Positions 1-64,000 of a stretch of DNA of 64,000 nt are shown here, piece by piece (the stretch's first letter is position 1; the number at the start of each line of letters is the position of its first letter). A program made the translations under genes and the position numbers. Where the stretch lies: contig JAGWKM010000001.1 of assembly GCA_028865305.1 (NCBI GenBank), forward strand, positions 58,762 to 122,761, in the 5' to 3' direction. The notes below the pieces were generated by a model. That model was not told where the DNA came from. It made no database searches and saw only the letters and a program-made list of their open reading frames with translations. Source of the DNA: Patescibacteria group bacterium (lineage in GTDB: Bacteria; Patescibacteriota; Minisyncoccia; UBA6257; 2-01-FULL-56-20).

Positions 1-378
1 GGCTTGCATCTCGCTTCCGATGCCGTCCGTTTTCTCGCTGCCGTTTACCAAGGCAATTCCTGGGCGCTTGCGACTGAACTCCGAAAATTGAGCGCGTGGG
101 GCATGGGGCGGCCTATCAGTAAAAAGGATTTGGACATGCTGGATCTCGAAGCGGCGCCAAACTATTGGATGCTGTTGAATGGCATGAAAGCGCCCGATGT
201 CCGGACGCGTTTGTACGCATTTGAAAAATTGATGGCGTTGAACGATCCGCCGGCGAAATTATTCAACATTCTGGCTTCGCAATGGAATGCAAAACTTGCG
301 CAGTTCGCCGAGTATGATTTTGCGGTTAAATCCGGGAAACTGGAATACGACGATGCATTGCTGGATGCCATTTTGTAA
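1..378 (+). CDS. holA: DNA polymerase III delta subunit, C-terminal part (5' end outside window)
   Basis: The reading frame is open to the left edge, so only about the last 125 residues are present. The sequence resembles the C-terminal helical collar domain of clamp-loader delta subunits: a helix-rich stretch with a FLAAVYQGN-like segment and a late NILASQWNAKLAQF-like helix. Delta opens the sliding clamp inside the replication clamp loader. The following gene on the opposite strand is rpsT, a pairing with holA that is common in bacteria and supports the call. The stop codon is followed about 80 nt later by a small hairpin terminator shared with convergent rpsT. The true start cannot be judged from this window. 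Confidence 0.8.
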   Translation, partial: GLHLASDAVRFLAAVYQGNSWALATELRKLSAWGMGRPISKKDLDMLDLEAAPNYWMLLNGMKAPDVRTRLYAFEKLMALNDPPAKLFNILASQWNAKLAQFAEYDFAVKSGKLEYDDALLDAIL

Positions 379-457
379 ATGTTAAAATCTGGTTAAAATT
401 TTCGAGGCGCATAACTTGCGGCCGTGAATGGGTTGCGCGCGCGGATCAAAAAGAACA

Positions 458-482
458 AAACCGGCTGTAAGCCGGTCTTTTC
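458..482. terminator. Small bidirectional hairpin terminator between holA and rpsT
   Basis: A 6-bp GC-rich stem (ACCGGC / GCCGGT) with a 5-nt loop is flanked by an A-run on the left and a T-run on the right. It can therefore serve both convergent genes. Confidence 0.6.
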
Positions 483-503
483 CTCTTTTCCTGTTTTTTT
501 ATT

Positions 504-761
504 TTATCTTGCCAGTTTTAACGCGAGGCGGGATTTGAGGCGGGCGGCTTTATTTTTGGCGATGACATTCGTTTTTGCCGCTTTGTCGAGCGCCTTAAAG
601 ATCGCCGGAAGTTTGGCCTTGGCATCGTCTGTCTTTTTCCCCGCGATCATTTTGCGGTACGAAACGATGAGCTTCTTATAAGCTTCTTTTTTCAGGATAT
701 TGCGCGACCGGCGGGTGCGGTTTTGTCGGAGCGCTTTTTTAGCGGAAGAAGTGATAGGCAT
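504..761 (-). CDS. rpsT: 30S ribosomal protein S20
   Basis: This 85-residue, strongly basic helical protein binds 16S rRNA in the small subunit. It begins MPITSSAKKALRQNRTRR, the conserved S20 start, and continues with alternating Lys/Arg/Ala helices (KTNVIAKNKAARLKSR). The frame stays open for about 50 further codons upstream, but homology begins at the Met at 761, so that start was chosen. The upstream extension is encoded by a degenerate 7-nt repeat tract and is unlikely to be translated. The length is normal for the family. Confidence 0.93.
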   Translation of the reverse strand: MPITSSAKKALRQNRTRRSRNILKKEAYKKLIVSYRKMIAGKKTDDAKAKLPAIFKALDKAAKTNVIAKNKAARLKSRLALKLAR

Positions 762-764
762 GGA

Positions 765-838
765 ATGAAACAAGGAGTAAGGAACCAAGAACAAGGAACC
801 TGCTCCGAATACGAAGTAAGAATACAGGAAAGCTGGAA
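765..838. repeat. Degenerate heptanucleotide repeat tract upstream of rpsT
   Basis: Imperfect units of the type ACAAGGA/AGTAAGG follow one another, with a weak complementary half to the right. It belongs to the window-wide repeat family described under the findings. Confidence 0.6.
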
Positions 839-902
839 GAATGGCAAGTGAGTTGACGGAAGACTGGTAATTATGTAATTTTTTCGGCAGGAGTTTGACC
901 TT

Positions 903-1280
903 ATGCATATTCAGTTTCGGGTGGACAAATCTTTCTTTTTTATTTCACCCCGAATCCCCAAAGCCGATATTTTGGCTTTTGTGAACAGTCTGTTAGGTTC
1001 ACTGCGGCATAGGTTAGCTGAAGGATTCGATGTTGGGTACGACGTTAATTTTGGCGGTGTCGATAATTTCGGCGTTGATATATTGCTTTCCGTTGACGAC
1101 AACCAGAATTTGTCCAACGAGGAAGTCGCCGCAATAATCACCGGATTCGAGAGAAACATTTCGCCACGTTTGGAAGTTGGTAAGCGATACCGTATCAAAA
1201 TCCAGCGCGAGGGGAAGGTTTTTACCGGTATGGCGGGTACTCAAATCGGTCTGCCGGCCGGTCTCCGGCGCGATGCCTGA
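903..1280 (+). CDS. Hypothetical protein, 125 aa
   Basis: I do not recognise this protein. A clear Shine-Dalgarno AGGAG lies 9 nt before the ATG, which supports both frame and start. The sequence looks like a small soluble alpha/beta protein: an N-terminal strand-rich part (MHIQFRVDKSFFFISPR), a helix (ADILAFVNSLLGSL), a glycine-rich turn region and a second helix (NLSNEEVAAIITGFERN). There is no signal peptide or membrane segment. The opposite-strand frames here have less plausible composition. The gene sits between rpsT and ruvA and ends just before a large inverted-repeat element. Confidence 0.6.
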   Translation: MHIQFRVDKSFFFISPRIPKADILAFVNSLLGSLRHRLAEGFDVGYDVNFGGVDNFGVDILLSVDDNQNLSNEEVAAIITGFERNISPRLEVGKRYRIKIQREGKVFTGMAGTQIGLPAGLRRDA

Positions 1281-1327
1281 TTTCTTTGTATTCATTTTTA
1301 AGTTGCCGAAAGGCGGCTCTTTTTTGT

Positions 1328-1543
1328 CCGCGCTCAAATCGGGCGATGGCGCAACGGCGGGATGCGCCTTTCGAGACAACCTCGGAGGCAGGTTGGCTTG
1401 GTCCGCGCGTTATCCGCGCGAAGCGCGACGCGCGGCAACCTGCCGAGAGCTTACGCGCGGCACCGCTGGAGTGCCGCGACGCCGTGTCTTGAAAGGCGCA
1501 TCCCGCCGTTGCGCCATTCATTTATGTATGATTTGAGCGCGGA
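1328..1543. repeat. Large nested inverted-repeat element A
   Basis: A perfect 27-bp inverted repeat (1346-1372 and 1491-1517) is nested in a further 14-bp inverted repeat (1328-1341 and 1530-1543). Inside are two more hairpins, including GCGGCAC / GTGCCGC at 1457-1477. The module at about 1415-1491 is shared with a second copy at 10232-10310. No convincing protein is encoded. This could be a non-autonomous palindromic mobile element or a structured RNA. Confidence 0.7.
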
Positions 1544-1603
1544 GCGTGGGGAGCGTGGTTCCCGGCCTTCGCTGAGATGACAGAACGGGCGTATAATACA
1601 GGT

Positions 1604-2182
1604 ATGCTCTACGGCGTTTTCGGGAAAATAGCTCTGAAATCCGACAAATTTGCCGTCATCGAAACCGGCGGGCTGGGCCTTAAGCTTTTTATGGCCGCGC
1701 GGACGATTGCCGCGCTTCCGCGCGAAGGAAGCGACGTGAGGGTATTTTCCTATTTGCATATGCGTGAAGACGGTCTGGAACTTTATGGTTTTGGTTCCGA
1801 AAAAGAGCTGACGTATTTTGAAATGCTTATTTCCGTCTCCGGCGTCGGGCCGAAATCCGCGCTTGCCATTCTGGATATCGCAAACCTCGACGAGCTTGCA
1901 GCAGCCATCAAAGAAGGCCGGCCGGACCTTTTGACGCGCGCCTCGGGCATCGGCCGCAAAACGGCGGAGCGCATCATTTTGGAACTGAAGTCGAAAGTGC
2001 AGTCGGCAAAATCCGGTTTGGTCGTCGAAAAAATGGAAGGAGACGCGGATTTGATAGAGGCGCTTTCGAATCTGGGCTATCGGCGCGAGGAAGCGCGGGC
2101 GGCACTCGGGAAGGTGGATGTGAAAGTTGCCGGAATTGAGGAGCGGCTGAAAGAAGCCTTGAAAATCTTAGGAAGGAAATAG
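1604..2182 (+). CDS. ruvA: Holliday junction branch migration complex subunit RuvA
   Basis: RuvA binds four-way DNA junctions and loads the RuvB motor during recombinational repair. The protein has the N-terminal OB fold (MLYGVFGKIALKSD...), then two helix-hairpin-helix motifs (SVSGVGPKSALAIL and ASGIGRKTAERIILEL), then a C-terminal three-helix domain that contacts RuvB (ALSNLGYRREEARAAL). The length, 192 aa, is normal. The ATG at 1604 was chosen because it matches the family N-terminus and because TATAAT at 1592-1597 ends 6 nt before it, giving a leaderless mRNA. An ATG-less upstream extension of nine codons is ignored. ruvB and ruvC are not in the window. Confidence 0.93.
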   Translation: MLYGVFGKIALKSDKFAVIETGGLGLKLFMAARTIAALPREGSDVRVFSYLHMREDGLELYGFGSEKELTYFEMLISVSGVGPKSALAILDIANLDELAAAIKEGRPDLLTRASGIGRKTAERIILELKSKVQSAKSGLVVEKMEGDADLIEALSNLGYRREEARAALGKVDVKVAGIEERLKEALKILGRK

Positions 2183-2183
2183 T

Positions 2184-2370
2184 TTTCAATTTGCAATTTT
2201 CAGTTTTTTTTTCAATCAATAAACCTCCAATATTAAATTTTTATTAAATAAATAGGATTAGATTCGACGATCGTCGAATCTAATCCTGTGCCAAAAGAAT
2301 CAATGTTTCCATTGAAAAATGAACCCTCGAAAATTTATTGAAAACTGAAAATTATAAATTAAAAACTAAT
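2184..2370. repeat. Heptad-arm element with GACGATCGTC palindromic core, copy 1
   Basis: A perfect 34-bp palindrome occupies 2254-2287, centred on GACGATCGTC. An A/T-rich block (ATTAAATTTTTATTAAAT) lies just left of it. The outer arms are TTTTCAG-type 7-nt units on the left and CTGAAAA-type units on the right. Copies 2 and 3 lie at 14160 and 33572. Confidence 0.8.
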
Positions 2371-2399
2371 CAACCCCTGATTCCGGCTCGGAGGCCGGG

Positions 2400-3692
2400 A
2401 TGACAAAAAAACCGATGTCCAGACTAAAAAAAATTTTCTACAACTTTCCCGGTCTCTTTTCGACTTACCATTTCCTCTGGGCGTGGGCGGGCGCAAGGTT
2501 GCACGGTCATCCAAGCGGGAAAATTTTTGTCATCGGTGTTACCGGTACGAAGGGCAAGACGACGACCTTGGAGCTCGTGAATGCGGTACTTGAAGCCGCT
2601 GGCAAAAAGACCGCGCTCCTTTCCTCGCTCCGCGAAAAGATCGGTGATGAAAGCCGCAAAAACACGGCAGGCAATTCCATGCCCGGCCGCGGTTATATCC
2701 AAAAGTTTTTGGATCGCGCCGTCCGGGCCGGCTGCAGCTACGCGCTCGTTGAAGTTACCTCGCAAGGCGTCGTTGCTCATCGGCATCGCTTCGTCGATTG
2801 GAATATGGGAGTTTTCACGAACATCCATCCCGAGCACATTGAATCGCATGGCTCGTTCGAGAATTACCGCAAGGCGAAATTGGATTTTTTAAAATACGTC
2901 CTCAAAAAAGGCGGTATGGTTTTCATCAACCGCGACGATCCGTCTTATGCCTTCATGAAACTGGCGCTCGAAGGCAGGGCGATGGAATTCACAAAAGAAG
3001 ACGATTGGCTCAAAAATTATTTGCCAAAACTGCAAACGCCGGTCCGGTCGGCGGCGGGATCCGCGCGGAAATTCTGGCTGAGCGGTTTCAACGAAGAAAA
3101 CATTGCCGTTGCGGCTGCGATCGCGCACGAATTGGGCATCAATGACCGCATTGTCGAACAGGGGATTATGGGCTTCCAGGGCGTGCCGGGCCGGATGGAA
3201 TTCGTATCGGCGGGCGGTTATACGGCAATCGTCGATTATGCCCACACGCCGGAGTCGCTCGAGGCGGCGTATGGTGCGGCGCGGAGCGTTATGGAAGACA
3301 GGGGGCAGGGCGCATCCTCTAAGCTTATCTGCGTTCTCGGTGCGGCGGGCGGCGGGCGCGACAAATGGAAGCGGCCCGAATTCGGTAAAATCGCGGCGCA
3401 TTATTGCGACCGGATCATTTTGACGGACGAAGATCCGTACGATGAGGATCCGGAAAAGATTTTAGATGAAGTGGAGGAAGGCATCAAATCGGTGCCTTAC
3501 CCGCGCCCCGAGGTGCTGCGGATCCTGGACCGCCGGAAAGCGATCGAGCGAGCGGTGTGGTTTATGAATGAAGGCGATCTCGTGATCGGCACGGGCAAAG
3601 GCAGTGAAGATTGGATTCATGTGGCGAAAGGGAGGAAAATCCCGTGGAGCGAGCGGCGCGCGTTCGAAGACGCGCTCTTGGGTAAAAAATGA
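2400..3692 (+). CDS. MurE-like Mur ligase (UDP-MurNAc-peptide synthetase) lacking the N-terminal domain
   Basis: Mur ligases add amino acids to the peptidoglycan stem peptide using ATP. The P-loop GTKGKTTT lies at about residue 49, a carbamylated-lysine region (YRKAKLDF) follows, and then the YAHTPESLE and GTGKGSE motifs of MurE. E. coli MurE has about 110 residues before the P-loop, so the UDP-binding N-terminal domain is largely absent here. The residue-selecting motif reads EDPYDEDP rather than the DNPR of diaminopimelate enzymes, so the added amino acid cannot be stated. The start at 2400 follows GGAGG with 5-nt spacing; the Met at 2415 is an alternative. The start region lies in a dispersed GGAGGCCGGGATGAC-like sequence also seen near 13460. 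Confidence 0.8.
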   Translation: MTKKPMSRLKKIFYNFPGLFSTYHFLWAWAGARLHGHPSGKIFVIGVTGTKGKTTTLELVNAVLEAAGKKTALLSSLREKIGDESRKNTAGNSMPGRGYIQKFLDRAVRAGCSYALVEVTSQGVVAHRHRFVDWNMGVFTNIHPEHIESHGSFENYRKAKLDFLKYVLKKGGMVFINRDDPSYAFMKLALEGRAMEFTKEDDWLKNYLPKLQTPVRSAAGSARKFWLSGFNEENIAVAAAIAHELGINDRIVEQGIMGFQGVPGRMEFVSAGGYTAIVDYAHTPESLEAAYGAARSVMEDRGQGASSKLICVLGAAGGGRDKWKRPEFGKIAAHYCDRIILTDEDPYDEDPEKILDEVEEGIKSVPYPRPEVLRILDRRKAIERAVWFMNEGDLVIGTGKGSEDWIHVAKGRKIPWSERRAFEDALLGKK

Positions 3693-3801
3693 AGATACTT
3701 TTTTCGCCGCTCCGCGGAGCGGCGTCCCATTGGCACGGGCGTCGATGGGATTAAGCTCCATTCTCTTCCTCGTGGAGTGGAGTTTTAGTCCGGAGAGAGA
3801 T

Positions 3802-3826
3802 AAAAAAAGCGCACCCGGAGGCGCGC
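3802..3826 (-). terminator. Terminator of the minus-strand small-gene pair
   Basis: Read on the minus strand, a 7-bp GC stem with loop TCCG is followed by seven T. It lies 28 nt beyond the stop of the 68-aa gene. Confidence 0.6.
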
Positions 3827-3853
3827 GCGAAACGTTTTTTGAAAAATGGTTGT

Positions 3854-4060
3854 TCAATTCACCCTCCTTTGCGGAGGCGTGAATCCCGGCGGGCAGAGCG
3901 GTTCCCGCCGCGGGTAATTGGGGCACCGCAGGATTGCCTGGGGATTTTTAGCTGCCGTTTGTTTGGGTGAGGCGGATGGGGAGGGGGGCGTGGTCGGGTT
4001 CGGTTTTTTGATCCCCCATTCGCGAGCGAGTCGGGCTACTTCTTGGTTCATATCGCTCAT
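3854..4060 (-). CDS. Small hypothetical proline-rich protein, 68 aa
   Basis: I do not recognise the family. The protein starts MSDMNQEVARLAREWGIKKP, then a Pro/Ser linker (NPTTPPSPSASP), then a tail with two Cys and several Pro. A GAGGTGGTG Shine-Dalgarno-like sequence directly precedes the start, and a rho-independent terminator follows the stop. These flanking signals, rather than homology, are the reason for listing it. It would follow the 65-aa gene at 4073-4270 as the second gene of a small minus-strand operon. The short helical start hints at a small regulatory protein, but no function is claimed. Confidence 0.45.
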   Translation of the reverse strand: MSDMNQEVARLAREWGIKKPNPTTPPSPSASPKQTAAKNPQAILRCPNYPRREPLCPPGFTPPQRRVN

Positions 4061-4072
4061 TCACCACCTCGG

Positions 4073-4270
4073 TCATCGTCCGAAGGCGAACCGGTAATTC
4101 ACATACTGGCCGCGGTGATTCCCGCGCCGCGGGCAGAGCCGCCGCGCGAGAAAAGCCATCATCGGCCGGATCCTTCTCGGCGTTGCCACCTCCCTGAATT
4201 GACAGCGGAGGAATCTCCGCATGGCGTTTATTCGCACCCTCAGATACCTCGCGTTTCGAGGTGCTGCCAT
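4073..4270 (-). CDS. Small very basic hypothetical protein, 65 aa
   Basis: This Arg-rich protein (MAAPRNARYLRVRINAMRRF...) is preceded by AAGGAG seven to eight bases before its ATG and ends 12 nt before the start of the 68-aa gene, at the latter's ribosome-binding site. The spacing fits a two-gene operon. Composition alone would suggest a nucleic-acid-binding peptide, but the high Arg content could also reflect a non-coding GC-rich region. Another frame (4301 to 3948) is also open here. The call rests on the ribosome-binding site and the gene order and is weak. Confidence 0.3.
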   Translation of the reverse strand: MAAPRNARYLRVRINAMRRFLRCQFREVATPRRIRPMMAFLARRLCPRRGNHRGQYVNYRFAFGR

Positions 4271-4396
4271 TTTCTCTTTCTCCTTGGTTTTTCTCCACCA
4301 AAGTTGGGGCTTTGATTATCCTATAGTGATCCCAACTTCATGTCAAATTCATTCAATTCTTAGGCCGATCCCTAAAATCCATGTTAAAATACATTC

Positions 4397-5764
4397 ATGG
4401 AACTTACTTTTTACGGCGGCGTCGGGGAGGCGACCGGGGCGAATTATCTTTTGGAACAAGGGACAAGGGACAAGGAGCAGGGAAACTCCCGAATCATGAT
4501 CGATTGCGGATTGCACCAGGGCAGCCACTATGCCGAAAAGGAAAATTTCGAACCGTTCCCGTACGATCCCAAAACCGTCGCCGCGGTTTTCATCACGCAC
4601 GCGCACTTGGACCATATCGGCCGTTTGCCGAGCTTAGTGAAGGCGGGATTCACGGGCAAGATTTATTCAACGTCCGCAACGAAGGATTTTGCGGAGCTTA
4701 TGCTCCTGGATTCCGAGCACATCCTGGCAAAGGAGGCCGAGCGCGAACATAAGGCGCCGCTCTATACGACTGAAGATGTCCATCGGGTTATGGCTTTATG
4801 GCACCGGTTGGGCTATCACCAGGCGGTTTCCATCGGCGAATTTTCCGTTGAGGCGTTCGACGCGGGCCATATTCTCGGGTCTGCGAGCTACCGGGTCAAG
4901 GCCGGCGGGAAATCGGTCGTCTTTTCCGGCGACCTCGGCAATTTTCCGGCGCTCATCATCAGACCCACGGAGCCGGTCGATGCCGCTGACTATTGCGTAG
5001 TCGAATCCACCTACGGCGATCGGATGCACGAATTCGTTGACCGGCGCCGCGAAATGCTGGAGCGCGCCGTTGAGGACACGGTGAAATCCGGCGGGACCTT
5101 GATGATTCCCACGTTCGCGCTCGAGCGTACGCAGGAAATGCTTTACCATTTGCACCAGCTGTTTGAAGAAGGCCGCATTCCGCGCGTGCCGGTGTTCATC
5201 GATAGCCCTTTGGCGATCAAATTGACTTCGATTTACAAAAAATACGAAGGATCGTTCAATGCCGAAACGCGGGCAGTCGCGGAATCCGGCGACGATATCC
5301 TGAATTTTCCCGGATTGCGGTTGACGCTCACAACCGAACAATCCAAGGAGATCAACGGCGCACCTTCGCCGAAAATCATCATTGCGGGCTCCGGCATGTC
5401 GAACGGCGGCCGGATTTTACACCATGAAATGCGGTATCTCTCGGATCCAAAGAGCGCGATTATCTTTGTCGGCTATCAGGCGCAGGGCTCGCTCGGCCGG
5501 CTGATTCTTGATGGCGCGAAAGAGGTGCGGATCTTGGGAGAGGCGGTGCCGGTGCGGTGCAAAGTGGTCAATATCCCCGGATATTCCGCGCATGCGGACC
5601 AGTCGCGCTTAATGGATTGGGTCGGGCGCATGAAGGGGTCGCTTAAAAAAGCGTTCGTAGTCCAGGGCGAAGAGCAGTCGAGCTCCGTTTTGGCGGCAAA
5701 GATCCGGGATGAACTCGCAATCGATGCGGAAATGCCGAAGGCGGGAGAAAGCGTGGAGTTGTAG
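4397..5764 (+). CDS. Metallo-beta-lactamase fold, beta-CASP RNase (CPSF73/YSH1-like)
   Basis: Beta-CASP RNases cut RNA with a two-zinc centre. The zinc motif HAHLDHIG is at about residue 70, followed by DAGHILGSA and SGDLGN, and then the beta-CASP motifs: ESTYGD (A), IIAGSGMSNGGRILHH (B) and PGYSAHADQ (C). The length, 455 aa, fits the single-chain archaeal/bacterial group. An in-frame heptanucleotide-repeat insertion encodes EQGTRDKEQGNSR at residues 20-32, in the loop after the first strands. TAAAAT at 4385-4390 ends 6 nt before the ATG, so the mRNA is leaderless. RNase J at 19537 is a second, distinct beta-CASP enzyme in the window. Confidence 0.88.
   Translation: MELTFYGGVGEATGANYLLEQGTRDKEQGNSRIMIDCGLHQGSHYAEKENFEPFPYDPKTVAAVFITHAHLDHIGRLPSLVKAGFTGKIYSTSATKDFAELMLLDSEHILAKEAEREHKAPLYTTEDVHRVMALWHRLGYHQAVSIGEFSVEAFDAGHILGSASYRVKAGGKSVVFSGDLGNFPALIIRPTEPVDAADYCVVESTYGDRMHEFVDRRREMLERAVEDTVKSGGTLMIPTFALERTQEMLYHLHQLFEEGRIPRVPVFIDSPLAIKLTSIYKKYEGSFNAETRAVAESGDDILNFPGLRLTLTTEQSKEINGAPSPKIIIAGSGMSNGGRILHHEMRYLSDPKSAIIFVGYQAQGSLGRLILDGAKEVRILGEAVPVRCKVVNIPGYSAHADQSRLMDWVGRMKGSLKKAFVVQGEEQSSSVLAAKIRDELAIDAEMPKAGESVEL
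4453..4484 (+). repeat. In-frame heptanucleotide repeat inside the beta-CASP RNase gene
   Basis: Units of the type ACAAGGG / ACAAGGA are repeated about four times without breaking the frame. Confidence 0.7.
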
Positions 5765-5919
5765 GATGAGGTGCGACCTGCTGATTTACGCATGGTACGG
5801 ATTTACTAATTACCAATCTCGCCAATGCCGGCTTCCTGCAATTCGTACAGTTCGTATAGTAGCAGGTTATTCCCTGGATTTGTTGATGACAGAAAGAATT
5901 ACTTCAATATAATTACAAT

Positions 5920-6498
5920 ATGGATAACAAATCGCAAACCCTGAAATACAAAATCGCCGTTTCCGGCGCCGCTGAAACTGAATTCATGCCACCGGATGCC
6001 TTGCCACGGGCCGAAATGATCGGCCGGGCTATCGCAAGACACGGATTGGTCACGGTGACGGGAGCGACGACCGGCGCTCCTTACTGGGCCGCCAAGGGCG
6101 CCAAGGCGGAAGGGGGACTCGTCATCGGCATTTCGCCGGCCTCCACCAAGCGCGAGCATGAGAAGACCTATGGTTTGCCGACGGAATATCACGACCTCAT
6201 CATCTACACCGGCTTCGGCTATTCCGGCCGGAACCTGCTCTTTACGCGCGCGGCGGACGCCGTCATCACGGTTGCCGGGCGCATCGGCACCCTGAACGAG
6301 TTCACGGATGCTTTCGAAGATAAGAAGCCGCAGGGCGTTTTATTGCATGCCGGCGGCACGACCAATTTGGCGGAGGAAATTTTGAAGGAGGCGCATCGCG
6401 GGATGGGAAAGGTCGTTTTCGATTCCGATCCGGAATCGCTTGTTAAGAAGGTCCTTGCAATGATAGAAAAAGAGGAGCAGGAAAGGGAAATCGAATGA
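5920..6498 (+). CDS. LOG-like Rossmann-fold nucleotide-binding protein (TIGR00725/SLOG type)
   Basis: The protein starts with a Rossmann strand (KIAVSGAAETEF), continues with GATTGAPYWAAKGAKAEGG, and has the diagnostic late segment RAADAVITVAGRIGTLNEFTDAFEDKKP, corresponding to the PGGxGTxxE motif of lysine-decarboxylase-like/LOG proteins. PGG is replaced here by AGR, while the GTLNEF part is kept. Relatives cleave nucleotide monophosphates or bind nucleotides; the substrate cannot be inferred. TATAAT at 5908-5913 ends 6 nt before the ATG, giving a leaderless mRNA. The gene is followed closely by a small basic protein gene on the same strand. Confidence 0.75.
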   Translation: MDNKSQTLKYKIAVSGAAETEFMPPDALPRAEMIGRAIARHGLVTVTGATTGAPYWAAKGAKAEGGLVIGISPASTKREHEKTYGLPTEYHDLIIYTGFGYSGRNLLFTRAADAVITVAGRIGTLNEFTDAFEDKKPQGVLLHAGGTTNLAEEILKEAHRGMGKVVFDSDPESLVKKVLAMIEKEEQEREIE

Positions 6499-6526
6499 CC
6501 AACGGCAAATGAACGGGGCAAATAAC

Positions 6527-6862
6527 ATGAAAAAGAAAACCAAAAAAACAAAAAAGGCTGCGAAGCCAAAAAAGAAAGCAGTGAAGGCGAAAAAAAAGAC
6601 GGTGAGGAAAGTTCCAAAAGTCCCGAAGCCGATCGGAACGGTCACTCATTTTTATAACGAGATCAGCGTGGCAATCGTGAAGTTCAAGGAACCGGTTCTG
6701 CTTGGTGCCAACCTTCATTTCAAAGGCGCCACGACCGATTTCGAGCATTCGGTCAAATCGATGCAGTTGGACCACAAACCCATCTTAAAAGCTCCGAAAG
6801 GGAAGCTCGTCGGCATCAAAGTGAAAAAGCGCGTGAGGGAAGGAGACCTCGTTTTGAAATGA
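6527..6862 (+). CDS. Small translation-factor-like beta-barrel protein with basic N-terminal tail
   Basis: After a Lys-rich tail (about 30 residues of K/A/P repeats) comes an 80-residue domain: IGTVTHFYNEISVAIVKF, then FKGATTDFEHSVKSMQLDHKP, then GKLVGIKVKKRVREGDLVLK. This matches the EF-Tu domain II-like barrel found in small elongation-factor-like proteins and at the C-terminus of U32 peptidases. The function is unknown; RNA or ribosome binding is plausible given the tail. The Met at 6527 was preferred over 6509 because a GGGG stretch lies about 8 nt upstream. It is probably co-transcribed with the LOG-like gene and the following permease gene, which begins 10 nt after this stop. Confidence 0.65.
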   Translation: MKKKTKKTKKAAKPKKKAVKAKKKTVRKVPKVPKPIGTVTHFYNEISVAIVKFKEPVLLGANLHFKGATTDFEHSVKSMQLDHKPILKAPKGKLVGIKVKKRVREGDLVLK

Positions 6863-6872
6863 CGGATGCCAA

Positions 6873-7970
6873 ATGGCTAATGTAAAAACAGTATTGATTA
6901 TTGCGGCGGCGACTATCGGGAGCGGGGTTTTTGCTTTGCCTTATCTTTTTGAGACCGCCGGCTGGGCACTCTGTTTGCTCTATTATTTAATCTGGGCCGC
7001 CGTCGTCATCGGCGCGCAGGCGGTATATTTGAAAACGCTGGAAGCCGTCGATGAGCGCGAGCGGCTCTTGGGGCTTGCCCGGAAATATTTCGGGCGCTTC
7101 GGTTTTTGGGTCGGCTTTTTTGCCATCGTGGTCGGGCTGCTTTTGAGCTTCGTCATTTTCCTTCTTCTCGGTTCGCAGTTCGTCCATCTTTTGCTTCCTC
7201 AAGTTGTTGGTTATTGGCCGCTGGCCATTTTCTGGTTCCTCATTTCCGTTCCCGTCCTCCTCCGCGACCGGCGCGCTACGAATTTTGAAATGGTTGGCGT
7301 AGTTTGCGTGGCGGCGCTTATCCTGTTTATTTTTATCGCTTCGCGCTGGTCAGTCGCGCTGCGCCCTGCGCCGCCGCTTATTACGGCAAATTATTTCCTC
7401 CCGCTTGGTATAATCCTCTTCACGCTTGCCGGTTGGACAGGGGTGGAGCCGGTGTTTGAAACAAGGAGCAGGGGACAGGGAACAAGGAATAAGGAAATTG
7501 CATCGCTCGCTATTGGAACGATTCTTGCGGTCATGCTCTATATTCTGTTTACGGTCGGCATACTGAACTCCGCGCCGCAGGTTGTTCCGGATACCATTTC
7601 GGGACTCGTGAGCTGGCCGGTTTGGAAAAAGGATCTTGTTGCGCTGGTCGGCCTGGTTGCCCTCTGGACGGTTTCCATGCCGATTGCGCACGAAATCCGT
7701 AACGCGCTCGAGAAGGATTTGAAGTGGAACCCGGTTTCATCAAAGCTCGTCATCATCGGCTTGCCGCTTGCCGTCGTTCTTTCCGGGCTTAATAATTTTT
7801 TAACCGTGCTTGGATTTGCTGGCGGCGTTTTTATCAGTATTCAGTATCTGCTGATAGTCGCCGTCGGACGCAAGACGCTCCGGCTTTCGCAAGCGCAAAA
7901 GGCGCTGCTTGACGTCGCAGCTCTTGTCTTCCTGGTTGCCGCGGTTTATTCTGTGTATGCGTTTATCTGA
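6873..7970 (+). CDS. Aromatic amino acid permease family (HAAAP/APC superfamily) transporter
   Basis: There are about ten to eleven hydrophobic helices, beginning with the family's typical start TVLIIAAATIGSGVFALPYLFETAGW (split by glycines as in Trp/Tyr permeases). Members import Trp, Tyr or related amino acids by proton symport through the inner membrane; the exact substrate is not evident. A heptanucleotide repeat encodes ETRSRGQGTRNKE at about residues 196-208, in a loop between helices, so it probably does not destroy function. The gene starts 10 nt after the preceding small gene and ends before a repeat tract and tRNA-Arg. Confidence 0.75.
   Translation: MANVKTVLIIAAATIGSGVFALPYLFETAGWALCLLYYLIWAAVVIGAQAVYLKTLEAVDERERLLGLARKYFGRFGFWVGFFAIVVGLLLSFVIFLLLGSQFVHLLLPQVVGYWPLAIFWFLISVPVLLRDRRATNFEMVGVVCVAALILFIFIASRWSVALRPAPPLITANYFLPLGIILFTLAGWTGVEPVFETRSRGQGTRNKEIASLAIGTILAVMLYILFTVGILNSAPQVVPDTISGLVSWPVWKKDLVALVGLVALWTVSMPIAHEIRNALEKDLKWNPVSSKLVIIGLPLAVVLSGLNNFLTVLGFAGGVFISIQYLLIVAVGRKTLRLSQAQKALLDVAALVFLVAAVYSVYAFI
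7458..7494 (+). repeat. In-frame heptanucleotide repeat inside the permease gene
   Basis: ACAAGGA/GCAGGGG/ACAGGGA-type units are inserted in frame in a loop-coding segment. Confidence 0.65.
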
Positions 7971-7977
7971 GAAAAAG

Positions 7978-8049
7978 CAGGCGGCAAGGGACAGGCAATA
8001 AGAATGATTTATTTTTCCACTTTTTTCTTATTGCTTATTTCTTGCTTCC
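7978..8049. repeat. Palindromic heptad-repeat element between the permease gene and tRNA-Arg
   Basis: The left arm (GGCAAGGGACAGGCAATAAG) is roughly complementary to the right arm (CTTATTGCTTATTTCTTGC). The A/T-rich centre could also act as a terminator for the permease gene. Confidence 0.6.
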
Positions 8050-8056
8050 TTAAAAA

Positions 8057-8128
8057 GCTCTCGTCGTTCAATGGATAGGATGCCTCCCTCCGAAGGAGGC
8101 GATGCAAGTTCGATTCTTGCCGAGAGCA
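8057..8128 (+). tRNA. tRNA-Arg (anticodon CCG)
   Basis: The acceptor stem GCTCTCG/CGAGAGC is complete. The anticodon stem CCTCC/GGAGG encloses loop CTCCGAA, giving anticodon CCG for CGG codons. The T-arm CAAGT/TTCGATT is almost standard. The discriminator is A, and CCA is not encoded. Confidence 0.92.
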
Positions 8129-8195
8129 CAGCGTTTTGGAATTCATCTTAAAATATCCCATCCCGAAGCCCGGGCGGGAGATTTTCAGATGGGTT

Positions 8196-8564
8196 TTAAG
8201 CTTCCCCGAACAGGTGGTAGTGGTAGACCACGATGAGATAGATCGCGGCGAGGATGAAAAATCCGGCCAGGCCTGCGCCAATGGCGAGTTTTGAGCCGAT
8301 CCGCGGCGCAAGATAAGCGACCAGCAACATGTAAGGAACCCAAGAAATAATGGTGCCGATGAGTACGAACCATGCATGCTGGCCGACTGCTTTGCCACCC
8401 CTCGATTCACCGATGAAAATATACGCCACGAGCGTGAAGACCGGCATAAGCGTGGCGAAGCCCGAAAGAAGCCGCGAACCGTTTTCTTCGAGCGCGACGA
8501 TGAGTGCCGTGAAAATACCGCCCGTCAGGAAATACACAAAGTAATTTTTCAGCTGGGGCCACAT
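8196..8564 (-). CDS. Four-helix membrane protein, DUF3147/GlpM-like
   Basis: About four transmembrane helices make up a 122-aa protein, with conserved-looking segments YFLTGGIFTALIVALEE and TLVAYIFIGESRGGKAV. The size and pattern resemble GlpM/DUF3147 proteins, whose function is unknown; this assignment is tentative. Read on the minus strand, TATAAT is followed by 7 nt and then ATG at 8564, so a leaderless mRNA starting there is the best choice. Two earlier Met codons overlap the -10 box itself and are unlikely starts. The promoter region is shared back to back with the PAP2 gene. Confidence 0.6.
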   Translation of the reverse strand: MWPQLKNYFVYFLTGGIFTALIVALEENGSRLLSGFATLMPVFTLVAYIFIGESRGGKAVGQHAWFVLIGTIISWVPYMLLVAYLAPRIGSKLAIGAGLAGFFILAAIYLIVVYHYHLFGEA

Positions 8565-8606
8565 TACCTTCATTATATCGCACAAGGTGTGTTATCATAA
8601 ATGCTC

Positions 8607-9083
8607 ATGGATACCCTTATTGTTTTTGCGGCATCTTATCTTTATATTTTCGTTCTGCTTATCGCGGCCATTTTCTTTTTGACCAGGCCGAAGCAGACCA
8701 TGAAAAGCATGGCAATTTGCGGCATCGTTGTCGCTCCGCTTGCATACCTTATCTCAAGGATTTCGTCGCATTTTTATTACGATCCCCGACCTTTCGTCGT
8801 TGGTCATTTTGCCCCATTGATTGCACACGCTGCGGATAATGGCTTTCCATCGGATCACGTGTTGCTTACCGGCGCCGTTGCGATGATCGTTTGGTTCTAT
8901 AACAAAAAATTAAGCGCTGTCCTTTGGGCTCTGGCGTTCCTCATCGGATGGGCCCGGGTTTCCGCAGGAATCCACCATTCGACGGATATTATCGGCAGCA
9001 TCGTCATAGTTCTTGTTTCTGGCATAATCTATTATTTCGCTGCCCGTCTGATAAAGGGCGTTCCCGGCAAAAGTTTTCAATAA
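8607..9083 (+). CDS. PAP2-family membrane phosphatase (undecaprenyl-diphosphatase-like)
   Basis: About five membrane helices carry the PAP2 acid phosphatase motifs: YYDPRPF (motif 1 end), FPSDH (motif 2, PSGH variant) and ARVSAGIHHSTDIIGS (motif 3 with catalytic His). Such enzymes recycle undecaprenyl diphosphate or dephosphorylate lipids on the outer face of the membrane. The length, about 158 aa, is compact. TATCAT at 8593-8598 lies 8 nt before the ATG at 8607, which fits a leaderless start better than the ATG at 8601, only 2 nt from the -10 box. A convergent secreted-protein frame overlaps its 3' end. Confidence 0.8.
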   Translation: MDTLIVFAASYLYIFVLLIAAIFFLTRPKQTMKSMAICGIVVAPLAYLISRISSHFYYDPRPFVVGHFAPLIAHAADNGFPSDHVLLTGAVAMIVWFYNKKLSAVLWALAFLIGWARVSAGIHHSTDIIGSIVIVLVSGIIYYFAARLIKGVPGKSFQ

Positions 9084-9504
9084 AAAACCGGGCGCTGGCG
9101 CCCGATTGGATAAACTCCGGAAGACCGGACCTTTTCGGAATCCGTGGGACGGATTTCATCATCCGGCGCGTCCAGGAGAGCACAATCTTCTGTCGGAACA
9201 TCTCAAGGCGAGGTGTTTCCTGTGCCACGGCGATGATGTGGTTGATCGCCTCACTCCGCGCTTTCAGGAACTCCATCCATCGGATTTCCACAATGCTTTC
9301 GTATCCCGGGTTTGGCTGGGCGCGTTTCCAAATATGAAACCTTTCGCGCGCCGTTTCTGCCTTTTCTTCCGCCTCGACCATCTTTTGCCGGAGGGATTCC
9401 GGCAGCGCATCAACATCACCGGGCCGGGTGAGCAGCCGGGGTGTCGGTGCCGTTTGGGCAACAGCCCAAACTGAACCCAAAGCCAGAATCAAAATGAGCT
9501 TCAT
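9004..9504 (-). CDS. Putative secreted protein with signal peptide, 166 aa
   Basis: The N-terminus MKLILILALGSVWAVAQTAP is a good signal peptide with likely cleavage after AVA or AQT. The mature part is mostly helical and charged (LPESLRQKMVEAEEKAETARERF). A strong Shine-Dalgarno TAGGAGGAGG lies just before the ATG. No family is recognised. The last 26 codons overlap the PAP2 gene on the other strand, and the frame passes through a hairpin followed by six T on this strand (about 9084-9106), so the true 3' end may lie earlier or the stop may have been lost. The start is more certain than the end. Confidence 0.55.
   Translation of the reverse strand: MKLILILALGSVWAVAQTAPTPRLLTRPGDVDALPESLRQKMVEAEEKAETARERFHIWKRAQPNPGYESIVEIRWMEFLKARSEAINHIIAVAQETPRLEMFRQKIVLSWTRRMMKSVPRIPKRSGLPEFIQSGASARFFIENFCRERPLSDGQRNNRLCQKQEL
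9084..9106 (-). terminator. Hairpin terminator between the PAP2 gene and the secreted-protein gene
   Basis: Read on the minus strand, CGGGCG / CGCCCG with loop CCAG is followed by GTTTTTTA. It also lies directly after the PAP2 stop. Confidence 0.55.
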
Positions 9505-9544
9505 GAAACCTCCTCCTACCCAGAATATAAGCTATAATGGCGTT

Positions 9545-10174
9545 ATGGACAAGGAGGCGGTACTCGCGGAGCTGGAGGCGGAAATGGCCCGTGCGGCTCT
9601 GCCTTTGCGCGAATCAAACTTGGTCTTCGGCGAAGGGGACATTGATTGCAAGGTGATGTTCATCGGTGAAGCGCCGGGAGAAACGGAGGACCGGTTGAAG
9701 CGGCCGTTCGTCGGGCGCGGCGGCCAGCTGCTCGATAGGATGATTGAGGGCATCGGTTGGAAGCGCGAAGATGTTTATATCACGAATATCGTGAAGCGCC
9801 GGCCGCCGCAGAATCGCGACCCTTTGCCGGAAGAAATTGAGGCTTACCGGCCGTATCTCACGCGCCAGATCGGGATTATCGATCCGCAGGTCATTGTCAC
9901 ACTCGGCCGTTTCTCGATGAATTATTTTTTGCCTGAAGCGAAAATTTCGCGCGACCGGGGGCGCACGTTCAATATCGATGGAAGGATAATTTATCCCGTT
10001 TTCCATCCCGCGGCCGCGCTCCGCTCGCCCGACATGATGAAAGGTCTGCAGGAAGATTTTCAAAAGCTGCCAAGCGTGGTGAATGGCGAACTCGTAACAA
10101 GCATCGTCTTGCCCGACGCGCGGGCAGGAGAAAAACCGAAGCCGAAAAAAACGCAGCAAGGAAGTTTGTTTTAA
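9545..10174 (+). CDS. Family 4-like uracil-DNA glycosylase lacking the Fe-S cysteines
   Basis: The enzyme family removes uracil from DNA at the start of base excision repair. The signature motifs are clear: GEAPGETEDRLKRPFVGRGGQLLD at about residues 40-63, then ITNIVKRRPPQNRDPLPEE, then VFHPAAAL. Family 4 enzymes normally bind a 4Fe-4S cluster through four Cys. Here the CxxC region reads ARAALPL, the KCRPP Cys is Arg, and the EACRPYL Cys is Tyr; only one Cys remains in the whole protein. The fold therefore probably works without the cluster. TATAAT at 9533-9538 ends 6 nt before the ATG at 9545. The C-terminal tail ends QQGSLF, typical of the family. Confidence 0.85.
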   Translation: MDKEAVLAELEAEMARAALPLRESNLVFGEGDIDCKVMFIGEAPGETEDRLKRPFVGRGGQLLDRMIEGIGWKREDVYITNIVKRRPPQNRDPLPEEIEAYRPYLTRQIGIIDPQVIVTLGRFSMNYFLPEAKISRDRGRTFNIDGRIIYPVFHPAAALRSPDMMKGLQEDFQKLPSVVNGELVTSIVLPDARAGEKPKPKKTQQGSLF

Positions 10175-10189
10175 ACGCCCGACGGCATC

Positions 10190-10325
10190 TTATCTTTGGA
10201 ACCCCGTCGTCCGCGCGAAAATCATGGTTGCTGCGCGAAGCGCGACGGCCGGCAAACGGTTGAGGGACCAGGCGCGCGCTGCCGCAGGAGCAGCGCGACG
10301 CCGTGTCTTGCGAGGGCATCGGCTA
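10190..10325. repeat. Hairpin element B, related to element A
   Basis: Module 10232-10310 matches 1415-1491: the same GCGCGAAGCGCGACG block, the same GACGCCGTGTCTTG end, and a hairpin at 10276-10296 whose stem differs by compensating changes. The long outer arms of element A are not present here. Confidence 0.65.
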
Positions 10326-10374
10326 TTTTCCGCCTGCTACATTCCGCGGAGGATTTCTTTGTTATACTGAACCT

Positions 10375-10716
10375 ATGAGCTTTTCCCTCGTCTACCTCTT
10401 CCAGCGCTTTTTCTTCCGCATCTACGATTTCTTTCATCACTGGTATGTCGACGGCTCCCGCGCTTTCGGCCGGGTTTTTATCCGCACGCTTGAGGAAACC
10501 GATAAGGTATTGGCCATCAAAATCACGCTCCGCTATTTTTTCCAGCCGCTCTATGGCGACTATACCGCCATGGGCCGCATCCTTGGCGTGATCTTTCGGA
10601 CTGGCAGGATTTTGGTCGGCGCTGCGGTATATACGTTTTTAATCATATTGTTTGCGGCGGCCTTTGCGGTTTGGATTGCGGCGCCGGCGGCAATTTTAAT
10701 GTTGGCTTTAAAATAA
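10375..10716 (+). CDS. Small membrane protein upstream of the ClpC-like gene, 113 aa
   Basis: No family is recognised with certainty. The N-terminal part is aromatic-rich (YLFQRFFFRIYDFFHHWYVDGSRAF), followed by an amphipathic middle and one strong C-terminal membrane helix. TATACT at 10363-10368 ends 6 nt before the ATG, giving a leaderless mRNA. It lies 88 nt before the membrane-anchored ClpC-like ATPase gene on the same strand. This suggests it is a partner or membrane adaptor of that ATPase, but this is inference from position only. Confidence 0.65.
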   Translation: MSFSLVYLFQRFFFRIYDFFHHWYVDGSRAFGRVFIRTLEETDKVLAIKITLRYFFQPLYGDYTAMGRILGVIFRTGRILVGAAVYTFLIILFAAAFAVWIAAPAAILMLALK

Positions 10717-10804
10717 TGCGAACTATGCGAATGGATATTATCGCGATTCGGATTGGCTGGCATTCGCCGCATGCGCGCATCCCTTCGCTCTATCTGCATC
10801 ATAT

Positions 10805-13336
10805 ATGATGAACGGCATTACCTTTAACGATCCAAGATTGAAGATGACCATCGGTGGCCGGTTTTTGGTCCGCGTCGTGAGCTACGTCGCTTACCTGTTC
10901 CTGTTTGCGGCAACTTTTACCCTGCTCATCTCGACCTCCGCGCGTCTGCAATTTTTAGGCTTATTTTTCCTGCTCGTAATCATTGACCTTGCGGTGCATC
11001 GGAGAGAGGGGGATGTTCCCATTGCGGAATTGCCGATAGCGAACGGCAAATTGCCGGCGATGCCGGTCAATGCCGCAAAGGCGATGCTGCCGACGTCATT
11101 TTCCATTATTGAACGCGCTTTCGATCGGGCTCTCATGGCGCATCATGATTTTTATCCGGAGGTCGCGGGCCGTTTGGCTGACTTGCCGGAAATCGGAGAA
11201 GGTCTGCGGCGCCTGGATGCGGATCCGAAAGAATTCAGGGAGAAAGCGGAGGAAATGATGGAAGAGGGCGGAAAGCTTCCGGCATCCGATGTCCATCGGT
11301 CGCCGGATGCCGTGCGCCGCCAAGCCGAAGCGATTGCGATTGCCGCTTTTGAGGTTGCCGTCCAAGGAGGCCATAATTTCGTGAAGCCGAGCGATCTGTT
11401 TTCGGCGCTGCTCCAGGTTCGCGATGAAACTATCGATCGCCTTTTCAATTTTTTTAATATCGAACAGGGCGATTTGGAGCGTGCTTTGATTTTGAGCTCC
11501 GCGGCGGCGCGCGCCCGCAAGCGTCTGCCGGATGCGCTTGGCGGTTTCCGTTTTGAAACGCATCGTACCGTCCGGCACCGGATCATGAACCGCGCCTGGA
11601 CCTCGCGGCCGACGCCCGTGCTCGACCGCTATGGCGATGATTTGACCGATCTTGCGCGCGGCGCGGAAATCGGTTTTTTGATCGGCCACGAACAGGAATA
11701 TGAAAAGTTGGTTGAAACCCTGGGCCGGCCGGTGAATCCGAACGCGCTCCTCGTCGGCGAACCGGGCATCGGCAAGGAGACGCTGGTGCAGCACTTGGCG
11801 GCGCAGCTCACCAAGGACCGGGTGCCGCGCGCGCTCTTCGATAAACGGTTGGTTTCGCTTCGGCTGCAGGATCTCGTGGCCGGCGCAACGCCCGACGAAT
11901 TGCATTTGCGCCTGAAGCGGATCGTGGACGAGATCCGGATGGCGGGCAATGTCATCATTTATATTCCCGACATCCATAACCTGGTTCGGACCTCCGGCAC
12001 GGCGTTCATGTCGGCAGCGGATGCTTTGATGCCGGTCATCATGGATAATGTTTTTCCGATTGTCGGCACGACCTATCCGCGGGAATTCAAGCAGCTCATG
12101 GAACCGCGGAGCGATTTTCTGGGCGCTTTTGAAGTCATTCCGGTGGACGAGGTAAGCCCGGCGGATGCGGAAAAAATCCTTGCTTATGGCAGTTTGCTTT
12201 TGGAGCATGAGTCGCGCATCGTCGTGAGCTTCGGCGCCATCAAGCGCGCCGTGGTTTTAGCCAAAAAATATTTCCATGACCGGTTTTTGCCTTCGAGCGC
12301 GGAGGAATTATTGAAAGCGGCTCTGATTTCCGCGGAGCAGCGTGGTGAAAAAACGCTCGGGCCGGATCGCGTGACGGCCGTGGCGGAGGCGAAAACGCAT
12401 ATTCCGCTGCACGAGGCGGCCGGAGCTGAGGCGGAGCGGTTGCTCCACATGGAAGACGTAATCCACGAACGGTTAATCGGCCAGGACGAGGCGGTGCGGG
12501 CGGTTTCGCAGGCGCTCCGCGAATACCGGAGCGGGTTGGCGCGCGCCGGCGGACCGATCGCGAGTTTTCTCTTTGTCGGCCCGACCGGCGTCGGGAAAAC
12601 TGAGCTTGCAAAAACCCTGGCAAAGATCCAGTTTGGTTCAGAAAAGATGATGGTCCGGTTCGACATGACGGAATATCAGGACAAGCAAAGCTTCTTCCGG
12701 TTCATTGGTTCTCCCGACGGCCAGACGGACGGCGCGCTCACCGAGGCCGTTCGCGCGAAACCGTACAGCTTGATCCTGCTCGATGAATTTGAAAAAGCGC
12801 ATCCGGATATTTTGAACCTGTTCCTCCAGGTTTTCGACGACGGCCGGTTAACGGACAACCTCAGCCGGACCGTGGATTTTACGAACACCATCATCATTGC
12901 CACTTCGAACGCCCATTCGGACATCATCAATGAAGCGCTCGGGAAAGGCGAGACCATGGAGCAGATCGGGGAATACCTTAAGGCGCGGCTTACGGACGTC
13001 TTCAAGCCGGAATTGCTGAACCGGTTTTCGAAGATCATCGTGTTCCGGAATCTGAAACCGGACGAGCTTGGGAAGATCGTTGTTTTGAATTTGGACGAAT
13101 TGGCGGAAACCGTGAAGGGGCAGGGAATTTATTTGGAATATGATCCGGCGGCCGTGCAGCTTCTCGCGAAACTCGGCTATGACCCGGCGTTCGGCGCGCG
13201 GCCGCTGCGAAGGGTCATTGAAGAGAAAATCCGCGCGCCTTTGGCAGAAGCAATTTTGGCAAGGAAAGTGGAGAAGGGGAGGAAGCTGAAATTGGTCGTT
13301 CGGGAACCTGACGATTTCGATTTCGTATCAGCTTGA
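10805..13336 (+). CDS. Membrane-anchored ClpC/ClpA-like AAA+ ATPase
   Basis: Two transmembrane helices (about residues 20-60) precede a Clp_N-like helical domain (residues 95-250) and two AAA+ domains. The first has Walker A GEPGIGKET but its Walker B reads YIPDIHNL without the usual Glu, so it is probably a weak ATPase. The second has GPTGVGKTE, LILLDEFEKAH and sensor/arginine motifs, and ends in a ClpB-D2-small domain (YDPAFGARPLRRVIEEKI). Clp ATPases unfold proteins. An obvious ClpP-docking IGF/LGF loop was not seen, so it may act as a membrane unfoldase without ClpP. It probably forms an operon with the preceding membrane protein gene. Confidence 0.85.
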   Translation: MMNGITFNDPRLKMTIGGRFLVRVVSYVAYLFLFAATFTLLISTSARLQFLGLFFLLVIIDLAVHRREGDVPIAELPIANGKLPAMPVNAAKAMLPTSFSIIERAFDRALMAHHDFYPEVAGRLADLPEIGEGLRRLDADPKEFREKAEEMMEEGGKLPASDVHRSPDAVRRQAEAIAIAAFEVAVQGGHNFVKPSDLFSALLQVRDETIDRLFNFFNIEQGDLERALILSSAAARARKRLPDALGGFRFETHRTVRHRIMNRAWTSRPTPVLDRYGDDLTDLARGAEIGFLIGHEQEYEKLVETLGRPVNPNALLVGEPGIGKETLVQHLAAQLTKDRVPRALFDKRLVSLRLQDLVAGATPDELHLRLKRIVDEIRMAGNVIIYIPDIHNLVRTSGTAFMSAADALMPVIMDNVFPIVGTTYPREFKQLMEPRSDFLGAFEVIPVDEVSPADAEKILAYGSLLLEHESRIVVSFGAIKRAVVLAKKYFHDRFLPSSAEELLKAALISAEQRGEKTLGPDRVTAVAEAKTHIPLHEAAGAEAERLLHMEDVIHERLIGQDEAVRAVSQALREYRSGLARAGGPIASFLFVGPTGVGKTELAKTLAKIQFGSEKMMVRFDMTEYQDKQSFFRFIGSPDGQTDGALTEAVRAKPYSLILLDEFEKAHPDILNLFLQVFDDGRLTDNLSRTVDFTNTIIIATSNAHSDIINEALGKGETMEQIGEYLKARLTDVFKPELLNRFSKIIVFRNLKPDELGKIVVLNLDELAETVKGQGIYLEYDPAAVQLLAKLGYDPAFGARPLRRVIEEKIRAPLAEAILARKVEKGRKLKLVVREPDDFDFVSA

Positions 13337-13409
13337 TAGAGCGCTTTGCAATGGCCTGATTTCACGGACAAAAATTTGGCTGCTTTTTTGTTGATTTCCC
13401 CAATCCGGC

Positions 13410-13433
13410 AAAATCTCACGATCGAGAGATTTT
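13410..13433. terminator. Hairpin after the ClpC-like gene
   Basis: AAAATCTC / GAGATTTT with loop ACGATCGA follows the gene by 74 bp. The U-run is short. The CGATCG loop recalls the palindromic repeat family. Confidence 0.45.
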
Positions 13434-13499
13434 ATCGTTAAACCCGGCTGGAATCCGGTCCGGAGGCCGGGGTGGCGGGAAAACTGCTATACTTAAATT

Positions 13500-14153
13500 G
13501 TGAAAATTAAGATTAACATCGACATCAAAGTCGGGCGGATCGTGAAATATTTCGTGCTTTCCGACCTGTTTTTACTGGCTGGCTGGGGCTTCATTGATCC
13601 CATTTTTTCGGTTTTCATCGTGGAAAAAGTGGTCGGGGCGACGCTTGCGACCGTGGGTATGGTTGCGGGGATTTATTGGATCCTGAAATCGATCCTCCAG
13701 ATTCCAATCGCAAATGCGCTTGACCAACGATCGGGAGAAAAGGACGATTTCATCGCGCTTATTGCCGGGTTGGTCCTCGCCGGCATTTCCGCGATTGCGT
13801 TTGCCTGGGTGAGGCAGGTTTGGCAGCTTTATTTTGTCCAAGCGGTCCATGCCATCGGATTCGCGCTTTATGTCCCTTCGTGGTCGGCGATTTTTTCACG
13901 GCATCTCGACAAAGATCGCGTGTCATTCGATTGGTCGCTCGATAGTACAGTTTCCGGGTTTTCCGCCGGCTTCATGGGGTTGCTCGGCGGCATCGCGGCG
14001 GCCGTGCTTGGATTCCCGGCGGTATTCATTATGGCGGGAATGTTGTCTCTCGCGGCCGCGGTGATCATTATGGCAGTGCCGGACGTGGCGTTGCCGAAGC
14101 CGGTCGCGAGGACTGTTGAGGAGGAAAAGACGCCGGCGAATCTTGGAGTATAG
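13500..14153 (+). CDS. Half-size MFS-type membrane protein (six helices)
   Basis: The 217-aa protein has about six membrane helices and an MFS-like layout: a start resembling TM1 of MFS transporters (LFLLAGWGFIDPIFSVFIVEKV), a loop with ALDQRSGEKDD, and GFALYVPSWSAIFSRHLDKDRVSFDWS after TM4. Full MFS carriers have twelve helices. This is half that size and not followed by a second half, so it may dimerise or be a remnant. TATACT at 13488-13493 ends 6 nt before a GTG at 13500, so the mRNA is leaderless with a GTG start. The substrate is unknown. Confidence 0.7.
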   Translation: MKIKINIDIKVGRIVKYFVLSDLFLLAGWGFIDPIFSVFIVEKVVGATLATVGMVAGIYWILKSILQIPIANALDQRSGEKDDFIALIAGLVLAGISAIAFAWVRQVWQLYFVQAVHAIGFALYVPSWSAIFSRHLDKDRVSFDWSLDSTVSGFSAGFMGLLGGIAAAVLGFPAVFIMAGMLSLAAAVIIMAVPDVALPKPVARTVEEEKTPANLGV

Positions 14154-14159
14154 CGCAGC

Positions 14160-14290
14160 TGCATTAAATTTTTATTAAATCAACGAGATTAGATTCGACG
14201 ATCGTCGGATCTAATCCTGCATCAATGAACCGATAATTTGATTTAAAAAAAATTTCTTGAAAACTGATCGAAAATTGCAAATTGAAAAAA
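14160..14290. repeat. GACGATCGTC palindrome element, copy 2
   Basis: A 30-bp near-palindrome at 14187-14216, the same ATTAAATTTTTATTAAAT block to its left (14163-14180), and a CTGAAAA-type right arm. The left heptad arm is missing. Confidence 0.75.
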
Positions 14291-14305
14291 CTGAAGCCTG
14301 AAAAT

Positions 14306-16072
14306 ATGCAAACCATTTCGAACCAACAAATTGCAGAAATGCTCCGCGAGATCGGAGAATACCTTGCCATGCAAAACATTCCCTTCAAGCCGCGCGCTTT
14401 CGAGAAGGCGGCTTTGACCATTGAAGGGTTGGAGGAGGAGGTCTCGGAAATTTATAAAAAGGGCGGCGGCGGGAAGGACGGGCTGAAGGCGCTGAAAGAA
14501 ATTCCCGGCGTTGGCGCTTCCATCGCCGCTTCTATCGAGGAAGCTATCAACACCGGCAAGATGAAGGATTTGGAGCGGCTGCGCAAAAGTACGCCAGTCC
14601 GGCTCGATGAGCTTTCGCGTATCGAAGGGCTGGGGCCGAAGTCGGTGCAGAAGTTATACAAGGCATTGAGTATTAGGAATTTGAAGGATCTGGAGAAAGC
14701 GGCGAGGGCGGGAAAAATCGCGGCGCTTCCCGGTTTCGGCAAAAAGACCGAAGAAAACATCTTGAAGAGTATCGGCTTCGCGGCGACGAGCGGCCAGCGG
14801 TTTTTCATCGGGCACATCATGCCGCAGATCCGCCGGATCGAGGAGCGATTGAGATTATTGCCGGAATCAAAAATGGTCACGATTGCCGGTTCAGCGCGGC
14901 GTTGGAAGGAAACGGTCGGCGATGCGGATATCCTGGTGGTTTCCCAAAAACCGGCGCCGATCATGCGGCAATTCGTCAGCATGCCGGAAGTGGTCCGGGT
15001 TATCGCGCATGGCGATACGAAATCTTCCGTCAAGGTGCGCGGCGGATTGAATGTTGACCTGCGCGTGGTTCCGGAGGAATCTTACGGCGCGGCCTTGGCT
15101 TATTTCACCGGTTCAAAAGATCATAATGTGGCGATGCGGCAAACCGCGATCAAACGGGGATGGAAACTGAACGAATACGGATTATTCAAAGCGACGAGCG
15201 AAAAGGGGAGGGCGATCGGCAAAGAGAAGATGATCGCCGGGCGAACCGAGGCGGAATTGTACGAGACGTTCGGTATGGATTACATCGAGCCGGAACTGCG
15301 CGAGAATACGGGCGAACTGGAAGCGGCGCGCAGGCATGCCCTGCCGAAACTCGTCGGTTATGGCGATTTGCAGGGCGATTTGCAGGTGCAGACCGATTGG
15401 ACCGACGGTTCCGATTCCATCGAGAGCATGGCGAGGGTGGCCATGGCGCGCGGACTGAAATATATCGCGATCACCGATCATACGAAGCGGCTTGCGATGG
15501 CGAATGGTTTGGATGAGAAGCGGATCCTGAAACAGATGGCCGAGATCGATAAGCTCAATAAAAAATTCGCCGGCAAGATAAAAATCCTGAAAGGGAGCGA
15601 GTGCGATATTTTAAAGGACGGCACGCTCGACCTGCCGGATTCCGTTCTGTCAAAACTTGACGTCGTTGGCGCGTCGGTGCATTCGTTTTTCAACCTGCCG
15701 CGGACGGAACAGACCAAGCGGATTGCGCGCGCGATGGAAAACCCGAACGTGGATATTCTTTTCCATCCGACGGGGCGCATCGTGAATAAGCGGGCGCCGT
15801 ACGATGTTGATGTTGAGGAATTGATTAGGGCAGCGAAACGGACCGGCACCATTATGGAAATCGATGCCCTTGAGCGATTGGATTTGAAGGATGAATATAT
15901 CCGCAAATGCGTCGAAGCCGGCGTGCGGATGTCCATCGATTCCGACGCGCATTCGCCGAGCCATTACAGTTCGATTGAATATGGCATAGCGCAAGCGAGA
16001 AGAGGATGGGCGGAGAAAAAAGATATCATCAATTCCTGGCCGGTAGAGAAAATGCTGAAGAGTTTGAAATAA
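14306..16072 (+). CDS. polX: DNA polymerase X family protein with PHP domain (PolX)
   Basis: Bacterial PolX fills short gaps in base excision repair, and its PHP domain has exonuclease activity. Order: helix-hairpin-helix 8-kDa domain (KEIPGVGASIAASIEEAI, RIEGLGPKSVQKLYKAL, LPGFGKKTEENIL), nucleotidyltransferase core (GSARRWKETVGDADILV, then NVDLRVV, ALAYFTGSKDHNVAMRQ), then the C-terminal PHP domain (GDLQGDLQVQTDWTDGSDSIESM with Gln/Gln where His-x-His is usual, AITDHTKRLAMANGLDEKR, DSDAHS). The Met at 14306 was chosen; earlier codons lie in the repeat arm. The length, 588 aa, is normal. Confidence 0.9.
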   Translation: MQTISNQQIAEMLREIGEYLAMQNIPFKPRAFEKAALTIEGLEEEVSEIYKKGGGGKDGLKALKEIPGVGASIAASIEEAINTGKMKDLERLRKSTPVRLDELSRIEGLGPKSVQKLYKALSIRNLKDLEKAARAGKIAALPGFGKKTEENILKSIGFAATSGQRFFIGHIMPQIRRIEERLRLLPESKMVTIAGSARRWKETVGDADILVVSQKPAPIMRQFVSMPEVVRVIAHGDTKSSVKVRGGLNVDLRVVPEESYGAALAYFTGSKDHNVAMRQTAIKRGWKLNEYGLFKATSEKGRAIGKEKMIAGRTEAELYETFGMDYIEPELRENTGELEAARRHALPKLVGYGDLQGDLQVQTDWTDGSDSIESMARVAMARGLKYIAITDHTKRLAMANGLDEKRILKQMAEIDKLNKKFAGKIKILKGSECDILKDGTLDLPDSVLSKLDVVGASVHSFFNLPRTEQTKRIARAMENPNVDILFHPTGRIVNKRAPYDVDVEELIRAAKRTGTIMEIDALERLDLKDEYIRKCVEAGVRMSIDSDAHSPSHYSSIEYGIAQARRGWAEKKDIINSWPVEKMLKSLK

Positions 16073-16304
16073 ATTTTTGTTATCCTGGGCACTGGCCCGG
16101 AGCCGCGCTTGGAAGATTTAATCAAATTTTAATAATTTGAAAATTGCGCCCCCGTTTAAATTGTATCGCATAAGAGTTAAATTTTTTATAAATAATTTCT
16201 AAACAAAAGTTCATTAAATTATGTTAAACGCTCGGTTTCTGATTGGCAGTGTTCCGGTTTTAAAACGCCGGCTTATTTCAACTGCTACATGATATAATTT
16301 TCTT
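16073..16304. other. A/T-rich intergenic region with promoter
   Basis: No gene is seen. The region is A/T-rich and ends in TATAAT at 16293-16298, which is the -10 box of the next gene. Confidence 0.5.
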
Positions 16305-16673
16305 ATGCACTGGATTTTAAAAGCTCTTTTGACCGTCCTTGGCAATGCTTTTGCGCTCTGGCTCGCCAATCTTTTCATTCCGGGCTTCGTGGTGCAGGCG
16401 ACTGTACTGCAGCTTTTGCTGGTTGCCCTTGTTCTCGCGCTTTTGAACTGGGTTTTGAAACCGATTTTGACGCTTCTCTTCGGGCCGCTTATCATCTTGA
16501 CGCTCGGCATCGGCGTCCTCATCGTGAATGCGGTTATTTTGCTTTTGCTGCCGTGGTTGACGAATCACATTGACTTTTTGAGGGAAAGCGTTAATATTCA
16601 GAACATTCCGGCACTGATATTAGCTACGGTGCTGGTCAGCATCGTAAATCTGATGGTGCATGTGATCGAGTGA
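16305..16673 (+). CDS. Phage-holin-4/YvlD-like small membrane protein
   Basis: Four hydrophobic helices in 122 aa with the typical family start (GNAFALWLANLFIPGFVV) and the repeated NWVLKPILTLLFGPLIILTLG pattern, in which a Pro-containing turn joins helices 2 and 3. This matches Phage_holin_4_2 (PF04020), a widespread membrane family of unknown function that is not a true holin in most bacteria. TATAAT ends 6 nt before the ATG, giving a leaderless mRNA. secG follows on the same strand about 80 bp downstream, after a heptad-repeat tract. Confidence 0.75.
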   Translation: MHWILKALLTVLGNAFALWLANLFIPGFVVQATVLQLLLVALVLALLNWVLKPILTLLFGPLIILTLGIGVLIVNAVILLLLPWLTNHIDFLRESVNIQNIPALILATVLVSIVNLMVHVIE

Positions 16674-16687
16674 TGGAATTCGGGGGG

Positions 16688-16741
16688 TGGTGGAAGCTGA
16701 AAAATCCATTCCATTCTCCATTCTCCAGTTTCCAGCTTCCT
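16688..16741. repeat. Palindromic heptad-repeat tract upstream of secG
   Basis: GGTGGAAGCTGAAAAATCC on the left, CCATTCTCCATTCTCC and TTTCCAGCTTCC on the right; the outer GGAAGCTG/CAGCTTCC halves pair. Confidence 0.65.
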
Positions 16742-16752
16742 TTATTACAACA

Positions 16753-16962
16753 ATGGCCATAATCCAAATTATCCTTGCGGTTATCATCGTCGCGCTCATC
16801 CTGCTCCAGGAGCGTTCTTCCGGCATGTCCGGGCTTTTCGGCGGTTCGGGCGAGGGTTTTTACCAGGCGCGGCGCGGGATGGAAAAAATCATCTTTTATG
16901 CGACGATCGGGTTGTCGGTTTTGTTCGTGGTGCTCGCGGTGTGGCAGCTTGTGGCACATTAG
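16753..16962 (+). CDS. secG: Protein translocase subunit SecG
   Basis: SecG is the small two-helix subunit of the SecYEG channel. The protein is 69 aa with two membrane helices (AIIQIILAVIIVALILLQ and IIFYATIGLSVLFVVLAVWQL) joined by the characteristic loop ERSSGMSGLFGGSGEGFYQARRG. The Met at 16753 was chosen because it begins the first helix directly; the 22 codons before it are encoded by a heptad-repeat tract and do not look like protein. Confidence 0.9.
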   Translation: MAIIQIILAVIIVALILLQERSSGMSGLFGGSGEGFYQARRGMEKIIFYATIGLSVLFVVLAVWQLVAH

Positions 16963-17068
16963 GAATTTTCAATTTCGATTTCCGATCTCCGGAACCATTT
17001 CCAATATTTCGTCTTCGCCGTTCGCAATGGCTTGAAAATGATGATTGAAAATCGGAATTGAAAACTGC
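16963..17068. repeat. Palindromic A/T-rich repeat between secG and the peptide-binding protein gene
   Basis: GAATTTTCAATTTCGATTTCC on the left and GATTGAAAATCGGAATTGAAAA on the right are complementary; TTTTCAAT-type units match the heptad family. Confidence 0.6.
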
Positions 17069-17073
17069 TCCCC

Positions 17074-18735
17074 ATGTCCTTTCTCAAAAAAATTTATCTT
17101 GCCTTCACGAAACCGGAGCGTACCTCTTTCCTGGTTTCTTCCGCGATTGCGCTCGCCAGTTTAATTGTCCTTGCGAGCATTTTTTTTATCCAGACAACCA
17201 AAGCGGTGCCTGCGGCCGGCGGCGAGTTCACGGAGGGCGCGCTCGGACAGCCTGAACAGGTAAATCCGGTGACGGCAACGGCCCGAGTGGATTTAGATTT
17301 GGTGAAACTGATCTACAGCAATGTTTATGACATTGCGGACAGCATTGATGCGACGTCGAGCGGCAGAATTTGGACGGTGCGGCTCAAGGAAAATCTCCAT
17401 TGGCAGGATGGGCAGAAGCTGACGAGCGATGACGTCATTTTTACGGTGCAGTCGATCCAGAACCCCGATGCCCGTTCGCCGCAGCTTGCCGATTGGCAGG
17501 GTGTGGCCGTGAGCCGCGTGAGCGAGCTTGAAGTGCAATTCACGCTGCCCGGGCCGTATGCATTTTTCGGCGATAACCTGAAAAATCTGTATATCTTGCC
17601 GAAGCACCTGTTTGCCGACGCCGCACCCGGCAACTGGCGGCTTTCGGAATACGACCTGAAGCCGGTCGGCAGCGGCCCCTACCAATTTGTTTCTTATGAC
17701 CGTACGTCGGATGGATTTATTTCGGGTTACCACTTGGCGGCGTGGGGCGGATCGTTCGCCGTGCAGCCATTGATCCAGAATTTCGATTTTTCGTTTTTCC
17801 GCAACGAGAACGATTTGGCGCAAGGCTTCAATGCCGGGCAGATTGACGGATTCGCGCCGCAAATGCCCGGCGACCTCGCCGCCATTACCCGGCCGTATAA
17901 TTTGTTTTCCTGGCGTACGCCGGGGTATTATGCCGTTTTTTGGAACCAAGGCAATAATGCCGCATTGCAGGACCCGAGCGTGCGGGAAGCGCTTGCGATG
18001 GCTGTGGACCGGGACGCGTTGATCAGCCAGCTCGGTGCGGGAAACAGGCAGGGGACATGGTATGTGCCTGATGACGGCCCGATTCCGCCCGGCGCGGCAT
18101 TTTATTCCGCTCCCCAAATTTCATCTTCCGGCATCGACCTTGCTTCATCGACGCTCGATTCGGCTGGATGGAAAATGGGATCCGACGGCATCCGTGCGAA
18201 AACAATCCGGAAAACGAGCGTTCCTTTGTCCATCACTTTAGTAGTGCCCCAGATCGATTTCCTGGTCCGGACGGCAAACTATTTGCAAACGGTTTGGCGA
18301 CAGCTTGGGGTTCAGGTGACCATAACGCCGGATTCTCCCGATTCGATTGATGCTGATTATATCGAAAATCGGAGCTATCAGGCGCTCCTTTTCGGGAATA
18401 TCCTGGGGCCGAGCTCTGACCTTTACGCATTTTGGGATTCTTCGCAGCGGTTTTCGCCGGGACTGAACCTTGCGGTCTACGGCAACCCGAAAGCGGATGC
18501 CCTCATTGAATCCGCGCGGCAGACGCTCAATAATGCTTCGCAGACGCAGGAATTGGCGGCGGCCGAACAGGCCATCATAAATGACGCGCCGGCCCTCTTC
18601 CTTTTTTCGCCGAACGACCTTTATGCGGTAAACAAAACCATTCAGGGTATCGCGCCGGCCATCCTTTCCGATCCGTCAGACCGGTTCCGCGAAGTGCCAA
18701 GTTGGTATTTGGAGACGGCGAGAGTGTTGAAATGA
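17074..18735 (+). CDS. Oligopeptide ABC transporter substrate-binding protein (SBP_bac_5)
   Basis: The 553-aa protein has an N-terminal membrane anchor (SSAIALASLIVLASIFFIQ) rather than a lipobox, then the family-5 extracellular binding-protein fold: GGEFTEGALGQPEQVNPV, the WTVRLKENLHWQDGQKLTSDDVIFT motif, and PVGSGPYQFVSYDR. It should capture peptides or related ligands outside the cell for an ABC importer. No permease or ATPase genes for it are adjacent. The start follows a palindromic repeat and has no clear Shine-Dalgarno sequence. Confidence 0.85.
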   Translation: MSFLKKIYLAFTKPERTSFLVSSAIALASLIVLASIFFIQTTKAVPAAGGEFTEGALGQPEQVNPVTATARVDLDLVKLIYSNVYDIADSIDATSSGRIWTVRLKENLHWQDGQKLTSDDVIFTVQSIQNPDARSPQLADWQGVAVSRVSELEVQFTLPGPYAFFGDNLKNLYILPKHLFADAAPGNWRLSEYDLKPVGSGPYQFVSYDRTSDGFISGYHLAAWGGSFAVQPLIQNFDFSFFRNENDLAQGFNAGQIDGFAPQMPGDLAAITRPYNLFSWRTPGYYAVFWNQGNNAALQDPSVREALAMAVDRDALISQLGAGNRQGTWYVPDDGPIPPGAAFYSAPQISSSGIDLASSTLDSAGWKMGSDGIRAKTIRKTSVPLSITLVVPQIDFLVRTANYLQTVWRQLGVQVTITPDSPDSIDADYIENRSYQALLFGNILGPSSDLYAFWDSSQRFSPGLNLAVYGNPKADALIESARQTLNNASQTQELAAAEQAIINDAPALFLFSPNDLYAVNKTIQGIAPAILSDPSDRFREVPSWYLETARVLK

Positions 18736-18770
18736 CTTCACGGGAATACTATTCGATTTAAGCACGGACA

Positions 18771-18800
18771 AAAAAGCCGCTTCAAGGATGAAGTGGCTGA
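18771..18800 (-). terminator. Terminator of the 18.8-19.15 kb minus-strand gene
   Basis: On the minus strand, AGCCACTTCA / TGAAGCGGCT (one mismatch) with loop TCCT is followed by six T. The stop codon of the gene lies in the loop and right arm. Confidence 0.65.
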
Positions 18801-19150
18801 CGGCCATCATGGAAGTACTTATACAGGAACCATAGGCAATACCAAGGACTCGAGGCAACGAACCAAGAGCCTACTGCAATAAACATGCCGGGACATATGG
18901 GAACGAAAAGAATTATATTCAAATAGATTAGATACCAAAGCCAGTCAAGCGAAGGCACGTGTATGGCGAGTGGTATCATGATCAGTCCGATCAACCCGAA
19001 ATAGGTCCAAACTCCTTCTCTGCCACGACTTCCCTCTTCGCCTTCGTGGCCGAAAACAAAACGGTGAAGAGGGCGGTGAATGAAAAGATAAACAAAGAGC
19101 GAAAATCCCCCATACCACATAATCATCACGGCCACGCTTTTAGTTTGCAT
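18782..19150 (-). CDS. Hypothetical membrane protein, 122 aa
   Basis: Three to four membrane helices with many Trp and Tyr (MIMWYGGFSLFVYLFIHRPLH, YFGLIGLIMIPLAIHV, WLWYLIYLNIILFVPICPG). A charged, Gly-rich loop (GHEGEEGSRGREG) separates the first two. GAGGTG lies 5 nt before the ATG, and a terminator overlaps the stop codon, so the gene is likely real. No family is recognised and nothing in the neighbourhood indicates its role. Confidence 0.6.
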   Translation of the reverse strand: MQTKSVAVMIMWYGGFSLFVYLFIHRPLHRFVFGHEGEEGSRGREGVWTYFGLIGLIMIPLAIHVPSLDWLWYLIYLNIILFVPICPGMFIAVGSWFVASSPWYCLWFLYKYFHDGRQPLHP

Positions 19151-19283
19151 GCGGCACCTCTGATCAGATATTAGATCTTCTACCGGGTAGCCGTCAACAG
19201 GATTTGACTTTATTGCTCAATCCATGCTATGCTGTAATTTCTTTGAATATTGATTGATTTCGAATTAAAAAAGTTCCATATGC

Positions 19284-19367
19284 GCCGAGGTGGCGGAATT
19301 GGCAGACGCACTGGCTTCAGGTGCCAGCGATCGCAAGATCATAAGGGTTCAAATCCCTTCCTCGGCA
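19284..19367 (+). tRNA. tRNA-Leu (anticodon CAG)
   Basis: Acceptor GCCGAGG/CCTCGGC, anticodon stem CTGGC/GCCAG with loop TTCAGGT (CAG), a long variable arm GATCGCAAGATC as expected for Leu, and T-arm GGGTTCAAATCCC. A TTGACT -35 about 80 bp upstream with TATGCT gives a plausible promoter. CCA is not encoded. Confidence 0.93.
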
Positions 19368-19388
19368 CTAAAATAAAATAAAAAATGA

Positions 19389-19510
19389 GCCGAGGAAGGG
19401 GTTCGAAGCGCGGAGGGGGCCGGGGAACCGCGGACGGTTCCCTGCCTGCCGGCAGGCAGGTTTCCAAAAAATTTCGTAAAACGAAATTTTGTTCAAATCC
19501 TTTCCTCGGC
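19389..19510. repeat. Palindromic element mimicking the 3' end of the preceding tRNA-Leu
   Basis: The left end 19389-19407 is an inverted copy of the tRNA-Leu 3' end; the right end 19491-19510 is a direct copy (TTCAAATCC.TTCCTCGGC). Between them are three hairpins: GGGAACCG/CGGTTCCC, TGCCTGCCGGCAGGCA and AAAATTTCGT/ACGAAATTTT. The same layout occurs beside tRNA-Pro. Confidence 0.75.
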
Positions 19511-19536
19511 ACTCATTAAATAAAAATTAAATAATT

Positions 19537-21462
19537 ATGATTAAAAAATCAGAATCGAAAGAGCTGATGGAAAATTCAGCGCATGGCCTGCACAGCTTCA
19601 GCGGAACAGGCAAAACTACCGCTCCTTCCCGGCCGCGGATACAACCGCCGGCCATTCGGCCGCGCCCCGCGCGCCCCGCGGTTTCTCCGATAAAAACCGG
19701 CGGCCGCCGGCCGGCGCGATCGACGGCTCCCCGCTCGCCGCGGACGGCATCCTTGCCCCGCTTGGTCCGCGAAATGCATCCGGCCCAGGGGAGCGGCGCC
19801 GAGTCGCTTCGTTTCGTACCGCTCGGCGGATTGGAGGAGGTCGGCCGGAACTGCATGTTTCTTGAATACAAAAATGAGATTGTCCTCATCGACGTCGGTT
19901 TGCAGTTTCCTGAAGATGAAACGCCGGGCATTGATTACATCATCCCGAACGTCCAATATCTCGAAAAGAAAAAAGAACATATCGTCGGCATCGTTTTGAC
20001 GCACGGCCACTATGACCACATTGGCGCCTTGCCGCACCTGCTCGACAAGCTCGGCAATCCGCCGATCTACACGACTTCGATCACGAAGGCCATCATTGAA
20101 AAACGGCAGGAGGACTTCCCGAATTCGCCGAAAATGAAAGTGCAGGTCGTGAAAAACGGCGACGAACTCAAGCTGTCGAATTATTTCGACGCGGTTTTCT
20201 TCGGGGTGCCGCATACCATTCCGGAGACGACCGGTGTTCTCATGAAAACACCGATCGGCAACGTGGTGCACTTCGCCGATTTCCGCATCGATTACAACGA
20301 CGAAGGCGAGCCGCAGGGGCTCGAGGAATTTGAACGCATCGGCCGCATGGGCGTGCACAGTTTCATGATTGATAGCACGAATGCCGAGAAGCCGGGGCAC
20401 TCGCTCTCGGAAAAAACCGTCGAAAAGAATCTGGAGGAGATTTTCAAAAAAGCGGAAGGCCGCATCATCGTGGCGACGTTCGCTTCGCTTCTCACCCGCA
20501 TCGCGGAGATCATCAAAATTTGCGAGCGCATCGGGCGGAAAGTCGCGCTTTCCGGCTATTCGATGAAAACGAATATCCAAATCGCGCAGTCGCTCGGATT
20601 CGTTAAGGCCAAAGAAGGCACGATTATCCCGATCGAGGAAGCCGGCAAGATCCGTGACGAAAAACTGCTGATTCTTTCGACGGGAGCGCAGGGAGAGTCG
20701 AATGCGAGCTTGATGAAAATCATCACGGGCGAGCACCGGCATTTGAAGGTGAAGCCCGGCGACACGTTCGTACTTTCATCTTCAGTCATTCCGGGGAACG
20801 AAAAGAGCGTGCAGACGGTGAAAGACAATCTTGCGCGGCAGGGGGCCATCGTCTACCATTCTTCGTTCGTCGACATCCACTCATCCGGCCACGCGCCGAA
20901 GGAGGACCTGAAGCTTGTGATGAAGCTCATCAACCCGAAGTTTTTGGTGCCGGTGCATGGCTATTATTTCATGCGCGCGGCGAACGGCTTGTCGGCACGG
21001 GAAATCGGCATTCCGAAAGAGAACATCATTTTGATGGATAACGGCGAGGTGGCGGAGCTTACGAAAGATTCGTTCAGGGTGACGGGCGAGACGGTGCCGG
21101 CGTTTTACGTGATGGTCGACGGGCTCGGCGTCGGCGACGTTGAGGAGGTAGTGCTCCGCGACCGCCGGACGCTCGCGCAGGAGGGAATGATTGTGATTAT
21201 TCTGACGATTGACCGGAATAAGGGCGGGAAGCTGCTCAAAAATCCGGACATCATTTCGCGCGGATTCATTTACCTGAAAGAGAACCAGCAGATCATTGAT
21301 GAGATGCGGAAGCGGCTGCGCGGCCTGACGGAGCGGCTGCCGAACTACCGCGAGATCGAGCCGGATTACCTGAAGACGCTGATTCGCGACCAGGTTGGGC
21401 AGTTCCTGTACAATAAGACGCGCCGCCGGCCGATGATTTTGCCGGTGATCATCGAGATATAG
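19537..21462 (+). CDS. rnj: Ribonuclease J with Pro/Arg-rich N-terminal extension
   Basis: RNase J combines 5'-3' exonuclease and endonuclease activity in mRNA decay. An approximately 85-residue low-complexity tail (Pro, Arg, Ala, Ser) precedes the RNase J core, which starts RFVPLGGLEEVGRNC. The zinc motif reads THGHYDHIGALP at about residue 155 with Tyr in place of the more usual Glu. Later motifs include HFADFRIDY, LSTGAQGESNASL, SSSVIPGNE and HSSGHAPKEDL, then the C-terminal domain. The basic tail may bind RNA. The start codon follows the tRNA-linked palindrome, and no ribosome-binding site stands out, so the exact start is uncertain. Confidence 0.9.
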   Translation: MIKKSESKELMENSAHGLHSFSGTGKTTAPSRPRIQPPAIRPRPARPAVSPIKTGGRRPARSTAPRSPRTASLPRLVREMHPAQGSGAESLRFVPLGGLEEVGRNCMFLEYKNEIVLIDVGLQFPEDETPGIDYIIPNVQYLEKKKEHIVGIVLTHGHYDHIGALPHLLDKLGNPPIYTTSITKAIIEKRQEDFPNSPKMKVQVVKNGDELKLSNYFDAVFFGVPHTIPETTGVLMKTPIGNVVHFADFRIDYNDEGEPQGLEEFERIGRMGVHSFMIDSTNAEKPGHSLSEKTVEKNLEEIFKKAEGRIIVATFASLLTRIAEIIKICERIGRKVALSGYSMKTNIQIAQSLGFVKAKEGTIIPIEEAGKIRDEKLLILSTGAQGESNASLMKIITGEHRHLKVKPGDTFVLSSSVIPGNEKSVQTVKDNLARQGAIVYHSSFVDIHSSGHAPKEDLKLVMKLINPKFLVPVHGYYFMRAANGLSAREIGIPKENIILMDNGEVAELTKDSFRVTGETVPAFYVMVDGLGVGDVEEVVLRDRRTLAQEGMIVIILTIDRNKGGKLLKNPDIISRGFIYLKENQQIIDEMRKRLRGLTERLPNYREIEPDYLKTLIRDQVGQFLYNKTRRRPMILPVIIEI

Positions 21463-21479
21463 AAAGAAGGATGCAAAAT

Positions 21480-21857
21480 TTAAGGATTTCCGAGCCGACG
21501 GACTTCTTCTTGTTTCTCGTTCAACAGCTTTTCCAGTTTTTCCGATAGTTGGTTCAGGGGCGTTGAACCGTCGAAGCCGGAAGTTAACAGGTATTCAATG
21601 CCGCTTTGCAGGTGTTCGAGCGTTTCGATTTCCATGTTGAGCAATTCGCGTTTTGGATCGGCCTCTTCAACGGCTTCTTCATGTTTCTCTAATTTGGGTA
21701 TGTAGGGTGCATTATAAACTCCGCGTCCCGCGCCTCGCGTGGCTGGTTTTTGAGAATTAGCCCCCAATTCCTGGATTTCTTTGCGGAGCCGTTCTTTTTC
21801 CTCTTCGGAAAGCTCGGCCTCCGGGGATTTATCGAAATCGCCTTCTTTTTCCGCCAT
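21480..21857 (-). CDS. Hypothetical charged coiled-coil protein, 125 aa
   Basis: The protein is very acidic and helical (SEEEKERLRKEIQELGAN at the start and NQLSEKLEKLLNEKQEEVRRLG at the end), with a less ordered middle (TRGAGRGVYNAPYIPKLEKHEE). On the minus strand TATAAT is followed by 6 nt and the ATG at 21857, which fixes the start and makes the mRNA leaderless. It is divergent from trpS. No family is recognised. Confidence 0.65.
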   Translation of the reverse strand: MAEKEGDFDKSPEAELSEEEKERLRKEIQELGANSQKPATRGAGRGVYNAPYIPKLEKHEEAVEEADPKRELLNMEIETLEHLQSGIEYLLTSGFDGSTPLNQLSEKLEKLLNEKQEEVRRLGNP

Positions 21858-21920
21858 ACCCGCATTATAGGACTTCGCCCGCGGATGGCAAATGGGGCAT
21901 GGCCGTGATATCATTTCGAT

Positions 21921-23006
21921 ATGAAACCCGTCCTTGTCTCCGGCATCCAGCCCTCCGGCCGGCTGCACATCGGGAATTATCTGGGCGCGCTGAAAAACTT
22001 CGTTGATCTGCAAAATTCCGGGAAATACGAGTGTCATTTTTTTATCGCTGACCTGCATTCGCTCACGGAGTCCTTCGAACCGGAAGAAAAGCGCGGGCAG
22101 ATTCTGAATCTCGCGGCGGATTTTTTGGCGGCCGGGATCGATCCGGAAAAATCGGTCATCTTTCAGCAATCCCGGATTCCGGCGCACAGCGAGCTCGCTT
22201 GGATTCTGAATACGATAACGCCGATGGGGGAGCTGGCGCGTATGACTCAATTTAAAGAAAAATCAGAAAAATTTAACGAAAAATATATAGAAGATTTAAA
22301 TTTACGTATTAAATCTGGGCAACCTCTTTCAACAGAAGAAGCTTTGAATAGTGTTTTTGTGAGATTGTCCGTCGCGAATGTCGGTCTGTTTGACTATCCA
22401 GTCCTGATGGCTGCGGATATTTTACTTTATGATGCGGCGGTTGTGCCGGTGGGAGATGATCAACTTCAGCATCTTGAGCTCACGCGCACGCTCGCGCGGA
22501 AATTCAATAAGAAATTCGGCAAAACGTTCATCGAGCCGAAGGATTTGCTTACGAAAACGCCGCGCGTGATGTCGCTCAAAGATCCGGCAAAGAAAATGTC
22601 CAAATCCCAGCCGGAGAGCTGCCTTTTCATCGATGATTCGCCGGAAGAAATCAGGCAGAAAATAGCCCGTGCGACCACCGATTCCGGTTCGGGAGTAAAA
22701 TATGATCCGGAAGAAAAACCCGGGCTTTCGAATTTGCTGGAAATTTATGCGGCATTGGGCGGCAAAGAACCGAAGGCGGTTGCGAAAGAATTCGCCGGCA
22801 AAAATTATTCCGCATTCAAGGCTGCACTTTCGGAACTCGTCGCGGATTATTTCGCCGATTTCCGGAAAAAGAAAAAAGAACTGCTGGCCTCCGGTTCGGA
22901 ATTGGCCACGGTTCTGAAAGCCGGTTCCGAACGTGCTAATATGGCAGCCGAGAAAAAAATCGCGGAAATACGGATGAAAATCGGAATTTCATTAAATAAT
23001 CATTAA
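21921..23006 (+). CDS. trpS: Tryptophanyl-tRNA synthetase
   Basis: A class I synthetase charging tRNA-Trp. The HIGH motif is RLHIGNYLGAL near residue 15, the KMSKS motif is KKMSKSQPESC, and VPVGDDQLQHLELTR is typical. Between TQFKEKS and GLFDYPVLMAADIL there are about 30 extra residues compared with E. coli or B. subtilis enzymes. They are encoded by strikingly A/T-rich DNA (about 22247-22365), unlike the rest of the gene. TATCAT at 21909-21914 ends 6 nt before the ATG, giving a leaderless mRNA. Confidence 0.93.
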   Translation: MKPVLVSGIQPSGRLHIGNYLGALKNFVDLQNSGKYECHFFIADLHSLTESFEPEEKRGQILNLAADFLAAGIDPEKSVIFQQSRIPAHSELAWILNTITPMGELARMTQFKEKSEKFNEKYIEDLNLRIKSGQPLSTEEALNSVFVRLSVANVGLFDYPVLMAADILLYDAAVVPVGDDQLQHLELTRTLARKFNKKFGKTFIEPKDLLTKTPRVMSLKDPAKKMSKSQPESCLFIDDSPEEIRQKIARATTDSGSGVKYDPEEKPGLSNLLEIYAALGGKEPKAVAKEFAGKNYSAFKAALSELVADYFADFRKKKKELLASGSELATVLKAGSERANMAAEKKIAEIRMKIGISLNNH

Positions 23007-23067
23007 AAAACTTTTGACAATTGATTTTGCGTCTTTATTCTGAAAATAAAGGCCGCGAAACCAATTT

Positions 23068-23256
23068 ATGATTAGTATGACACTTGATAAGCTTGCGAGA
23101 TTGATGTCAGATGGTTTTGACGAAATGAAAAGAAGATTTGATCGGCTCGAGATGAGAGTATGCCGGATTGATAACGAGCTTGAGAATTATCGTTTGGAAT
23201 TGAGGGATCACGAAAACCGGATCCAGGGCTTGGAAAGAAAAACGGGGATCGCCTGA
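23068..23256 (+). CDS. Small coiled-coil protein, 62 aa
   Basis: A short helical protein (LARLMSDGFDEMKRRFDRLEMRV...ELRDHENRIQGLERKTG) typical of small coiled-coil proteins with a DGFDEMKRRFD-type segment. Upstream is TTGACA with a 16-nt spacer to TATTCT. It ends 1 nt before the start codon of the methyltransferase gene, so the two are probably one operon. The start at 23068 or 23077 is equally possible. The function is unknown; oligomerisation is the only safe inference. Confidence 0.6.
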   Translation: MISMTLDKLARLMSDGFDEMKRRFDRLEMRVCRIDNELENYRLELRDHENRIQGLERKTGIA

Positions 23257-23257
23257 A

Positions 23258-23977
23258 ATGAAGCAGCAGACAGAATTGCTTGAGCGGTATAATGACAAGC
23301 TTGCGGAGGTTTACGACGAAGCTTCCCAAAAGCCGGAGTTCGACTGGCGGTCGGCGCGGGAGGTAAGTTCGTTTGTTTTGCCGTACGCGAAGCCTCGTGG
23401 CAAGGTTTTAGATGTCGGCGTGGGTACCGGACAATCATCAGAAGCACTTTACCGGGCGGGGTGTAAGATCACCGGCGTAGACATTTCGCAGAAGATGCTT
23501 GATGCTGCTCGGAAAAAATTTTCTGATTGGGATTTGCGCAAAGCCGACATTGAAAAAGACGTCTTGAAATTTAAAAAAGCATCATTCGATATCATTGTCG
23601 CGTCAGGCATTTTCGAATTTCTGGATGATTTGGAAGGCGTTTTGAAAAAATTGGCAGAACTTCTTGCGCCATCGGGCGTGATTTGTTTCACATTCGAAGA
23701 ATACTTGCCGGAGCACGAACTTCAGCAGTTCAAAGTGGCAGAACTGGGCAGGGGGATAGCAGATCCCGTTCCCGAACAGATTTCTTTCCGGGTGTACCGG
23801 CGCACCCTCGGGGAAATTGGGTTAGTTCTTAAAAAAATTGGAATGGATATCTCAGGACAAAAACAGTTCGTTTCATATTTCAAGACCAACCGAAAGATTC
23901 CAATAATATATCGAGTAATCTTAGCTCGAATGGGAAGGGAACGAAGGATTTCTACTCTACGAAGAAATCCAATCTAG
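23258..23977 (+). CDS. SAM-dependent class I methyltransferase
   Basis: A Rossmann-fold methyltransferase. Motif I is VLDVGVGTGQSSEAL, motif II ITGVDISQKML, and motif IV-like FDIIVASGIFEFLDDLEGVLKKL. This is the Methyltransf_11/25 type that methylates small molecules or proteins; the substrate cannot be read from sequence. It is coupled to the preceding coiled-coil gene. The last codons overlap a hairpin (GGATTTCT/AGAAATCC). A rho-independent terminator follows at 24034. Confidence 0.8.
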   Translation: MKQQTELLERYNDKLAEVYDEASQKPEFDWRSAREVSSFVLPYAKPRGKVLDVGVGTGQSSEALYRAGCKITGVDISQKMLDAARKKFSDWDLRKADIEKDVLKFKKASFDIIVASGIFEFLDDLEGVLKKLAELLAPSGVICFTFEEYLPEHELQQFKVAELGRGIADPVPEQISFRVYRRTLGEIGLVLKKIGMDISGQKQFVSYFKTNRKIPIIYRVILARMGRERRISTLRRNPI

Positions 23978-24033
23978 CCTCATCGTCGCAAATTTCAAGT
24001 TTGTGAATTGAGAAAATTTTCCCAGTCCATTGT

Positions 24034-24067
24034 CCGCCGCCAGCGAAAAGCATGCGGCGGTTTTTTT
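24034..24067 (+). terminator. Terminator after the methyltransferase gene
   Basis: CCGCCGC / GCGGCGG with a 13-nt loop is followed by seven T. Confidence 0.75.
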
Positions 24068-24099
24068 ATTTCCCAATCTTATCGCTCCTGCGGACGCCT

Positions 24100-27000
24100 C
24101 TAAATTTTCCTTATCCCAACCCAAACAGGATCGTTTTCCAGCTTTGTTTCCTCCTCGGCGTCGAATTTTTCGGTACGCTTGTATTCAACGAGTCCTGCGC
24201 CGACATCGGATTTCAACGGCAGTTCGTTCTTTTGGACGGTAGCGCGGATCCCGGCTGGCAATTCGAGATAGAGCGCGATTTTGTCTTTCGGCTCGAGGCC
24301 GGCTTTCTGGCGCAACTCTTGGACCATGCGCGCGAGTTCGCGGAGCAATCCTTCTTCATGCAGCTCCGGTGTGATGGTTATATTCAACTTCGAATCGACT
24401 TCCAAAGTTTTATCAAAAGAAACTTTTTTGACATTGATCTCATCGCGGAGGATCACAAGAAATTCTTCCTTGCCTTCCAGCTCCATATTTTTCACCGTGA
24501 ACTCCGAAAGCGGTTGGCGGACCTTAATTTTTGCATCTGCACGCGCCGCCAATCCCAATGCCGCCAGATCTCGCGCTGTTTGCATGTTTTCAAGAATTTC
24601 ATTCCATGCTCCATGCTCCATGCTCCATTCTCCATTCGCAGGCCATTCCTCCAAATGCACCGATTCCTTTGGCCCGCCGAGCGCCGCGTACAATCCTTCT
24701 GCAAAAAACGGCGTGAACGGCGCAAGGAGTTTGGTCAATGAAAGCAAAACAAAATGGAGCGTCGCTGAAGCGTTTTCGTAATCCGTTCTCCGTTCTCCGT
24801 TCTCCATTCTCCATTCTTTTCCCTGCAGCCGTTTCCGCGAACGGCGGATGTACCAGCGGGATAAATCATCGACGAACGAATCGATTTCGATTGCCGCTTC
24901 GCGGATTTCATAGCGGTCCAATTTTTCGGTCATTGAAGCGGTCAATTCAGCCAATCGCGCGGCGATCCATCGGTCGAGGATATTACGAGAGGAGGATGGA
25001 TCGTGGAGGATGGAGGATGGGGCCGCGTAGGTTTTCCAAAAGACGAATGAATTGTAGATGATCAAATGCGTCCGCCGGAGCGCCTTCGCCACTTCCTGCT
25101 CGTCGAAATTTTTCGGTTCGCCGAACGGCGTGCCGGTGTAGAAATACCAGCGCACCGCGTCGGCGCCGAATTTGTCGATGACCGAAAACGGTTCGACGAT
25201 ATTGCCCTTCGATTTCGACATCTTCTGGCCGAACTTATCATTGATCAGGCCGAACGTGATGACGTTCTTATAGGGCGCTTCAAAACCGAGCGCGGTTGCG
25301 ATGGCAAGCAGGGTGTAAAACCAGCCGCGGGTCTGGTCCATTCCTTCGGCGATGTAGTCGGCGGGGTAAGCGTGCGGCGGTTTTGTTCCATCCCATTCTC
25401 TATTCTCCATTCTCCGTTCTCCGCTTCCTCCAAACGGCCAGTGCACTTCCGCAAACGGCATGGCGCCCGAATCATACCAGACATCCGCCACTTCTTTTAC
25501 GCGCCCCATCCGGTTTCCGCATCGCGGGCACGGAAGCGCGATTTCGTCCGCATAAGGCCGGTGCAGGTCCGCCGCTCCGGTTTCGTTCCGTGGGATGATT
25601 TTGAGCGGCAGTTCCCTGATTTCGGCAAAGCCGATGAATTCGCCCGGTTTCGCCCGTTTTTCATCGATGGCCCGTTTTTCACTCCATCCTTCGGCGACCT
25701 GGAAGAACATCCAGATCGGATACTCGTGCGAAACGATCAGAATATTCTTGCCTTCATATTTCGATTCGCAATCCCGGAGGAATTCCCAAATCCGCGACCT
25801 GAGGTCGCGCACCGACTCGCCGCCCTCGGGCCGCTTTTCAAACCGCGATTCGTAGGTCGGATAAAATTCGGCATATTTCTTGTCGGGCAGGCCGGTGAGC
25901 GTCGGGCCGAGATGGATTTCTTCGATGCGTTTGTCGAATGATACTTCCGGCTTGCCGAGCACGGCGTAGTCGATGGTCTCGGTTTCCTTGGTGCGCGTGA
26001 CGTCGGAGGAAATGATGATGTCGATTTTCTCCCCCTTTTTATCGAGTTGGCGCTTGAATTGGGTAATTGATTTCAAAACTTCTTCCTGGCCGCGCGGCGT
26101 GAGATGCAGGTATTTCCGCTGGCCGGAGTCGATGACGTTGAAGATGTTGCTTTCCGCTTCGCCGTGGCGCATGACCCAATAATGGTTTTTGGGCCCGCCG
26201 GCGAGTTCGTTCAATTCGTCCATGCTGCCGACGATCTCATGCCGGCCGCATTTGCCGCACTCCCAGATCGGCAGCGGCGCGCCCCAATACCGTTCGCGCG
26301 ACAGGTTCCAGTCCTTCACTTCGCGCAGCCATTCGCCGAAGCGGCCTTCTTTCACGTGCTGCGGCATCCAGTTGATCGTTTCATTGCGTTTCAATAATTC
26401 GTTCCGCAGCCTGCTCATCGCGATGAACCAGGATGTGCGGGCATAATAAAGGATGGGCGTGCCGCAGCGCCAGCAATACGGATATTCGTGCGCGTATGGT
26501 TCGATGCGGAGCAGGGCGCCGCGTTGCTTCAGGTGTTCGAAAATGCGTTCTTCGGTTTCTTTCGATTTTGCGTATTCGCCGGCGAGCGCCGGAACGTCTT
26601 TCGTGAACTTTCCTTCCTCATCCACGGTGTGGTGCTGCGGCAGGCCGATTTCCTGCCCGAGCCGGTAATCGTCTTCGCCGTACATCACGGCGGTGTGCAC
26701 GACGCCGGTGCCGTCGGTCGTCGTTACGAAATCCGCCGGATAGATTTTGTAAGAAACCGGCGATTTCAATTTTTCTACATCGAAGAGCGGTTCGTATTCG
26801 AGGCCGACCAAATCCGCGCCGGCGAGCTCGTGTGATTTTCCCGCGTTTTCCAGTCCGATGTCTTTCAATCGGCCTGCGGCAGCGATCACATATTCGCCAT
26901 CTTTTTCTATGGCGCGATATTTGACATTCGGGCCGACTGCGAGCGCCACATTGCCGGGTAAAGTCCATGGGGTCGTGGTCCAAGAAAGAATGTAGATGTG

Positions 27001-27711
27001 ATCTTCGGGTTTGATGAGCTGCGGGCCGATTTTTTGCCCCGGTTTCAATTTGAACTTCAGATAAACCGACTGGTCGGTCGCTTCCTTGTATCCTTGCGCC
27101 AGTTCATGCGACGAGAGCGCGGTGCCGCAGCGCGTACACCAAGGGACTACCTTGTGCCCCTTATAAAGGAGGCCGTTCTTGTGGATTTGCGCCAGGGTAA
27201 ACCAAACCGTTTCGACGTATTCCGGCGAGTAGGTGATGTACGCGTTTTTGAGATCGAGCCAGTAGCCGATCCGTTCCGTGAGCCGCTCCCATTCGTCTTT
27301 ATGGATCCAAACCTGCTCCTGTGCGGCCTTGTTGAATTTCTCGACGCCGAAGGCTTCGATTTCTTTTTTCGTTTTGAACCCGAGCGCTTTTTCGGCTGCC
27401 ATTTCGACCGGCAGCCCGTGCGTGTCCCAGCCGGCGCGCCGCGGCACGTAATAGCCGCGCATGGTCTTGTAGCGCAGCATGACGTCCTTTACGACGCGCG
27501 CGAGCACGTGGTGGATACCCGGCTTCCCGTTCGCGTACGGCGGCCCTTCGTAGAAAACGAATTCTTTTTTGTCCGCTTTTCGGTCTTCGTCTTCCCGTAA
27601 AGATTTCTCGAAAATTTTATTTGATCCCCAAAACGCCAGGACTTCTTCTTCAAGCTTCGGCAGGTTGAATTCACCTTTCAGAAAATCCGGTTTTTCGGAT
27701 GATTTTGGCAT
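24100..27711 (-). CDS. ileS: Isoleucyl-tRNA synthetase with an inserted histidine-phosphatase domain
   Basis: IleRS charges tRNA-Ile. The HIGH-type motif is ANGKPGIHHVLAR (archaeal/eukaryotic-like subtype), the editing domain contains TTTPWTLPGNVALAV, KMSKS is GQKMSKSKGN, and the anticodon domain follows. Between CGKCGRHEIVGSMDEL and PYADEIALPCPRCGNRM about 200 residues are inserted (about 505-702): VMRHGEAESN, SSDVTRTKETE, RIEEIHLGPTL, EGGESVRDLRSRI and NILIVSHEYP, a complete histidine phosphatase with both catalytic His, Arg and Glu. Several in-frame heptad-repeat insertions encode WRMENGE-like peptides in the C-terminal half. The length, 1203 aa, exceeds a typical type-2 enzyme by about the inserted domain. 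Confidence 0.93.
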   Translation of the reverse strand: MPKSSEKPDFLKGEFNLPKLEEEVLAFWGSNKIFEKSLREDEDRKADKKEFVFYEGPPYANGKPGIHHVLARVVKDVMLRYKTMRGYYVPRRAGWDTHGLPVEMAAEKALGFKTKKEIEAFGVEKFNKAAQEQVWIHKDEWERLTERIGYWLDLKNAYITYSPEYVETVWFTLAQIHKNGLLYKGHKVVPWCTRCGTALSSHELAQGYKEATDQSVYLKFKLKPGQKIGPQLIKPEDHIYILSWTTTPWTLPGNVALAVGPNVKYRAIEKDGEYVIAAAGRLKDIGLENAGKSHELAGADLVGLEYEPLFDVEKLKSPVSYKIYPADFVTTTDGTGVVHTAVMYGEDDYRLGQEIGLPQHHTVDEEGKFTKDVPALAGEYAKSKETEERIFEHLKQRGALLRIEPYAHEYPYCWRCGTPILYYARTSWFIAMSRLRNELLKRNETINWMPQHVKEGRFGEWLREVKDWNLSRERYWGAPLPIWECGKCGRHEIVGSMDELNELAGGPKNHYWVMRHGEAESNIFNVIDSGQRKYLHLTPRGQEEVLKSITQFKRQLDKKGEKIDIIISSDVTRTKETETIDYAVLGKPEVSFDKRIEEIHLGPTLTGLPDKKYAEFYPTYESRFEKRPEGGESVRDLRSRIWEFLRDCESKYEGKNILIVSHEYPIWMFFQVAEGWSEKRAIDEKRAKPGEFIGFAEIRELPLKIIPRNETGAADLHRPYADEIALPCPRCGNRMGRVKEVADVWYDSGAMPFAEVHWPFGGSGERRMENREWDGTKPPHAYPADYIAEGMDQTRGWFYTLLAIATALGFEAPYKNVITFGLINDKFGQKMSKSKGNIVEPFSVIDKFGADAVRWYFYTGTPFGEPKNFDEQEVAKALRRTHLIIYNSFVFWKTYAAPSSILHDPSSSRNILDRWIAARLAELTASMTEKLDRYEIREAAIEIDSFVDDLSRWYIRRSRKRLQGKEWRMENGERRTDYENASATLHFVLLSLTKLLAPFTPFFAEGLYAALGGPKESVHLEEWPANGEWSMEHGAWNEILENMQTARDLAALGLAARADAKIKVRQPLSEFTVKNMELEGKEEFLVILRDEINVKKVSFDKTLEVDSKLNITITPELHEEGLLRELARMVQELRQKAGLEPKDKIALYLELPAGIRATVQKNELPLKSDVGAGLVEYKRTEKFDAEEETKLENDPVWVGIRKI
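24601..24650 (-). repeat. In-frame heptad repeat in ileS (1)
   Basis: CCATGCT and CCATTCT units in tandem (on the plus strand) encode NGEWSMEHGAW in IleRS near the C-terminal domain. Confidence 0.75.
24783..24818 (-). repeat. In-frame heptad repeat in ileS (2)
   Basis: CCGTTCT/CCATTCT units encode KEWRMENGERRTD in the anticodon-binding domain. Confidence 0.75.
24989..25021 (-). repeat. In-frame heptad repeat in ileS (3)
   Basis: GGAGGAT-type units encode SSILHDPSSS after the catalytic domain. Confidence 0.6.
25391..25433 (-). repeat. In-frame heptad repeat in ileS (4)
   Basis: CCATTCT/CTATTCT units encode ERRMENREW within the catalytic core. Confidence 0.7.
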
Positions 27712-27822
27712 TTTGTTTACCTTTGCAAACCTTTATTCCCAAACTCTTGAGAACATTGGAATAGCAACTTTAGTCCGCTTAATTCATTCAAAATACCAGA
27801 TATTCCCATAATTTTCCAATAA

Positions 27823-27850
27823 AAAAGCGGGGCCGAAGCTCCGCGCATTT
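27823..27850. terminator. Bidirectional terminator
   Basis: GCGGGGC / GCTCCGC with loop CGAA is flanked by six A on the left and six T on the right. It serves the small HTH gene on the minus strand. Confidence 0.75.
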
Positions 27851-27851
27851 T

Positions 27852-28037
27852 TTATTTTGTCCTTCGGGAAAGGAGGAGATTGAGGTCGTCCTCGCGGACG
27901 CGGCATTCGATGCCTTTAAAAACCGGCCTTAACGAACCCCTGCCCATCAACCGCCGGACGGATTCTTTGCTGTCGTTCAGGGCTTCCGCTGCCTGAGCGA
28001 TGGTCAGGGAGGGGATATCCGATTTCTTTTCTACCAT
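27852..28037 (-). CDS. Small helix-turn-helix (excisionase/MerR-like) DNA-binding protein, 61 aa
   Basis: SLTIAQAAEALNDSKESVRRLMGRGSLRPVF is a MerR/Xis-type winged helix: a helix, a turn, a recognition helix, then a short wing ending in VREDDLNLLLSRR. Such proteins act as small regulators or excisionases. The Met at 28037 was chosen; the longer frame adds 11 unlikely residues. It lies downstream of argS on the same strand, with a terminator directly after its stop. No integrase is near, so a regulatory role is as likely as a role in excision. Confidence 0.65.
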   Translation of the reverse strand: MVEKKSDIPSLTIAQAAEALNDSKESVRRLMGRGSLRPVFKGIECRVREDDLNLLLSRRTK

Positions 28038-28070
28038 ATGTACCCCGCTTATTAAAAGGTAGCAAACCAA

Positions 28071-29870
28071 TCAGATCTTTTCCAGCGTTTTGATGCCGAG
28101 GAGGTGCAGGCCGGTTCGGATGGTTTGGGCAGCGGTTTCGGCAAGCTGGAGCCGCGCTGTCCTCCGTTCTCCATTCTCATCTTTTAAGATTGGCGTTGTT
28201 TCGTAGAATTTGTTTGCAATCGAAGCAAGTTTATGGAGGTAGGTCGCCAATGTGCTTGGCGTGAAATTGACGCCGGCGCGCTGGACAATATCCGGAAATT
28301 CCAAAATTTTCCGCATGAGCGAAAGCTCAAGCTGAGAAGTGAGAAATGAGAAGTGAGAAGTGGGAGATTTCCCATTTCCCACCTCCCATTTCCCACCTCC
28401 CATTTCCCACTTTCGCAAAATACTGCGCAATCTTGCGAAAGCGTACTGCAGATACGGGCCGGAATCGCCTTCGAATGAAAGTGATTTTTCGAAATCAAAG
28501 ACGATGTCTTGGCCGGGATTTTGCCGCAGGATGGAATATTTGATGGCACCGATCGCGATGGCCTCGGTTGCCGCCGCGCGCTCTGCCGCATCCAGTTCGC
28601 TTCGTTCGCTTACGAACGCCTGCAATTTTTCTTTTGCCTGTCCGATGAGCGCTTCCGCCGCGATTATGTTTCCTTTGCGCGAAGACATTTTGCCGGATTC
28701 GAACCGCAGCATACCGTGGCCGATGTGCTTGGTCTTGCCGGCGGCTTCGGGCATCAGGAGATCCATCGCCTTCAAAAGCACGCGGAAATAGTCGTTCTGT
28801 TCGTTGCCGGTGATCACGATCGACTGGTCGAAATGGAAATCCTGATATTTTCGGGCAGTGAGGCCGAGCTCTTTCGCCTCATAGGTCGGCACGCCTTTCG
28901 AGTTTACGAATACGCGCGTGTGCAGGCCGTGCGCTTCACCCTTGAAGACGACCGCCCCGTCGCTTTTTTCAAGGATGTTTTCCTTCAGTCCCTTTTCGAC
29001 CGCTTTTAGCCCTTCTTCCGCCACCTCGCTTTCCCAATAGTTCCGGACGAATTTCGTATCGAGCCGCGCAAAAATTTCCTGGAAATGCCTGATGCTGATT
29101 TCGCGGCCCCAGGCATAGAGTTCATTGACTGCCGGGTCGGATTTTTCAAAAACCGTTTTGTTCAGCCCGTCGATTTCCTTTTTTGCTGATTCGTCTTCTT
29201 CATATTTCGTTGAGCCGAAAACGTAAGCATCCGCCCAAAATGCCAATTGCGTCTTAGCATCGGATGTCCGGAGGGCATCTGCCGTCAAGCCCTCCTGCCG
29301 CATTCGTTCGCGCACGCCGAAGATCGCTTTTGCCACATGCAGGCCGACATCGCCGCCGTAGGAAAGCCGCTTTACGTCCGCGCCCTGGGCCTCGATGAGC
29401 CGTGCGATTGATTCGCCGATGGCGTTCGACATCAGATGCCCGATGTGGAACAGCTTGAACGGGTTCGGGTCGGTGAATTCGATGATGACTTTTGAGTCGG
29501 AGAATGGAGAATGGAGATTGGAGAATGAAATTGATTCGGCCATCGGCCATCGGCCATCGGCCATTTTCCAAAATTCCTCGGAAATGGTTTCCTTTCCCAG
29601 CCAAAAGTTAATGAACCCCGGACCGACTGCTTCCACTTTTTCAAAAAATCCAACGGGTGCCGCCTTGGCGATTTCTTCCGCCAGTTTTTTAGCGCGTTCA
29701 ATTGTTTTTTCATTCCATTCTCCATTCTCCATTCTCCATTCTCCTTCTTTCATCCGCATCGCCACATTTGTCGAATAGTGCCCAAAAGTGCTTTCTTCGG
29801 GAACAAAAAGCTCGATGGCGGCATCTGCGCCCAAAACCTTTTTTATGATTTCCAGTATTTTTTCTTTCAT
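28071..29870 (-). CDS. argS: Arginyl-tRNA synthetase
   Basis: ArgRS charges tRNA-Arg. The N-terminal tRNA-binding domain, the HIGH motif (PNPFKLFHIGHLMSN), the KMSKS counterpart GKMSSRKGN and the C-terminal DALR domain (FARLRSILRKW..., LPDIVQRA-like) are all present. The Met at 29870 (MKEKILEIIKKVLG) was chosen over a 33-codon extension. Four in-frame repeat insertions are visible: GEWRMENGEWNE, ADGRWPMAESISFSNLHSPFS, KWEMGGGKWEVGNGKSPTS and KDENGERRTAR. All fall in linkers or insert points, leaving the catalytic motifs intact. Confidence 0.92.
   Translation of the reverse strand: MKEKILEIIKKVLGADAAIELFVPEESTFGHYSTNVAMRMKEGEWRMENGEWNEKTIERAKKLAEEIAKAAPVGFFEKVEAVGPGFINFWLGKETISEEFWKMADGRWPMAESISFSNLHSPFSDSKVIIEFTDPNPFKLFHIGHLMSNAIGESIARLIEAQGADVKRLSYGGDVGLHVAKAIFGVRERMRQEGLTADALRTSDAKTQLAFWADAYVFGSTKYEEDESAKKEIDGLNKTVFEKSDPAVNELYAWGREISIRHFQEIFARLDTKFVRNYWESEVAEEGLKAVEKGLKENILEKSDGAVVFKGEAHGLHTRVFVNSKGVPTYEAKELGLTARKYQDFHFDQSIVITGNEQNDYFRVLLKAMDLLMPEAAGKTKHIGHGMLRFESGKMSSRKGNIIAAEALIGQAKEKLQAFVSERSELDAAERAAATEAIAIGAIKYSILRQNPGQDIVFDFEKSLSFEGDSGPYLQYAFARLRSILRKWEMGGGKWEVGNGKSPTSHFSFLTSQLELSLMRKILEFPDIVQRAGVNFTPSTLATYLHKLASIANKFYETTPILKDENGERRTARLQLAETAAQTIRTGLHLLGIKTLEKI
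28333..28411. repeat. Palindromic heptad repeat inside argS (1)
   Basis: GAGAAGTGAGAAATGAGAAG on the left and CCCATTTCCCACCTCCCATT on the right: purine-rich units followed by pyrimidine-rich units, read in frame. Confidence 0.75.
29500..29568. repeat. Palindromic heptad repeat inside argS (2)
   Basis: GGAGAATGGAGAATGGAGAT on the left, then three copies of CGGCCAT on the right. Confidence 0.75.
29711..29748 (-). repeat. In-frame heptad repeat inside argS (3)
   Basis: Five near-perfect CCATTCT units; three units give the 7-residue peptide EWRMENG. Confidence 0.8.
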
Positions 29871-30044
29871 TTTGACAAGTCCAGCAGTTCGGACTAACTT
29901 TATAACAGGTGCGATTGAGGCATGCTGCTGGCTGATAATCCGCCGGATGATTCGAAGGCGCTCGCACAATCCTCAGGGCCTAACTTGCCCCGTCGCACCG
30001 TTCCTGCTCTTTATATATATATCGTATTTTTCTTCATTCTTGAA

Positions 30045-30072
30045 GCCCCCGCCCAAAAAGCGGGGCATTTTT
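30045..30072 (+). terminator. Orphan terminator-like hairpin
   Basis: GCCCC / GGGGC with an A-rich loop, followed by ATTTTTG, read on the plus strand. No plus-strand gene precedes it, so a short unseen transcript or a chance hairpin are both possible. Confidence 0.4.
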
Positions 30073-30085
30073 GTAACCTTTTTGC

Positions 30086-30114
30086 TTGACACCCGTTAAC
30101 TTTAATGTTAACAT
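30086..30114 (+). promoter_or_regulatory. Sigma-70-type promoter with overlapping palindromic operator for the ABC exporter gene
   Basis: TTGACA (30086-30091), a 17-nt spacer and TAACAT (30109-30114). A palindrome GTTAAC-6 nt-GTTAAC (30095-30112) fills the spacer and touches the -10 box, as a repressor site would. The regulator is unknown. Confidence 0.65.
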
Positions 30115-30151
30115 TTCAAAGCATTTTAAAAACTGAAGAAGGGAAGCGGTT

Positions 30152-31948
30152 ATGGAAACGAAGAAGTTTACCCGGAAGGCTTGGGAGATATTCTCTCCTT
30201 TTAAAAAGGATATGGCTGCGGTTTTCGCATTCCTTATCCTCCAGCAAGGGTTGGCATTGGTCTCGCCCTATATTCAAGGGAAGGTAATTGATTGCGTTTT
30301 TTCGCACAGACCGATCCAGCAGACGCTCCGGTTTGCATGGATTGCGCTTTTCCTGTATCTGGCGCAAACCGCCGTGAACCGGTTGCGCGATCTTTTTGAA
30401 ATCCAACATTTGGATTTCAAGCTGGGGCGCCGTAGCGCGCATGTCGCCATGAAGAAAGTGTTGAGCTTTTCCATAAGCCAACACACAAATCAGCATTCCG
30501 GCATTAAGGAGGCGATTATGAACCGTGGCGAGCAATCATTGTCGTCCCTGGTTTACTCTTTCCTGTACGATCTCGCGCCGCTCGTGATTGAGGTTATCAT
30601 TATGGTCACGGCGCTCCTTTGGCTCAGCGCGTTGCTTGGTTTTATCGTGTCCTTGGGCATCTCCATTTTTTGCTTCGGGACATTTCGTCTCAATACCAGG
30701 TTTAGGCCTCAACTGAAAACGCTCGAGGATATGCAGACCGAGTCGAGCCGTGTCCAGCGGGAAGTCATCAATAACGCGACGCTCGTCATATCAAACGCCC
30801 AGGAGCATCGGGCAGCACAGGAATGCGACGAGTCGATCGGCAAGAACTCTTCCTTTGCGGAAAAACTCTGGACTGCGATGATGCATATTGCCTTCGGCAA
30901 TGATATCCTGCTCGGACTGACCCGTGCAGCAGTCATGTTTGCCGGAATCATCTGCGTCTACGCCAAATGGTACACTCCCGGTTCACTCATTATTTTTTGG
31001 TCTTGGTCGGGCAACGCACTCGGAAGGGTTGCGAATGTTAGGCCAATCCACCGGAGGATGATGGGTCTTTTTGCTTCGGTGCGGAAATATTTCGATATGC
31101 TTGACGTGGAACCGGATGTGAAAACCGTCCAGAATCCCGTCAGGCCGGAACGGTTTTTGGGAGAAATTGAATTCCGGAATGTGGTACTGAAGTATCGCAC
31201 CCGGTCTTACTTTAAGGGCGGCGAGATTGTTGAATCTTCGCACGCTTCGGTTCGGCCGGCGCTTGCGGGGATCAGTTTTACGGTCAGGGCAGGAGAAACG
31301 GTTGCCATCGTCGGAGAATCCGGCGCGGGCAAATCAACGCTGGTGCATGCTCTGCTTCGGGGGCAGGACCTGGATGAAGGCCAGATCCTGATCGACGGTC
31401 ATGATCTTCGCCTCCTAGATCTTAAACAATTCCGCGAATCGGTCGGATTGGTGGAGCAGCACGTTCCGCTATTTGACCATACGCTCCGTTACAACATCAC
31501 GTATGGCCTGAATGGACATGCTGTTGACTTCACGGATGAACAGCTTGCTGCAGTTTCCGAAGCGGCATGCCTGAATCGATTTTTCCACAAATTGGAAAAG
31601 GGATTCGATACCGTTATCGGCGAGCGCGGCGTAAAATTGTCCGGCGGTGAGCGCCAACGGGTCGGAATAGCGCGCGCGTTGGCGAAAGAGCCGGCAATCC
31701 TGGTCTTTGATGAAGCAACTAGCAATCTCGATGCAAAAAATGAGGCTTTGATCAGGGAATCCTTCCGGCGGGCATCGCAAGGCAGGACAACGCTTATTAT
31801 CGCCCATCGCCTCAGCACCATCCAACAGGCAAACCGTATCATTGTCCTCGACGAGGGGAAAGTTGTCGGCCAAGGATCGCATCAGGATCTTATTTCTAAC
31901 TGCGCACCCTACCGGGAGCTTCTCCAATACCAAGTTTCATCGTTTTAA
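30152..31948 (+). CDS. ABC exporter half-transporter (permease fused to ATPase)
   Basis: A 598-aa type IV ABC exporter: six membrane helices (residues 15-300), then the nucleotide-binding domain with Walker A GESGAGKST, signature LSGGERQRV, Walker B ILVFDEATSNLD and H-loop AHRLST. It should homodimerise and export a lipid, peptide or drug; the substrate is unknown. The Shine-Dalgarno GAAGGGAAG precedes the ATG, so unlike many genes here it has a conventional leader. The promoter carries a palindrome that suggests repression and induction. A UUCG-loop terminator follows. Confidence 0.88.
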   Translation: METKKFTRKAWEIFSPFKKDMAAVFAFLILQQGLALVSPYIQGKVIDCVFSHRPIQQTLRFAWIALFLYLAQTAVNRLRDLFEIQHLDFKLGRRSAHVAMKKVLSFSISQHTNQHSGIKEAIMNRGEQSLSSLVYSFLYDLAPLVIEVIIMVTALLWLSALLGFIVSLGISIFCFGTFRLNTRFRPQLKTLEDMQTESSRVQREVINNATLVISNAQEHRAAQECDESIGKNSSFAEKLWTAMMHIAFGNDILLGLTRAAVMFAGIICVYAKWYTPGSLIIFWSWSGNALGRVANVRPIHRRMMGLFASVRKYFDMLDVEPDVKTVQNPVRPERFLGEIEFRNVVLKYRTRSYFKGGEIVESSHASVRPALAGISFTVRAGETVAIVGESGAGKSTLVHALLRGQDLDEGQILIDGHDLRLLDLKQFRESVGLVEQHVPLFDHTLRYNITYGLNGHAVDFTDEQLAAVSEAACLNRFFHKLEKGFDTVIGERGVKLSGGERQRVGIARALAKEPAILVFDEATSNLDAKNEALIRESFRRASQGRTTLIIAHRLSTIQQANRIIVLDEGKVVGQGSHQDLISNCAPYRELLQYQVSSF

Positions 31949-31961
31949 AGTTTGACGACTG

Positions 31962-31988
31962 GCGGGACTCTTCGGAGCCCCGCTTTTT
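31962..31988 (+). terminator. Terminator of the ABC exporter gene
   Basis: GCGGGACTC / GAGCCCCGC (one mismatch) with a TTCG tetraloop is followed by five T. Confidence 0.8.
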
Positions 31989-32039
31989 ATTTGACATTCC
32001 TGGGTTCGGGGCGGAAGATGGAATCAGGACTTTGGATAT

Positions 32040-32420
32040 ATGACTGCGGAAAATAGGGTTGTGGCGCTTCTTGTCTGCATCCTGAGCTGTCTTCCGGAAA
32101 GGATGAAAGACCAGATTACGGTTTATGTCGATTATCGGCAGCTTGATCGCGCGCTTCACCGGATGATCATGGCGGATATCTTTCCAGATTGGTTTTCGCG
32201 CGGGTTTTCTTACGATTCGCTGCACTGTTTTTTGGGAGGTCTTCGGGATGCGCTTTCGCTTGCGGTTTCGAGTGATTTCATCCAATACGATGGGACGTAT
32301 TTTGACTATCATATTATGGTGGATGCCCGGGTCCGCAGGTTCCTTCTGAGGCGGATTTCCGTTTCGGAAGAAAGCGTTATGCAGTGGGCGGATGATTTGG
32401 GGAATCGCTTGCGCTTGTGA
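32040..32420 (+). CDS. Hypothetical protein, 126 aa
   Basis: A soluble, mostly helical protein with an initial hydrophobic helix (VVALLVCILSCLPERM) and aromatic-rich middle (FPDWFSRGFSYDSLHCFLGGL). No family is recognised. CAGGA lies about 11 nt before the ATG, and a terminator follows 17 nt after the stop, so it is probably a single-gene unit. Position gives no functional hint. Confidence 0.5.
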   Translation: MTAENRVVALLVCILSCLPERMKDQITVYVDYRQLDRALHRMIMADIFPDWFSRGFSYDSLHCFLGGLRDALSLAVSSDFIQYDGTYFDYHIMVDARVRRFLLRRISVSEESVMQWADDLGNRLRL

Positions 32421-32436
32421 GAGCGGAATATGGGCG

Positions 32437-32465
32437 CCGCATGTCTTTGATATGCGGTTTTTTTA
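32437..32465 (+). terminator. Terminator after the 126-aa gene
   Basis: CCGCAT / ATGCGG with a 9-nt loop is followed by seven T. Confidence 0.75.
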
Positions 32466-32514
32466 ATCCACAGATTATTTGACTTCAAAAAAAAGCATTT
32501 GCTAAAATGATGGC

Positions 32515-33324
32515 ATGGAACATAAACACAGCGAGGAGCAGGCGGTTGGACAGGAGGAAGTAGTGGTCGTGAGCCAATCGGGCGGCACGAGGTCGGATCG
32601 GTTCCTGCCGATCAGCATCTTGGTCGCGGCAATCGTGATCGGGGGTTCGATCCTATTTTCCTCTTTGTATAAAGGCGGCGCGGCTGGCGGGCAAGCAGCG
32701 GGCGCCGGCGCGGCGGCGCAGGGCCAGCAAGGGGCCGCGGGGCAGCCGGCGGTGAATGCGGCGGCGGTCATGCAGCTTGGGCCGCGTGACGCTATCCTCG
32801 GCAATCCGAACGCGAAAGTGACGCTCGTTGAATACGGCGATTACCAGTGCCCGTTCTGCGGCATCGAATTCTTCGCGAAAACCGAACCGCAGATCATCCA
32901 GAATTACGTGAACACGGGCAAGGTGCGCTATGTATTCCGCGATTTTGCCTTCCTCGGGGCCGAATCGACGGCGGCGGCGAACGCTGCGCAGTGCGCGGAA
33001 GACCAGAACAAGCTCTGGCCGTACCATGACGCGCTCTATACCGCGAAGGTTGCGAATGATAAGAATGGCGGCGGTGAAAACGACGGTTTTTTCTCGACGG
33101 CGGAACTTTTGAAGGTTGGGCAGCAATTAGGGCTTGATATGTCTAAATTTACGCCCTGCGTCCAGAATCAAAGCGATTTGAATATCGTGAACCAGGAGAA
33201 ATCGGCGGCTACTGCGGCAGGCATCAATTCAACGCCGACTTTCTTCGTCAATGGAACACAGATTTTGGGAGCGCAGCCTTATTCGCAATTCCAGAGCGTT
33301 ATTGATGCGGCGTTGAAAGCGTAA
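32515..33324 (+). CDS. Membrane-anchored DsbA-like thiol oxidoreductase (Thioredoxin_4)
   Basis: An acidic cytoplasmic tail, one membrane helix (ISILVAAIVIGGSILFSSL), a Gly/Ala/Gln linker and a DsbA-type thioredoxin domain with active site CPFC at about residues 113-116 and the cis-Pro loop (NSTPTFFVNGTQILGAQPY). It should form or shuffle disulfides in exported proteins. It opens a run of thiol-redox genes: an SPW protein, glutaredoxin and, nearby, thioredoxin reductase. TAAAAT at 32503-32508 ends 6 nt before the ATG, and TTGACT lies upstream, so the mRNA is leaderless. Confidence 0.88.
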   Translation: MEHKHSEEQAVGQEEVVVVSQSGGTRSDRFLPISILVAAIVIGGSILFSSLYKGGAAGGQAAGAGAAAQGQQGAAGQPAVNAAAVMQLGPRDAILGNPNAKVTLVEYGDYQCPFCGIEFFAKTEPQIIQNYVNTGKVRYVFRDFAFLGAESTAAANAAQCAEDQNKLWPYHDALYTAKVANDKNGGGENDGFFSTAELLKVGQQLGLDMSKFTPCVQNQSDLNIVNQEKSAATAAGINSTPTFFVNGTQILGAQPYSQFQSVIDAALKA

Positions 33325-33327
33325 AAA

Positions 33328-33397
33328 TAGTAGAATGTAGAAAGTAGAACGTAGAAAGGGATTACCCATTCTACATTCTACATTTTGCATTCTACAT
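33328..33397. repeat. Palindromic heptad-repeat element
   Basis: GTAGAATGTAGAAAGTAGAA on the left and TTCTACATTCTACATTTTGC on the right can form a long hairpin. It lies between the DsbA-like gene and the SPW gene. Confidence 0.8.
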
Positions 33398-33401
33398 CAG
33401 C

Positions 33402-33569
33402 ATGAAACCCTGGCTCTCCATCGCGCTTGGTGCTTGGCTCATCATTTCTCCATGGGTTTTCGGCTATGCTGATTTTACGTTTGCAAAGTGGAGCAATGTG
33501 ATTGTTGGGTTGGTCTTGGTTATTGCGAACGCTTGGAGAGTTTCGGAACCGGAGGCGAAAGGTCGTTAA
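33402..33569 (+). CDS. SPW-repeat small membrane protein, 55 aa
   Basis: A single SPW unit: WLSIALGAWLIISPWVFGY, then WSNVIVGLVLVIANAW. Two membrane helices are joined by a short loop. SPW proteins (PF03779) are membrane proteins of unknown function, usually with two repeats; this is a one-repeat form. The ATG directly follows the heptad-repeat hairpin. It sits between the DsbA-like and glutaredoxin genes. Confidence 0.7.
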   Translation: MKPWLSIALGAWLIISPWVFGYADFTFAKWSNVIVGLVLVIANAWRVSEPEAKGR

Positions 33570-33571
33570 AT

Positions 33572-33735
33572 AGAGAAGTTTTCAGTTTTCAGTTTTCAGT
33601 CAATGATCCTTCCATATTAAATTTTCATTAAGTAAAAAAGATTATATTCGACGATCGTCGGATATAATCCGCGTCAGTCAAATAGTGTCTCAATTAAAAA
33701 CTGTAAATTGAAAATTGAAACTTAAAAACTATTCC
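33572..33735. repeat. GACGATCGTC palindrome element, copy 3
   Basis: TTTTCAG units in tandem on the left (33575-33600), ATTAAATTTTCATTAAGT, a 30-bp near-palindrome at 33640-33670, then CTGTAAATTGAAAATTGAAA-type units on the right. Confidence 0.8.
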
Positions 33736-33736
33736 C

Positions 33737-33970
33737 ATGGTAAAAATTTATACAACTCCTACTTGCGTATTCTGTCGGATGGCGAAGGAATACTTCAACA
33801 AAAATGGCGTGCAGTATGAGGAGGCCAATGTATTGACCGACCTCGCGGCGCGCAAGGAGATGTTCGATAAATCGCATCAGATGGGCGTGCCGGTGATTGA
33901 CGTGAACGGCAAAATCATCGTCGGTTTCGACCAGGATACGGTTGATGGAGCGCTTAATTTGAAGAAATAA
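33737..33970 (+). CDS. Glutaredoxin/NrdH-like redoxin
   Basis: A 77-aa thioredoxin-fold protein with active site CVFC (VKIYTTPTCVFCRMAKEYF), cis-Pro segment GVPVIDVNGKIIVGFD and a short C-terminal helix. It matches the small glutaredoxin-like (YruB/NrdH) group, which passes electrons from thioredoxin reductase or glutathione to disulfide substrates. The TrxB-like gene 0.7 kb downstream is the natural electron donor. The stop codon lies in the left arm of a very long hairpin. Confidence 0.85.
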   Translation: MVKIYTTPTCVFCRMAKEYFNKNGVQYEEANVLTDLAARKEMFDKSHQMGVPVIDVNGKIIVGFDQDTVDGALNLKK

Positions 33971-34037
33971 ACCAAAAACGGGCTTTTAAAAACGGTTAGT
34001 TGTATTGGCCGTTTTCAAAAGCCCGTTTTTGGTTTAT
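33966..34037. terminator. Very long hairpin after the glutaredoxin gene
   Basis: An approximately 27-bp stem (AAACCAAAAACGGGCTTTTA with its complement) encloses a 13-nt loop containing TTAGTTGTATTGG. It is symmetrical, so it can stop transcription in both directions. The groEL downstream hairpin has the same design. Confidence 0.75.
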
Positions 34038-34108
34038 TTCTATCATCCTCGCACTGTGGCCGCCATAGATCAGCAACGGCAGGAAGGCCGGCATGCATAC
34101 TTTCAAAC

Positions 34109-34133
34109 AAAAAGCCATTCCGAAGAATGGCGG
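34109..34133 (-). terminator. Terminator of the alpha-CTD-like gene
   Basis: On the minus strand GCCATTC / GAATGGC with a TTCG loop is followed by five T. Confidence 0.75.
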
Positions 34134-34152
34134 TAAGAATCAGGAAGCGGCG

Positions 34153-34578
34153 TTAATGGTTGAAATTTCGAATTTCTTCTTCGGTCATGCCGAGGTGCAG
34201 CCCTATGCCGGCGAGAACTTCCTTGATTTCGTTGATGCTTTTTCTCCCCAAAACTCTCGGTTTCATGAGATCTGCTTCAGTTTTCCGTACTAGTTCGCCG
34301 ATTAAAGTCACGCCAGCATTTTTTATCGCGTTGTAAGATGGGCAACTCAGTTCAAGCATGTCCGTTGACTGGCCGAACATTGGATGCTGTTGGGATTTGA
34401 GCGGTAGATCAGATTTCAACTCCAATTTTTGGAGCGTCTCATTGATGGAATGAATCGCTATGACGTACCGGCTGAGTTCGGCAATTTTGATTTGGAGCAG
34501 TTTATTTTCTTTGACCAGATTCTCGTGCTCTTCGATGAATTTTTTGAATCCCTCCAGTGTTGGTTCGGGAATACTCAT
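34153..34578 (-). CDS. Free-standing RNA polymerase alpha C-terminal domain-like protein
   Basis: Residues 1-60 form a helical, coiled-coil-like part (FKKFIEEHENLVKENKLLQIKIAEL); residues 73-140 match the alpha-CTD helix-hairpin-helix fold: LELSCPSYNAIKNAGVTLIGELVRKTEADLM, then LGRKSINEIKEVLAGIGLHLGM. In RNA polymerase this domain binds UP-element DNA and activators. Here it is separate from RpoA, so it may act as an adaptor or competitor. A strong AAGGAG lies 9 nt before the ATG and its own terminator follows. It is divergent from trxB. Confidence 0.8.
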   Translation of the reverse strand: MSIPEPTLEGFKKFIEEHENLVKENKLLQIKIAELSRYVIAIHSINETLQKLELKSDLPLKSQQHPMFGQSTDMLELSCPSYNAIKNAGVTLIGELVRKTEADLMKPRVLGRKSINEIKEVLAGIGLHLGMTEEEIRNFNH

Positions 34579-34710
34579 GATTCAATTCTCCTTCGTGAAC
34601 TGCCGATAAATTAACACAATTAGAGAATTCTTGCAATATCGACGATGAGCATGTCGGTTGATATTATTAGATTATTAAATTAATTTGTGCGTGCAGGAAT
34701 TTATAAACTT

Positions 34711-35640
34711 ATGTATGACTTAATCATTATCGGCGGTGGGCCGGGCGGTGTGGCTGCTGGGATATATGCCGCGCGGAAGAAAATGAAAACGTTGCTCATC
34801 ACCGACACCTTCGGCGGACAGTCGGTGGTTTCAGCCGACGTGCAGAATTGGATTGGCACGAAGTCGATCTCTGGTTTCGATCTGGCAAAATCGTTAGAGG
34901 AGCACCTGCGCGCCCAACAGGGAATTGAAATCGATGAAAACGATTTGGTAACCGAAATCCAAAAAAAGATTATATCCGACGATCGTCAAATACCATCCTT
35001 TTTGATAAAAACAAAAAAAGGAAAGGAGTTCGAGACAAAGCATGTCCTGCTTGCCTCCGGCAGCCGGCACAAAAAACTTGACGTGCCCGGTGAAAAAGAA
35101 CTGGACGGCAAGGGCGTGGTTTATTGCTCCATTTGCGATGCGCCGCTTTTTGAAGGGAAGACCGTGGCGGTTGTCGGCGGCGGGAACTCGGCGCTCGAAG
35201 CCGTTTTGGATGCGATTCCTTATGCTTCAAAAATTTATGTGTTGGTCCGTTCGGCGCTGAAGGGCGATCCGGTGACGCAGGACAAGGTGAAGGCGCATCC
35301 GAACGTGGAAATAATCCTGGGAGCGACGCCCGAAGAAATCATCGGGAAAGATACGGTTACTGGGATCCGTTATCTTGCGAACGGCGAGTCGAAAACATTG
35401 AATGTGGATGGCGTATTCGTGGAGATCGGCCAGGCGCCGAATTCGGATTTTGTGAAAGATTTGGTCAAACTGGATGATTACGGCCACGTTGCGGTCGACC
35501 ATAAAACCCAGCAAACTTCCTGTCCGGGCATTTGGGCGGCCGGCGACATAACCGACCAGCCGTATCGGCAGAACAATATTTCGGTGGGCGATGCCGTGAA
35601 GGCAACGCTCAATATTTACGATCGGGTGAAGATGCAATAA
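34711..35640 (+). CDS. trxB: Thioredoxin reductase-like NAD(P)H flavoprotein
   Basis: A FAD/NAD(P)H two-domain reductase: GGGPGGVAAGIYAARK (FAD site), the active disulfide CSICDA (usually CATCDG), GGGNSALEAVLDA (nucleotide site) and the C-terminal GIWAAGDITDQPYRQ FAD motif. It should reduce thioredoxin- or glutaredoxin-type partners, such as the redoxin at 33737. The Met at 34711 starts the Rossmann strand. Codons for QKKIISDDRQ (34962-34987) match, with one mismatch, the core of the palindromic repeat family, so this loop appears to be repeat-derived. Confidence 0.9.
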   Translation: MYDLIIIGGGPGGVAAGIYAARKKMKTLLITDTFGGQSVVSADVQNWIGTKSISGFDLAKSLEEHLRAQQGIEIDENDLVTEIQKKIISDDRQIPSFLIKTKKGKEFETKHVLLASGSRHKKLDVPGEKELDGKGVVYCSICDAPLFEGKTVAVVGGGNSALEAVLDAIPYASKIYVLVRSALKGDPVTQDKVKAHPNVEIILGATPEEIIGKDTVTGIRYLANGESKTLNVDGVFVEIGQAPNSDFVKDLVKLDDYGHVAVDHKTQQTSCPGIWAAGDITDQPYRQNNISVGDAVKATLNIYDRVKMQ

Positions 35641-35673
35641 AAAGAGCGCGGCATTGAAGCGGCGCCCATGGTA

Positions 35674-36282
35674 TCACAAAGAGCTTGAAGGAGCGGTTAA
35701 TCCCGGATATCCATGGTCCAACTCGTATTGGAGGTTTTGGATAACCTCGAGAATTATTTTGCGTGTTTCGAGCGGGATTGGCGTCTTCTGATTTTGGAGT
35801 ATCCGTTCCAGCCGTCGCAGGATGATCCCTTTTCCACCGGGAGATATCACTGCCCCGTCGATGATTTTAAGGTAAGCTTGGATTTGGCCTCCCAGGTAAA
35901 CGAACTTATGCCGGCACTTTGGTTCAAACTTCTCCATGGTCGACTCCAGCAGCCGCATGGTCAATTCCAAAGGCAGCTTCTTATCGCCATTAACCATTGG
36001 GTGATCTAATTCGGCGCGGAGGTTCTGGGCAACATTTTGGATGGTCTCTGCAACTTGGTACGGCAAATTATCCGATCTCGCCTCAAGGATTTCGAGCTTT
36101 TTGAGCGCAAGCTGCTTGTGTGCGGGAGCGGCAATCGATTCCCCGATGATGCGCAAGTAACCGTGCATGGCTCCGGTCAGGTAGGGGAGCTTGTTTCCGA
36201 TCGCCAGTTTGCGGTCTTCGGCTGCGAGCTCCAGCAATTGCAGCGCTAGCTCCACCGGCATCTTTTTTTTAAATTGGTTCAC
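35674..36282 (-). CDS. Hypothetical protein with internal duplication, 202 aa
   Basis: Two copies of an approximately 88-residue helical unit are visible: MPVELALQLLELAAEDRK...IQNVAQNLRAELDH and LPLELTMRLLESTMEKFE...IQNLQYELDH, sharing YLxxIIxxxI, LKKLE/LRRLE and the ELDH end. There is no signal peptide or membrane helix. A GTG at 36282 preceded by GGAGGG with 7-nt spacing is the best start; a GTG five codons upstream overlaps that site. The family is not recognised. It is divergent from groES. Confidence 0.65.
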   Translation of the reverse strand: MNQFKKKMPVELALQLLELAAEDRKLAIGNKLPYLTGAMHGYLRIIGESIAAPAHKQLALKKLEILEARSDNLPYQVAETIQNVAQNLRAELDHPMVNGDKKLPLELTMRLLESTMEKFEPKCRHKFVYLGGQIQAYLKIIDGAVISPGGKGIILRRLERILQNQKTPIPLETRKIILEVIQNLQYELDHGYPGLTAPSSSL

Positions 36283-36333
36283 CGTGAGTCCCTCCACGGG
36301 ATAATTTAAATTGTTTTTGAATGACTGTCAATA

Positions 36334-36394
36334 TTGACGCACGGGGATTCATGAATAAAATGGTGAATTGGCACTCAAAGGTCGGAAGTGCTAA
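36334..36394 (+). promoter_or_regulatory. groESL promoter with CIRCE operator
   Basis: TTGACG (36334-36339), 16-nt spacer, TAAAAT (36356-36361), then a CIRCE element at 36368-36394: TTGGCACTC, 9 nt, AAGTGCTAA. The consensus is TTAGCACTC-N9-GAGTGCTAA, bound by the heat-shock repressor HrcA. The operator starts at about the transcription start. Confidence 0.88.
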
Positions 36395-36477
36395 TAACGG
36401 TGACATGGCTCATGCGACATGGATAAAGGGTTACCCCTGTCCCATTGGCCATGAGACCTGCCACAAAAAAAATAAAT

Positions 36478-36768
36478 ATGAACTTAAAACCAATATCAAA
36501 CCATTTGATCCTCCAGCCGCTTGAGGAAGAGAAGACGACGAAGAGCGGCATCGTGCTGCCGGAGACGGCGGAGAAAGAAAAGCCCATCAAGGGCAAGGTG
36601 CTTGCGGTTGGGCCGGGAAAAACCATGGAGAACGGTTTGGTGAAACCCATGTCGGTCAAGGTCGGCGACATGGTCCTTTTTAAGAAATACGGGCCGGACG
36701 AGATCGAAATCGAAGGAGAGAAATATCTCGTCGGCGATGAGGAGGATATTTTGGCGGTAATTGAATAA
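36478..36768 (+). CDS. groES: Co-chaperonin GroES
   Basis: The 96-aa cap of the GroEL folding chamber. It starts MNLKPISNHLILQPLEEE, with the mobile-loop region KTTKSGIVLPETAEKEKP and the conserved KVGDMVLFKKYG. It is transcribed from the CIRCE-controlled promoter with groEL, whose gene starts 80 nt downstream after a heptad-repeat tract. The Met at 36478 matches the family start. Confidence 0.96.
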   Translation: MNLKPISNHLILQPLEEEKTTKSGIVLPETAEKEKPIKGKVLAVGPGKTMENGLVKPMSVKVGDMVLFKKYGPDEIEIEGEKYLVGDEEDILAVIE

Positions 36769-38507
<1,739 letters not shown>

Positions 38508-38514
38508 ATAAAGA

Positions 38515-38600
38515 GGAAAACGGGACCGGTGCGCGCTTTTGAAAACAGGAAGATTTGAGTTGGCTGTTTTTAAAAGCGCGCGGCGGTCCCGTTTTCGTTT
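38515..38600 (+). terminator. Very long hairpin after groEL
   Basis: The left arm GAAAACGGGACCGGTGCGCG and right arm CGCGCGGCGGTCCCGTTTTC continue inward through CTTTTGAAAACAG / CTGTTTTTAAAAG. The loop GAAGATTTGAGTTGG ends like the loop of the hairpin at 33966. Confidence 0.8.
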
Positions 38601-38757
38601 CTATTATTTGCGCGAGGTTGCATGCATTTTCGATGTGCGACCACTAATTCACGGCCGTGAATTACGGGACTTTCGTATAAAAAAGGGGCGGCGGGCATTG
38701 TTCTTTCTGTCATCGCCGAAAGCAGGAATCCAGATTTGATTATGTTATAATGAAAAT

Positions 38758-39150
38758 ATGATAAATTTTCTCCGCGGAGAAACATCGAGAAGCACAGGAT
38801 TGTTTATCCTCCGATTTGCGTTTGGCTACCAATTTTTGTCGTACGTTTATGCGCTTATTATGAATATTCCATTAAACGAAGGATTTATGACGACTTATTT
38901 CGCCATTGGCTTGGCACTGTTTTCCATTGTTGGCATTCTCATGTTATTGGGATTGGGAACGCGTATTATTGCTTTGATTTCATTCCTATATTTTCAGGCA
39001 TTCCAGTTTTTTGGATACGGAGTGACGATTTGGAGTTTTCCACTGACGTTGCTTTTCCTTATCCCCGTTTTCCTCGGTTCAGGGAAATATTCCTTGGATT
39101 ATTTGATAGTTCGCAAAAGGCAGGCAAAGATACCGGCGGCGGCAATTTGA
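38758..39150 (+). CDS. DoxX-like small membrane protein
   Basis: Four membrane helices in 130 aa, with an early FILRFAFGYQFLSYVY helix and a LGLGTRIIALISFLYF segment resembling DoxX/DoxD-type proteins. These are often linked to quinone or thiol redox in other bacteria; the link here is weak. TATAAT at 38746-38751 ends 6 nt before the ATG, giving a leaderless mRNA. A hairpin terminator lies 57 nt after the stop. Confidence 0.6.
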   Translation: MINFLRGETSRSTGLFILRFAFGYQFLSYVYALIMNIPLNEGFMTTYFAIGLALFSIVGILMLLGLGTRIIALISFLYFQAFQFFGYGVTIWSFPLTLLFLIPVFLGSGKYSLDYLIVRKRQAKIPAAAI

Positions 39151-39206
39151 AAATTTGAAAAAATTGTTTGATTTTCATTTGCGCGAAGCTATATGCATTT
39201 GGATAC

Positions 39207-39237
39207 GCAAAACGCCGTTTGGAATGCGGCGTTTTGC
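39207..39237. terminator. Terminator after the DoxX-like gene
   Basis: GCAAAACGCC / GGCGTTTTGC with an 11-nt loop; T-rich on both flanks of the stem. Confidence 0.65.
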
Positions 39238-39243
39238 TGCCCG

Positions 39244-39318
39244 TGGATCCGGCGGGAGTTGCACCCGCTTTCTCTGTTTACCAAAGACAGGATCTTACTC
39301 CGTATAAACGACGGACCC
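39244..39318 (-). tRNA. tRNA-like gene, probable tRNA-Pro (TGG) or tRNA pseudogene
   Basis: On the minus strand all arms of a 75-nt tRNA can be drawn with standard spacing: acceptor GGGTCCG/CGGATCC plus A73, D-arm GTTT/AGAT with GG in the loop, anticodon stem CTGTC/AACAG with loop TTTGGTA, 5-nt variable loop, T-arm GCGGG/CCCGC. The oddities are T-loop TGCAACT (G at position 55), T at position 37, a C-A mismatch closing the anticodon loop, and G1-C72, which is unusual for Pro. It may be a divergent tRNA or a decayed one. Confidence 0.5.
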
Positions 39319-39569
39319 GAATACCACGAACGAGGTCATTTTAAGGTTTCGAATATGAACAAAAAATAACAAATTTCTGAACAAAATTTAATGAAATTTG
39401 AAAAAAATGTAAGAAAATAAACACAAATGGCCATTTTATGGCCATTTGTGCGGTAAACAGAGATTTGTGGTCCGCGTTTATGCAGACCCCTGCCTTGATT
39501 GTCATAATAGTCCTCCTCAGGGGTTTGTCAATTTTGACCAATTTCCTCCATAAGTCGTATAATAATGGC
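39319..39569. other. Intergenic region with hairpin and tRNA-derived fragments
   Basis: No protein gene is seen. It holds the hairpin CAAATGGCCA/TGGCCATTTG (about 39423-39449). Just after it (about 39450-39487), two pieces matching the tRNA-like gene occur in the opposite orientation and swapped order (GGTAAACAGAGA and GGTCCGCGTTTAT). The lemA promoter TATAAT is at 39558-39563. Confidence 0.5.
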
Positions 39570-40124
39570 ATGATCATCGGTTATATCATTTTGGCGGTGG
39601 TCGTGGTTCTGATCCTTTGGCTCATTGCGGCCTTTAATGGGCTCGTAACTTTGCGCACCCGCGCGCAGGAGGCCTATTCGGATATCGACGTGCAGCTCAA
39701 GCGGCGCTATGACCTGATCCCGAATTTAGTGGAAACGGTGAAGGGCTACGCGGCGCATGAAAAAACCGTGTTTGAGGACGTGACGAAAGCCCGCGCAGCG
39801 GCTATGCAGGCGACTGGTGCGGCAAAGGCGGCCGCGGAGAACCAGCTTTCGCAAACCTTGAAATCGCTTTTCGCCGTGGCGGAAAATTATCCGCAGTTGA
39901 AGGCGAACGAGAATTTCCTTTCGCTCCAGGGTGAACTTACGGACACTGAAGACAAGATCCAGGCTGCGCGCCGATTTTACAACGGCATGGTGCGCGACCT
40001 CAATACGCGGATCCAGCATTTCCCGACGAATATTATTGCGAATTCGTTCGGGTTTACGAAAATGGATTTCTTTGGCGGCGATTTGACGGATACAGAGCGG
40101 CAGCCGGTGCAGGTAAAGTTTTAA
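39570..40124 (+). CDS. lemA: LemA family protein
   Basis: An N-terminal membrane helix (IIGYIILAVVVVLILWLIAAF) is followed by the LemA helical domain: YSDIDVQLKRRYDLIPNLVETVKGYAAHEK, then the conserved AENYPQLKANENFLSLQGEL and the end ARRFYNGMVRDLNTRIQHFPTNIIA (split by family spacing). LemA is a membrane-attached protein of unclear role that is very often next to HtpX, as here. TATAAT ends 6 nt before the ATG at 39570, giving a leaderless mRNA. Confidence 0.92.
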   Translation: MIIGYIILAVVVVLILWLIAAFNGLVTLRTRAQEAYSDIDVQLKRRYDLIPNLVETVKGYAAHEKTVFEDVTKARAAAMQATGAAKAAAENQLSQTLKSLFAVAENYPQLKANENFLSLQGELTDTEDKIQAARRFYNGMVRDLNTRIQHFPTNIIANSFGFTKMDFFGGDLTDTERQPVQVKF

Positions 40125-40128
40125 TTAG

Positions 40129-40186
40129 GAACAGGGGATAAGAAACAAGGAGCAGGGAAGGATTCTCCTTGTTTCCTGCTTCTCAT
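40129..40186. repeat. Palindromic heptad-repeat element between lemA and htpX
   Basis: GGAACAGGGGATAAGAAACA on the left and CTCCTTGTTTCCTGCTTCTC on the right. Confidence 0.75.
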
Positions 40187-40195
40187 CGCAAATTC

Positions 40196-41098
40196 ATGGC
40201 TAATCTTTATCAATATCAATCCTCAAACGTCCGCCGGACTTGGGTGCTCTTCATTGTATTTTTCGCCGTTATCCTGCTTATTGGTTACGTTTTTGCGCAG
40301 GCGTACGGTGATCCCAGCTTTATTATTTTTGCGGGGATTTTCAGCATTGTCTATTCGCTGATCAGTTATTTCGCCTCGGCGAAGATCGCGCTTTCGCTTG
40401 CGCGGGCCCGCGAGATCCAAAAGCAGGATAATCCGGCGCTTTGGAATCTGGTCGAGAACCTTTGCATTGAATCAGGCCTGCCGATGCCGAAGCTCTGTAT
40501 CACTCCCGAATTGCAGATCAACGCGTTTGCGACCGGGCGTGATCCGCGGCATGCGGCGGTTGCGGTGACGCAGGGCGCGTTACAGCGGCTCGATAAGTCC
40601 GAACTGCAGGGCGTCTTGGCGCACGAGCTTTCACATGTCCGGAACCGCGATATTTTAGTTTCGACCGTCGCGGCAATTTTGGCCGGTATCATTTCGCTGA
40701 TTGCCGACGTTTTTTTGCGGTCGCTTTTTTGGAGCGGCGGCATGGGCGGGGGCCGCGGGCGGAACAATGAAGGGGAAATTTTTTTCATTTTCGCCATCAT
40801 CCTTTCGATCCTCGCGCCAATCGGTACGATGTTGATCCAATTAGCCATCTCCCGCCGGCGCGAGGCGCTCGCCGACGCGTCGGGTGTTTTGCTTACCCGC
40901 TATCCCGAGGGCCTGATTTCGGCACTCCGGAAAATCGAGCAGGATAACGTCCCGATGGCATCAGCCAAAGATTCCACGGCGCACCTGTGGATCGATACGC
41001 CCTTCAAAGGCAAGCAGGTTTCCTGGTGGCATAAGTTGTTCATGACCCATCCGCCGATCGAGGAGAGGATAGCGGCGCTTGAAGCAATGGCGGGATAA
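40196..41098 (+). CDS. htpX: Membrane zinc metalloprotease HtpX (M48)
   Basis: A 300-aa inner-membrane protease that degrades damaged membrane proteins. There are two N-terminal helices, then the zinc site HELSHVRNRDI with the third ligand in the EALADASG segment, and two more helices (LVSTVAAILAGIISLIADVFL and IFAIILSILAPIGTMLIQL). The C-terminal THPPIEERIAAL is typical. The Met at 40196 (MANLYQYQSSN) is the family start. It forms the usual pair with lemA. Confidence 0.95.
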   Translation: MANLYQYQSSNVRRTWVLFIVFFAVILLIGYVFAQAYGDPSFIIFAGIFSIVYSLISYFASAKIALSLARAREIQKQDNPALWNLVENLCIESGLPMPKLCITPELQINAFATGRDPRHAAVAVTQGALQRLDKSELQGVLAHELSHVRNRDILVSTVAAILAGIISLIADVFLRSLFWSGGMGGGRGRNNEGEIFFIFAIILSILAPIGTMLIQLAISRRREALADASGVLLTRYPEGLISALRKIEQDNVPMASAKDSTAHLWIDTPFKGKQVSWWHKLFMTHPPIEERIAALEAMAG

Positions 41099-41241
41099 GG
41101 ACGGCGGCGCAATTGCCATAAAACTGGTATCCGATGCCGGCAGAAAGGTATTGGATGTCTTTTTTTGCATGTTTCGTGGCATACTGTGTGCCGCGGCCAG
41201 TCACGCTAAATTTGCGCAGGCATTTGTTTTGCGCCGTGCTC

Positions 41242-41270
41242 TTGACAGGAAAACTCATATATCCTATGAT
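41242..41270 (+). promoter_or_regulatory. Upstream sigma-70-type promoter of the sigma4/HARE gene
   Basis: TTGACA, 17-nt spacer, TATGAT. It lies about 115 bp before the start codon and gives a long leader. Confidence 0.5.
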
Positions 41271-41325
41271 GTTTTTGTATTGAGCAGCGCTGGAAACAGG
41301 TTTCCATGCCCGTTTTTGGCAACAC

Positions 41326-41354
41326 TTGCATTAATTTTGGATATTGTGTATAAT
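41326..41354 (+). promoter_or_regulatory. Proximal promoter of the sigma4/HARE gene
   Basis: TTGCAT, 17-nt spacer, TATAAT (41349-41354). It lies 30 nt before the ATG, leaving a short A-rich leader. Confidence 0.65.
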
Positions 41355-41384
41355 CTAAATAATCAAATAAATTCATAAAACCCC

Positions 41385-42413
41385 ATGACGATCATCAAAA
41401 TCATCAGCTCGGCATTGGCAAACCTTAATCCTCGCCAACAGGAGGTCTTGAACGCGCGGTTCGGCCTTGAAGGCGAGAATGAAGGGGAGACGCTGGCCGC
41501 GATCGGCGATCGTCTGCATGTCACCCGCGAGCGCATCCGCCAGATCGAAAACAGCGGTATGGCTCTCGCAAAAGCAAACCTGGCTAAGAACGAGGAGGCG
41601 AATGCCCTTCTTGCGAAGGTCCAAAAGTTTATCGTTGGCAAGGGCGGCATCGCCGGCAAGCCGGAAACGGTTGAATTCGCGAACGCGATCGCAAAGGGAA
41701 CCCGCGAAACCCACCTGGACTTTTTGGCTGAGGCGACCGGTGCGTTTTATTCCCGCCGCGAGGACGATGAGTTTGTGCCGTTGTATTACAGCGGTGAAAA
41801 AGAATTCAAAACTGCGAAGGCGTTCGTGGATGGCTGGGTTGGCATGCTCCATTCGAACCGCGACAACGTCTTTTCCGGCAATTACCGGACGGAACTCGCG
41901 AACTATTCGAAAATGAAGGGCATGGTTGGCCCGAACGTGGAGAATTTCCTTGGGCTTTCAAAGCAAATCGGCATGAATCCGTATGGCGACACCGGTTTGC
42001 AGGAATGGCCGGAAATCAACCCGAAGACCATCCGCGACAAAATCTATCTGGTATTGAAGAAAAAGAGCGAGCCACTCCACTTCGTGGATATTGCGGAACA
42101 TATCAATAAAGTCGGTTTCGACAGCCAGAAGGCGCTTGGTCCGACCGTGCACAATGAATTGATCAAAGACGGCCGTTTCGTGCTCGTCGGCCGGGGCATG
42201 TACGGCCTGCGCGAAGATGGCTACGAACCGGGCATCGCGCGCGAAGTCATCGCGAAAGTGCTGAAGGAAAAAGGGCCGCTCGCGCCGCGCGAAGTGGTTT
42301 CGCAGGTCACGAAGCAGCGCATGTTCAAACCGAATACGATCGTGATCAATCTCCAGAATAAGAATCTGTTTGAGCGCTTGCCGGATGGCCGGTATCGCGT
42401 GCGGGAAGCGTAG
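41385..42413 (+). CDS. Sigma-70 region 4-like protein with HARE-HTH domain
   Basis: Residues 1-62 match sigma region 4: LANLNPRQQEVLNARFGLEG and LAAIGDRLHVTRERIRQIENSGM, the part that reads the -35 element. The middle (residues 65-200) is unassigned. Residues 215-290 look like a HARE-HTH winged helix (IYLVLKKKSEPLHFVDIAEHINK...GRFVLVGRGMYGLRE), the domain of the Firmicutes RNA polymerase delta subunit, and a further winged helix follows (APREVVSQVTKQRMF). No sigma region 2 is present, so it is probably a transcription modulator, not a full sigma factor. Two promoters precede it. Confidence 0.78.
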   Translation: MTIIKIISSALANLNPRQQEVLNARFGLEGENEGETLAAIGDRLHVTRERIRQIENSGMALAKANLAKNEEANALLAKVQKFIVGKGGIAGKPETVEFANAIAKGTRETHLDFLAEATGAFYSRREDDEFVPLYYSGEKEFKTAKAFVDGWVGMLHSNRDNVFSGNYRTELANYSKMKGMVGPNVENFLGLSKQIGMNPYGDTGLQEWPEINPKTIRDKIYLVLKKKSEPLHFVDIAEHINKVGFDSQKALGPTVHNELIKDGRFVLVGRGMYGLREDGYEPGIAREVIAKVLKEKGPLAPREVVSQVTKQRMFKPNTIVINLQNKNLFERLPDGRYRVREA

Positions 42414-42415
42414 GG

Positions 42416-42537
42416 GTGGGCAAGTGCCCAATGACAAATGTCTGATGGTAAACGAATGTAAGGAATGTCCCAGTGCCAAACGTTGGACACTCCTCCCATT
42501 GGACATTCGTTAGGCATTAGCCGTTTGTCATTTGTCA
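42416..42537. repeat. Long palindromic heptad-repeat element
   Basis: AATGACAAATGTCTGATGG and TGTCCCAGTGCCAAACGTTGG on the left half; ATTGGACATTCGTTAGGCAT and TTTGTCATTTGTCATTTTA on the right. The halves are largely complementary, giving a hairpin of about 120 nt before the membrane protein gene. Confidence 0.75.
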
Positions 42538-42541
42538 TTTT

Positions 42542-43825
42542 ATGGATTTCGTATCTTCCCAACTTCAAATTTTTCTCCAATCCGTCGGCGCGGCCTGGAA
42601 CGCTGTCTGGTGGATTGTCGTCCCGGCGATTGCCCTGGTCGTTTTTTTGGATTTTTGGCTTATCTATGTCCGGTCGAAATTCTTGAAGGCGGTCACCTGG
42701 CAGCTTCTTGAGATCAAGATCCCGAAAAATGTCCTGAAGACCCCGAAGGCGATGGAGCAGATCTTTGCGGCCGCGCATACGCCGTATTCTTTTGGTATTA
42801 AAAAGTTCAACAAGTGGTTCAAGGGGCAGGTCGAGCTTTGGATGTCGTTTGAAATCATGGGCCGCGCGGGCGAGAGCCATTTTTACTTGCGCCTGCCGTC
42901 GCAATTCCGCAACATGATGGAGGCGGCGATTTATTCGCAATATCCGGAAGTGGAGATCACAGAAGCGGAGGATTATGTCGCCGAGATGCCGCAGACGTTG
43001 CCGAACAAGGACATCCAGATTTTCGGTTACGACCAGATTTTGGGCAAAGAAAATTATTATCCGATCCTGACCTATCCGGCATTCGAGGCAAACGTGGAGG
43101 AGCAGCGTTTGGATTCGATTGCGCTTTTAATGGAAGGCATGGCGAAACTGAAAGATGAGGAGCAGATGTGGATGCAGATTCTGGTCACGCCGACTGGCAC
43201 CGACTGGGGCAAGGAAGGCGAGAAGGCGGTGAACAAGATTTTGGGCATCGAGGAAAAGAAAACCACCGGCGGCGGCCTCAATTTCAGCCTGGGCGTGACG
43301 CTCGGGGAAGCGCTTACGGCACCCTTTCAGCATCCGAGCATGGAGCCGGCCAAGCCGCAGAAATCCGAAAGCCAGAACCTCAACCTGAAGGCGCTCGCGG
43401 CGACGCCGATCATGAAAGAAGTGACCGAGGGAATCCAGCGGAAAATTTCCAAATTGGCATTCGAAACCACGGTCCGTTTTTTGTACCTTGACCGGCGGGA
43501 ATCATTTAAAGGTGATAACATTAACTCGGTAACCGGTTTCTTCCGGCAGTTCTATACGCAGCACATGAATTTTTTCCGCGTGAACCTGCCGACACTGCCG
43601 ATTGCGAAAGGTTTTTTCAAGAAAACTAAAATCGAACTCAAGCGGCACGCGCTCTATACGGCCTATCGCATCATGCGGCGGTTGCCGAAGCAATCCATTT
43701 TGAATATCGAAGAACTCGCGACGATCTACCACTTCCCGATTGCGGCGGTGACGACGACCGAGCTTGAAAAAATCGCGTCGAGGAAGGGAAGCCCGCCGGC
43801 GAGCGTGCCGACGATCGAGGACTGA
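42542..43825 (+). CDS. Membrane protein paired with a HerA/VirD4-like ATPase, 427 aa
   Basis: One N-terminal membrane helix (AVWWIVVPAIALVVFLDFWLIYV) and a large cytoplasmic part with strand-rich segments (GRAGESHFYLRLPSQFRNMMEAAIYSQYPEVEI...QILVTPTGTDW). This arrangement resembles conserved patescibacterial proteins encoded directly before a TraG/VirB4-like ATPase, as here. It may be the membrane platform for that ATPase, possibly in DNA transfer or pilus function. The function is inferred from position. Confidence 0.7.
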   Translation: MDFVSSQLQIFLQSVGAAWNAVWWIVVPAIALVVFLDFWLIYVRSKFLKAVTWQLLEIKIPKNVLKTPKAMEQIFAAAHTPYSFGIKKFNKWFKGQVELWMSFEIMGRAGESHFYLRLPSQFRNMMEAAIYSQYPEVEITEAEDYVAEMPQTLPNKDIQIFGYDQILGKENYYPILTYPAFEANVEEQRLDSIALLMEGMAKLKDEEQMWMQILVTPTGTDWGKEGEKAVNKILGIEEKKTTGGGLNFSLGVTLGEALTAPFQHPSMEPAKPQKSESQNLNLKALAATPIMKEVTEGIQRKISKLAFETTVRFLYLDRRESFKGDNINSVTGFFRQFYTQHMNFFRVNLPTLPIAKGFFKKTKIELKRHALYTAYRIMRRLPKQSILNIEELATIYHFPIAAVTTTELEKIASRKGSPPASVPTIED

Positions 43826-43828
43826 TTT

Positions 43829-43897
43829 TAGAGAACGGAGAATGGAAGCCGGAGAGTGGAACGATTCCAGCTTCGGGCTTCAATTCTCCTCGTTCCA
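43829..43897. repeat. Palindromic heptad-repeat element
   Basis: GAGAACGGAGAATGGAAGCC on the left, TTCAATTCTCCTCGTTCCAT on the right; the central GGAACGATTCCAGCTTC also pairs. Confidence 0.7.
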
Positions 43898-43905
43898 TTG
43901 CGTCT

Positions 43906-45675
43906 ATGTCTAACGAACTCACCAACAACGACATAACCCCCATCGGCGTCTATAACTTCCGCAACCAGCGGAAGAAATTCGGCATCAAAGTCGATGATCG
44001 GCGCCGGCACGTATACGTGATCGGAAAGACCGGCGTCGGCAAGACGACATTGCTTGAAAATATGGTGATCTCCGATATCCAGTCGGGAAAAGGGGTCGCT
44101 GTCATCGATCCGCATGGCGAGTTTGCCGAAAAAATGCTCGATTTCGTCCCCGAAGAGCGGCTGGAGGACGTTATCTATTTTGATCCGGCCGACATGGAGA
44201 ATCCGATTGCATTCAATCCCATGGAACAGGTTGGCGTCGAGGCCCGGCATCTTTTGGCATCGAGCCTCATGGGCGTCTTTAAGAAGATTTGGGCGGATGC
44301 GTGGTCGGCGCGCATGCAGTACATTTTGAACAATACGCTGCTTGCGCTCCTCGAATATCCGGGTGCGACGCTTTTGGGCATCATGCAGATGTTTTCGAAC
44401 AAGGCCTACCGAAAAAAGATCGTGGACAATCTCCAGGACGTAGTGGTCAGGTCGTTTTGGCAGGATGAATTCGCGGCTTATAGCCAAAAATTCGAAACTG
44501 AAGCGCTCGCGGCCATCCAGAACAAAGTCGGTCAGTTCGTTTCAAACCCGCTGGTCCGCAATATTTTAGGTCAGCCGCGTTCAACTTTGAATATGCGCGA
44601 GATCATGGACAAGGGCAAGATTTTTATTGCCAACCTTTCGAAGGGCAAGGTGGGGGAGGATAATTCCGCGCTGCTCGGCGCCATGATCATCACGCGGTTG
44701 CAGCTTGCGGCCATGTCGCGCGTAGATATTCCGGAGGACCAGCGGCGCGATTTCTTCCTATATGTCGATGAGTTCCAGAATTTTGCGACGGATTCGTTCG
44801 CGAATATCCTGTCCGAAGCCCGCAAATACCGTTTGAGCCTGATCCTGGCGCACCAATATATCGGCCAGCTGGTTGCGGCCGACAATAATACGAAGGTACG
44901 CGATGCGGTCTTCGGCAACGTTGGCACGATTGTTTCGTTCCGCGTCGGCGCGGCGGATGCGGAATTTTTGGAAAAGGAATTCATGCCGGAATTCCTGCAA
45001 AACGATCTCGTGAATCTCGCGAAGGCGAATATTTATATCAAGCTTATGATCGATGGCGTAGCGTCGCGGCCGTTTTCGGCGGAAACTTTGCCGCCGCAAA
45101 AGCTGCCGCTTGTAACCTATCGCGATGTCATCGTCAAAAATTCGCGTGACCGCTACGGGACTCCGAAGGCCATCGTAGAGGAGCGGATCAATGCCGAGAT
45201 TCATTCGGAGGGCGCGGTGGATGGCGTAGAGGAGAAAATGGGCCGGCGCGGCGAGCGGCCGTTGGCTGAGGTGTTGGGGGGAGGAGCAGGGAACAGGGGA
45301 CAAGGGACGGGGAACCGGCCTGCCGGCCGAAGCTTTAACGAAGGCCGGGGTCCGCGGACCATGGCGGGCTTCAGCCCGAGGAATGAGCGGCGCGACCTGA
45401 ATTTCGGCACGACAAATTCCGGGCAGGATGTGCGGCGCCAGGCCGAGGCCGGGGATATGATGCAAAAGCCGGATGTCATGAAAGAGTTCGCGCCGAGCCC
45501 GCGTGCTCCGGAAGCCGATAAGCCCAAACCGCTTACGCCGCTTGAAGCCGCCGCCGGCGTGCAGAACCCGCCGCAGCCGAAGAAATTTCCCAAGGCAAAT
45601 GTAGATATCGAAGCGCTCCGGAAGGCCATCCATGATTCGCTGAAGAAAAAAGGAGATGACGATAATGGAAATTAG
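43906..45675 (+). CDS. HerA/VirD4-like (type IV secretion coupling) ATPase
   Basis: Walker A is GKTGVGKTTLLE at about residue 40, followed by VAVIDPHGEFAEKML and the Walker B FFLYVDEFQNF at about residue 288, then SLILAHQYIGQL, all typical of TraG/VirD4/HerA-type DNA-pumping ATPases with no membrane segments of their own. The C-terminal 160 residues are low-complexity and contain an in-frame heptad insertion (GAGNRGQGTGNRP). The ATPase probably works with the preceding membrane protein. The gene is followed 6 nt later by trmD. Confidence 0.85.
   Translation: MSNELTNNDITPIGVYNFRNQRKKFGIKVDDRRRHVYVIGKTGVGKTTLLENMVISDIQSGKGVAVIDPHGEFAEKMLDFVPEERLEDVIYFDPADMENPIAFNPMEQVGVEARHLLASSLMGVFKKIWADAWSARMQYILNNTLLALLEYPGATLLGIMQMFSNKAYRKKIVDNLQDVVVRSFWQDEFAAYSQKFETEALAAIQNKVGQFVSNPLVRNILGQPRSTLNMREIMDKGKIFIANLSKGKVGEDNSALLGAMIITRLQLAAMSRVDIPEDQRRDFFLYVDEFQNFATDSFANILSEARKYRLSLILAHQYIGQLVAADNNTKVRDAVFGNVGTIVSFRVGAADAEFLEKEFMPEFLQNDLVNLAKANIYIKLMIDGVASRPFSAETLPPQKLPLVTYRDVIVKNSRDRYGTPKAIVEERINAEIHSEGAVDGVEEKMGRRGERPLAEVLGGGAGNRGQGTGNRPAGRSFNEGRGPRTMAGFSPRNERRDLNFGTTNSGQDVRRQAEAGDMMQKPDVMKEFAPSPRAPEADKPKPLTPLEAAAGVQNPPQPKKFPKANVDIEALRKAIHDSLKKKGDDDNGN
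45279..45316 (+). repeat. In-frame heptad repeat in the HerA-like gene
   Basis: GGAGCAGGGAACAGGGGACA-type units in the linker-coding region. Confidence 0.65.
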
Positions 45676-45681
45676 CTCTTG

Positions 45682-46335
45682 ATGCGATTCCATCTCATAA
45701 CGATTTTCCCCGAAATATTCGATTCTTATTTGAATGAGTCGCTTTTTAAGCGTGCCCAAAAAGAAAAGATTATTTCCGCAAAAATATATAACCTCCGCGA
45801 TTTTACGGCGGACAAACACCGCAAAGTGGACGACCGGCCGTTCGGCGGCGGGCCGGGGATGGTGATGCAAATCGAACCGATATACAAGGCAGTTCGATTT
45901 GCGGAAACGAGGAATAAGAAACAGGGGTCAAAAAAGCGGAAAATCCGGACAATCCTTTTTTCGACGCGCGGAAAAAAACTGGATGCGAGAACGGCAAAGC
46001 GGTTTTCGAAATACGACGATCTGATCCTGATCTGCGGCCGGTATGAAGGCGTGGATGAGCGCGTGGCGAAGTACGTCGCCGACGAGGAAATTTCGATCGG
46101 CGACTATATTCTCTCCGGCGGCGAACTGCCGGCGCTCGTGCTGATGGAGGCCGTCAGCCGGTTTATCCCCGGTTTTCTTGGCAAACAGGAATCGCTTGAA
46201 GAGATTAACGGCTCTTTCCCAACCTATTCCCGCCCCGAAATTTTCAATCCCAAGAAGGGCAAAAAATGGGTCGTACCTAAGGTTTTGCTCTCCGGCGACC
46301 ATAAAAAAATCCGGCAATGGCGGGCTGGGCATTAG
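45682..46335 (+). CDS. trmD: tRNA (guanine-N1)-methyltransferase
   Basis: TrmD methylates G37 of tRNAs reading CNN codons and prevents frameshifts. The SPOUT trefoil-knot motifs are clear: DDRPFGGGPGMVM, LICGRYEGVDERV and EEISIGDYILSGGELPALVLMEAVSRF. A short heptad-type insertion encodes RNKKQGSKKR at about residues 77-86. The ATG at 45682 overlaps the spacer after the preceding stop. The 217-aa length is normal. Confidence 0.96.
   Translation: MRFHLITIFPEIFDSYLNESLFKRAQKEKIISAKIYNLRDFTADKHRKVDDRPFGGGPGMVMQIEPIYKAVRFAETRNKKQGSKKRKIRTILFSTRGKKLDARTAKRFSKYDDLILICGRYEGVDERVAKYVADEEISIGDYILSGGELPALVLMEAVSRFIPGFLGKQESLEEINGSFPTYSRPEIFNPKKGKKWVVPKVLLSGDHKKIRQWRAGH
45904..45930 (+). repeat. In-frame heptad repeat in trmD
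   Basis: ACGAGGAATAAGAAACAGGG-type sequence, in frame, in a surface-loop region. Confidence 0.55.
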
Positions 46336-46507
46336 AACCCATCTCGAAAGTAGATTGATAATGCGGAGCTGCGGGCTTGGCGGTCTTTTTCGGCTGCGGC
46401 CCACAATTTCCTTCGCGGCATAGCACCGCTATTCCTTGCCGGAAGATCGCGTACCTCGCTCGAAAAATCCTCACCAATTCCGCTGGCCTGCTTTTGAGAT
46501 GGGTTCT
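46334..46507. repeat. Palindromic element C
   Basis: Terminal inverted repeats AGAACCCATCTCGAAAG (46334-46350) and CTTTTGAGATGGGTTCT (46491-46507), one mismatch. The left end overlaps the trmD stop codon. The 140-bp inside is GC-rich with small hairpins and no convincing gene. Confidence 0.6.
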
Positions 46508-46613
46508 CGTCCGATCGATTGAGTTTTGTAAAAATGGCCGCTTAAAGTCCGATCGGATATTAAGCTGCCGTTTTTTAATATTGTTTTAATAACAGGCTTT
46601 TATACTGGGAGCT

Positions 46614-48053
46614 ATGGCTATCGGTGACATTGCTTTCGGGCTCGCGGCTGGTTTTTTGAATGGCATTTTGTCGGCGGCTTTAGGATGGAATTTGGCCTTA
46701 GACGTCGGCATTTTGTCGGTCGGCTGTCTTGCGGCGCTTATCATAAGCCGGAGGCTTCGATTCTCGCAATTTTTCCTGGTTTTCCTGGTTTCTGTCCCGA
46801 TGGGAGCTTTTTATTATCATGCATACCTGCATTGGAAAGCTGCGGCAGACCGGTTTCCGGATCCCTCTGCGGTTTTTACGGCCGTCATTTCAGACGAACC
46901 GAAGATAAGTGGCAACTCCGTTTATTTTTCGGCAAACTTACGGCCGCCGTTTTCGGGAATGTTGGCCGTTTTCGCTTCTGCTTCGGACACTTTTCATTAC
47001 GGCGATTTGATTGAAGCGAAAGGCCCGATCCAGCCGGGGCGAATGCCAGGCGGCCGTCCTGCTGTTTTTTCGAAGGCGGTAGTCGTGTTTGGCGCGCATC
47101 AGGGATTTTGGCTGCGTGAAAAAATGATCGCTTTCAAGGAAGCGATTGAAGCCGAATTCCGGGAATTCCTTTCGGTGGATGCGGCGGCGCTGTTGGGCGG
47201 GATGACTTTCGGCGGTACGAGCGGCATGAGCAAAGGTTTCAAAGACGAAATGGCGGCATCGGGCACGTCATATGTGGCTTCGATGTACGGCGCGAAAATT
47301 TTTTACTTGGCATGGGCAATTGAACAGTCCTTGAAGCGTCGTCTTATGCGCCGGACGCGGTTTTTCGTGGCGGCAGCCGCCGTTATCCTTTTTGTCGCCA
47401 TGGCTGGTGCGTCATTGGTCGTGGTCCGCGCGGCTCTCATTGCGTTTTTGGGATTGCTGGCGAAAGAAATCGGCCGCCGGCTTTCGAAACGGAATGCCCT
47501 TGCGGTGATCGGGGCCGGCATGGCGATTTTTGATCCGACCATCATCATCCAGCCGGTTTTCACGCTTTCGTTTTTGAGTGTTGCGGGAATTTTGTATTTG
47601 GATCAGCCGCTCCGGATATTTTTGGGATGGAGAGGAAAAGGCGGCGGATTTCTGAAATGGCGCGAGAGCGTGATCATTGCGGCGGCGGTTTTGCTCGCGA
47701 TCATACCAGTGCTCGTTGCCGGCTCCGGGCAGGAGTTCTCACTGGCTATTTTCCCTTCGAATGCGCTTATCGGCATTTCCCTGCCATTCGCGATCGGCTT
47801 CGGATATTCGCTTGCATTCGCCGGATTCGTTTTGCGTTATCTCGGCGCCGCGGTCGCCGCGGTCGGTTCGGTGATTTTGTGGTACGATTTCGCCATCATA
47901 AAAATTTTTGCCGCATTCACCTTACCGCTGCCGATCGGTTTCAATTCAATAATTCCATTCGTAATTTATTACGCCGCTCTCGCTGGGTTTGCCTATTTTT
48001 ATCGCGAGCGAGTCCTTTCCGCTCGACTTCCCGATTATAAAAAAGCGCCATAG
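46614..48053 (+). CDS. comEC: ComEC/Rec2-type competence membrane protein
   Basis: ComEC forms the inner-membrane channel for single-stranded DNA in natural transformation. The protein has N-terminal helices, a DUF4131-like extracytoplasmic part (FTAVISDEPKISGNSVYF), and the competence domain with LLGGMTFGGTSGMSKGFKDEMAASGTSYV (split) and later helices with FDPTIIIQPVFTLSFLSVAGILY. The C-terminal metallo-lactamase domain of long ComEC proteins is absent. TATACT ends 7 nt before the ATG, giving a leaderless mRNA. CPR bacteria commonly keep competence genes. Confidence 0.9.
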   Translation: MAIGDIAFGLAAGFLNGILSAALGWNLALDVGILSVGCLAALIISRRLRFSQFFLVFLVSVPMGAFYYHAYLHWKAAADRFPDPSAVFTAVISDEPKISGNSVYFSANLRPPFSGMLAVFASASDTFHYGDLIEAKGPIQPGRMPGGRPAVFSKAVVVFGAHQGFWLREKMIAFKEAIEAEFREFLSVDAAALLGGMTFGGTSGMSKGFKDEMAASGTSYVASMYGAKIFYLAWAIEQSLKRRLMRRTRFFVAAAAVILFVAMAGASLVVVRAALIAFLGLLAKEIGRRLSKRNALAVIGAGMAIFDPTIIIQPVFTLSFLSVAGILYLDQPLRIFLGWRGKGGGFLKWRESVIIAAAVLLAIIPVLVAGSGQEFSLAIFPSNALIGISLPFAIGFGYSLAFAGFVLRYLGAAVAAVGSVILWYDFAIIKIFAAFTLPLPIGFNSIIPFVIYYAALAGFAYFYRERVLSARLPDYKKAP

Positions 48054-48064
48054 GGACGGCGCAT
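48039..48064 (-). terminator. Terminator of dnaE
   Basis: On the minus strand GCGCC / GGCGC with an 8-nt loop is followed by six T. It overlaps the 3' end of comEC. Confidence 0.65.
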
Positions 48065-48099
48065 TCGAAAACTACTTGCCATCAACAGGATTGCAAAGT

Positions 48100-51000
48100 T
48101 TAATCAAGCCGCTTCGCGTTCTCGCAGATCATTTTGACCTGCCCGTCGCGGCGCGACATTTTTCCGTCCACGATCACCACGGCATTATCGATCCATACCG
48201 GCTGCGTTTTCGTGTAGGTACTGTTGAAAACCACGACTTCAATGTTCTGCTGTGCCGCGTCTTCGATCGTCACGAAGGCCATCGGCTGGCCGGTTTTCGT
48301 CACGATCTTATGGATGCGCGAGATGAGCCCCGCCGTGCGCACGATCTGATTCTCGTTTTTCACCGCCATCAAATCTGCGATCGGTTTCGCGCCGTATTTC
48401 TTGAGCGTTTCGAGGTGCGAATTTACCGGGTGCTCGGAAAGGTAAAAACCGATCAGCTCTTTTTCCCAGGCGAGCTTTTCATTATTCGAGGCCGGCGCTG
48501 CCGGTTTTAATTTCAGGGTTGCGGCCGGCAGTGAATCGCCGAAAAGCGAATGGCCGTTGTTGCCGGTTGCGCCGCGCTTCATCGCGTTCGCGAATTTCAG
48601 GATATCATCCATGTTTTCGAGGATTTGGTTGCGTTCGACGCCGAGCGAATCCAGCGCGCCGCTCTTTGCCAGGCTTTCGAGCGATTTTTTGTTCAGGTCC
48701 TTGTGCTGGATGCGCGTGAGGAACTGTTCGAAGCCGGCGAACGGGCCGCCGCGCGCGCGCTCCTCGATGATTGCCTTCGCGATCTCCGAGCCGACATTTT
48801 TGATGGCCAAAAGGCCGAAGCGGAGCCGGTCGCCCTCCGGCGTGAAATTGATGTAGCTTTTGTTCGCGTCCGGTCCGAGGACTTCAATGCCCGACTGCTT
48901 GGCTTCCTGCACCAAGACCGAAATCCGTTCGACGTCGTTTAGCTCCGCGTTCAGCGTCGCCGCCGCGAACTCTTCCGGGTAATGCGCTTTGAGGTACGCC
49001 GTTTGGTACCCGATCATGGCATAGCACGCGGCATGGCTCTTGTTAAACCCATAGCGCGCGAATGGCGGGAAGAGCTCCCAGATTTCCTTCGCGATTTTCG
49101 GCGGGATGCCGTTCTTGATCATACCGCTCGTCAGTTTTTCCTTTTGTTCATCAAGCAACGATTTGATCTTTTTGCCGATGGCCTTGCGGAGCGTGTCGGC
49201 CTCGGCGAGCGAATAGCCCGCGAGGTCGCGCGCGATGCGCATCATCTGTTCCTGGTAAACGCCGATGCCGTAGGTATTTTTCAGGATTGGTTCGAGCTTT
49301 GGATGGAGGTAGGTGATCCTCTCTTCGCCGTGTTTGCGCTTGATAAAGGACGGGATCAGCTCCATCGGCCCCGGGCGGAAGAGCGCCACGAGCGCGATCA
49401 GGTCTTCGATGCCGGTCGGTTTGATCTCTTTCATATAGCGGCGCATCCCCGAGCTTTCGAATTGGAACACGGAAGTCGTATCGCCTTGCTGGAGCAGTTG
49501 GAACGTCTTTTGGTCGTCGAGCGGGAGGCGCGAAACGTCCACGGTTTCGCCGCGCAATTCCTTGACGAGCCGCACCGCTTCTTCGATGATGGACAGGTTC
49601 CTCAATCCGAGGAAGTCGATCTTCAGCAAGCCGAGGTCTTCGACGGCGTGCATCTCGAATTGCGTGATGAGGATTTCCTTGTCTTGCGGCGCGAATTGCA
49701 GCGGCACCCGTTCGTCGAGCGGATCTTTCGCGATCACGGTGCCGCAGGCGTGTACCGATGCGTGCCGCGCGACGCCCTCAAGGTGCCGCGCCGTGTCGAT
49801 CAATTTTTTCGCTTCCTCGTTCGAGCTGTAGATTGCCTTCAGATCCTCGACGCGCTTCAGGCATTCGTCGAGCCATCCTTCCTTCATGCCCTGGGTCGGG
49901 TTGAAGGGAATCAGCTTGGCGATCTGGTCGCAAAACTGGTAGGAATAGCCCATCGCGCGGCCGGCATCGCGGATTGCCGCGCGTGCCGCCATTGTCCCGA
50001 ACGTGATGATGCGTGCCACGCGGTCCTCGCCGTATTTCTCGCGGGCATAGGCCAGGACTTCGTCCCGCCGCAGGTCGGAAAAATCGATGTCGATATCCGG
50101 CATTTGGATGCGTTCCGGATTTAGGAAGCGTTCAAAAAGCAGATCGTAGGTAAGGGGATTGATATCGGTGATGCCGAGTACGTAAGAAACGATGCTGCCC
50201 GCGGCCGAACCCCGGCCCGGGCCGACGGCGATGCCGTGCGTCCGCGCCCAGCTGATCAAGTCCTGCACGATAAGGAAGTAATCCGCGAAGCCGGTTTTTT
50301 CGATGACGCCGATTTCGTATTCCAGCCGGTTTTTCACCGCTTCGGTTTGCGCTTCCGGCGGAAATCGCCGCGGCAGCCGTTCTTCGACGAGCTCCCGGAG
50401 ATATCGGTTTGCCGTTTTTCCTTCCGGCTTCGGGAAATCCGGCAGCAGGGTTTTGCCGAGTTCCAATTCGACTTTGCAGCGGGCGGCAATTTCCGCGGTC
50501 CGCGCGACGGCATCGGGACCGCCGGGAATCGATTTGAATTTTTCCGCCATGGCTTCCGGCGATAAAACCGAAAAGTCGTCTTCTTTCATGGTCATCCGGT
50601 CGTCATCCGAAAGCTGGTTGCCGGTTTGGACGGCGAGCAGGACGTCATGATAGGAAGCATCCTCGGAACGGAGATAGTGGCTATCCTGGGTCGCGACGAG
50701 CGGGATTTTCGTTTCTTCGGAAAGTTTGACGAGCAGCGGTTCCAGTTTTTCCGATTCCGGCACGTGCGGATGCTTCTGTATTTCGAGAAAATAATTTCCA
50801 ACGCCGAAGAGCTCCTGGTAGGCGAGCGCGCACTGTTTTGCCTCTTCGAATTTTCCGGCAAGGAGTATCTGCGCAATTTCTCCGCCGAGGCAAGCGGAAA
50901 GCGCGATCAGCCCTTCGTGGTGTTCGCGGAGCAGGTCTCGGTCAACGCGTGGTTTGTAATAAAACCCTTCGAGGTGCGCTTTGGTGACTAATTTGATCAG

Positions 51001-51294
51001 ATTTTTCCAGCCGGTTTCGTTTTCGCAAAGCAGGATGAGGTGATTGTACCGTTCGTTCGAATCCCGCGAAAACCGGTCGCGCGGCGCGACGTACGTTTCG
51101 ACGCCGAGGATCGGTTTTATGCCTGCCTTCTTCGCCGCTTTATAAAATTCCACCGCGCCGTAGAGCACGCCATGATCCGTGAGCGCGATCGAATCCATGC
51201 CCTGCTCTTTAACGCGCGCCACAAGGTCCGGGATTTTTGAAAGCCCGTCGAGGAGGGAGTAGTGGGAGTGGACGTGGAGGTGAGTGAATTTCAT
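48100..51294 (-). CDS. dnaE: DNA polymerase III alpha subunit
   Basis: The replicative polymerase, 1064 aa. The N-terminal PHP domain has HLHVHSHYSLLDG and ALTDHGVLYGAVEF; the polymerase core has the catalytic PDIDIDFSD and GPGRGSAAGSIVSYVLGI; then the tandem HhH (FAGFEQFLTRI) and an OB domain (RTAGLISRIHKIVTKTGQPMAFVTIED, in segments). It is shorter than E. coli DnaE because the C-terminal tau-binding region is reduced. GGAGG lies about 10 nt before the ATG. It has its own terminator. Confidence 0.96.
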   Translation of the reverse strand: MKFTHLHVHSHYSLLDGLSKIPDLVARVKEQGMDSIALTDHGVLYGAVEFYKAAKKAGIKPILGVETYVAPRDRFSRDSNERYNHLILLCENETGWKNLIKLVTKAHLEGFYYKPRVDRDLLREHHEGLIALSACLGGEIAQILLAGKFEEAKQCALAYQELFGVGNYFLEIQKHPHVPESEKLEPLLVKLSEETKIPLVATQDSHYLRSEDASYHDVLLAVQTGNQLSDDDRMTMKEDDFSVLSPEAMAEKFKSIPGGPDAVARTAEIAARCKVELELGKTLLPDFPKPEGKTANRYLRELVEERLPRRFPPEAQTEAVKNRLEYEIGVIEKTGFADYFLIVQDLISWARTHGIAVGPGRGSAAGSIVSYVLGITDINPLTYDLLFERFLNPERIQMPDIDIDFSDLRRDEVLAYAREKYGEDRVARIITFGTMAARAAIRDAGRAMGYSYQFCDQIAKLIPFNPTQGMKEGWLDECLKRVEDLKAIYSSNEEAKKLIDTARHLEGVARHASVHACGTVIAKDPLDERVPLQFAPQDKEILITQFEMHAVEDLGLLKIDFLGLRNLSIIEEAVRLVKELRGETVDVSRLPLDDQKTFQLLQQGDTTSVFQFESSGMRRYMKEIKPTGIEDLIALVALFRPGPMELIPSFIKRKHGEERITYLHPKLEPILKNTYGIGVYQEQMMRIARDLAGYSLAEADTLRKAIGKKIKSLLDEQKEKLTSGMIKNGIPPKIAKEIWELFPPFARYGFNKSHAACYAMIGYQTAYLKAHYPEEFAAATLNAELNDVERISVLVQEAKQSGIEVLGPDANKSYINFTPEGDRLRFGLLAIKNVGSEIAKAIIEERARGGPFAGFEQFLTRIQHKDLNKKSLESLAKSGALDSLGVERNQILENMDDILKFANAMKRGATGNNGHSLFGDSLPAATLKLKPAAPASNNEKLAWEKELIGFYLSEHPVNSHLETLKKYGAKPIADLMAVKNENQIVRTAGLISRIHKIVTKTGQPMAFVTIEDAAQQNIEVVVFNSTYTKTQPVWIDNAVVIVDGKMSRRDGQVKMICENAKRLD

Positions 51295-51425
51295 AATGGT
51301 TATACCTCCATTTTAATGGAAATTTAAGAAAATTTAAATGAAATTTTAATACGGTTCAGCGCCGCGAAATTGTAAGTTTAGCATTTGCTTTTGCGCCATT
51401 TTTCAATAAAATAGTAAAGCAATTC

Positions 51426-51497
51426 GCCACCTTAGCTCAGCGGTAGAGCAACTCTTTTGTAAAGAGAAGGTCCCCGGTTCAAATCCGGGAGGTGGCT
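51426..51497 (+). tRNA. tRNA-Thr (anticodon TGT)
   Basis: Acceptor GCCACCT/AGGTGGC, anticodon loop TTTGTAA (TGT), T-arm CCCGGTTCAAATCCGGG. Upstream TTGCTT and TAAAAT form a promoter. CCA is not encoded. Confidence 0.93.
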
Positions 51498-51543
51498 CAG
51501 CGGCATTGAAAAAAACGCTATTTCAAGTTACCCTATCAGTGTT

Positions 51544-51616
51544 GCCGATGTAGCTCAGTTGGTAGAGCAACTCCATGGTAAGGAGTAGGTCGGCGGTTCA
51601 AGTCCGCCCATCGGCT
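51544..51616 (+). tRNA. tRNA-Thr (anticodon GGT)
   Basis: Acceptor GCCGATG/CATCGGC, anticodon stem ACTCC/GGAGT with loop ATGGTAA (GGT), T-arm GGCGGTTCAAGTCCGCC. It is 46 bp after the other tRNA-Thr and probably co-transcribed. Confidence 0.95.
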
Positions 51617-51639
51617 CGGGGTTAGATTTATAAATAACA

Positions 51640-52626
51640 ATGAATTTTGAATCCCTAAGGAGTGAAAGGATCAGAGAAGAGGCGGAGGCTTATGTTAAAG
51701 AACGGAACCCGGCGAGGCAGTTAATGCAGTTTATTGAACGAAACCGCGGTAAAATCGGTTTAGTCATGGTCCTTTCTGCGTGCGCGGCCATTTTTCCGGA
51801 CAGAACCAAAGAAAAAATTGAAATTACGCCTCAAGTTCGAGAAGAACTGGAAGAGGAGGATAAAATAGCTGATGAGGTTGGTTTATTGCCCATTCTTGCC
51901 ATTGAAGCATGCCAAAGTGTCGCAAATGATAATGAGCGTGGTGCTTATATGGAAAAGTCCGGGAATGCCGGTCGTGTTGTTTCAGGGTTTGAAAAAATGG
52001 AGGGCGGGTTATCTAATAAAGAAGTGGATGGAATCATACGGGCTTTACCTGCGGCGCTGAATGCCGATATTCCCATGGTGGAGTATCGCAATGAGCATAA
52101 AACTCTTGATTCTAAATATGGTAAAAACCTTCAGGAAAAGAGTGAGATAGCCGCCCAGTACGATCGAATCCGTAATAAAATTACGGTTTTGGCCGGAATG
52201 GAAAATGAATCAGCTTCCACGGTTGTTAAAGATATTATCCATGAAGTAGCTCATAGCAAAGATTGGGAATCAAACCGATTATTGACAAAAAAAGAGCGGA
52301 TAGACTTGCTGCGTGATGTTGTTGGCCGTGTAAAATCAGCGGATCGGTATCAGTCATCGTACGTAGAGTCCATTGAAAATGGTGATAGGCGGGAGGAATT
52401 ATATCTAAAAGCCAGCGAATATTTTGCGGAAATAAATGCAGAATATTTCACCCATAATACCCTGCTCCCAGAAGGCGACCGCAGGATTGTAGAGCGTGTT
52501 ATTATCGAATCGAAAGTTGATAAGGAATTTACGCGCCGAACGGTTGCGGCATTTAATAAAACCATCAAGCAGATCGTAGCGCGCCATCAAGGCCGGCAGA
52601 GCCCAATGTTAGCATGGAGTCGTTGA
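51640..52626 (+). CDS. Putative membrane-attached metallopeptidase, 328 aa
   Basis: A hydrophobic segment (GKIGLVMVLSACAAIF) near residue 45 is followed by a soluble part. HEVAHSKDWE at about residue 206 is an HExxH zinc motif, and EYFAEINAEYF about 55 residues later could supply the third ligand (Glu), as in gluzincin-type enzymes. No named family is recognised. Base composition is visibly more A/T-rich than the neighbours. Its stop overlaps the next gene's start by 13 nt, so the two are translationally coupled. Placed right after two tRNA genes, the pair may be acquired. Confidence 0.6.
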   Translation: MNFESLRSERIREEAEAYVKERNPARQLMQFIERNRGKIGLVMVLSACAAIFPDRTKEKIEITPQVREELEEEDKIADEVGLLPILAIEACQSVANDNERGAYMEKSGNAGRVVSGFEKMEGGLSNKEVDGIIRALPAALNADIPMVEYRNEHKTLDSKYGKNLQEKSEIAAQYDRIRNKITVLAGMENESASTVVKDIIHEVAHSKDWESNRLLTKKERIDLLRDVVGRVKSADRYQSSYVESIENGDRREELYLKASEYFAEINAEYFTHNTLLPEGDRRIVERVIIESKVDKEFTRRTVAAFNKTIKQIVARHQGRQSPMLAWSR

Positions 52627-53051
52627 ATTACATAGTTATATTTGACGCAGAGTATCGTGCCCGGGCATTTCTTCGAAGAGAAGGCAATGGATTTTTTATA
52701 CTTGAGGCGGTAAACGGTTTTGCAAATGAAGATGTAGCTACTTTTTTGAAGTCCATGGCGGAACGCGAACTATTACTTCGAATCGGCGGGCCAGAGGGCG
52801 AAATTGAAAAAATCAAACCATTAGACCGAAGGTATTTCTTGGCGATGCTTCAGGGATTAGAGAGAGGGGGATTTGTCGCGAGGCCGATCGAGGAATATCA
52901 GAAACAATTTTTATTGCAATTGAATGATAGTGCGTTCGACGTGGCGCGTAATGCAGCCATGGGAGATCTTTTGAACGTGAAAGAAGGGAAAACAGACGAA
53001 TTTTTAAAAGATTTGCGCGAAGGATTGGCACTAATCAATCTTCGGGAATGA
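52614..53051 (+). CDS. Hypothetical protein coupled to the metallopeptidase-like gene, 145 aa
   Basis: A soluble acidic alpha/beta protein (YIVIFDAEYRARAFLRREGNGFFILEAV, then VATFLKSMAERELLLRIGGPEGEIEKI). No family is recognised. The ATG lies inside the last codons of the upstream gene, implying co-expression; it may be an inhibitor, substrate or partner of the peptidase-like protein. A/T content is higher than average, as for its partner. Confidence 0.55.
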   Translation: MESLNYIVIFDAEYRARAFLRREGNGFFILEAVNGFANEDVATFLKSMAERELLLRIGGPEGEIEKIKPLDRRYFLAMLQGLERGGFVARPIEEYQKQFLLQLNDSAFDVARNAAMGDLLNVKEGKTDEFLKDLREGLALINLRE

Positions 53052-53102
53052 ATCCTGTTCTTTTACTTGCTTTTATGAAGGGTTCATGATATCATCTTAC
53101 CC

Positions 53103-53282
53103 ATGGCTAAAGTAAAACGTTCCGATAATTTGATCACCCTTCGCTGCTCCGTTTGCAAGCGGCGGAATTATTATGTCCACAAGAACAAGAAATCCGTCGA
53201 GCGGAAAGTTGAATTGAAAAAATTCTGTCCGTGGTGCCGCAAACAGACCGTGCATAAGGAAGGAAGATTGACGGGGAAGTAG
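53103..53282 (+). CDS. rpmG: 50S ribosomal protein L33
   Basis: A 59-aa zinc-ribbon form: CSVCKRRNYYVHKNKK and FCPWCRKQTVHKEGR carry two CxxC pairs (zinc-binding, C+ type). TATCAT at 53090-53095 lies 7 nt before the ATG, giving a leaderless mRNA. It is followed by tRNA-Trp, a pairing often seen before secE/nusG, but those genes do not follow here. Confidence 0.93.
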   Translation: MAKVKRSDNLITLRCSVCKRRNYYVHKNKKSVERKVELKKFCPWCRKQTVHKEGRLTGK

Positions 53283-53283
53283 A

Positions 53284-53340
53284 ATGGAGAATGGAGAATG
53301 GGTTCACCCTTCCTGCTTTCTACGTTATACTTTCTACTGT
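53284..53340. repeat. Heptad-repeat tract containing the tRNA-Trp promoter
   Basis: GAATGGAGA units on the left, CTTTCTACGTTATACTTTCTAC on the right; the TATACT inside the right arm is a plausible -10 for tRNA-Trp. Confidence 0.6.
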
Positions 53341-53346
53341 CATACA

Positions 53347-53417
53347 GGGGGTATCGTTCAATGGTAGGACAGCGGTCTCCAAAACCGCCAATCTGGGTTC
53401 AATTCCTAGTGCCCCCG
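53347..53417 (+). tRNA. tRNA-Trp (anticodon CCA)
   Basis: Acceptor GGGGGTA/TGCCCCC, anticodon stem GCGGT/ACCGC with loop CTCCAAA (CCA), T-loop TTCAATT, discriminator G as expected for Trp. Confidence 0.92.
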
Positions 53418-53690
53418 CTCGATTGGCCTTTTGATTTTACCCGGATTTGCTCGCGGTAGGCCGCTATTTTGCATGGATATTGGATTCATCGCTCAAATTG
53501 AGCTTGCTTAACTTCCGCACGGGTTGTGCGCGCTTGTGCCCGCTTTTCATTTCTCCGTTTGGTATTCCGGGGTAATATCCTTGATATTTGTCTTTATTTG
53601 GTCCGTTCGGCAAAAAATACATTAAATTTTAATGTGGATTTTTTTGGTCGAGAACTTCTTTAATATTTTTTTAATATTTTTGTGCTATGG
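53418..53690. other. Gene-free stretch after tRNA-Trp
   Basis: No gene, tRNA or clear terminator is seen. The right half is A/T-rich with two TTAATATTTTT blocks that may hold the promoter of the next gene. Confidence 0.4.
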
Positions 53691-54350
53691 ATGAGGAAAG
53701 TCGAAATATTCAATCAAAAAATGAAAAGCTATTTAACTTACGTCATTTGGATTGCATTGGGGCTCATTGTCTGCATTTCTTTTCTCCGCAAAAGCCAAGC
53801 ACCGACGGAGAAGCCTTTGGCGGCATTGAACGGCAAGGTAAAAAATCTAGTGGCGGCAGTGGCGGCAAAATCGTTGGAGCTTGATACGCCGAAGAAAGCG
53901 GCGATTTGCCGGACGGACGGTTCTTTGCCGGACCACGGCTGCACGCCGGGAGCGGTCTTCGCCTCGGCTGCGCTCGCGGATATCTGCACCGCGGGATATT
54001 CGAAATCGGTCCGGAGCGTGACAACCGCGGCCAAGAAGAAGATTTATGCTGCTTACGGGCTTGCCTACCCGCAGGCGCGTGGCGCCTTCGAGGCTGACCA
54101 TTTGGTTCCGTTGGAACTTGGCGGCAGCAATGACTTCGCAAACCTTTGGCCGGAAGCTGCGGATCCGCCGCCGGGCTTCAAAGAAAAGGATATCGTCGAA
54201 AATTATCTGCACGAAGAGGCGTGTGCGGGCAACATCGATCTCAAAACGGCGCAGGTGCTCGTGGCTGATAATTGGCTTGCGGTGTACGGCAGTTTGAGCC
54301 CGGAAGAGATCGCGGCTTTGAAGGCGCGATTCGTGAATTGGGGCAATTAG
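53691..54350 (+). CDS. Membrane-anchored or secreted HNH-type endonuclease
   Basis: An N-terminal membrane helix (YVIWIALGLIVCISFL) leads to a periplasmic or external domain with ICRTDGSLPDHGCTPGAV and the catalytic signature FEADHLVPLELGGSNDFANLWPEA (split), typical of HNH-like nucleases of the form DH-x-PL-x-GG-N-NLWP. Cys pairs outside the helix fit an exported protein. It could degrade DNA for nucleotide uptake, in keeping with comEC in this genome; that link is inference. The start is uncertain among 53682 (GTG), 53691 and 53721. Confidence 0.75.
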   Translation: MRKVEIFNQKMKSYLTYVIWIALGLIVCISFLRKSQAPTEKPLAALNGKVKNLVAAVAAKSLELDTPKKAAICRTDGSLPDHGCTPGAVFASAALADICTAGYSKSVRSVTTAAKKKIYAAYGLAYPQARGAFEADHLVPLELGGSNDFANLWPEAADPPPGFKEKDIVENYLHEEACAGNIDLKTAQVLVADNWLAVYGSLSPEEIAALKARFVNWGN

Positions 54351-54413
54351 TCCGTGATCAGCAAAGAAATGCAAAAAAACACAAACCAACCAAACAAATT
54401 ATCAAACAAAATT

Positions 54414-54722
54414 ATGGATTTCAAACCGACTTTGTTGACCCGTTTCCTTCTCCGCTTTACCCCCGCTTGGGGGCTGAATCGGCTGGCCATGGAAATGGGC
54501 TTTCCGCCGGTGGATTTTTTGAGGCATTTGCACCGAATTTTCTCATCGGCGGAGCGGGTGGATATTTTGCCGGTAGAAAGCGGACTTCGGGGATTCCAAT
54601 TGGTGCTTGATGGTTTATTTTCCCTGTATTTTTATCAGGACGGGGATCATTTTGCCTACGACGGATTTGAAATAGGGGAGTATGAGAAAGGGAATGTGGC
54701 CATTTTTGACAGATTTCGCTGA
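54414..54722 (+). CDS. Hypothetical protein, 102 aa
   Basis: A soluble protein starting MDFKPTLLTRFLLRFTPAWGLNRLAMEMGF, with a middle resembling a small sensory or binding domain (VDILPVESGLRGFQLVLDGLFSLYFYQDGDHFAYDGFEI). No family is recognised. No good ribosome-binding site precedes the Met at 54414; the longer frame from 54354 is Asn/Lys-rich. Support is moderate to low. Confidence 0.4.
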   Translation: MDFKPTLLTRFLLRFTPAWGLNRLAMEMGFPPVDFLRHLHRIFSSAERVDILPVESGLRGFQLVLDGLFSLYFYQDGDHFAYDGFEIGEYEKGNVAIFDRFR

Positions 54723-54751
54723 AGGATATGAAATTTCCGTGAATTAACAGT

Positions 54752-54778
54752 TTGACTTTTTTCGCGGCGTGCTAAAAT
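54752..54778 (+). promoter_or_regulatory. Promoter of the structured RNA
   Basis: TTGACT (54752-54757) and TAAAAT (54773-54778), spacer 15 nt, no reading frame downstream. Confidence 0.6.
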
Positions 54779-54784
54779 GGAATT

Positions 54785-54940
54785 AGATTCCGCCCTAGAT
54801 CTGGATCAAACAATTCATTTCGGGAGGATAACATTGCTGTCGCCCGTGGGCTTCAGTTGAGTCCACCCACCTGGCGCAAAGCCAGAGATCTTAGCGGAAT
54901 CAGACTAAAAAATCGACATTGCCTGTCGATTTTTTAGTCG
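54785..54940 (+). ncRNA. Structured small RNA (6S-RNA-like candidate)
   Basis: Ends pair in a long closing stem: GATTCCGC (54786-54793) with GCGGAATC (54894-54901), continued by CTAGATCTGG with CCAGAGATCT. Inside is an unpaired 5' stretch and an apical hairpin GTGGGCTT/GAGTCCAC closed by GCC/GGC. A strong terminator follows: GACTAAAAAATCGACA / TGTCGATTTTTTAGTC (54903-54939). Own promoter, no coding frame. The shape (long closing stem, central bubble, apical stem) suggests 6S RNA, but the sequence match is not secure. The SRP RNA tetraloop motif is absent. Confidence 0.6.
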
Positions 54941-54971
54941 CAATTCGCAGGGATAAGGACCCTGATATTGA

Positions 54972-55325
54972 TCAAAGAGCAGTTCCCTCATCGCTTATTT
55001 CTTTCTCCGTGTTGCTGATCTTTGCTGCCAGAATGAAATCATTTTCCGACAGTCCGCCAATCGCGTGCGTCCAAAGTTCGAATCGTACCAGATTGTAGAA
55101 GATATAGATGTCCGGATGGTGCTGTTCCGCTTCGGCTATTTCCGCGACCTTATTCACAAATGCCATTGCGGCCTTGAAATCTTTGAATTTGAACTCGCGG
55201 GAGATCTTTTTTCCGTCTATTACCTTCCATGCGGGTGCCTGTGCGGTAAATTCCGCAAGCAGGTCGCCTTCCAGGGGCAGCGTGCCGCCCTCGCAGGGGA
55301 CGCAGTGTTTTTTAGATAGGTCCAT
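54972..55325 (-). CDS. Pterin-4a-carbinolamine dehydratase-like protein
   Basis: A 117-aa PCD/DCoH-type protein. The active-site pattern is complete: AEQHHPDIYIFYNLVRFELWTHAIGGLSENDFILAAKI (broken here by family spacing), with the His-His-Pro and later His and Asp. It recycles hydroxylated pterin cofactors, or in many bacteria has an unknown role. No aromatic hydroxylase is nearby. On the minus strand TATAAT lies 7 nt before the ATG at 55325, so the start is leaderless and firm. Confidence 0.88.
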   Translation of the reverse strand: MDLSKKHCVPCEGGTLPLEGDLLAEFTAQAPAWKVIDGKKISREFKFKDFKAAMAFVNKVAEIAEAEQHHPDIYIFYNLVRFELWTHAIGGLSENDFILAAKISNTEKEISDEGTAL

Positions 55326-55410
55326 GAGTGTAATTATACAATAGGGAAAATAAAAATCCGCGCTTAAAAAAGGTCGGTCCAATAAAATCGTTTTCAAATG
55401 CGGTTTTTTC

Positions 55411-55552
55411 TTTTCGTCGGGCCGCCGGGAATGGAACAAAAATTTCCTTCGGAAATTTTTCTGGAAACCCACGGTTTCCAGTGCCTTCCTACACGGAAGG
55501 GGCAACCTGCCCCTTCCGACCTATCCCCTCGTTCGATTCCCGTCGATCCTCC
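55411..55552. repeat. Palindromic element mimicking the 3' end of tRNA-Pro
   Basis: 55411-55437 repeats the tRNA-Pro 3' end and flank (26 of 27 bases). 55531-55552 carries a partial inverted copy (GTTCGATTCCCG). Between them are hairpins AAAAATTTCC/GGAAATTTTT, CTGGAAACC/GGTTTCCAG and GGAAGGGGC/GCCCCTTCC. The layout equals that beside tRNA-Leu. Confidence 0.75.
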
Positions 55553-55557
55553 TTAAA

Positions 55558-55584
55558 TGAAAAACGACCGAACGGTCGTTTTTC
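55558..55584. terminator. Terminator of tRNA-Pro
   Basis: AAAAACGACCG / CGGTCGTTTTT with loop AA; symmetrical. Confidence 0.75.
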
Positions 55585-55591
55585 ATTTTCG

Positions 55592-55662
55592 TCGGGCCGC
55601 CGGGAATCGAACCCGGGCCTTACGCACCCCATGCGCAAATACTGCCATTATACGACGGCCCG
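55592..55662 (-). tRNA. tRNA-Pro (anticodon GGG)
   Basis: Minus strand: acceptor CGGGCCG/CGGCCCG with C1-G72 as expected for Pro, anticodon stem TGCGC/GCGTA with loop ATGGGGT (GGG), T-arm CCGGGTTCGATTCCCGG, A73. CCA is not encoded. Confidence 0.92.
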
Positions 55663-55740
55663 TTTTATGCGAGTTTATGATACCTTATTTGCCGCAAAAG
55701 CAAAACTTGCCTATTTGGGCTGATTTTATATCATAAAGAC

Positions 55741-56103
55741 ATGAACAACATAGAACAAATGCCGGGGGCAGAGGGAGTTTCGGTCGAAGCTTTTAAAAAT
55801 ATGTCGCCGAATCAGCGTCATGAGTTCGTAAAGGTCAGTTTGAGTCCAGAGCAGGCGGGGGCGTATTCCGAGGCCGATATTGATGCTATTGTTAATCTCA
55901 CTGCGCGGCTTTTAAATAGCGAATTGCCTGATACGGTTCAGAGTGCCTTGGGCCTTGCAAAAGAATTGCGTATGGATGCGATTAAGGAGATAGGCCCGTC
56001 TGCCGGCCGCGTTTATGCAAAAGATGCCGAGGGGAATGTGGTAGCTTCAGGATCGAATAAGATCGAAGCAATGAAAAAAGCTCAAGAAGAAAGAGCTATT
56101 TAA
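55741..56103 (+). CDS. Hypothetical protein, 120 aa
   Basis: An acidic soluble helical protein (VEAFKNMSPNQRHEFVKVSLSPEQAGAY, then a C-terminal GRVYAKDAEGNVVASGSNKIEAMKKAQEE). No family is recognised. TATCAT lies 6 nt before the ATG, giving a leaderless mRNA, and a strong terminator follows the stop, so the gene is a well-defined single unit. Confidence 0.6.
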   Translation: MNNIEQMPGAEGVSVEAFKNMSPNQRHEFVKVSLSPEQAGAYSEADIDAIVNLTARLLNSELPDTVQSALGLAKELRMDAIKEIGPSAGRVYAKDAEGNVVASGSNKIEAMKKAQEERAI

Positions 56104-56113
56104 AAAAATGGGA

Positions 56114-56145
56114 GGCCTCGCACGTTTCCGTGCGAGGCCTTTTTT
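56114..56145 (+). terminator. Terminator after the 120-aa gene
   Basis: GGCCTCGCAC / GTGCGAGGCC with loop GTTTCC is followed by six T. Confidence 0.85.
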
Positions 56146-56395
56146 AGTTGATGCCGCTACTATTGCGGAGGAGCGCCGCGAGCTTCGCGGCCTGCCGTTC
56201 TATTTCCGAACGTTTTTCGGGTTGCATTTCCTCCAATTGGAGGTTTAGCAACCTTTCGTTCAAATCATGGCAAGCGGGGAGGGGGCAGCTTTGCAAGTGT
56301 CCCCGGACTTGCTTGCCAATCGTCTCGTTTTGCACGAGCTCCGAGACCTGCTCGACCGTGAGGTCGGCAAGTATGGCGCATAGACCTTCTTCCAA
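56144..56395 (-). CDS. Small zinc-finger-like protein, 83 aa
   Basis: Contains HLQSCPLPACHDLNERL, an HxxxC-x4-C arrangement like the anti-sigma zinc fingers (zf-HC2), within a helical protein. A perfect Shine-Dalgarno core GGAGGTGATC lies on the minus strand; a TTG at 56395, 8 nt downstream of GGAGG, is therefore the likely start. Earlier GTG/TTG codons overlap the ribosome-binding site. No sigma factor gene is adjacent, so an anti-sigma role is speculative. Confidence 0.55.
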   Translation of the reverse strand: MEEGLCAILADLTVEQVSELVQNETIGKQVRGHLQSCPLPACHDLNERLLNLQLEEMQPEKRSEIERQAAKLAALLRNSSGIN

Positions 56396-56473
56396 GCGGA
56401 TCACCTCCAATTAATAAAAAATCCCAGCAAAATATCTGGAATAATAATATAATACTTTTAAATTAGGGTCAAA

Positions 56474-56710
56474 TTATGCGGAATCGGTGACGGCGGCCGT
56501 TTTGGAAGCCGCAATGGAAGTTTTCCGGTTCGCTTTTTTGGCGATCGTCCGCATGCAGGCGGTGCAGATCAAGACGCGTTTGCCCTGAACACGCGCCCAC
56601 TGGAGATTGGGGTATTTGCGGGACCAGTTTACCGGATTGTAGTGGCCGCGGAGGAGTTTCCGTTCGCCTTGCATTTGGGATCCTTTTCCGCAGAGTGCGC
56701 ACTTTCTCAT
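56474..56710 (-). CDS. rpmB: 50S ribosomal protein L28
   Basis: A 78-aa L28 with the N-terminal CALCGKGSQMQGER zinc-type motif (C-x2-C, later C-x2-C in ICTACMRT), GHYNPVNWSRKYPNLQWAR and a basic C-terminus. On the minus strand TATAAT lies 7 nt before the ATG, giving a leaderless mRNA. Confidence 0.95.
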   Translation of the reverse strand: MRKCALCGKGSQMQGERKLLRGHYNPVNWSRKYPNLQWARVQGKRVLICTACMRTIAKKANRKTSIAASKTAAVTDSA

Positions 56711-56788
56711 GGGAGAGATTATAGGTTAAATTTGATGGAAAAGCAAGCCTTCCGTTATCTGGATTTGATTTAAAATCCAGAGCTTGGG

Positions 56789-56924
56789 AAATGACTGATT
56801 AATAATATCTAATTAATAATGACTGATTAATAATGAATACCTAATGTCCGAACGTCCCCATGAATTTTTAATTTGGCATTCGTTATTCATTATTAATGAG
56901 ACATTATTAATTTTTTAAACTGGG
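56789..56924. repeat. Palindromic A/T-rich heptad-repeat element
   Basis: ATGACTGATTAATAATATCT and ATGACTGATTAATAATGAAT on the left; TTCGTTATTCATTATTAATG and GACATTATTAATTTT on the right. Located between rpmB and hsp20. Confidence 0.7.
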
Positions 56925-56948
56925 CGCTCGGGATAGTATCGCAAATCC

Positions 56949-57497
56949 TTAATCCAACCTAACCTTCAAATTCTTCACCTTTCTTTTGTTCGCCTTCGGC
57001 AGCCGTATGGTCAAAATGCCGTTTTTGAATCCGACGCTTGCGCCGTCGGGATTGACCTCTTCGGGGAAAATGATCGTCCGGGCGAACTTGCCCCAGTAGC
57101 ATTCCTGGCAAAGGTAATTTTCATCATCGACTTCCCGCGTGCGATGGCGTAGGCCCTTGATGGCGATGGATTCGTGCGTGACTTGGATGTCAATATCTTC
57201 CGGTTTGACGCCGGCAATAGCTGATTCGATGACTATTTCGCCGGGCGTTTGGAAAACATCCACGGTGAGTTCGCCGGCCGGTTCGGTATCGTCCCAGGTT
57301 TTTTCATCATCGGTTTCTACGAGTTTCGGCCTGGAGCTTTTGGCCCGCGTCTGAAGGGTGCTTGCCTTCGCAAGTTCTGTTTCGTATTCCGGTTCTGCCG
57401 CCGTTTCCTGTATTTCTTCGTCCGGCTCCGCCGTTTCCTCTGTATTCTTGGCGGTTGATCCGCCTGCAAGATTTTCAAAAAATTGTTCGTCGTTCAT
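56949..57497 (-). CDS. Small heat shock protein, Hsp20/alpha-crystallin family
   Basis: An ATP-independent holdase. The acidic N-terminal 75 residues (TEETAEPDEEIQETAAEPEYE) are unusual. The alpha-crystallin domain follows: ELTVDVFQTPGEIVIESAIAGVKPEDIDIQV, IAIKGLRHRTRE, and the late GKFARTIIFPEEVNPDGASVGFKNGILTIRLPK (motif A-x-x-x-n-G-v-L). It includes CQEC in the loop, as in several CPR homologues. AGGT lies upstream of the ATG. Confidence 0.92.
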   Translation of the reverse strand: MNDEQFFENLAGGSTAKNTEETAEPDEEIQETAAEPEYETELAKASTLQTRAKSSRPKLVETDDEKTWDDTEPAGELTVDVFQTPGEIVIESAIAGVKPEDIDIQVTHESIAIKGLRHRTREVDDENYLCQECYWGKFARTIIFPEEVNPDGASVGFKNGILTIRLPKANKRKVKNLKVRLD

Positions 57498-57603
57498 TTG
57501 ATAAACCTGCTAATTTACTAATTTTACGAAATTACGAACGTATGGATCGCGTGCGGGGATGATGAGTGCGTCAGCAATTTCGTATTATTCGCGAATTGGC
57601 ACG

Positions 57604-58284
57604 TTACACCGCTTCCGCAGCTTTCAGTTTCTCGAAATCATTCAATACGAAAAATCCTACGATTACCAAAAACACAACCGTATATGCCACATTCCCATAG
57701 CTCAGTATAAGGTAGTTGAAAAACGCGTGCAAGACGGCGGCCATGGCAAAACCGGTGGCCAAGTAGCGTTTTACCTTTTTCCGCGCGATGCCGAGCGCCC
57801 AATGGTAGCCCACGATGCCGGAAGTCAACGAGTGGAGGAGAGTGGCGCCGACGAAACGGAGCGAGACGGTTTGGAAGGCGCTCGCGAGGAGGGTTGAAGG
57901 GGCGCTCGCGGTACTCGTGAGGGCGCCGATGTTCTCGAGCGTGGCAAAACCGAGGGCGGCGACGATCAGGTAGATCATGATATCGACGGGGTCGCGCATT
58001 TCGGGGGTTTTCGCGATGGCAAAATCGGCTGCGGCGAATTTCATGATTTCCTCAATGAGGGCGAGGCCGAGGAGAGAGAGGATCGAAAATTCGGAAATGC
58101 CGACGGAGCTCGCGGCGCCGTTGAACCACCGTTCGATGATGACGGTGAAGAAGGCGAAAGCGATGCCGGCGAGAAAAGTGAAGAGGATGAGGCGTTTCGG
58201 TTCGGCATGCGTTTCTTCCTCTAAATAAAAAGTGAGCCAGGCGAAGCCGGGCAGGAGGCCGAGGAGCAGCAGAAGGAAAACCAT
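57604..58284 (-). CDS. PrsW-family intramembrane metalloprotease
   Basis: About seven membrane helices. The family motifs are present: ALIEEIMKF (EExxK), FATLENIGAL (ExxxY/F region), LLHSLTSGIVGYHWA and VLHAFFNYLIL with catalytic-site His. PrsW cleaves anti-sigma factors in B. subtilis; here the substrate is unknown. On the minus strand TAAAAT lies 8 nt before the ATG, compatible with a leaderless mRNA. Confidence 0.85.
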   Translation of the reverse strand: MVFLLLLLGLLPGFAWLTFYLEEETHAEPKRLILFTFLAGIAFAFFTVIIERWFNGAASSVGISEFSILSLLGLALIEEIMKFAAADFAIAKTPEMRDPVDIMIYLIVAALGFATLENIGALTSTASAPSTLLASAFQTVSLRFVGATLLHSLTSGIVGYHWALGIARKKVKRYLATGFAMAAVLHAFFNYLILSYGNVAYTVVFLVIVGFFVLNDFEKLKAAEAV

Positions 58285-58320
58285 ATAAGATTATTTTAAC
58301 AAATCGGTAAAACGGCGTCC

Positions 58321-58737
58321 TTATTTCCGGTTTTTGGTCAATTCGAACGTATTGTGGTTTTTCTCGAAACTTATTCTGAAATTTTCAAAGAAAACTTCCT
58401 GTCCGAGCAATATGCCTACATTTTCGCTATCAATATACCAAGCTGGCACATCAATTTCGATATCGGTATGTTTAATTTTAAAAGGCAAATTGCCGATCTT
58501 CGTCGGAACTTTCCCTTTGCCAATCCCCAAAATTTCTTTAGCATCGTTCAATTTTATTCCTAACGGTTCTGCGTATTCCATATTGACTGCGGTCGTGTCG
58601 GCTCCCGAATCGATGACTGCCGGAACTTCAAGCACACTTCCATCTTGGGTTTTTAATTCAATCATGAGGACGGGTCGTTTAACCGACTTTCCCCTGGTAT
58701 CTTTCGGTCCGACAACTTCGAGGTATGAAAATTTCAT
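58321..58737 (-). CDS. Retropepsin-like aspartic protease-fold protein, 138 aa
   Basis: VPAVIDSGADTTAVNMEYAEPLG carries the DSGA active-site triplet of retropepsin-like proteases, followed by a flap-like region and the hydrophobic GILLGQEVFF segment. Single-domain proteins like this must dimerise to be active. The gene follows the 71-aa gene by 9 nt, so they form an operon. The biological substrate is unknown. Confidence 0.75.
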   Translation of the reverse strand: MKFSYLEVVGPKDTRGKSVKRPVLMIELKTQDGSVLEVPAVIDSGADTTAVNMEYAEPLGIKLNDAKEILGIGKGKVPTKIGNLPFKIKHTDIEIDVPAWYIDSENVGILLGQEVFFENFRISFEKNHNTFELTKNRK

Positions 58738-58746
58738 TGCTGGATA

Positions 58747-58962
58747 TCAATCGAGGAAAACAGCTCCAGGAGCAAAGCCGAGTTTTGGCAAAACTCTGAA
58801 TACCACCTTTCTCTTTTCATTGGTGGTTTTCCTTAATACTTCAGAGAGAGTGTTACCGCTCGCGATGACCTTTTTATAATCTTGCGACAACGCAGCCCAT
58901 TTATTCAGATATTTTTGGGTAAGTGAAGATGTATCAGGTACCTTGATGATTTTATCGTTCAT
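58747..58962 (-). CDS. Small DUF5678-like protein, 71 aa
   Basis: The pattern LNKWAALSQDYKKVIASGNTLSEVLRKTTNEKRKVVFRVLPK fits the DUF5678-type small domain (W-V/A-A-L, then K-V-I-A-x-G-x-T-L-x-E-V). It is encoded directly before the retropepsin-like protein; such pairs occur in CPR and archaeal genomes. They may form a regulatory or toxin-antitoxin-like module, but this is not established. TATATT about 8 nt upstream suggests a near-leaderless mRNA. Confidence 0.6.
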   Translation of the reverse strand: MNDKIIKVPDTSSLTQKYLNKWAALSQDYKKVIASGNTLSEVLRKTTNEKRKVVFRVLPKLGFAPGAVFLD

Positions 58963-59049
58963 AGACTATAAATATACCCCTCTTGACGAAGAATAGCAAG
59001 TTTCGTTTAATGAATTTTTAATGAAATTCGCAAATCTTCTTGATTTTCT

Positions 59050-61251
59050 CTACCACTTCTCTACCATCAACATCTTGCTGGGCTTGAAGATGCCGTAAAT
59101 TTCCTCGGTCACGAATGGCATGAACGGATGGAGCATCTTCAGGGATTCGAGCAGAAGGTGTTCCAAAATCGCAAAGCTCGCTTGTTTTTCTTCCTCGGTG
59201 CCGTTGCGGAGCTTCTCTTTTTCCGCTTCGATGATTTTGTCCGCCAGCGTGTGCCAGATATAGTGATATAGTTTTTCCGCTGCGAGGTGGAATTCGAAAT
59301 TTTCGATATGTTCCGTAATTTTGGTTTTCAAACTATTCAGTTCGTCCAGGTAGGTTTGGAAGTCAGAAGTTGGAAGTTGGAAGTTGGGATTATTCCATTC
59401 TCCATTCTCCATTCTCCATTCTCCTTTGTTCATTTCGATAAACCTTGCGATATTCCAAATCTTCGTCGAAAAATTCCGGTAGCCGCGGATGCGGTCTTCG
59501 GATAATTTGATGTCGTTTCCCGCCGAAGCGCCGATCACGAGCGACAGCCGTGTCGCGTCTGCGCCGTATTTGTCGGCCATTTCAAGCGGGTCGATGCCGT
59601 TGCCGAGCGATTTCGACATTTTGCGCCCTATTTCATCGCGCACGAGACCGTGGAGATATACTTTGCGAAAGGGGACTTCGTCCATTAAAACCGCGGACAT
59701 CAGGATCATCCGCGCGACCCAGAAGAACAGGATGTCGTAGCCGGTTTCGAGCACCGAGTTCGGGAAATACGTTTTTAAGTCGGGCGTTTCATCGGGCCAG
59801 CCGAGCGTCGAAAACGGCCACAGCCCCGAAGAGAACCAGGTATCGAGCGTGTCCGGATCCTGCTCCCATCCGTCTCCTTCCGGCGGTTCAATGCCAACGT
59901 AAAGTTCTTCTCCATTCTCCATTCTCCCTTCTCCGTCCTTCTTTTTCTTATACCAGACGGGAATCCGGTGTCCGAACCAGATCTGCCGCGAGATGCACCA
60001 GTCGCGGAGGTTGTCGATCCAATGGAAATAAATTTTTTCGAACCGCTCCGGAAGGATTTTGATCCGGCCGCTTTCGACCGCCTCGCGCATCAATTCTTTG
60101 AGCGTCCTTGCCTCTTGTCCCTTGCCCCATGTTCCATTAAATTTCTTCTCCACCGCCACGAACCATTGCTTCAAAATCTGCGGTTCGATAACGCCTCCGC
60201 CGCGGCTGTCGGTCGCGATGCGGTGCGTATATTTTTCATCAATTTTTTCAATCAGGCCTTTTGATTGTAGTTTTTCTACGATGAGCGGCCGCGCTTTTTT
60301 GATGTGCTGTCCGGCAAATTCGCCGGCGATTGGCAGCAGCTTGCCTTGCAGATCGATGACCTGTTCCATGTCGAGTTTGTGCCGCAGGGCGATATCGAAG
60401 TCAACCATGTCGTGCCAGGGCGTTATTGTCATCACGCCGGTGCCGAAGGCCATGTCGATGGCCGAATCTTTCAAGATCGTCGCCGTGACCGGGCCGTTGA
60501 TCCATTCGAGTTCTATTTTTTCGCCGTGTTTATATTTTCCATACCGCTTGTCGTCCGGATGCATCACGACGTATTTGTCGCCGAATTTCGTTTCCGGGCG
60601 TGCGGTCGCGATCACGAAGGGGCCGTATTTCAGGTAATAGAGCGGCACGGTTTCTTCGATCCATTCGATTTCGTCGTCCGAAACCGTGGTGCCGAGTTCA
60701 GGATCCCAGTTTACGATGCGGTTGCCGCGGTAGATCAGGCCGCGATCGTACATTTTTTTGAACGCGGTGCGGACGGCGACTTCGCGCGCGGCGTCCAGCG
60801 TGTAGGTCTCGCGGCTCCAGTCGAGCGAAGAGCCCATCCGCTTCACCTGTTTCACGATGGTGTCATGGCTCTTTGCGGCGAATTCATTCACGCGGCGCAA
60901 AAATTCCTCGCGGCCGAGGTCGTGGCGGCGTTTTTTCTCCTCTTTGTAAATCAGTTTTTCCACTTTTGACTGCGTTGCGATCGCGGCGTGGTCCGTGCCG
61001 GGTATCCACAGGGTTTTTTTGCCACGCATCCGTTCGTAGCGCACCATAATGTCTTCAATGACGAGCATCGCCGCGTGGCCCATGTGCAGTTCGCCCGTCA
61101 CGTTCGGCGGGGGAAGCACGATTGAAAACGGTTCCGCATCTTTCGCCGTCACACCTTTTTCGACGCAAACATCAGGGTTGAAAAATCCCGAATCTTCCCA
61201 CTTCTTATAAATCCGCGCCTCAACCTCTTTAATATCATATCTCGGTTCCAT
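59050..61251 (-). CDS. valS: Valyl-tRNA synthetase (short form)
   Basis: ValRS charges tRNA-Val. The HIGH motif is PNVTGELHMGHAAM, the editing domain has TARPETKFGDKYVV, KMSKS is GRKMSKSLGNG, and the anticodon domain ends PFVTEEIYGIF. The C-terminal coiled coil of long ValRS forms is absent; the total is 733 aa. Three in-frame repeat insertions encode GEGRMENGEEL, GEWRMENGEWNNPNFQLPTS and WGKGQEARTL. On the minus strand TATAAT lies 7 nt before the ATG at 61251, so the start is leaderless. It is divergent from the DGR target gene. Confidence 0.95.
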   Translation of the reverse strand: MEPRYDIKEVEARIYKKWEDSGFFNPDVCVEKGVTAKDAEPFSIVLPPPNVTGELHMGHAAMLVIEDIMVRYERMRGKKTLWIPGTDHAAIATQSKVEKLIYKEEKKRRHDLGREEFLRRVNEFAAKSHDTIVKQVKRMGSSLDWSRETYTLDAAREVAVRTAFKKMYDRGLIYRGNRIVNWDPELGTTVSDDEIEWIEETVPLYYLKYGPFVIATARPETKFGDKYVVMHPDDKRYGKYKHGEKIELEWINGPVTATILKDSAIDMAFGTGVMTITPWHDMVDFDIALRHKLDMEQVIDLQGKLLPIAGEFAGQHIKKARPLIVEKLQSKGLIEKIDEKYTHRIATDSRGGGVIEPQILKQWFVAVEKKFNGTWGKGQEARTLKELMREAVESGRIKILPERFEKIYFHWIDNLRDWCISRQIWFGHRIPVWYKKKKDGEGRMENGEELYVGIEPPEGDGWEQDPDTLDTWFSSGLWPFSTLGWPDETPDLKTYFPNSVLETGYDILFFWVARMILMSAVLMDEVPFRKVYLHGLVRDEIGRKMSKSLGNGIDPLEMADKYGADATRLSLVIGASAGNDIKLSEDRIRGYRNFSTKIWNIARFIEMNKGEWRMENGEWNNPNFQLPTSDFQTYLDELNSLKTKITEHIENFEFHLAAEKLYHYIWHTLADKIIEAEKEKLRNGTEEEKQASFAILEHLLLESLKMLHPFMPFVTEEIYGIFKPSKMLMVEKW
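59356..59426. repeat. Palindromic heptad repeat inside valS (1)
   Basis: GGAAGTTGGAAGTTGG on the left, then CCATTCT units on the right, in frame. Confidence 0.75.
59909..59938 (-). repeat. In-frame heptad repeat inside valS (2)
   Basis: CCATTCTCCATTCTCC units encode GRMENGEE near the catalytic core. Confidence 0.7.
60106..60128 (-). repeat. In-frame heptad-like repeat inside valS (3)
   Basis: CCTTGCCTCTTGTCCCTTGC encodes GKGQEAR in frame. Confidence 0.5.
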
Positions 61252-61291
61252 GCCCCTGATTATATTGTAAATTCAGTCATTTCTACAGATA

Positions 61292-61434
61292 TTGACAAAA
61301 TGATATAAGATGGTGTATAACTGATAACAGAAATTTAAGGAGGGTCATAGCTTTCAGGACGCAGACAACCTGTGTTTTGAAAGCTATAACCCGCTGCAAA
61401 ATGTTCAAAAGTGGAATAGCAGAAAGGAGTTGCC
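61292..61434 (+). promoter_or_regulatory. Promoter and structured leader of the DGR target gene
   Basis: TTGACA (61292-61297), 18-nt spacer, TATAAC. The leader folds ATAGCTTTCA (61347-61356) with TGAAAGCTAT (61378-61387) and has an inner CAGG/CCTG pair. AAGGAGGG precedes the hairpin, and a second AAGGAG directly precedes the start codon. No riboswitch class is recognised. Confidence 0.6.
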
Positions 61435-62085
61435 ATGAGCAACCCATCATTCGATCAAGCGTACCAACTTCTCTCCGTGACCCGCGAGGCGGGCATCTCG
61501 CTCGAGGGCCTGCAAGCCCTCTATAAAACAGGACTTCTCTCGGATCTTTTGAAAGCCGAAACTCCGGCAAAGGTTGACCGCGAGGCATTCCGCAAGATCC
61601 TCGGCTACGATCGGTCCAGCTTCCTTGTGAAGATGAATGGCACCGAAGATACCGACGCGATCATCGCGGCGCTGAAGGCCGAGGGCGGCTGGAACTACTT
61701 CAATGAGTGGATCAACCAAGAGAACTTTCCGCTCGAAGTCGGCGGGTCCGATGAGACTGACGAGATCGTGATCCACGATCCCGGCACGAGCTTCACTGAA
61801 GAAGGAGGTCTTGCAATTCTGAAGGGCGAAGGCCTGCTTCGCCCGACGTACAAGCACGCGCTCCGGTTCGTCCGCCAGCACGGGAAGGCGACGACTTCTA
61901 CTAAGAAGCCGTTCGTGATTTTCCTTCACAAGCCCTGGCGGGATCCGCGCCGCTTCCCGCGCGTGCTGTGCGTGGTCCGCCGCCCCGGGGACCGCGAGCT
62001 CTACCTGCTTTGCTCCGAGGGCAGGTTCTACGACTATTGCGTGCTGGCCGGCGTCCGGCCGCGCAAGCAGCCCTCGGTCGCTTAG
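61435..62085 (+). CDS. DGR target (variable) protein, 216 aa
   Basis: The C-terminal 44 residues before the last few are encoded by the variable repeat (61936-62066). The constant part is alpha/beta with DEIVIHDPGTSFTEEGG and a segment FVIFLHKPWRDP leading into the variable region, which ends CVLAGVRPRKQPSVA. The end resembles the C-type-lectin-like display folds of DGR targets, but the fold is not proven. In the template frame most changed codons are AAC/AAT, as in known DGRs. AAGGAG lies 7 nt before the ATG, so this gene, unlike many here, has a standard ribosome-binding site. No signal peptide is seen. Confidence 0.9.
   Translation: MSNPSFDQAYQLLSVTREAGISLEGLQALYKTGLLSDLLKAETPAKVDREAFRKILGYDRSSFLVKMNGTEDTDAIIAALKAEGGWNYFNEWINQENFPLEVGGSDETDEIVIHDPGTSFTEEGGLAILKGEGLLRPTYKHALRFVRQHGKATTSTKKPFVIFLHKPWRDPRRFPRVLCVVRRPGDRELYLLCSEGRFYDYCVLAGVRPRKQPSVA
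61936..62066 (+). repeat. DGR variable repeat (VR)
   Basis: A 131-bp copy of the template at 62402-62532 (offset 466, no gaps). 21 differences, all where the template has A: changes to G, C and T all occur. The 3' 30 bp (TTGCGTGCTGGCCGGCGTCC...) are identical and would serve as the initiation-of-homology region. Confidence 0.95.
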
Positions 62086-62118
62086 GCCATCAGCTCTTTC
62101 GGACGCTTTGTCCCTTTG

Positions 62119-62144
62119 CCCCGTTCGGTCTTAACCGAACGGGG
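62119..62144 (+). other. Hairpin downstream of the VR
   Basis: CCCCGTTCGGT / ACCGAACGGGG with a 4-nt loop, 52 nt after the VR. DGR targets often have such a DNA hairpin after the VR that aids retrohoming; it may also be the gene's terminator, as TTTCT follows. Confidence 0.65.
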
Positions 62145-62401
62145 TTTCTGTTTGGTAGAATGAAAGTGGTAGTAGACTGCATCATGCTTGTGACTACGGT
62201 TACAAGCGGTCGAAACCGGCATCGCGAAAGTCCGGCCATGGAACCGGGTACGCCTTGTTCCAGAGTGACTTTCGATGTTTTCTTGAAATCGAGGATGCTT
62301 GGTGCGGAAAACTGGAGGATTAGAATTTTCGAGATCCCAAATACGATACAGCCCCAAGAAAAAAATCAAAGGGCAGTGGTGCAGATGGTTTTCCGCACGA
62401 T
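62145..62401. other. Spacer between target gene and template repeat
   Basis: No convincing gene is found. It should contain the 5' part of the template RNA and its promoter; none stands out. Confidence 0.45.
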
Positions 62402-62532
62402 TGGCAGGATCCGAACCGCAACCCGCGCGTGCTGTACGTGAACCGCAACCCCGAGAACCGCAAGCTCAACCTGAATTACTCCGAGAACAGGTTCAACGAC
62501 AATTGCGTGCTGGCCGGCGTCCGGCCGCGCAA
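62402..62532 (+). repeat. DGR template repeat (TR)
   Basis: Non-coding template, 131 bp, with 32 adenines of which 21 are changed in the VR; the other 99 positions are all identical. Read in the VR frame it is rich in AAC/AAT codons, which on mutagenesis can encode many residues but no stop codons. Confidence 0.95.
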
Positions 62533-62538
62533 CCCTCT

Positions 62539-62930
62539 TCATTTCTTTTTCGCCGCCCGGAGATCCTCGGGCGGCGAAACCTGTTTGATCCAGCCGCCGA
62601 GCATCCTGCCGATGTCGAACAGTTTTTCTGAAAGTATTATATATTTTCCGTTATCCAAATCCCTAAATTCCCAGAGGATTTGCAGGAAGAATTTCAGAAG
62701 ATCCAATCTCGTTGCGGCTTTTTGGAGGTAGGGTAATTTCTGTTCTTTGGGAAAATAGCTTGCGACGAAAAGAAGTTCGATAAGCTCAATAAACAAACGA
62801 TCAATTTTTTCACCAAGCGTTCGACGGGAACGCTTCGGAATAACCTGCGAAAATTCATGCCAAACCTTGTACGCGGCCACGAGGTGCTGGATGATCGGAA
62901 GCGTGAGGTTGCGGGGGGGGGGGATTCCAT
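62539..62930 (-). CDS. avd: Accessory variability determinant (Avd-like) four-helix protein, start out of frame
   Basis: Avd binds the DGR reverse transcriptase and is needed for mutagenic retrohoming. The frame encodes four helices with family hallmarks: LPIIQHLVAAYKVWHEFSQVIPKRSRRTLGEKI, LFIELIELLFVASYF, ATRLDLLKFFLQILWEF and KLFDIGRMLGGWIKQ (each seen separately). The likely ATG codons at 62930 or 62939 are separated from this frame by a run of 11 C (minus strand, 62913-62923). 9 or 12 C would restore the frame, so it is phase-variable, frameshifted, or a homopolymer sequencing error. The stop lies 6 bp from the TR end, on the opposite strand. Confidence 0.75.
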
Positions 62931-62944
62931 GGAATTCATTTTTT

Positions 62945-63928
62945 ATGAAAAGCCAATTTGCTGGAAATTTTGAATCAGTCGCAAGCGTCGAAAACCTGCT
63001 TGGAGCTTGGCAAGAATTTTTGCCTGGAAAACGGAAAAAGGTGGACGTGCAAGAATTCCAGCTGCACCTGATGGATAATATTTTAGCATTGCATGCGGAT
63101 TTGGTGAACGGCACGTACCGCCATGGCAGTTACCAGCATTTCAAAATATCGGACCCGAAGCCGCGCGATATCCATAAGGCGAGCGTCCGCGACCGACTAT
63201 TGCATCACGCCATTTACCGCCAGCTTTATCCGTTCTTCGACAAAACCTTTATCGCCGATTCCTTTTCCTGCCGGCTTGGCAAGGGCACACATGCGGCGAT
63301 GGATCGGTTCTGCAGGTTCGGATATCAAGTTGGTAAAAACAATACGCGCACCTGCTGGATCCTGAAATGCGACATCCGCAAATTCTTCGCAAGCATCGAC
63401 CATCAAATTCTTTTGGGAATCCTTCGATCATATATTCCCAATGTGAAAATCATGCGCTTACTTCGGGAGATCATTGAAAGTTTCCCTGTCGGTTTGCCGC
63501 TCGGTAATCTTACTTCGCAATTATTCGTGAATATCTATATGAACGAATTCGACCAATTTGCGAAGCACCAATTGAAAGCGAAACAATATGTCCGCTACGC
63601 CGATGACTTTGCTATCCCCTCGAGCAACCGGCAATGGCTCGAGATAATCCTGCCCGAAATCGATGCCTTTCTCCGGAATTCGCTGAAATTGCACCTGCAC
63701 CCCGATAAGGTATCCATCAAAACATTCGCCTCCGGCGAGGATTTCCTCGGCTGGGTCCATTTCCCGGACCACCGCGTTCTGCGGACCAAGACCAAGCGCC
63801 GGATGATGAAAAGGATTATGACGAATCCTAAAGAAGGGACGTTCCAATCGTACCGAGGCCTTTTGAGTCATGGGAGCGCTAAAAAATTGGGAGCATGGAT
63901 TTCTGCATTCGCTGGAATGACGGAATAA
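62945..63928 (+). CDS. DGR reverse transcriptase
   Basis: RT copies template RNA into mutated cDNA. Group II intron/DGR-type motifs are present: WILKCDIRKFFASIDH (catalytic Asp), GLPLGNLTSQLFVNIYMNEFD (the DGR-type GNxxSQ motif), KQYVRYADDFAI (YxDD), LHLHPDKVSIKTFASGEDFLGW and QSYRGLLSHGSAKKL. No maturase or endonuclease domain follows. The Met at 62945 was chosen. The last ten residues (WISAFAGMTE) match a dispersed palindromic repeat often found in bacterial genomes, so the natural end may have been replaced. It sits next to TR and avd, completing the retroelement. Confidence 0.95.
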   Translation: MKSQFAGNFESVASVENLLGAWQEFLPGKRKKVDVQEFQLHLMDNILALHADLVNGTYRHGSYQHFKISDPKPRDIHKASVRDRLLHHAIYRQLYPFFDKTFIADSFSCRLGKGTHAAMDRFCRFGYQVGKNNTRTCWILKCDIRKFFASIDHQILLGILRSYIPNVKIMRLLREIIESFPVGLPLGNLTSQLFVNIYMNEFDQFAKHQLKAKQYVRYADDFAIPSSNRQWLEIILPEIDAFLRNSLKLHLHPDKVSIKTFASGEDFLGWVHFPDHRVLRTKTKRRMMKRIMTNPKEGTFQSYRGLLSHGSAKKLGAWISAFAGMTE

Positions 63929-64000
63929 AATGTCGTGCGCAAATCAAAAATCGACGGCCGCGGCGGGCAAAACTGGCTTTTGAAGAATGTGCAGGCGGTT
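63929..64000. other. Right edge, no gene recognised
   Basis: 72 bp after the RT stop; nothing is recognised. Confidence 0.4.

What the first reader, a model, noticed from the sequence alone, without database searches (positions are those of the whole stretch)
25605..26211. Histidine phosphatase domain inside isoleucyl-tRNA synthetase
About 200 residues inserted between the synthetase core and its late zinc-binding segment contain RHGEAE, the second-site Arg and Glu, and SHEYP, the full catalytic set of the phosphoglycerate-mutase-like phosphatases. The surrounding IleRS motifs are intact. A phosphatase in cis could hydrolyse aminoacyl-adenylate by-products, dinucleoside polyphosphates or a regulatory nucleotide.
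Basis: partly seen in the sequence, partly recalled or inferred. Interest (0 to 1): 0.8.

Follow-up and report, generated by a model that had tools for sequence, protein, structure and literature searches.

The report
Phosphatase domain inside isoleucyl-tRNA synthetase
In a large group of tiny, mostly uncultured bacteria, the enzyme that loads isoleucine onto its tRNA carries a complete, apparently active phosphatase inside it, and where it does not, the same phosphatase is often the gene immediately before it, so a phosphate-removing step seems tied to isoleucine loading there for a reason nobody has described.

Summary
Window 24100-27711 (-) encodes one 1203-aa type-2 isoleucyl-tRNA synthetase (IleRS) with a branch-1 histidine phosphatase (HP, Pfam His_Phos_1, E 2e-22) inserted at residues ~501-714, between the two CxxC halves of the zinc ribbon. 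It is not a misassembly or relic: in 125 IleRS-borne HP domains, Arg, His, second Arg, Glu and second His are invariant (one masked residue aside). In 133 sampled genomes of the class I count 89 with fused HP and 13 with a stand-alone copy. In six of those the stand-alone gene directly precedes an insert-less ileS, three with 4-nt stop/start overlaps. Elsewhere in the phylum, HP domains occur in tandem in IleRS, at another IleRS site, and in ValRS between the same CxxC pairs. No paper found describes this. The repeated pairing implies a phosphatase functionally coupled to Ile (and sometimes Val) charging. Its substrate is unproven; my best guess is a small nucleotide-like monophosphate formed or bound at the synthetase. 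(p)ppGpp and phosphoglycerate mutase are unlikely as the shared role, because HP-bearing genomes exist without RelA/SpoT and without enolase. Both families are known; the architecture and pairing are new to me.

The parts
24100..27711 (-). ileS, type-2 isoleucyl-tRNA synthetase with inserted phosphatase, 1203 aa
   Evidence: single ORF; TIGR00392 833.9 bits vs cut-off 621.4; AlphaFold2 pLDDT 90.5, pTM 0.85, best PDB matches are IleRS2 structures
25570..26211 (-). whole insertion relative to insert-less IleRSs, residues ~501-714
   Evidence: alignment with L115, L116, L117, L120, which pass from GS..EL directly to DLHRP
25672..26178 (-). His_Phos_1 domain, residues 512-680
   Evidence: Pfam PF00300 E 2.2e-22; insert-only model pLDDT 96.4 with HP-fold matches in PDB
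26164..26169 (-). R515-H516, RHG motif (phospho-acceptor His)
   Evidence: invariant in the alignment
25993..25995 (-). R573, second phosphate-binding Arg
   Evidence: invariant
25918..25920 (-). E598, likely proton donor (Glu, Asp in a few)
   Evidence: 120 Glu and 4 Asp of 125 IleRS-borne domains
25816..25818 (-). E632 of the GES motif
   Evidence: invariant
25726..25728 (-). H662 of SHEYP, second catalytic His
   Evidence: invariant; codon read directly
26248..26259 (-). first zinc knuckle C485-x-x-C488, upstream of the insert
   Evidence: sequence
25519..25530 (-). second zinc knuckle C728-x-x-C731, downstream of the insert
   Evidence: sequence; nearly invariant in A2
27508..27519 (-). 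class I signature motif in the swapped form GIHH, residues 65-68
   Evidence: sequence; GIHH in 77 of 150 aligned IleRSs; GXHH described in PMC10485003
25210..25224 (-). KMSKS motif, residues 830-834
   Evidence: sequence
28071..29969 (-). argS, upstream on the same strand; in relatives the stand-alone HP gene lies between argS and ileS
   Evidence: ORF; gene order in L171-L174, L181, L182

Best explanation
The window encodes a type-2 IleRS carrying a complete, catalytically competent branch-1 histidine phosphatase inserted between the two CxxC halves of its zinc ribbon. Shown by sequence: identity, position, intact catalytic set, conservation, and the habit of this phosphatase of being either inside IleRS or the gene translated immediately before it. 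Inferred: it is a working phosphomonoesterase held at 1:1 ratio with, and probably docked on, the synthetase, forming a phosphohistidine on H516 and releasing phosphate with help of E598 and H662. The substrate is unproven. My best guess is a small nucleotide-like monophosphate made, misbound or accumulating at the synthetase (AMP-type product or a phosphorylated dead-end ligand), so that the domain clears an inhibitor or pulls the reaction forward. It is dispensable for aminoacylation itself, since some relatives have no copy.
For: Pfam, NCBIfam and structure place both parts. R-H, R, E, H are invariant in 125 IleRS-borne domains, apart from one masked residue. 89 of 133 class genomes are fused and 13 have a stand-alone copy (my count). 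Stand-alone copies sit directly before insert-less ileS in six genomes (G310, G216, G271, G281, G238, G319), with 4-nt ATGA overlaps in three and a 7-nt overlap in a fourth. HP also recurs as tandem IleRS inserts (L135, L136), at another IleRS site (L138), and in ValRS between the same two CxxC pairs (L205; also ValRS L137, L145, L146). One HP-less IleRS instead carries a NUDIX domain (L203), and one genome has a NUDIX gene directly after ileS (L184), which hints at nucleotide housekeeping. Nearest characterised HPs include PhoE, phosphoserine phosphatase 1, CobC and a riboflavin-pathway phosphatase, several acting on nucleotide-like or amino-acid phosphomonoesters (substrates from names and own knowledge).
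Against: No activity data. HP subfamily resemblance does not fix a substrate. No model coordinates were available, so the distance from the HP pocket to the synthetic, editing or tRNA sites was not measured. About 31 of 133 genomes lack the HP, so it is not essential. The NUDIX hint rests on two genomes; only 1 of 32 HP-less genomes has a NUDIX-fused IleRS. The HP could act on something unrelated to tRNA charging.
Confidence: 0.42

Rival explanations
1. The HP acts on tRNA(Ile) or on charged-tRNA metabolism: it removes a phosphate from damaged or immature tRNA ends (3' or 5' phosphate) near the acceptor site.
For: The insertion is in the CP2/zinc-ribbon segment that precedes the second half of the catalytic core; it recurs at the same ribbon in ValRS; when separate it is often paired with synthetase genes.
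Against: I know of no branch-1 HP with RNA-end phosphatase as its main activity; position relative to tRNA was not measured.
Confidence: 0.13
2. The HP hydrolyses dinucleoside polyphosphates (Ap4A type) that synthetases make as side products.
For: NUDIX domain in an HP-less IleRS (L203) and a NUDIX gene next to an HP-less ileS (L184); NUDIX enzymes are frequent Ap4A hydrolases (own knowledge).
Against: Branch-1 HPs act mainly on phosphomonoesters; HIT proteins, another Ap4A/adenylate hydrolase family, are in 132 of 133 genomes whatever the HP state, so there is no sign of complementation.
Confidence: 0.12
3. No functional coupling: the zinc-ribbon loop tolerates foreign domains and a neighbouring general phosphatase was captured; it does an unrelated housekeeping job.
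For: IleRS of this phylum hosts other domains too (GNAT plus HP in L138; NUDIX in L203); the HP can also be elsewhere in the genome (L175, L176) or absent.
Against: Several separate associations with IleRS/ValRS, same-site insertion in two different synthetases, and translational coupling to ileS when separate. Other HP fusions met (pyruvate kinase, dehydrogenases, phage portal) lie outside the IleRS-type group of the tree.
Confidence: 0.18
4. The HP is a protein phosphatase (phosphohistidine or phosphoserine/threonine) regulating IleRS or another protein.
For: Some HPs (SixA type) are phosphohistidine phosphatases (own knowledge); fusion would give local regulation.
Against: The best sequence and fold matches are to small-molecule phosphatases and mutases; no partner kinase was found or sought.
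Confidence: 0.1
5. The HP removes (p)ppGpp-type regulatory nucleotides.
Against: At least 13 HP-bearing genomes, sampled at 85% completeness or more, show no RelA_SpoT domain (G206, G133, G216, G218, G119, G231, G238, G244, G252, G254, G262, G271, G281).
Confidence: 0.04
6. The HP is a moonlighting glycolytic phosphoglycerate mutase.
For: Archaeal short dPGM is among the nearer NCBIfam models; some genomes have only this HP.
Against: Enolase is found in only 47 of 133 genomes, and several HP-fused genomes (for example G048, G133, G206, G207) lack it; iPGM is present in 102 of 133, including the window's genome, which also has a separate dPGM-like gene next to enolase.
Confidence: 0.03

Closest known systems
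Type-2 isoleucyl-tRNA synthetase (IleRS2; Priestia megaterium 8c8v, Thermus thermophilus 1ile)
   Same: Same domain order, C-terminal DUF5915 region, best structural matches, swapped GXHH-type signature known in some IleRS2 (PMC10485003)
   Different: About 214 extra residues forming a histidine phosphatase inside the zinc ribbon; the best-matching PDB IleRS chains are 821-1061 residues, against 1203 here
Branch-1 histidine phosphatases (PhoE 1h2e, phosphoserine phosphatase 1 4ij5, CobC 6nru)
   Same: Fold and full catalytic set
   Different: Normally free-standing metabolic enzymes; this group carries SHGDP/SHEYP around the second His and is embedded in or coupled to a tRNA synthetase
NCBIfam NF040702, IleRS with N-acetyltransferase domain
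   Same: An IleRS carrying an extra enzyme domain
   Different: Different enzyme; the window protein scores 309 against a cut-off of 1999. A relative (L138) has both GNAT and HP
Bifunctional RNase H/acid phosphatase (PRK07238)
   Same: A CobC-like HP fused to a nucleic-acid enzyme (family name as given in NCBIfam)
   Different: End-to-end fusion to RNase H; the window protein scores 49 against a cut-off of 326

Membership tests
Histidine phosphatase superfamily, branch 1 (PF00300) | Profile match over most of the domain | tested here: met
   E 2.2e-22, 80.1 bits vs 21.7; 79 of 79 relatives match
Histidine phosphatase superfamily, branch 1 (PF00300) | Catalytic R-H-G, second Arg, second His, acidic donor | tested here: met
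   R515 H516 G517, R573, H662, E598; invariance
Histidine phosphatase superfamily, branch 1 (PF00300) | HP fold | tested here: met
   Insert-only model pLDDT 96.4; Foldseek best E 6e-13, TM about 0.7 to HP structures
Histidine phosphatase superfamily, branch 1 (PF00300) | Phosphatase activity through a phosphohistidine | not testable with these tools
   Needs purified protein
Isoleucyl-tRNA synthetase (TIGR00392) | Equivalog score above cut-off | tested here: met
   833.9 vs 621.4 bits
Isoleucyl-tRNA synthetase (TIGR00392) | Class I signature motifs HXGH (or GXHH) and KMSKS | tested here: met
   GIHH at 65-68 and KMSKS at 830-834
Type-2 IleRS (IleRS2) | Groups with IleRS2 rather than IleRS1 | tested here: met
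   By structure: IleRS2 and eukaryotic-type structures precede the IleRS1 entries; no IleRS1/IleRS2 tree was built
Mupirocin-resistant MupA/MupB (NF000257/NF000258) | Score above the exception cut-off of 1900 | tested here: not met
   724 and 745 bits
IleRS with GNAT domain (NF040702) | Score above the cut-off and a GNAT domain | tested here: not met
   309 vs 1999 bits; no GNAT match in the window protein
dPGM, CobC and phosphoserine phosphatase equivalogs | Score above their cut-offs | tested here: not met
   dPGM_arch 45.6 vs 225, CobC 37.6 vs 162.9, PspA 33.5 vs 350

The most novel reading that the evidence does not exclude
A conserved aminoacylation-coupled phosphatase: a new, repeatedly evolved enzymatic activity (in cis or as a translationally coupled partner) that clears a phosphorylated ligand or repairs tRNA at IleRS and ValRS throughout a major part of Patescibacteria, i.e. 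a quality-control or metabolic step attached to tRNA charging that is not described for any other synthetase.
Probability: 0.35. Interest if true: 0.85.

Novelty: new variant of a known kind. Interest (0 to 1): 0.66.

Why it matters
IleRS is essential and its domain plan is usually strictly conserved. A fully catalytic phosphatase kept inside it across a class of bacteria, kept in several lineages as the adjacent coupled gene when not inside, and acquired again by ValRS, points to a chemical need linked to Ile/Val charging that standard models lack. It gives a directly testable enzyme pair from organisms that can hardly be cultured, and a clear marker for annotating these synthetases.

Tried and rejected
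Misassembly or separate gene: rejected, the same continuous ORF occurs in over 100 independent assemblies. Decayed relic: rejected by invariant catalysis. (p)ppGpp as common substrate: disfavoured. Phosphoglycerate mutase: disfavoured. Complementarity with HIT proteins: uninformative, HIT is nearly universal. NUDIX as a regular replacement: only one fused case among 32 HP-less genomes. Single origin with simple descent: not supported; HP presence changes at least 12 times on the IleRS body tree and separate HP domains joined IleRS/ValRS more than once. Literature: no paper found on IleRS or tRNA synthetases with histidine phosphatase (open-access library only).

Full report
Observation. The minus-strand ORF 24100-27711 encodes 1203 aa without a stop. 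Pfam finds class I synthetase domains, His_Phos_1 at 512-680 (E 2.2e-22), Anticodon_1 and DUF5915. TIGR00392 ileS scores 833.9 against a cut-off of 621.4. The insert, by comparison with insert-less IleRSs, is about residues 501-714. It lies between C485xxC488 and C728xxC731, so it splits the zinc ribbon rather than preceding it.

Is it real and functional? The same insert at the same place occurs in over 100 relatives fetched from independent assemblies. Among 106 distinct inserts R515, H516, S569, R573, E632 and H662 are 100% conserved and E598 96%. Over 125 IleRS-borne HP domains, including tandem copies, the only gap in the R-H-R-E-H set is one masked residue. The domain evolves faster than the synthetase body (mean majority-residue frequency 0.51 vs 0.66) while its catalytic set does not change. 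That is the pattern of an active enzyme, not a spacer or relic.

Structure. AlphaFold2 on 60 relatives gives pLDDT 90.5 and pTM 0.85 for residues 8-1203, with IleRS2 and eukaryotic IleRS as best PDB matches. The insert alone gives pLDDT 96.4 and matches phosphoserine phosphatase, PhoE, glucosyl-3-phosphoglycerate phosphatase and others at TM about 0.7. Profile search gives PhoE first.

Distribution. Across the phylum (145 genomes) fused forms outside the class are a minority, about 13 of 136.

The key new evidence is gene order. In G310, G216, G271, G281, G238 and G319 the insert-less ileS is directly preceded by the stand-alone HP, and an argS-like gene lies upstream (L171-L174, L181, L182; in some of these argS was recognised by its protein start rather than by BLAST). 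The ileS start overlaps the HP stop by 4 nt in three of them and by 7 nt in a fourth; gaps are about 5 and 15 nt in the others. In the window argS also lies just upstream of the fused ileS, and argS is within 1.5 kb upstream in at least 45 of 111 loci, a count that mixes fused, operon and insert-less loci and is a lower limit. So in these lineages the phosphatase is either in IleRS or translated with it. G047 and G321 have it elsewhere (L175, L176).

Repeated recruitment. Two IleRSs of one family carry two HP domains in tandem (L135, L136), the second falling elsewhere in the HP tree. G105 has an IleRS with a GNAT domain and an HP placed between the catalytic core and the anticodon domain (L138), and a ValRS with two HPs (L137). 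L145, L146 and L205 are ValRSs with one HP (L205 identified by its sequence, not by a family search). In L205 the HP again sits between CxxC and CPRC of the ribbon. One catalytic His reads Ser in the alignment of one ValRS domain (L145). The HP tree is weakly resolved: IleRS inserts, operon copies and most class stand-alone copies lie together, apart from the dPGM-like group that includes the fusions to pyruvate kinase and dehydrogenases. On the IleRS body tree HP presence needs at least 12 changes, so the domain has come and gone, by excision, re-insertion or transfer of whole ileS genes; the trees do not say which.

Mechanism. Shown: identity, site, conservation, coupling by fusion or adjacency. 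Inferred: phosphohistidine chemistry at H516 and 1:1 action with the synthetase. Substrate: not shown. Tests made here disfavour (p)ppGpp (13 HP-bearing genomes with no RelA/SpoT match) and phosphoglycerate mutase (enolase missing in many HP-bearing genomes; iPGM common). HIT proteins do not complement it. A NUDIX domain inside an HP-less IleRS (L203) and a NUDIX gene after an HP-less ileS (L184) hint at nucleotide housekeeping, but are two cases. I therefore commit, at about 0.4, to a phosphomonoesterase acting on a small nucleotide-like ligand at the synthetase, with tRNA ends, dinucleoside polyphosphates, protein phosphatase and unrelated capture as rivals.

Known or new. Both families are known. 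No open-access paper found describes the combination. NCBIfam has IleRS-GNAT but the search showed no model for IleRS-HP. I rate it a new variant of a known kind.

Limits. Counts come from sampled draft genomes and from my reading of tables. The window's genome is a bin of 1.99 Mb with 8% contamination, but this contig's IleRS is 69% identical to one from the same family. Phyla outside Patescibacteria were not surveyed.

Noticed in passing
window 27508-27519 (-): The IleRS class I signature is the swapped GIHH form (G/AXHH), which PMC10485003 links to mupirocin hyper-resistance in IleRS2; GXHH-type motifs are the majority among the relatives, HYGH the commonest alternative.
   Followed up: yes
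window near 24637, 24816, 29498-29501, 29727-29744, 53281-53285, 59407-59424, and other G000 contigs: Heptamer arrays (GGAGAAT)n lie inside genes such as argS, ileS and eno and are translated as GEWRMEN; 130 matches genome-wide against 0 for the reversed control. Resembles the short heptamer repeats known from cyanobacteria (own knowledge).
   Followed up: partly
L003 1-2217 (G000 contig C340): Lambda-type phage portal protein (PF05136) with a C-terminal His_Phos_1 domain in one frame.
   Followed up: partly
L203 2393-5980 (G221): IleRS without HP but with a NUDIX domain inserted at residues 225-343.
   Followed up: partly
L138 2138-6490 (G105): IleRS with a GNAT domain and an HP between catalytic core and anticodon domain.
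   Followed up: partly
L152, L153, L154: HP fused to 2-hydroxyacid dehydrogenase (two genomes) and to pyruvate kinase (one); these HPs group with the dPGM-like gene that follows enolase in the window's genome.
   Followed up: no
class survey, 133 genomes: Enolase_C was found in only 47 of 133 genomes but iPGM_N in 102, an odd mismatch for neighbouring glycolytic steps.
   Followed up: no
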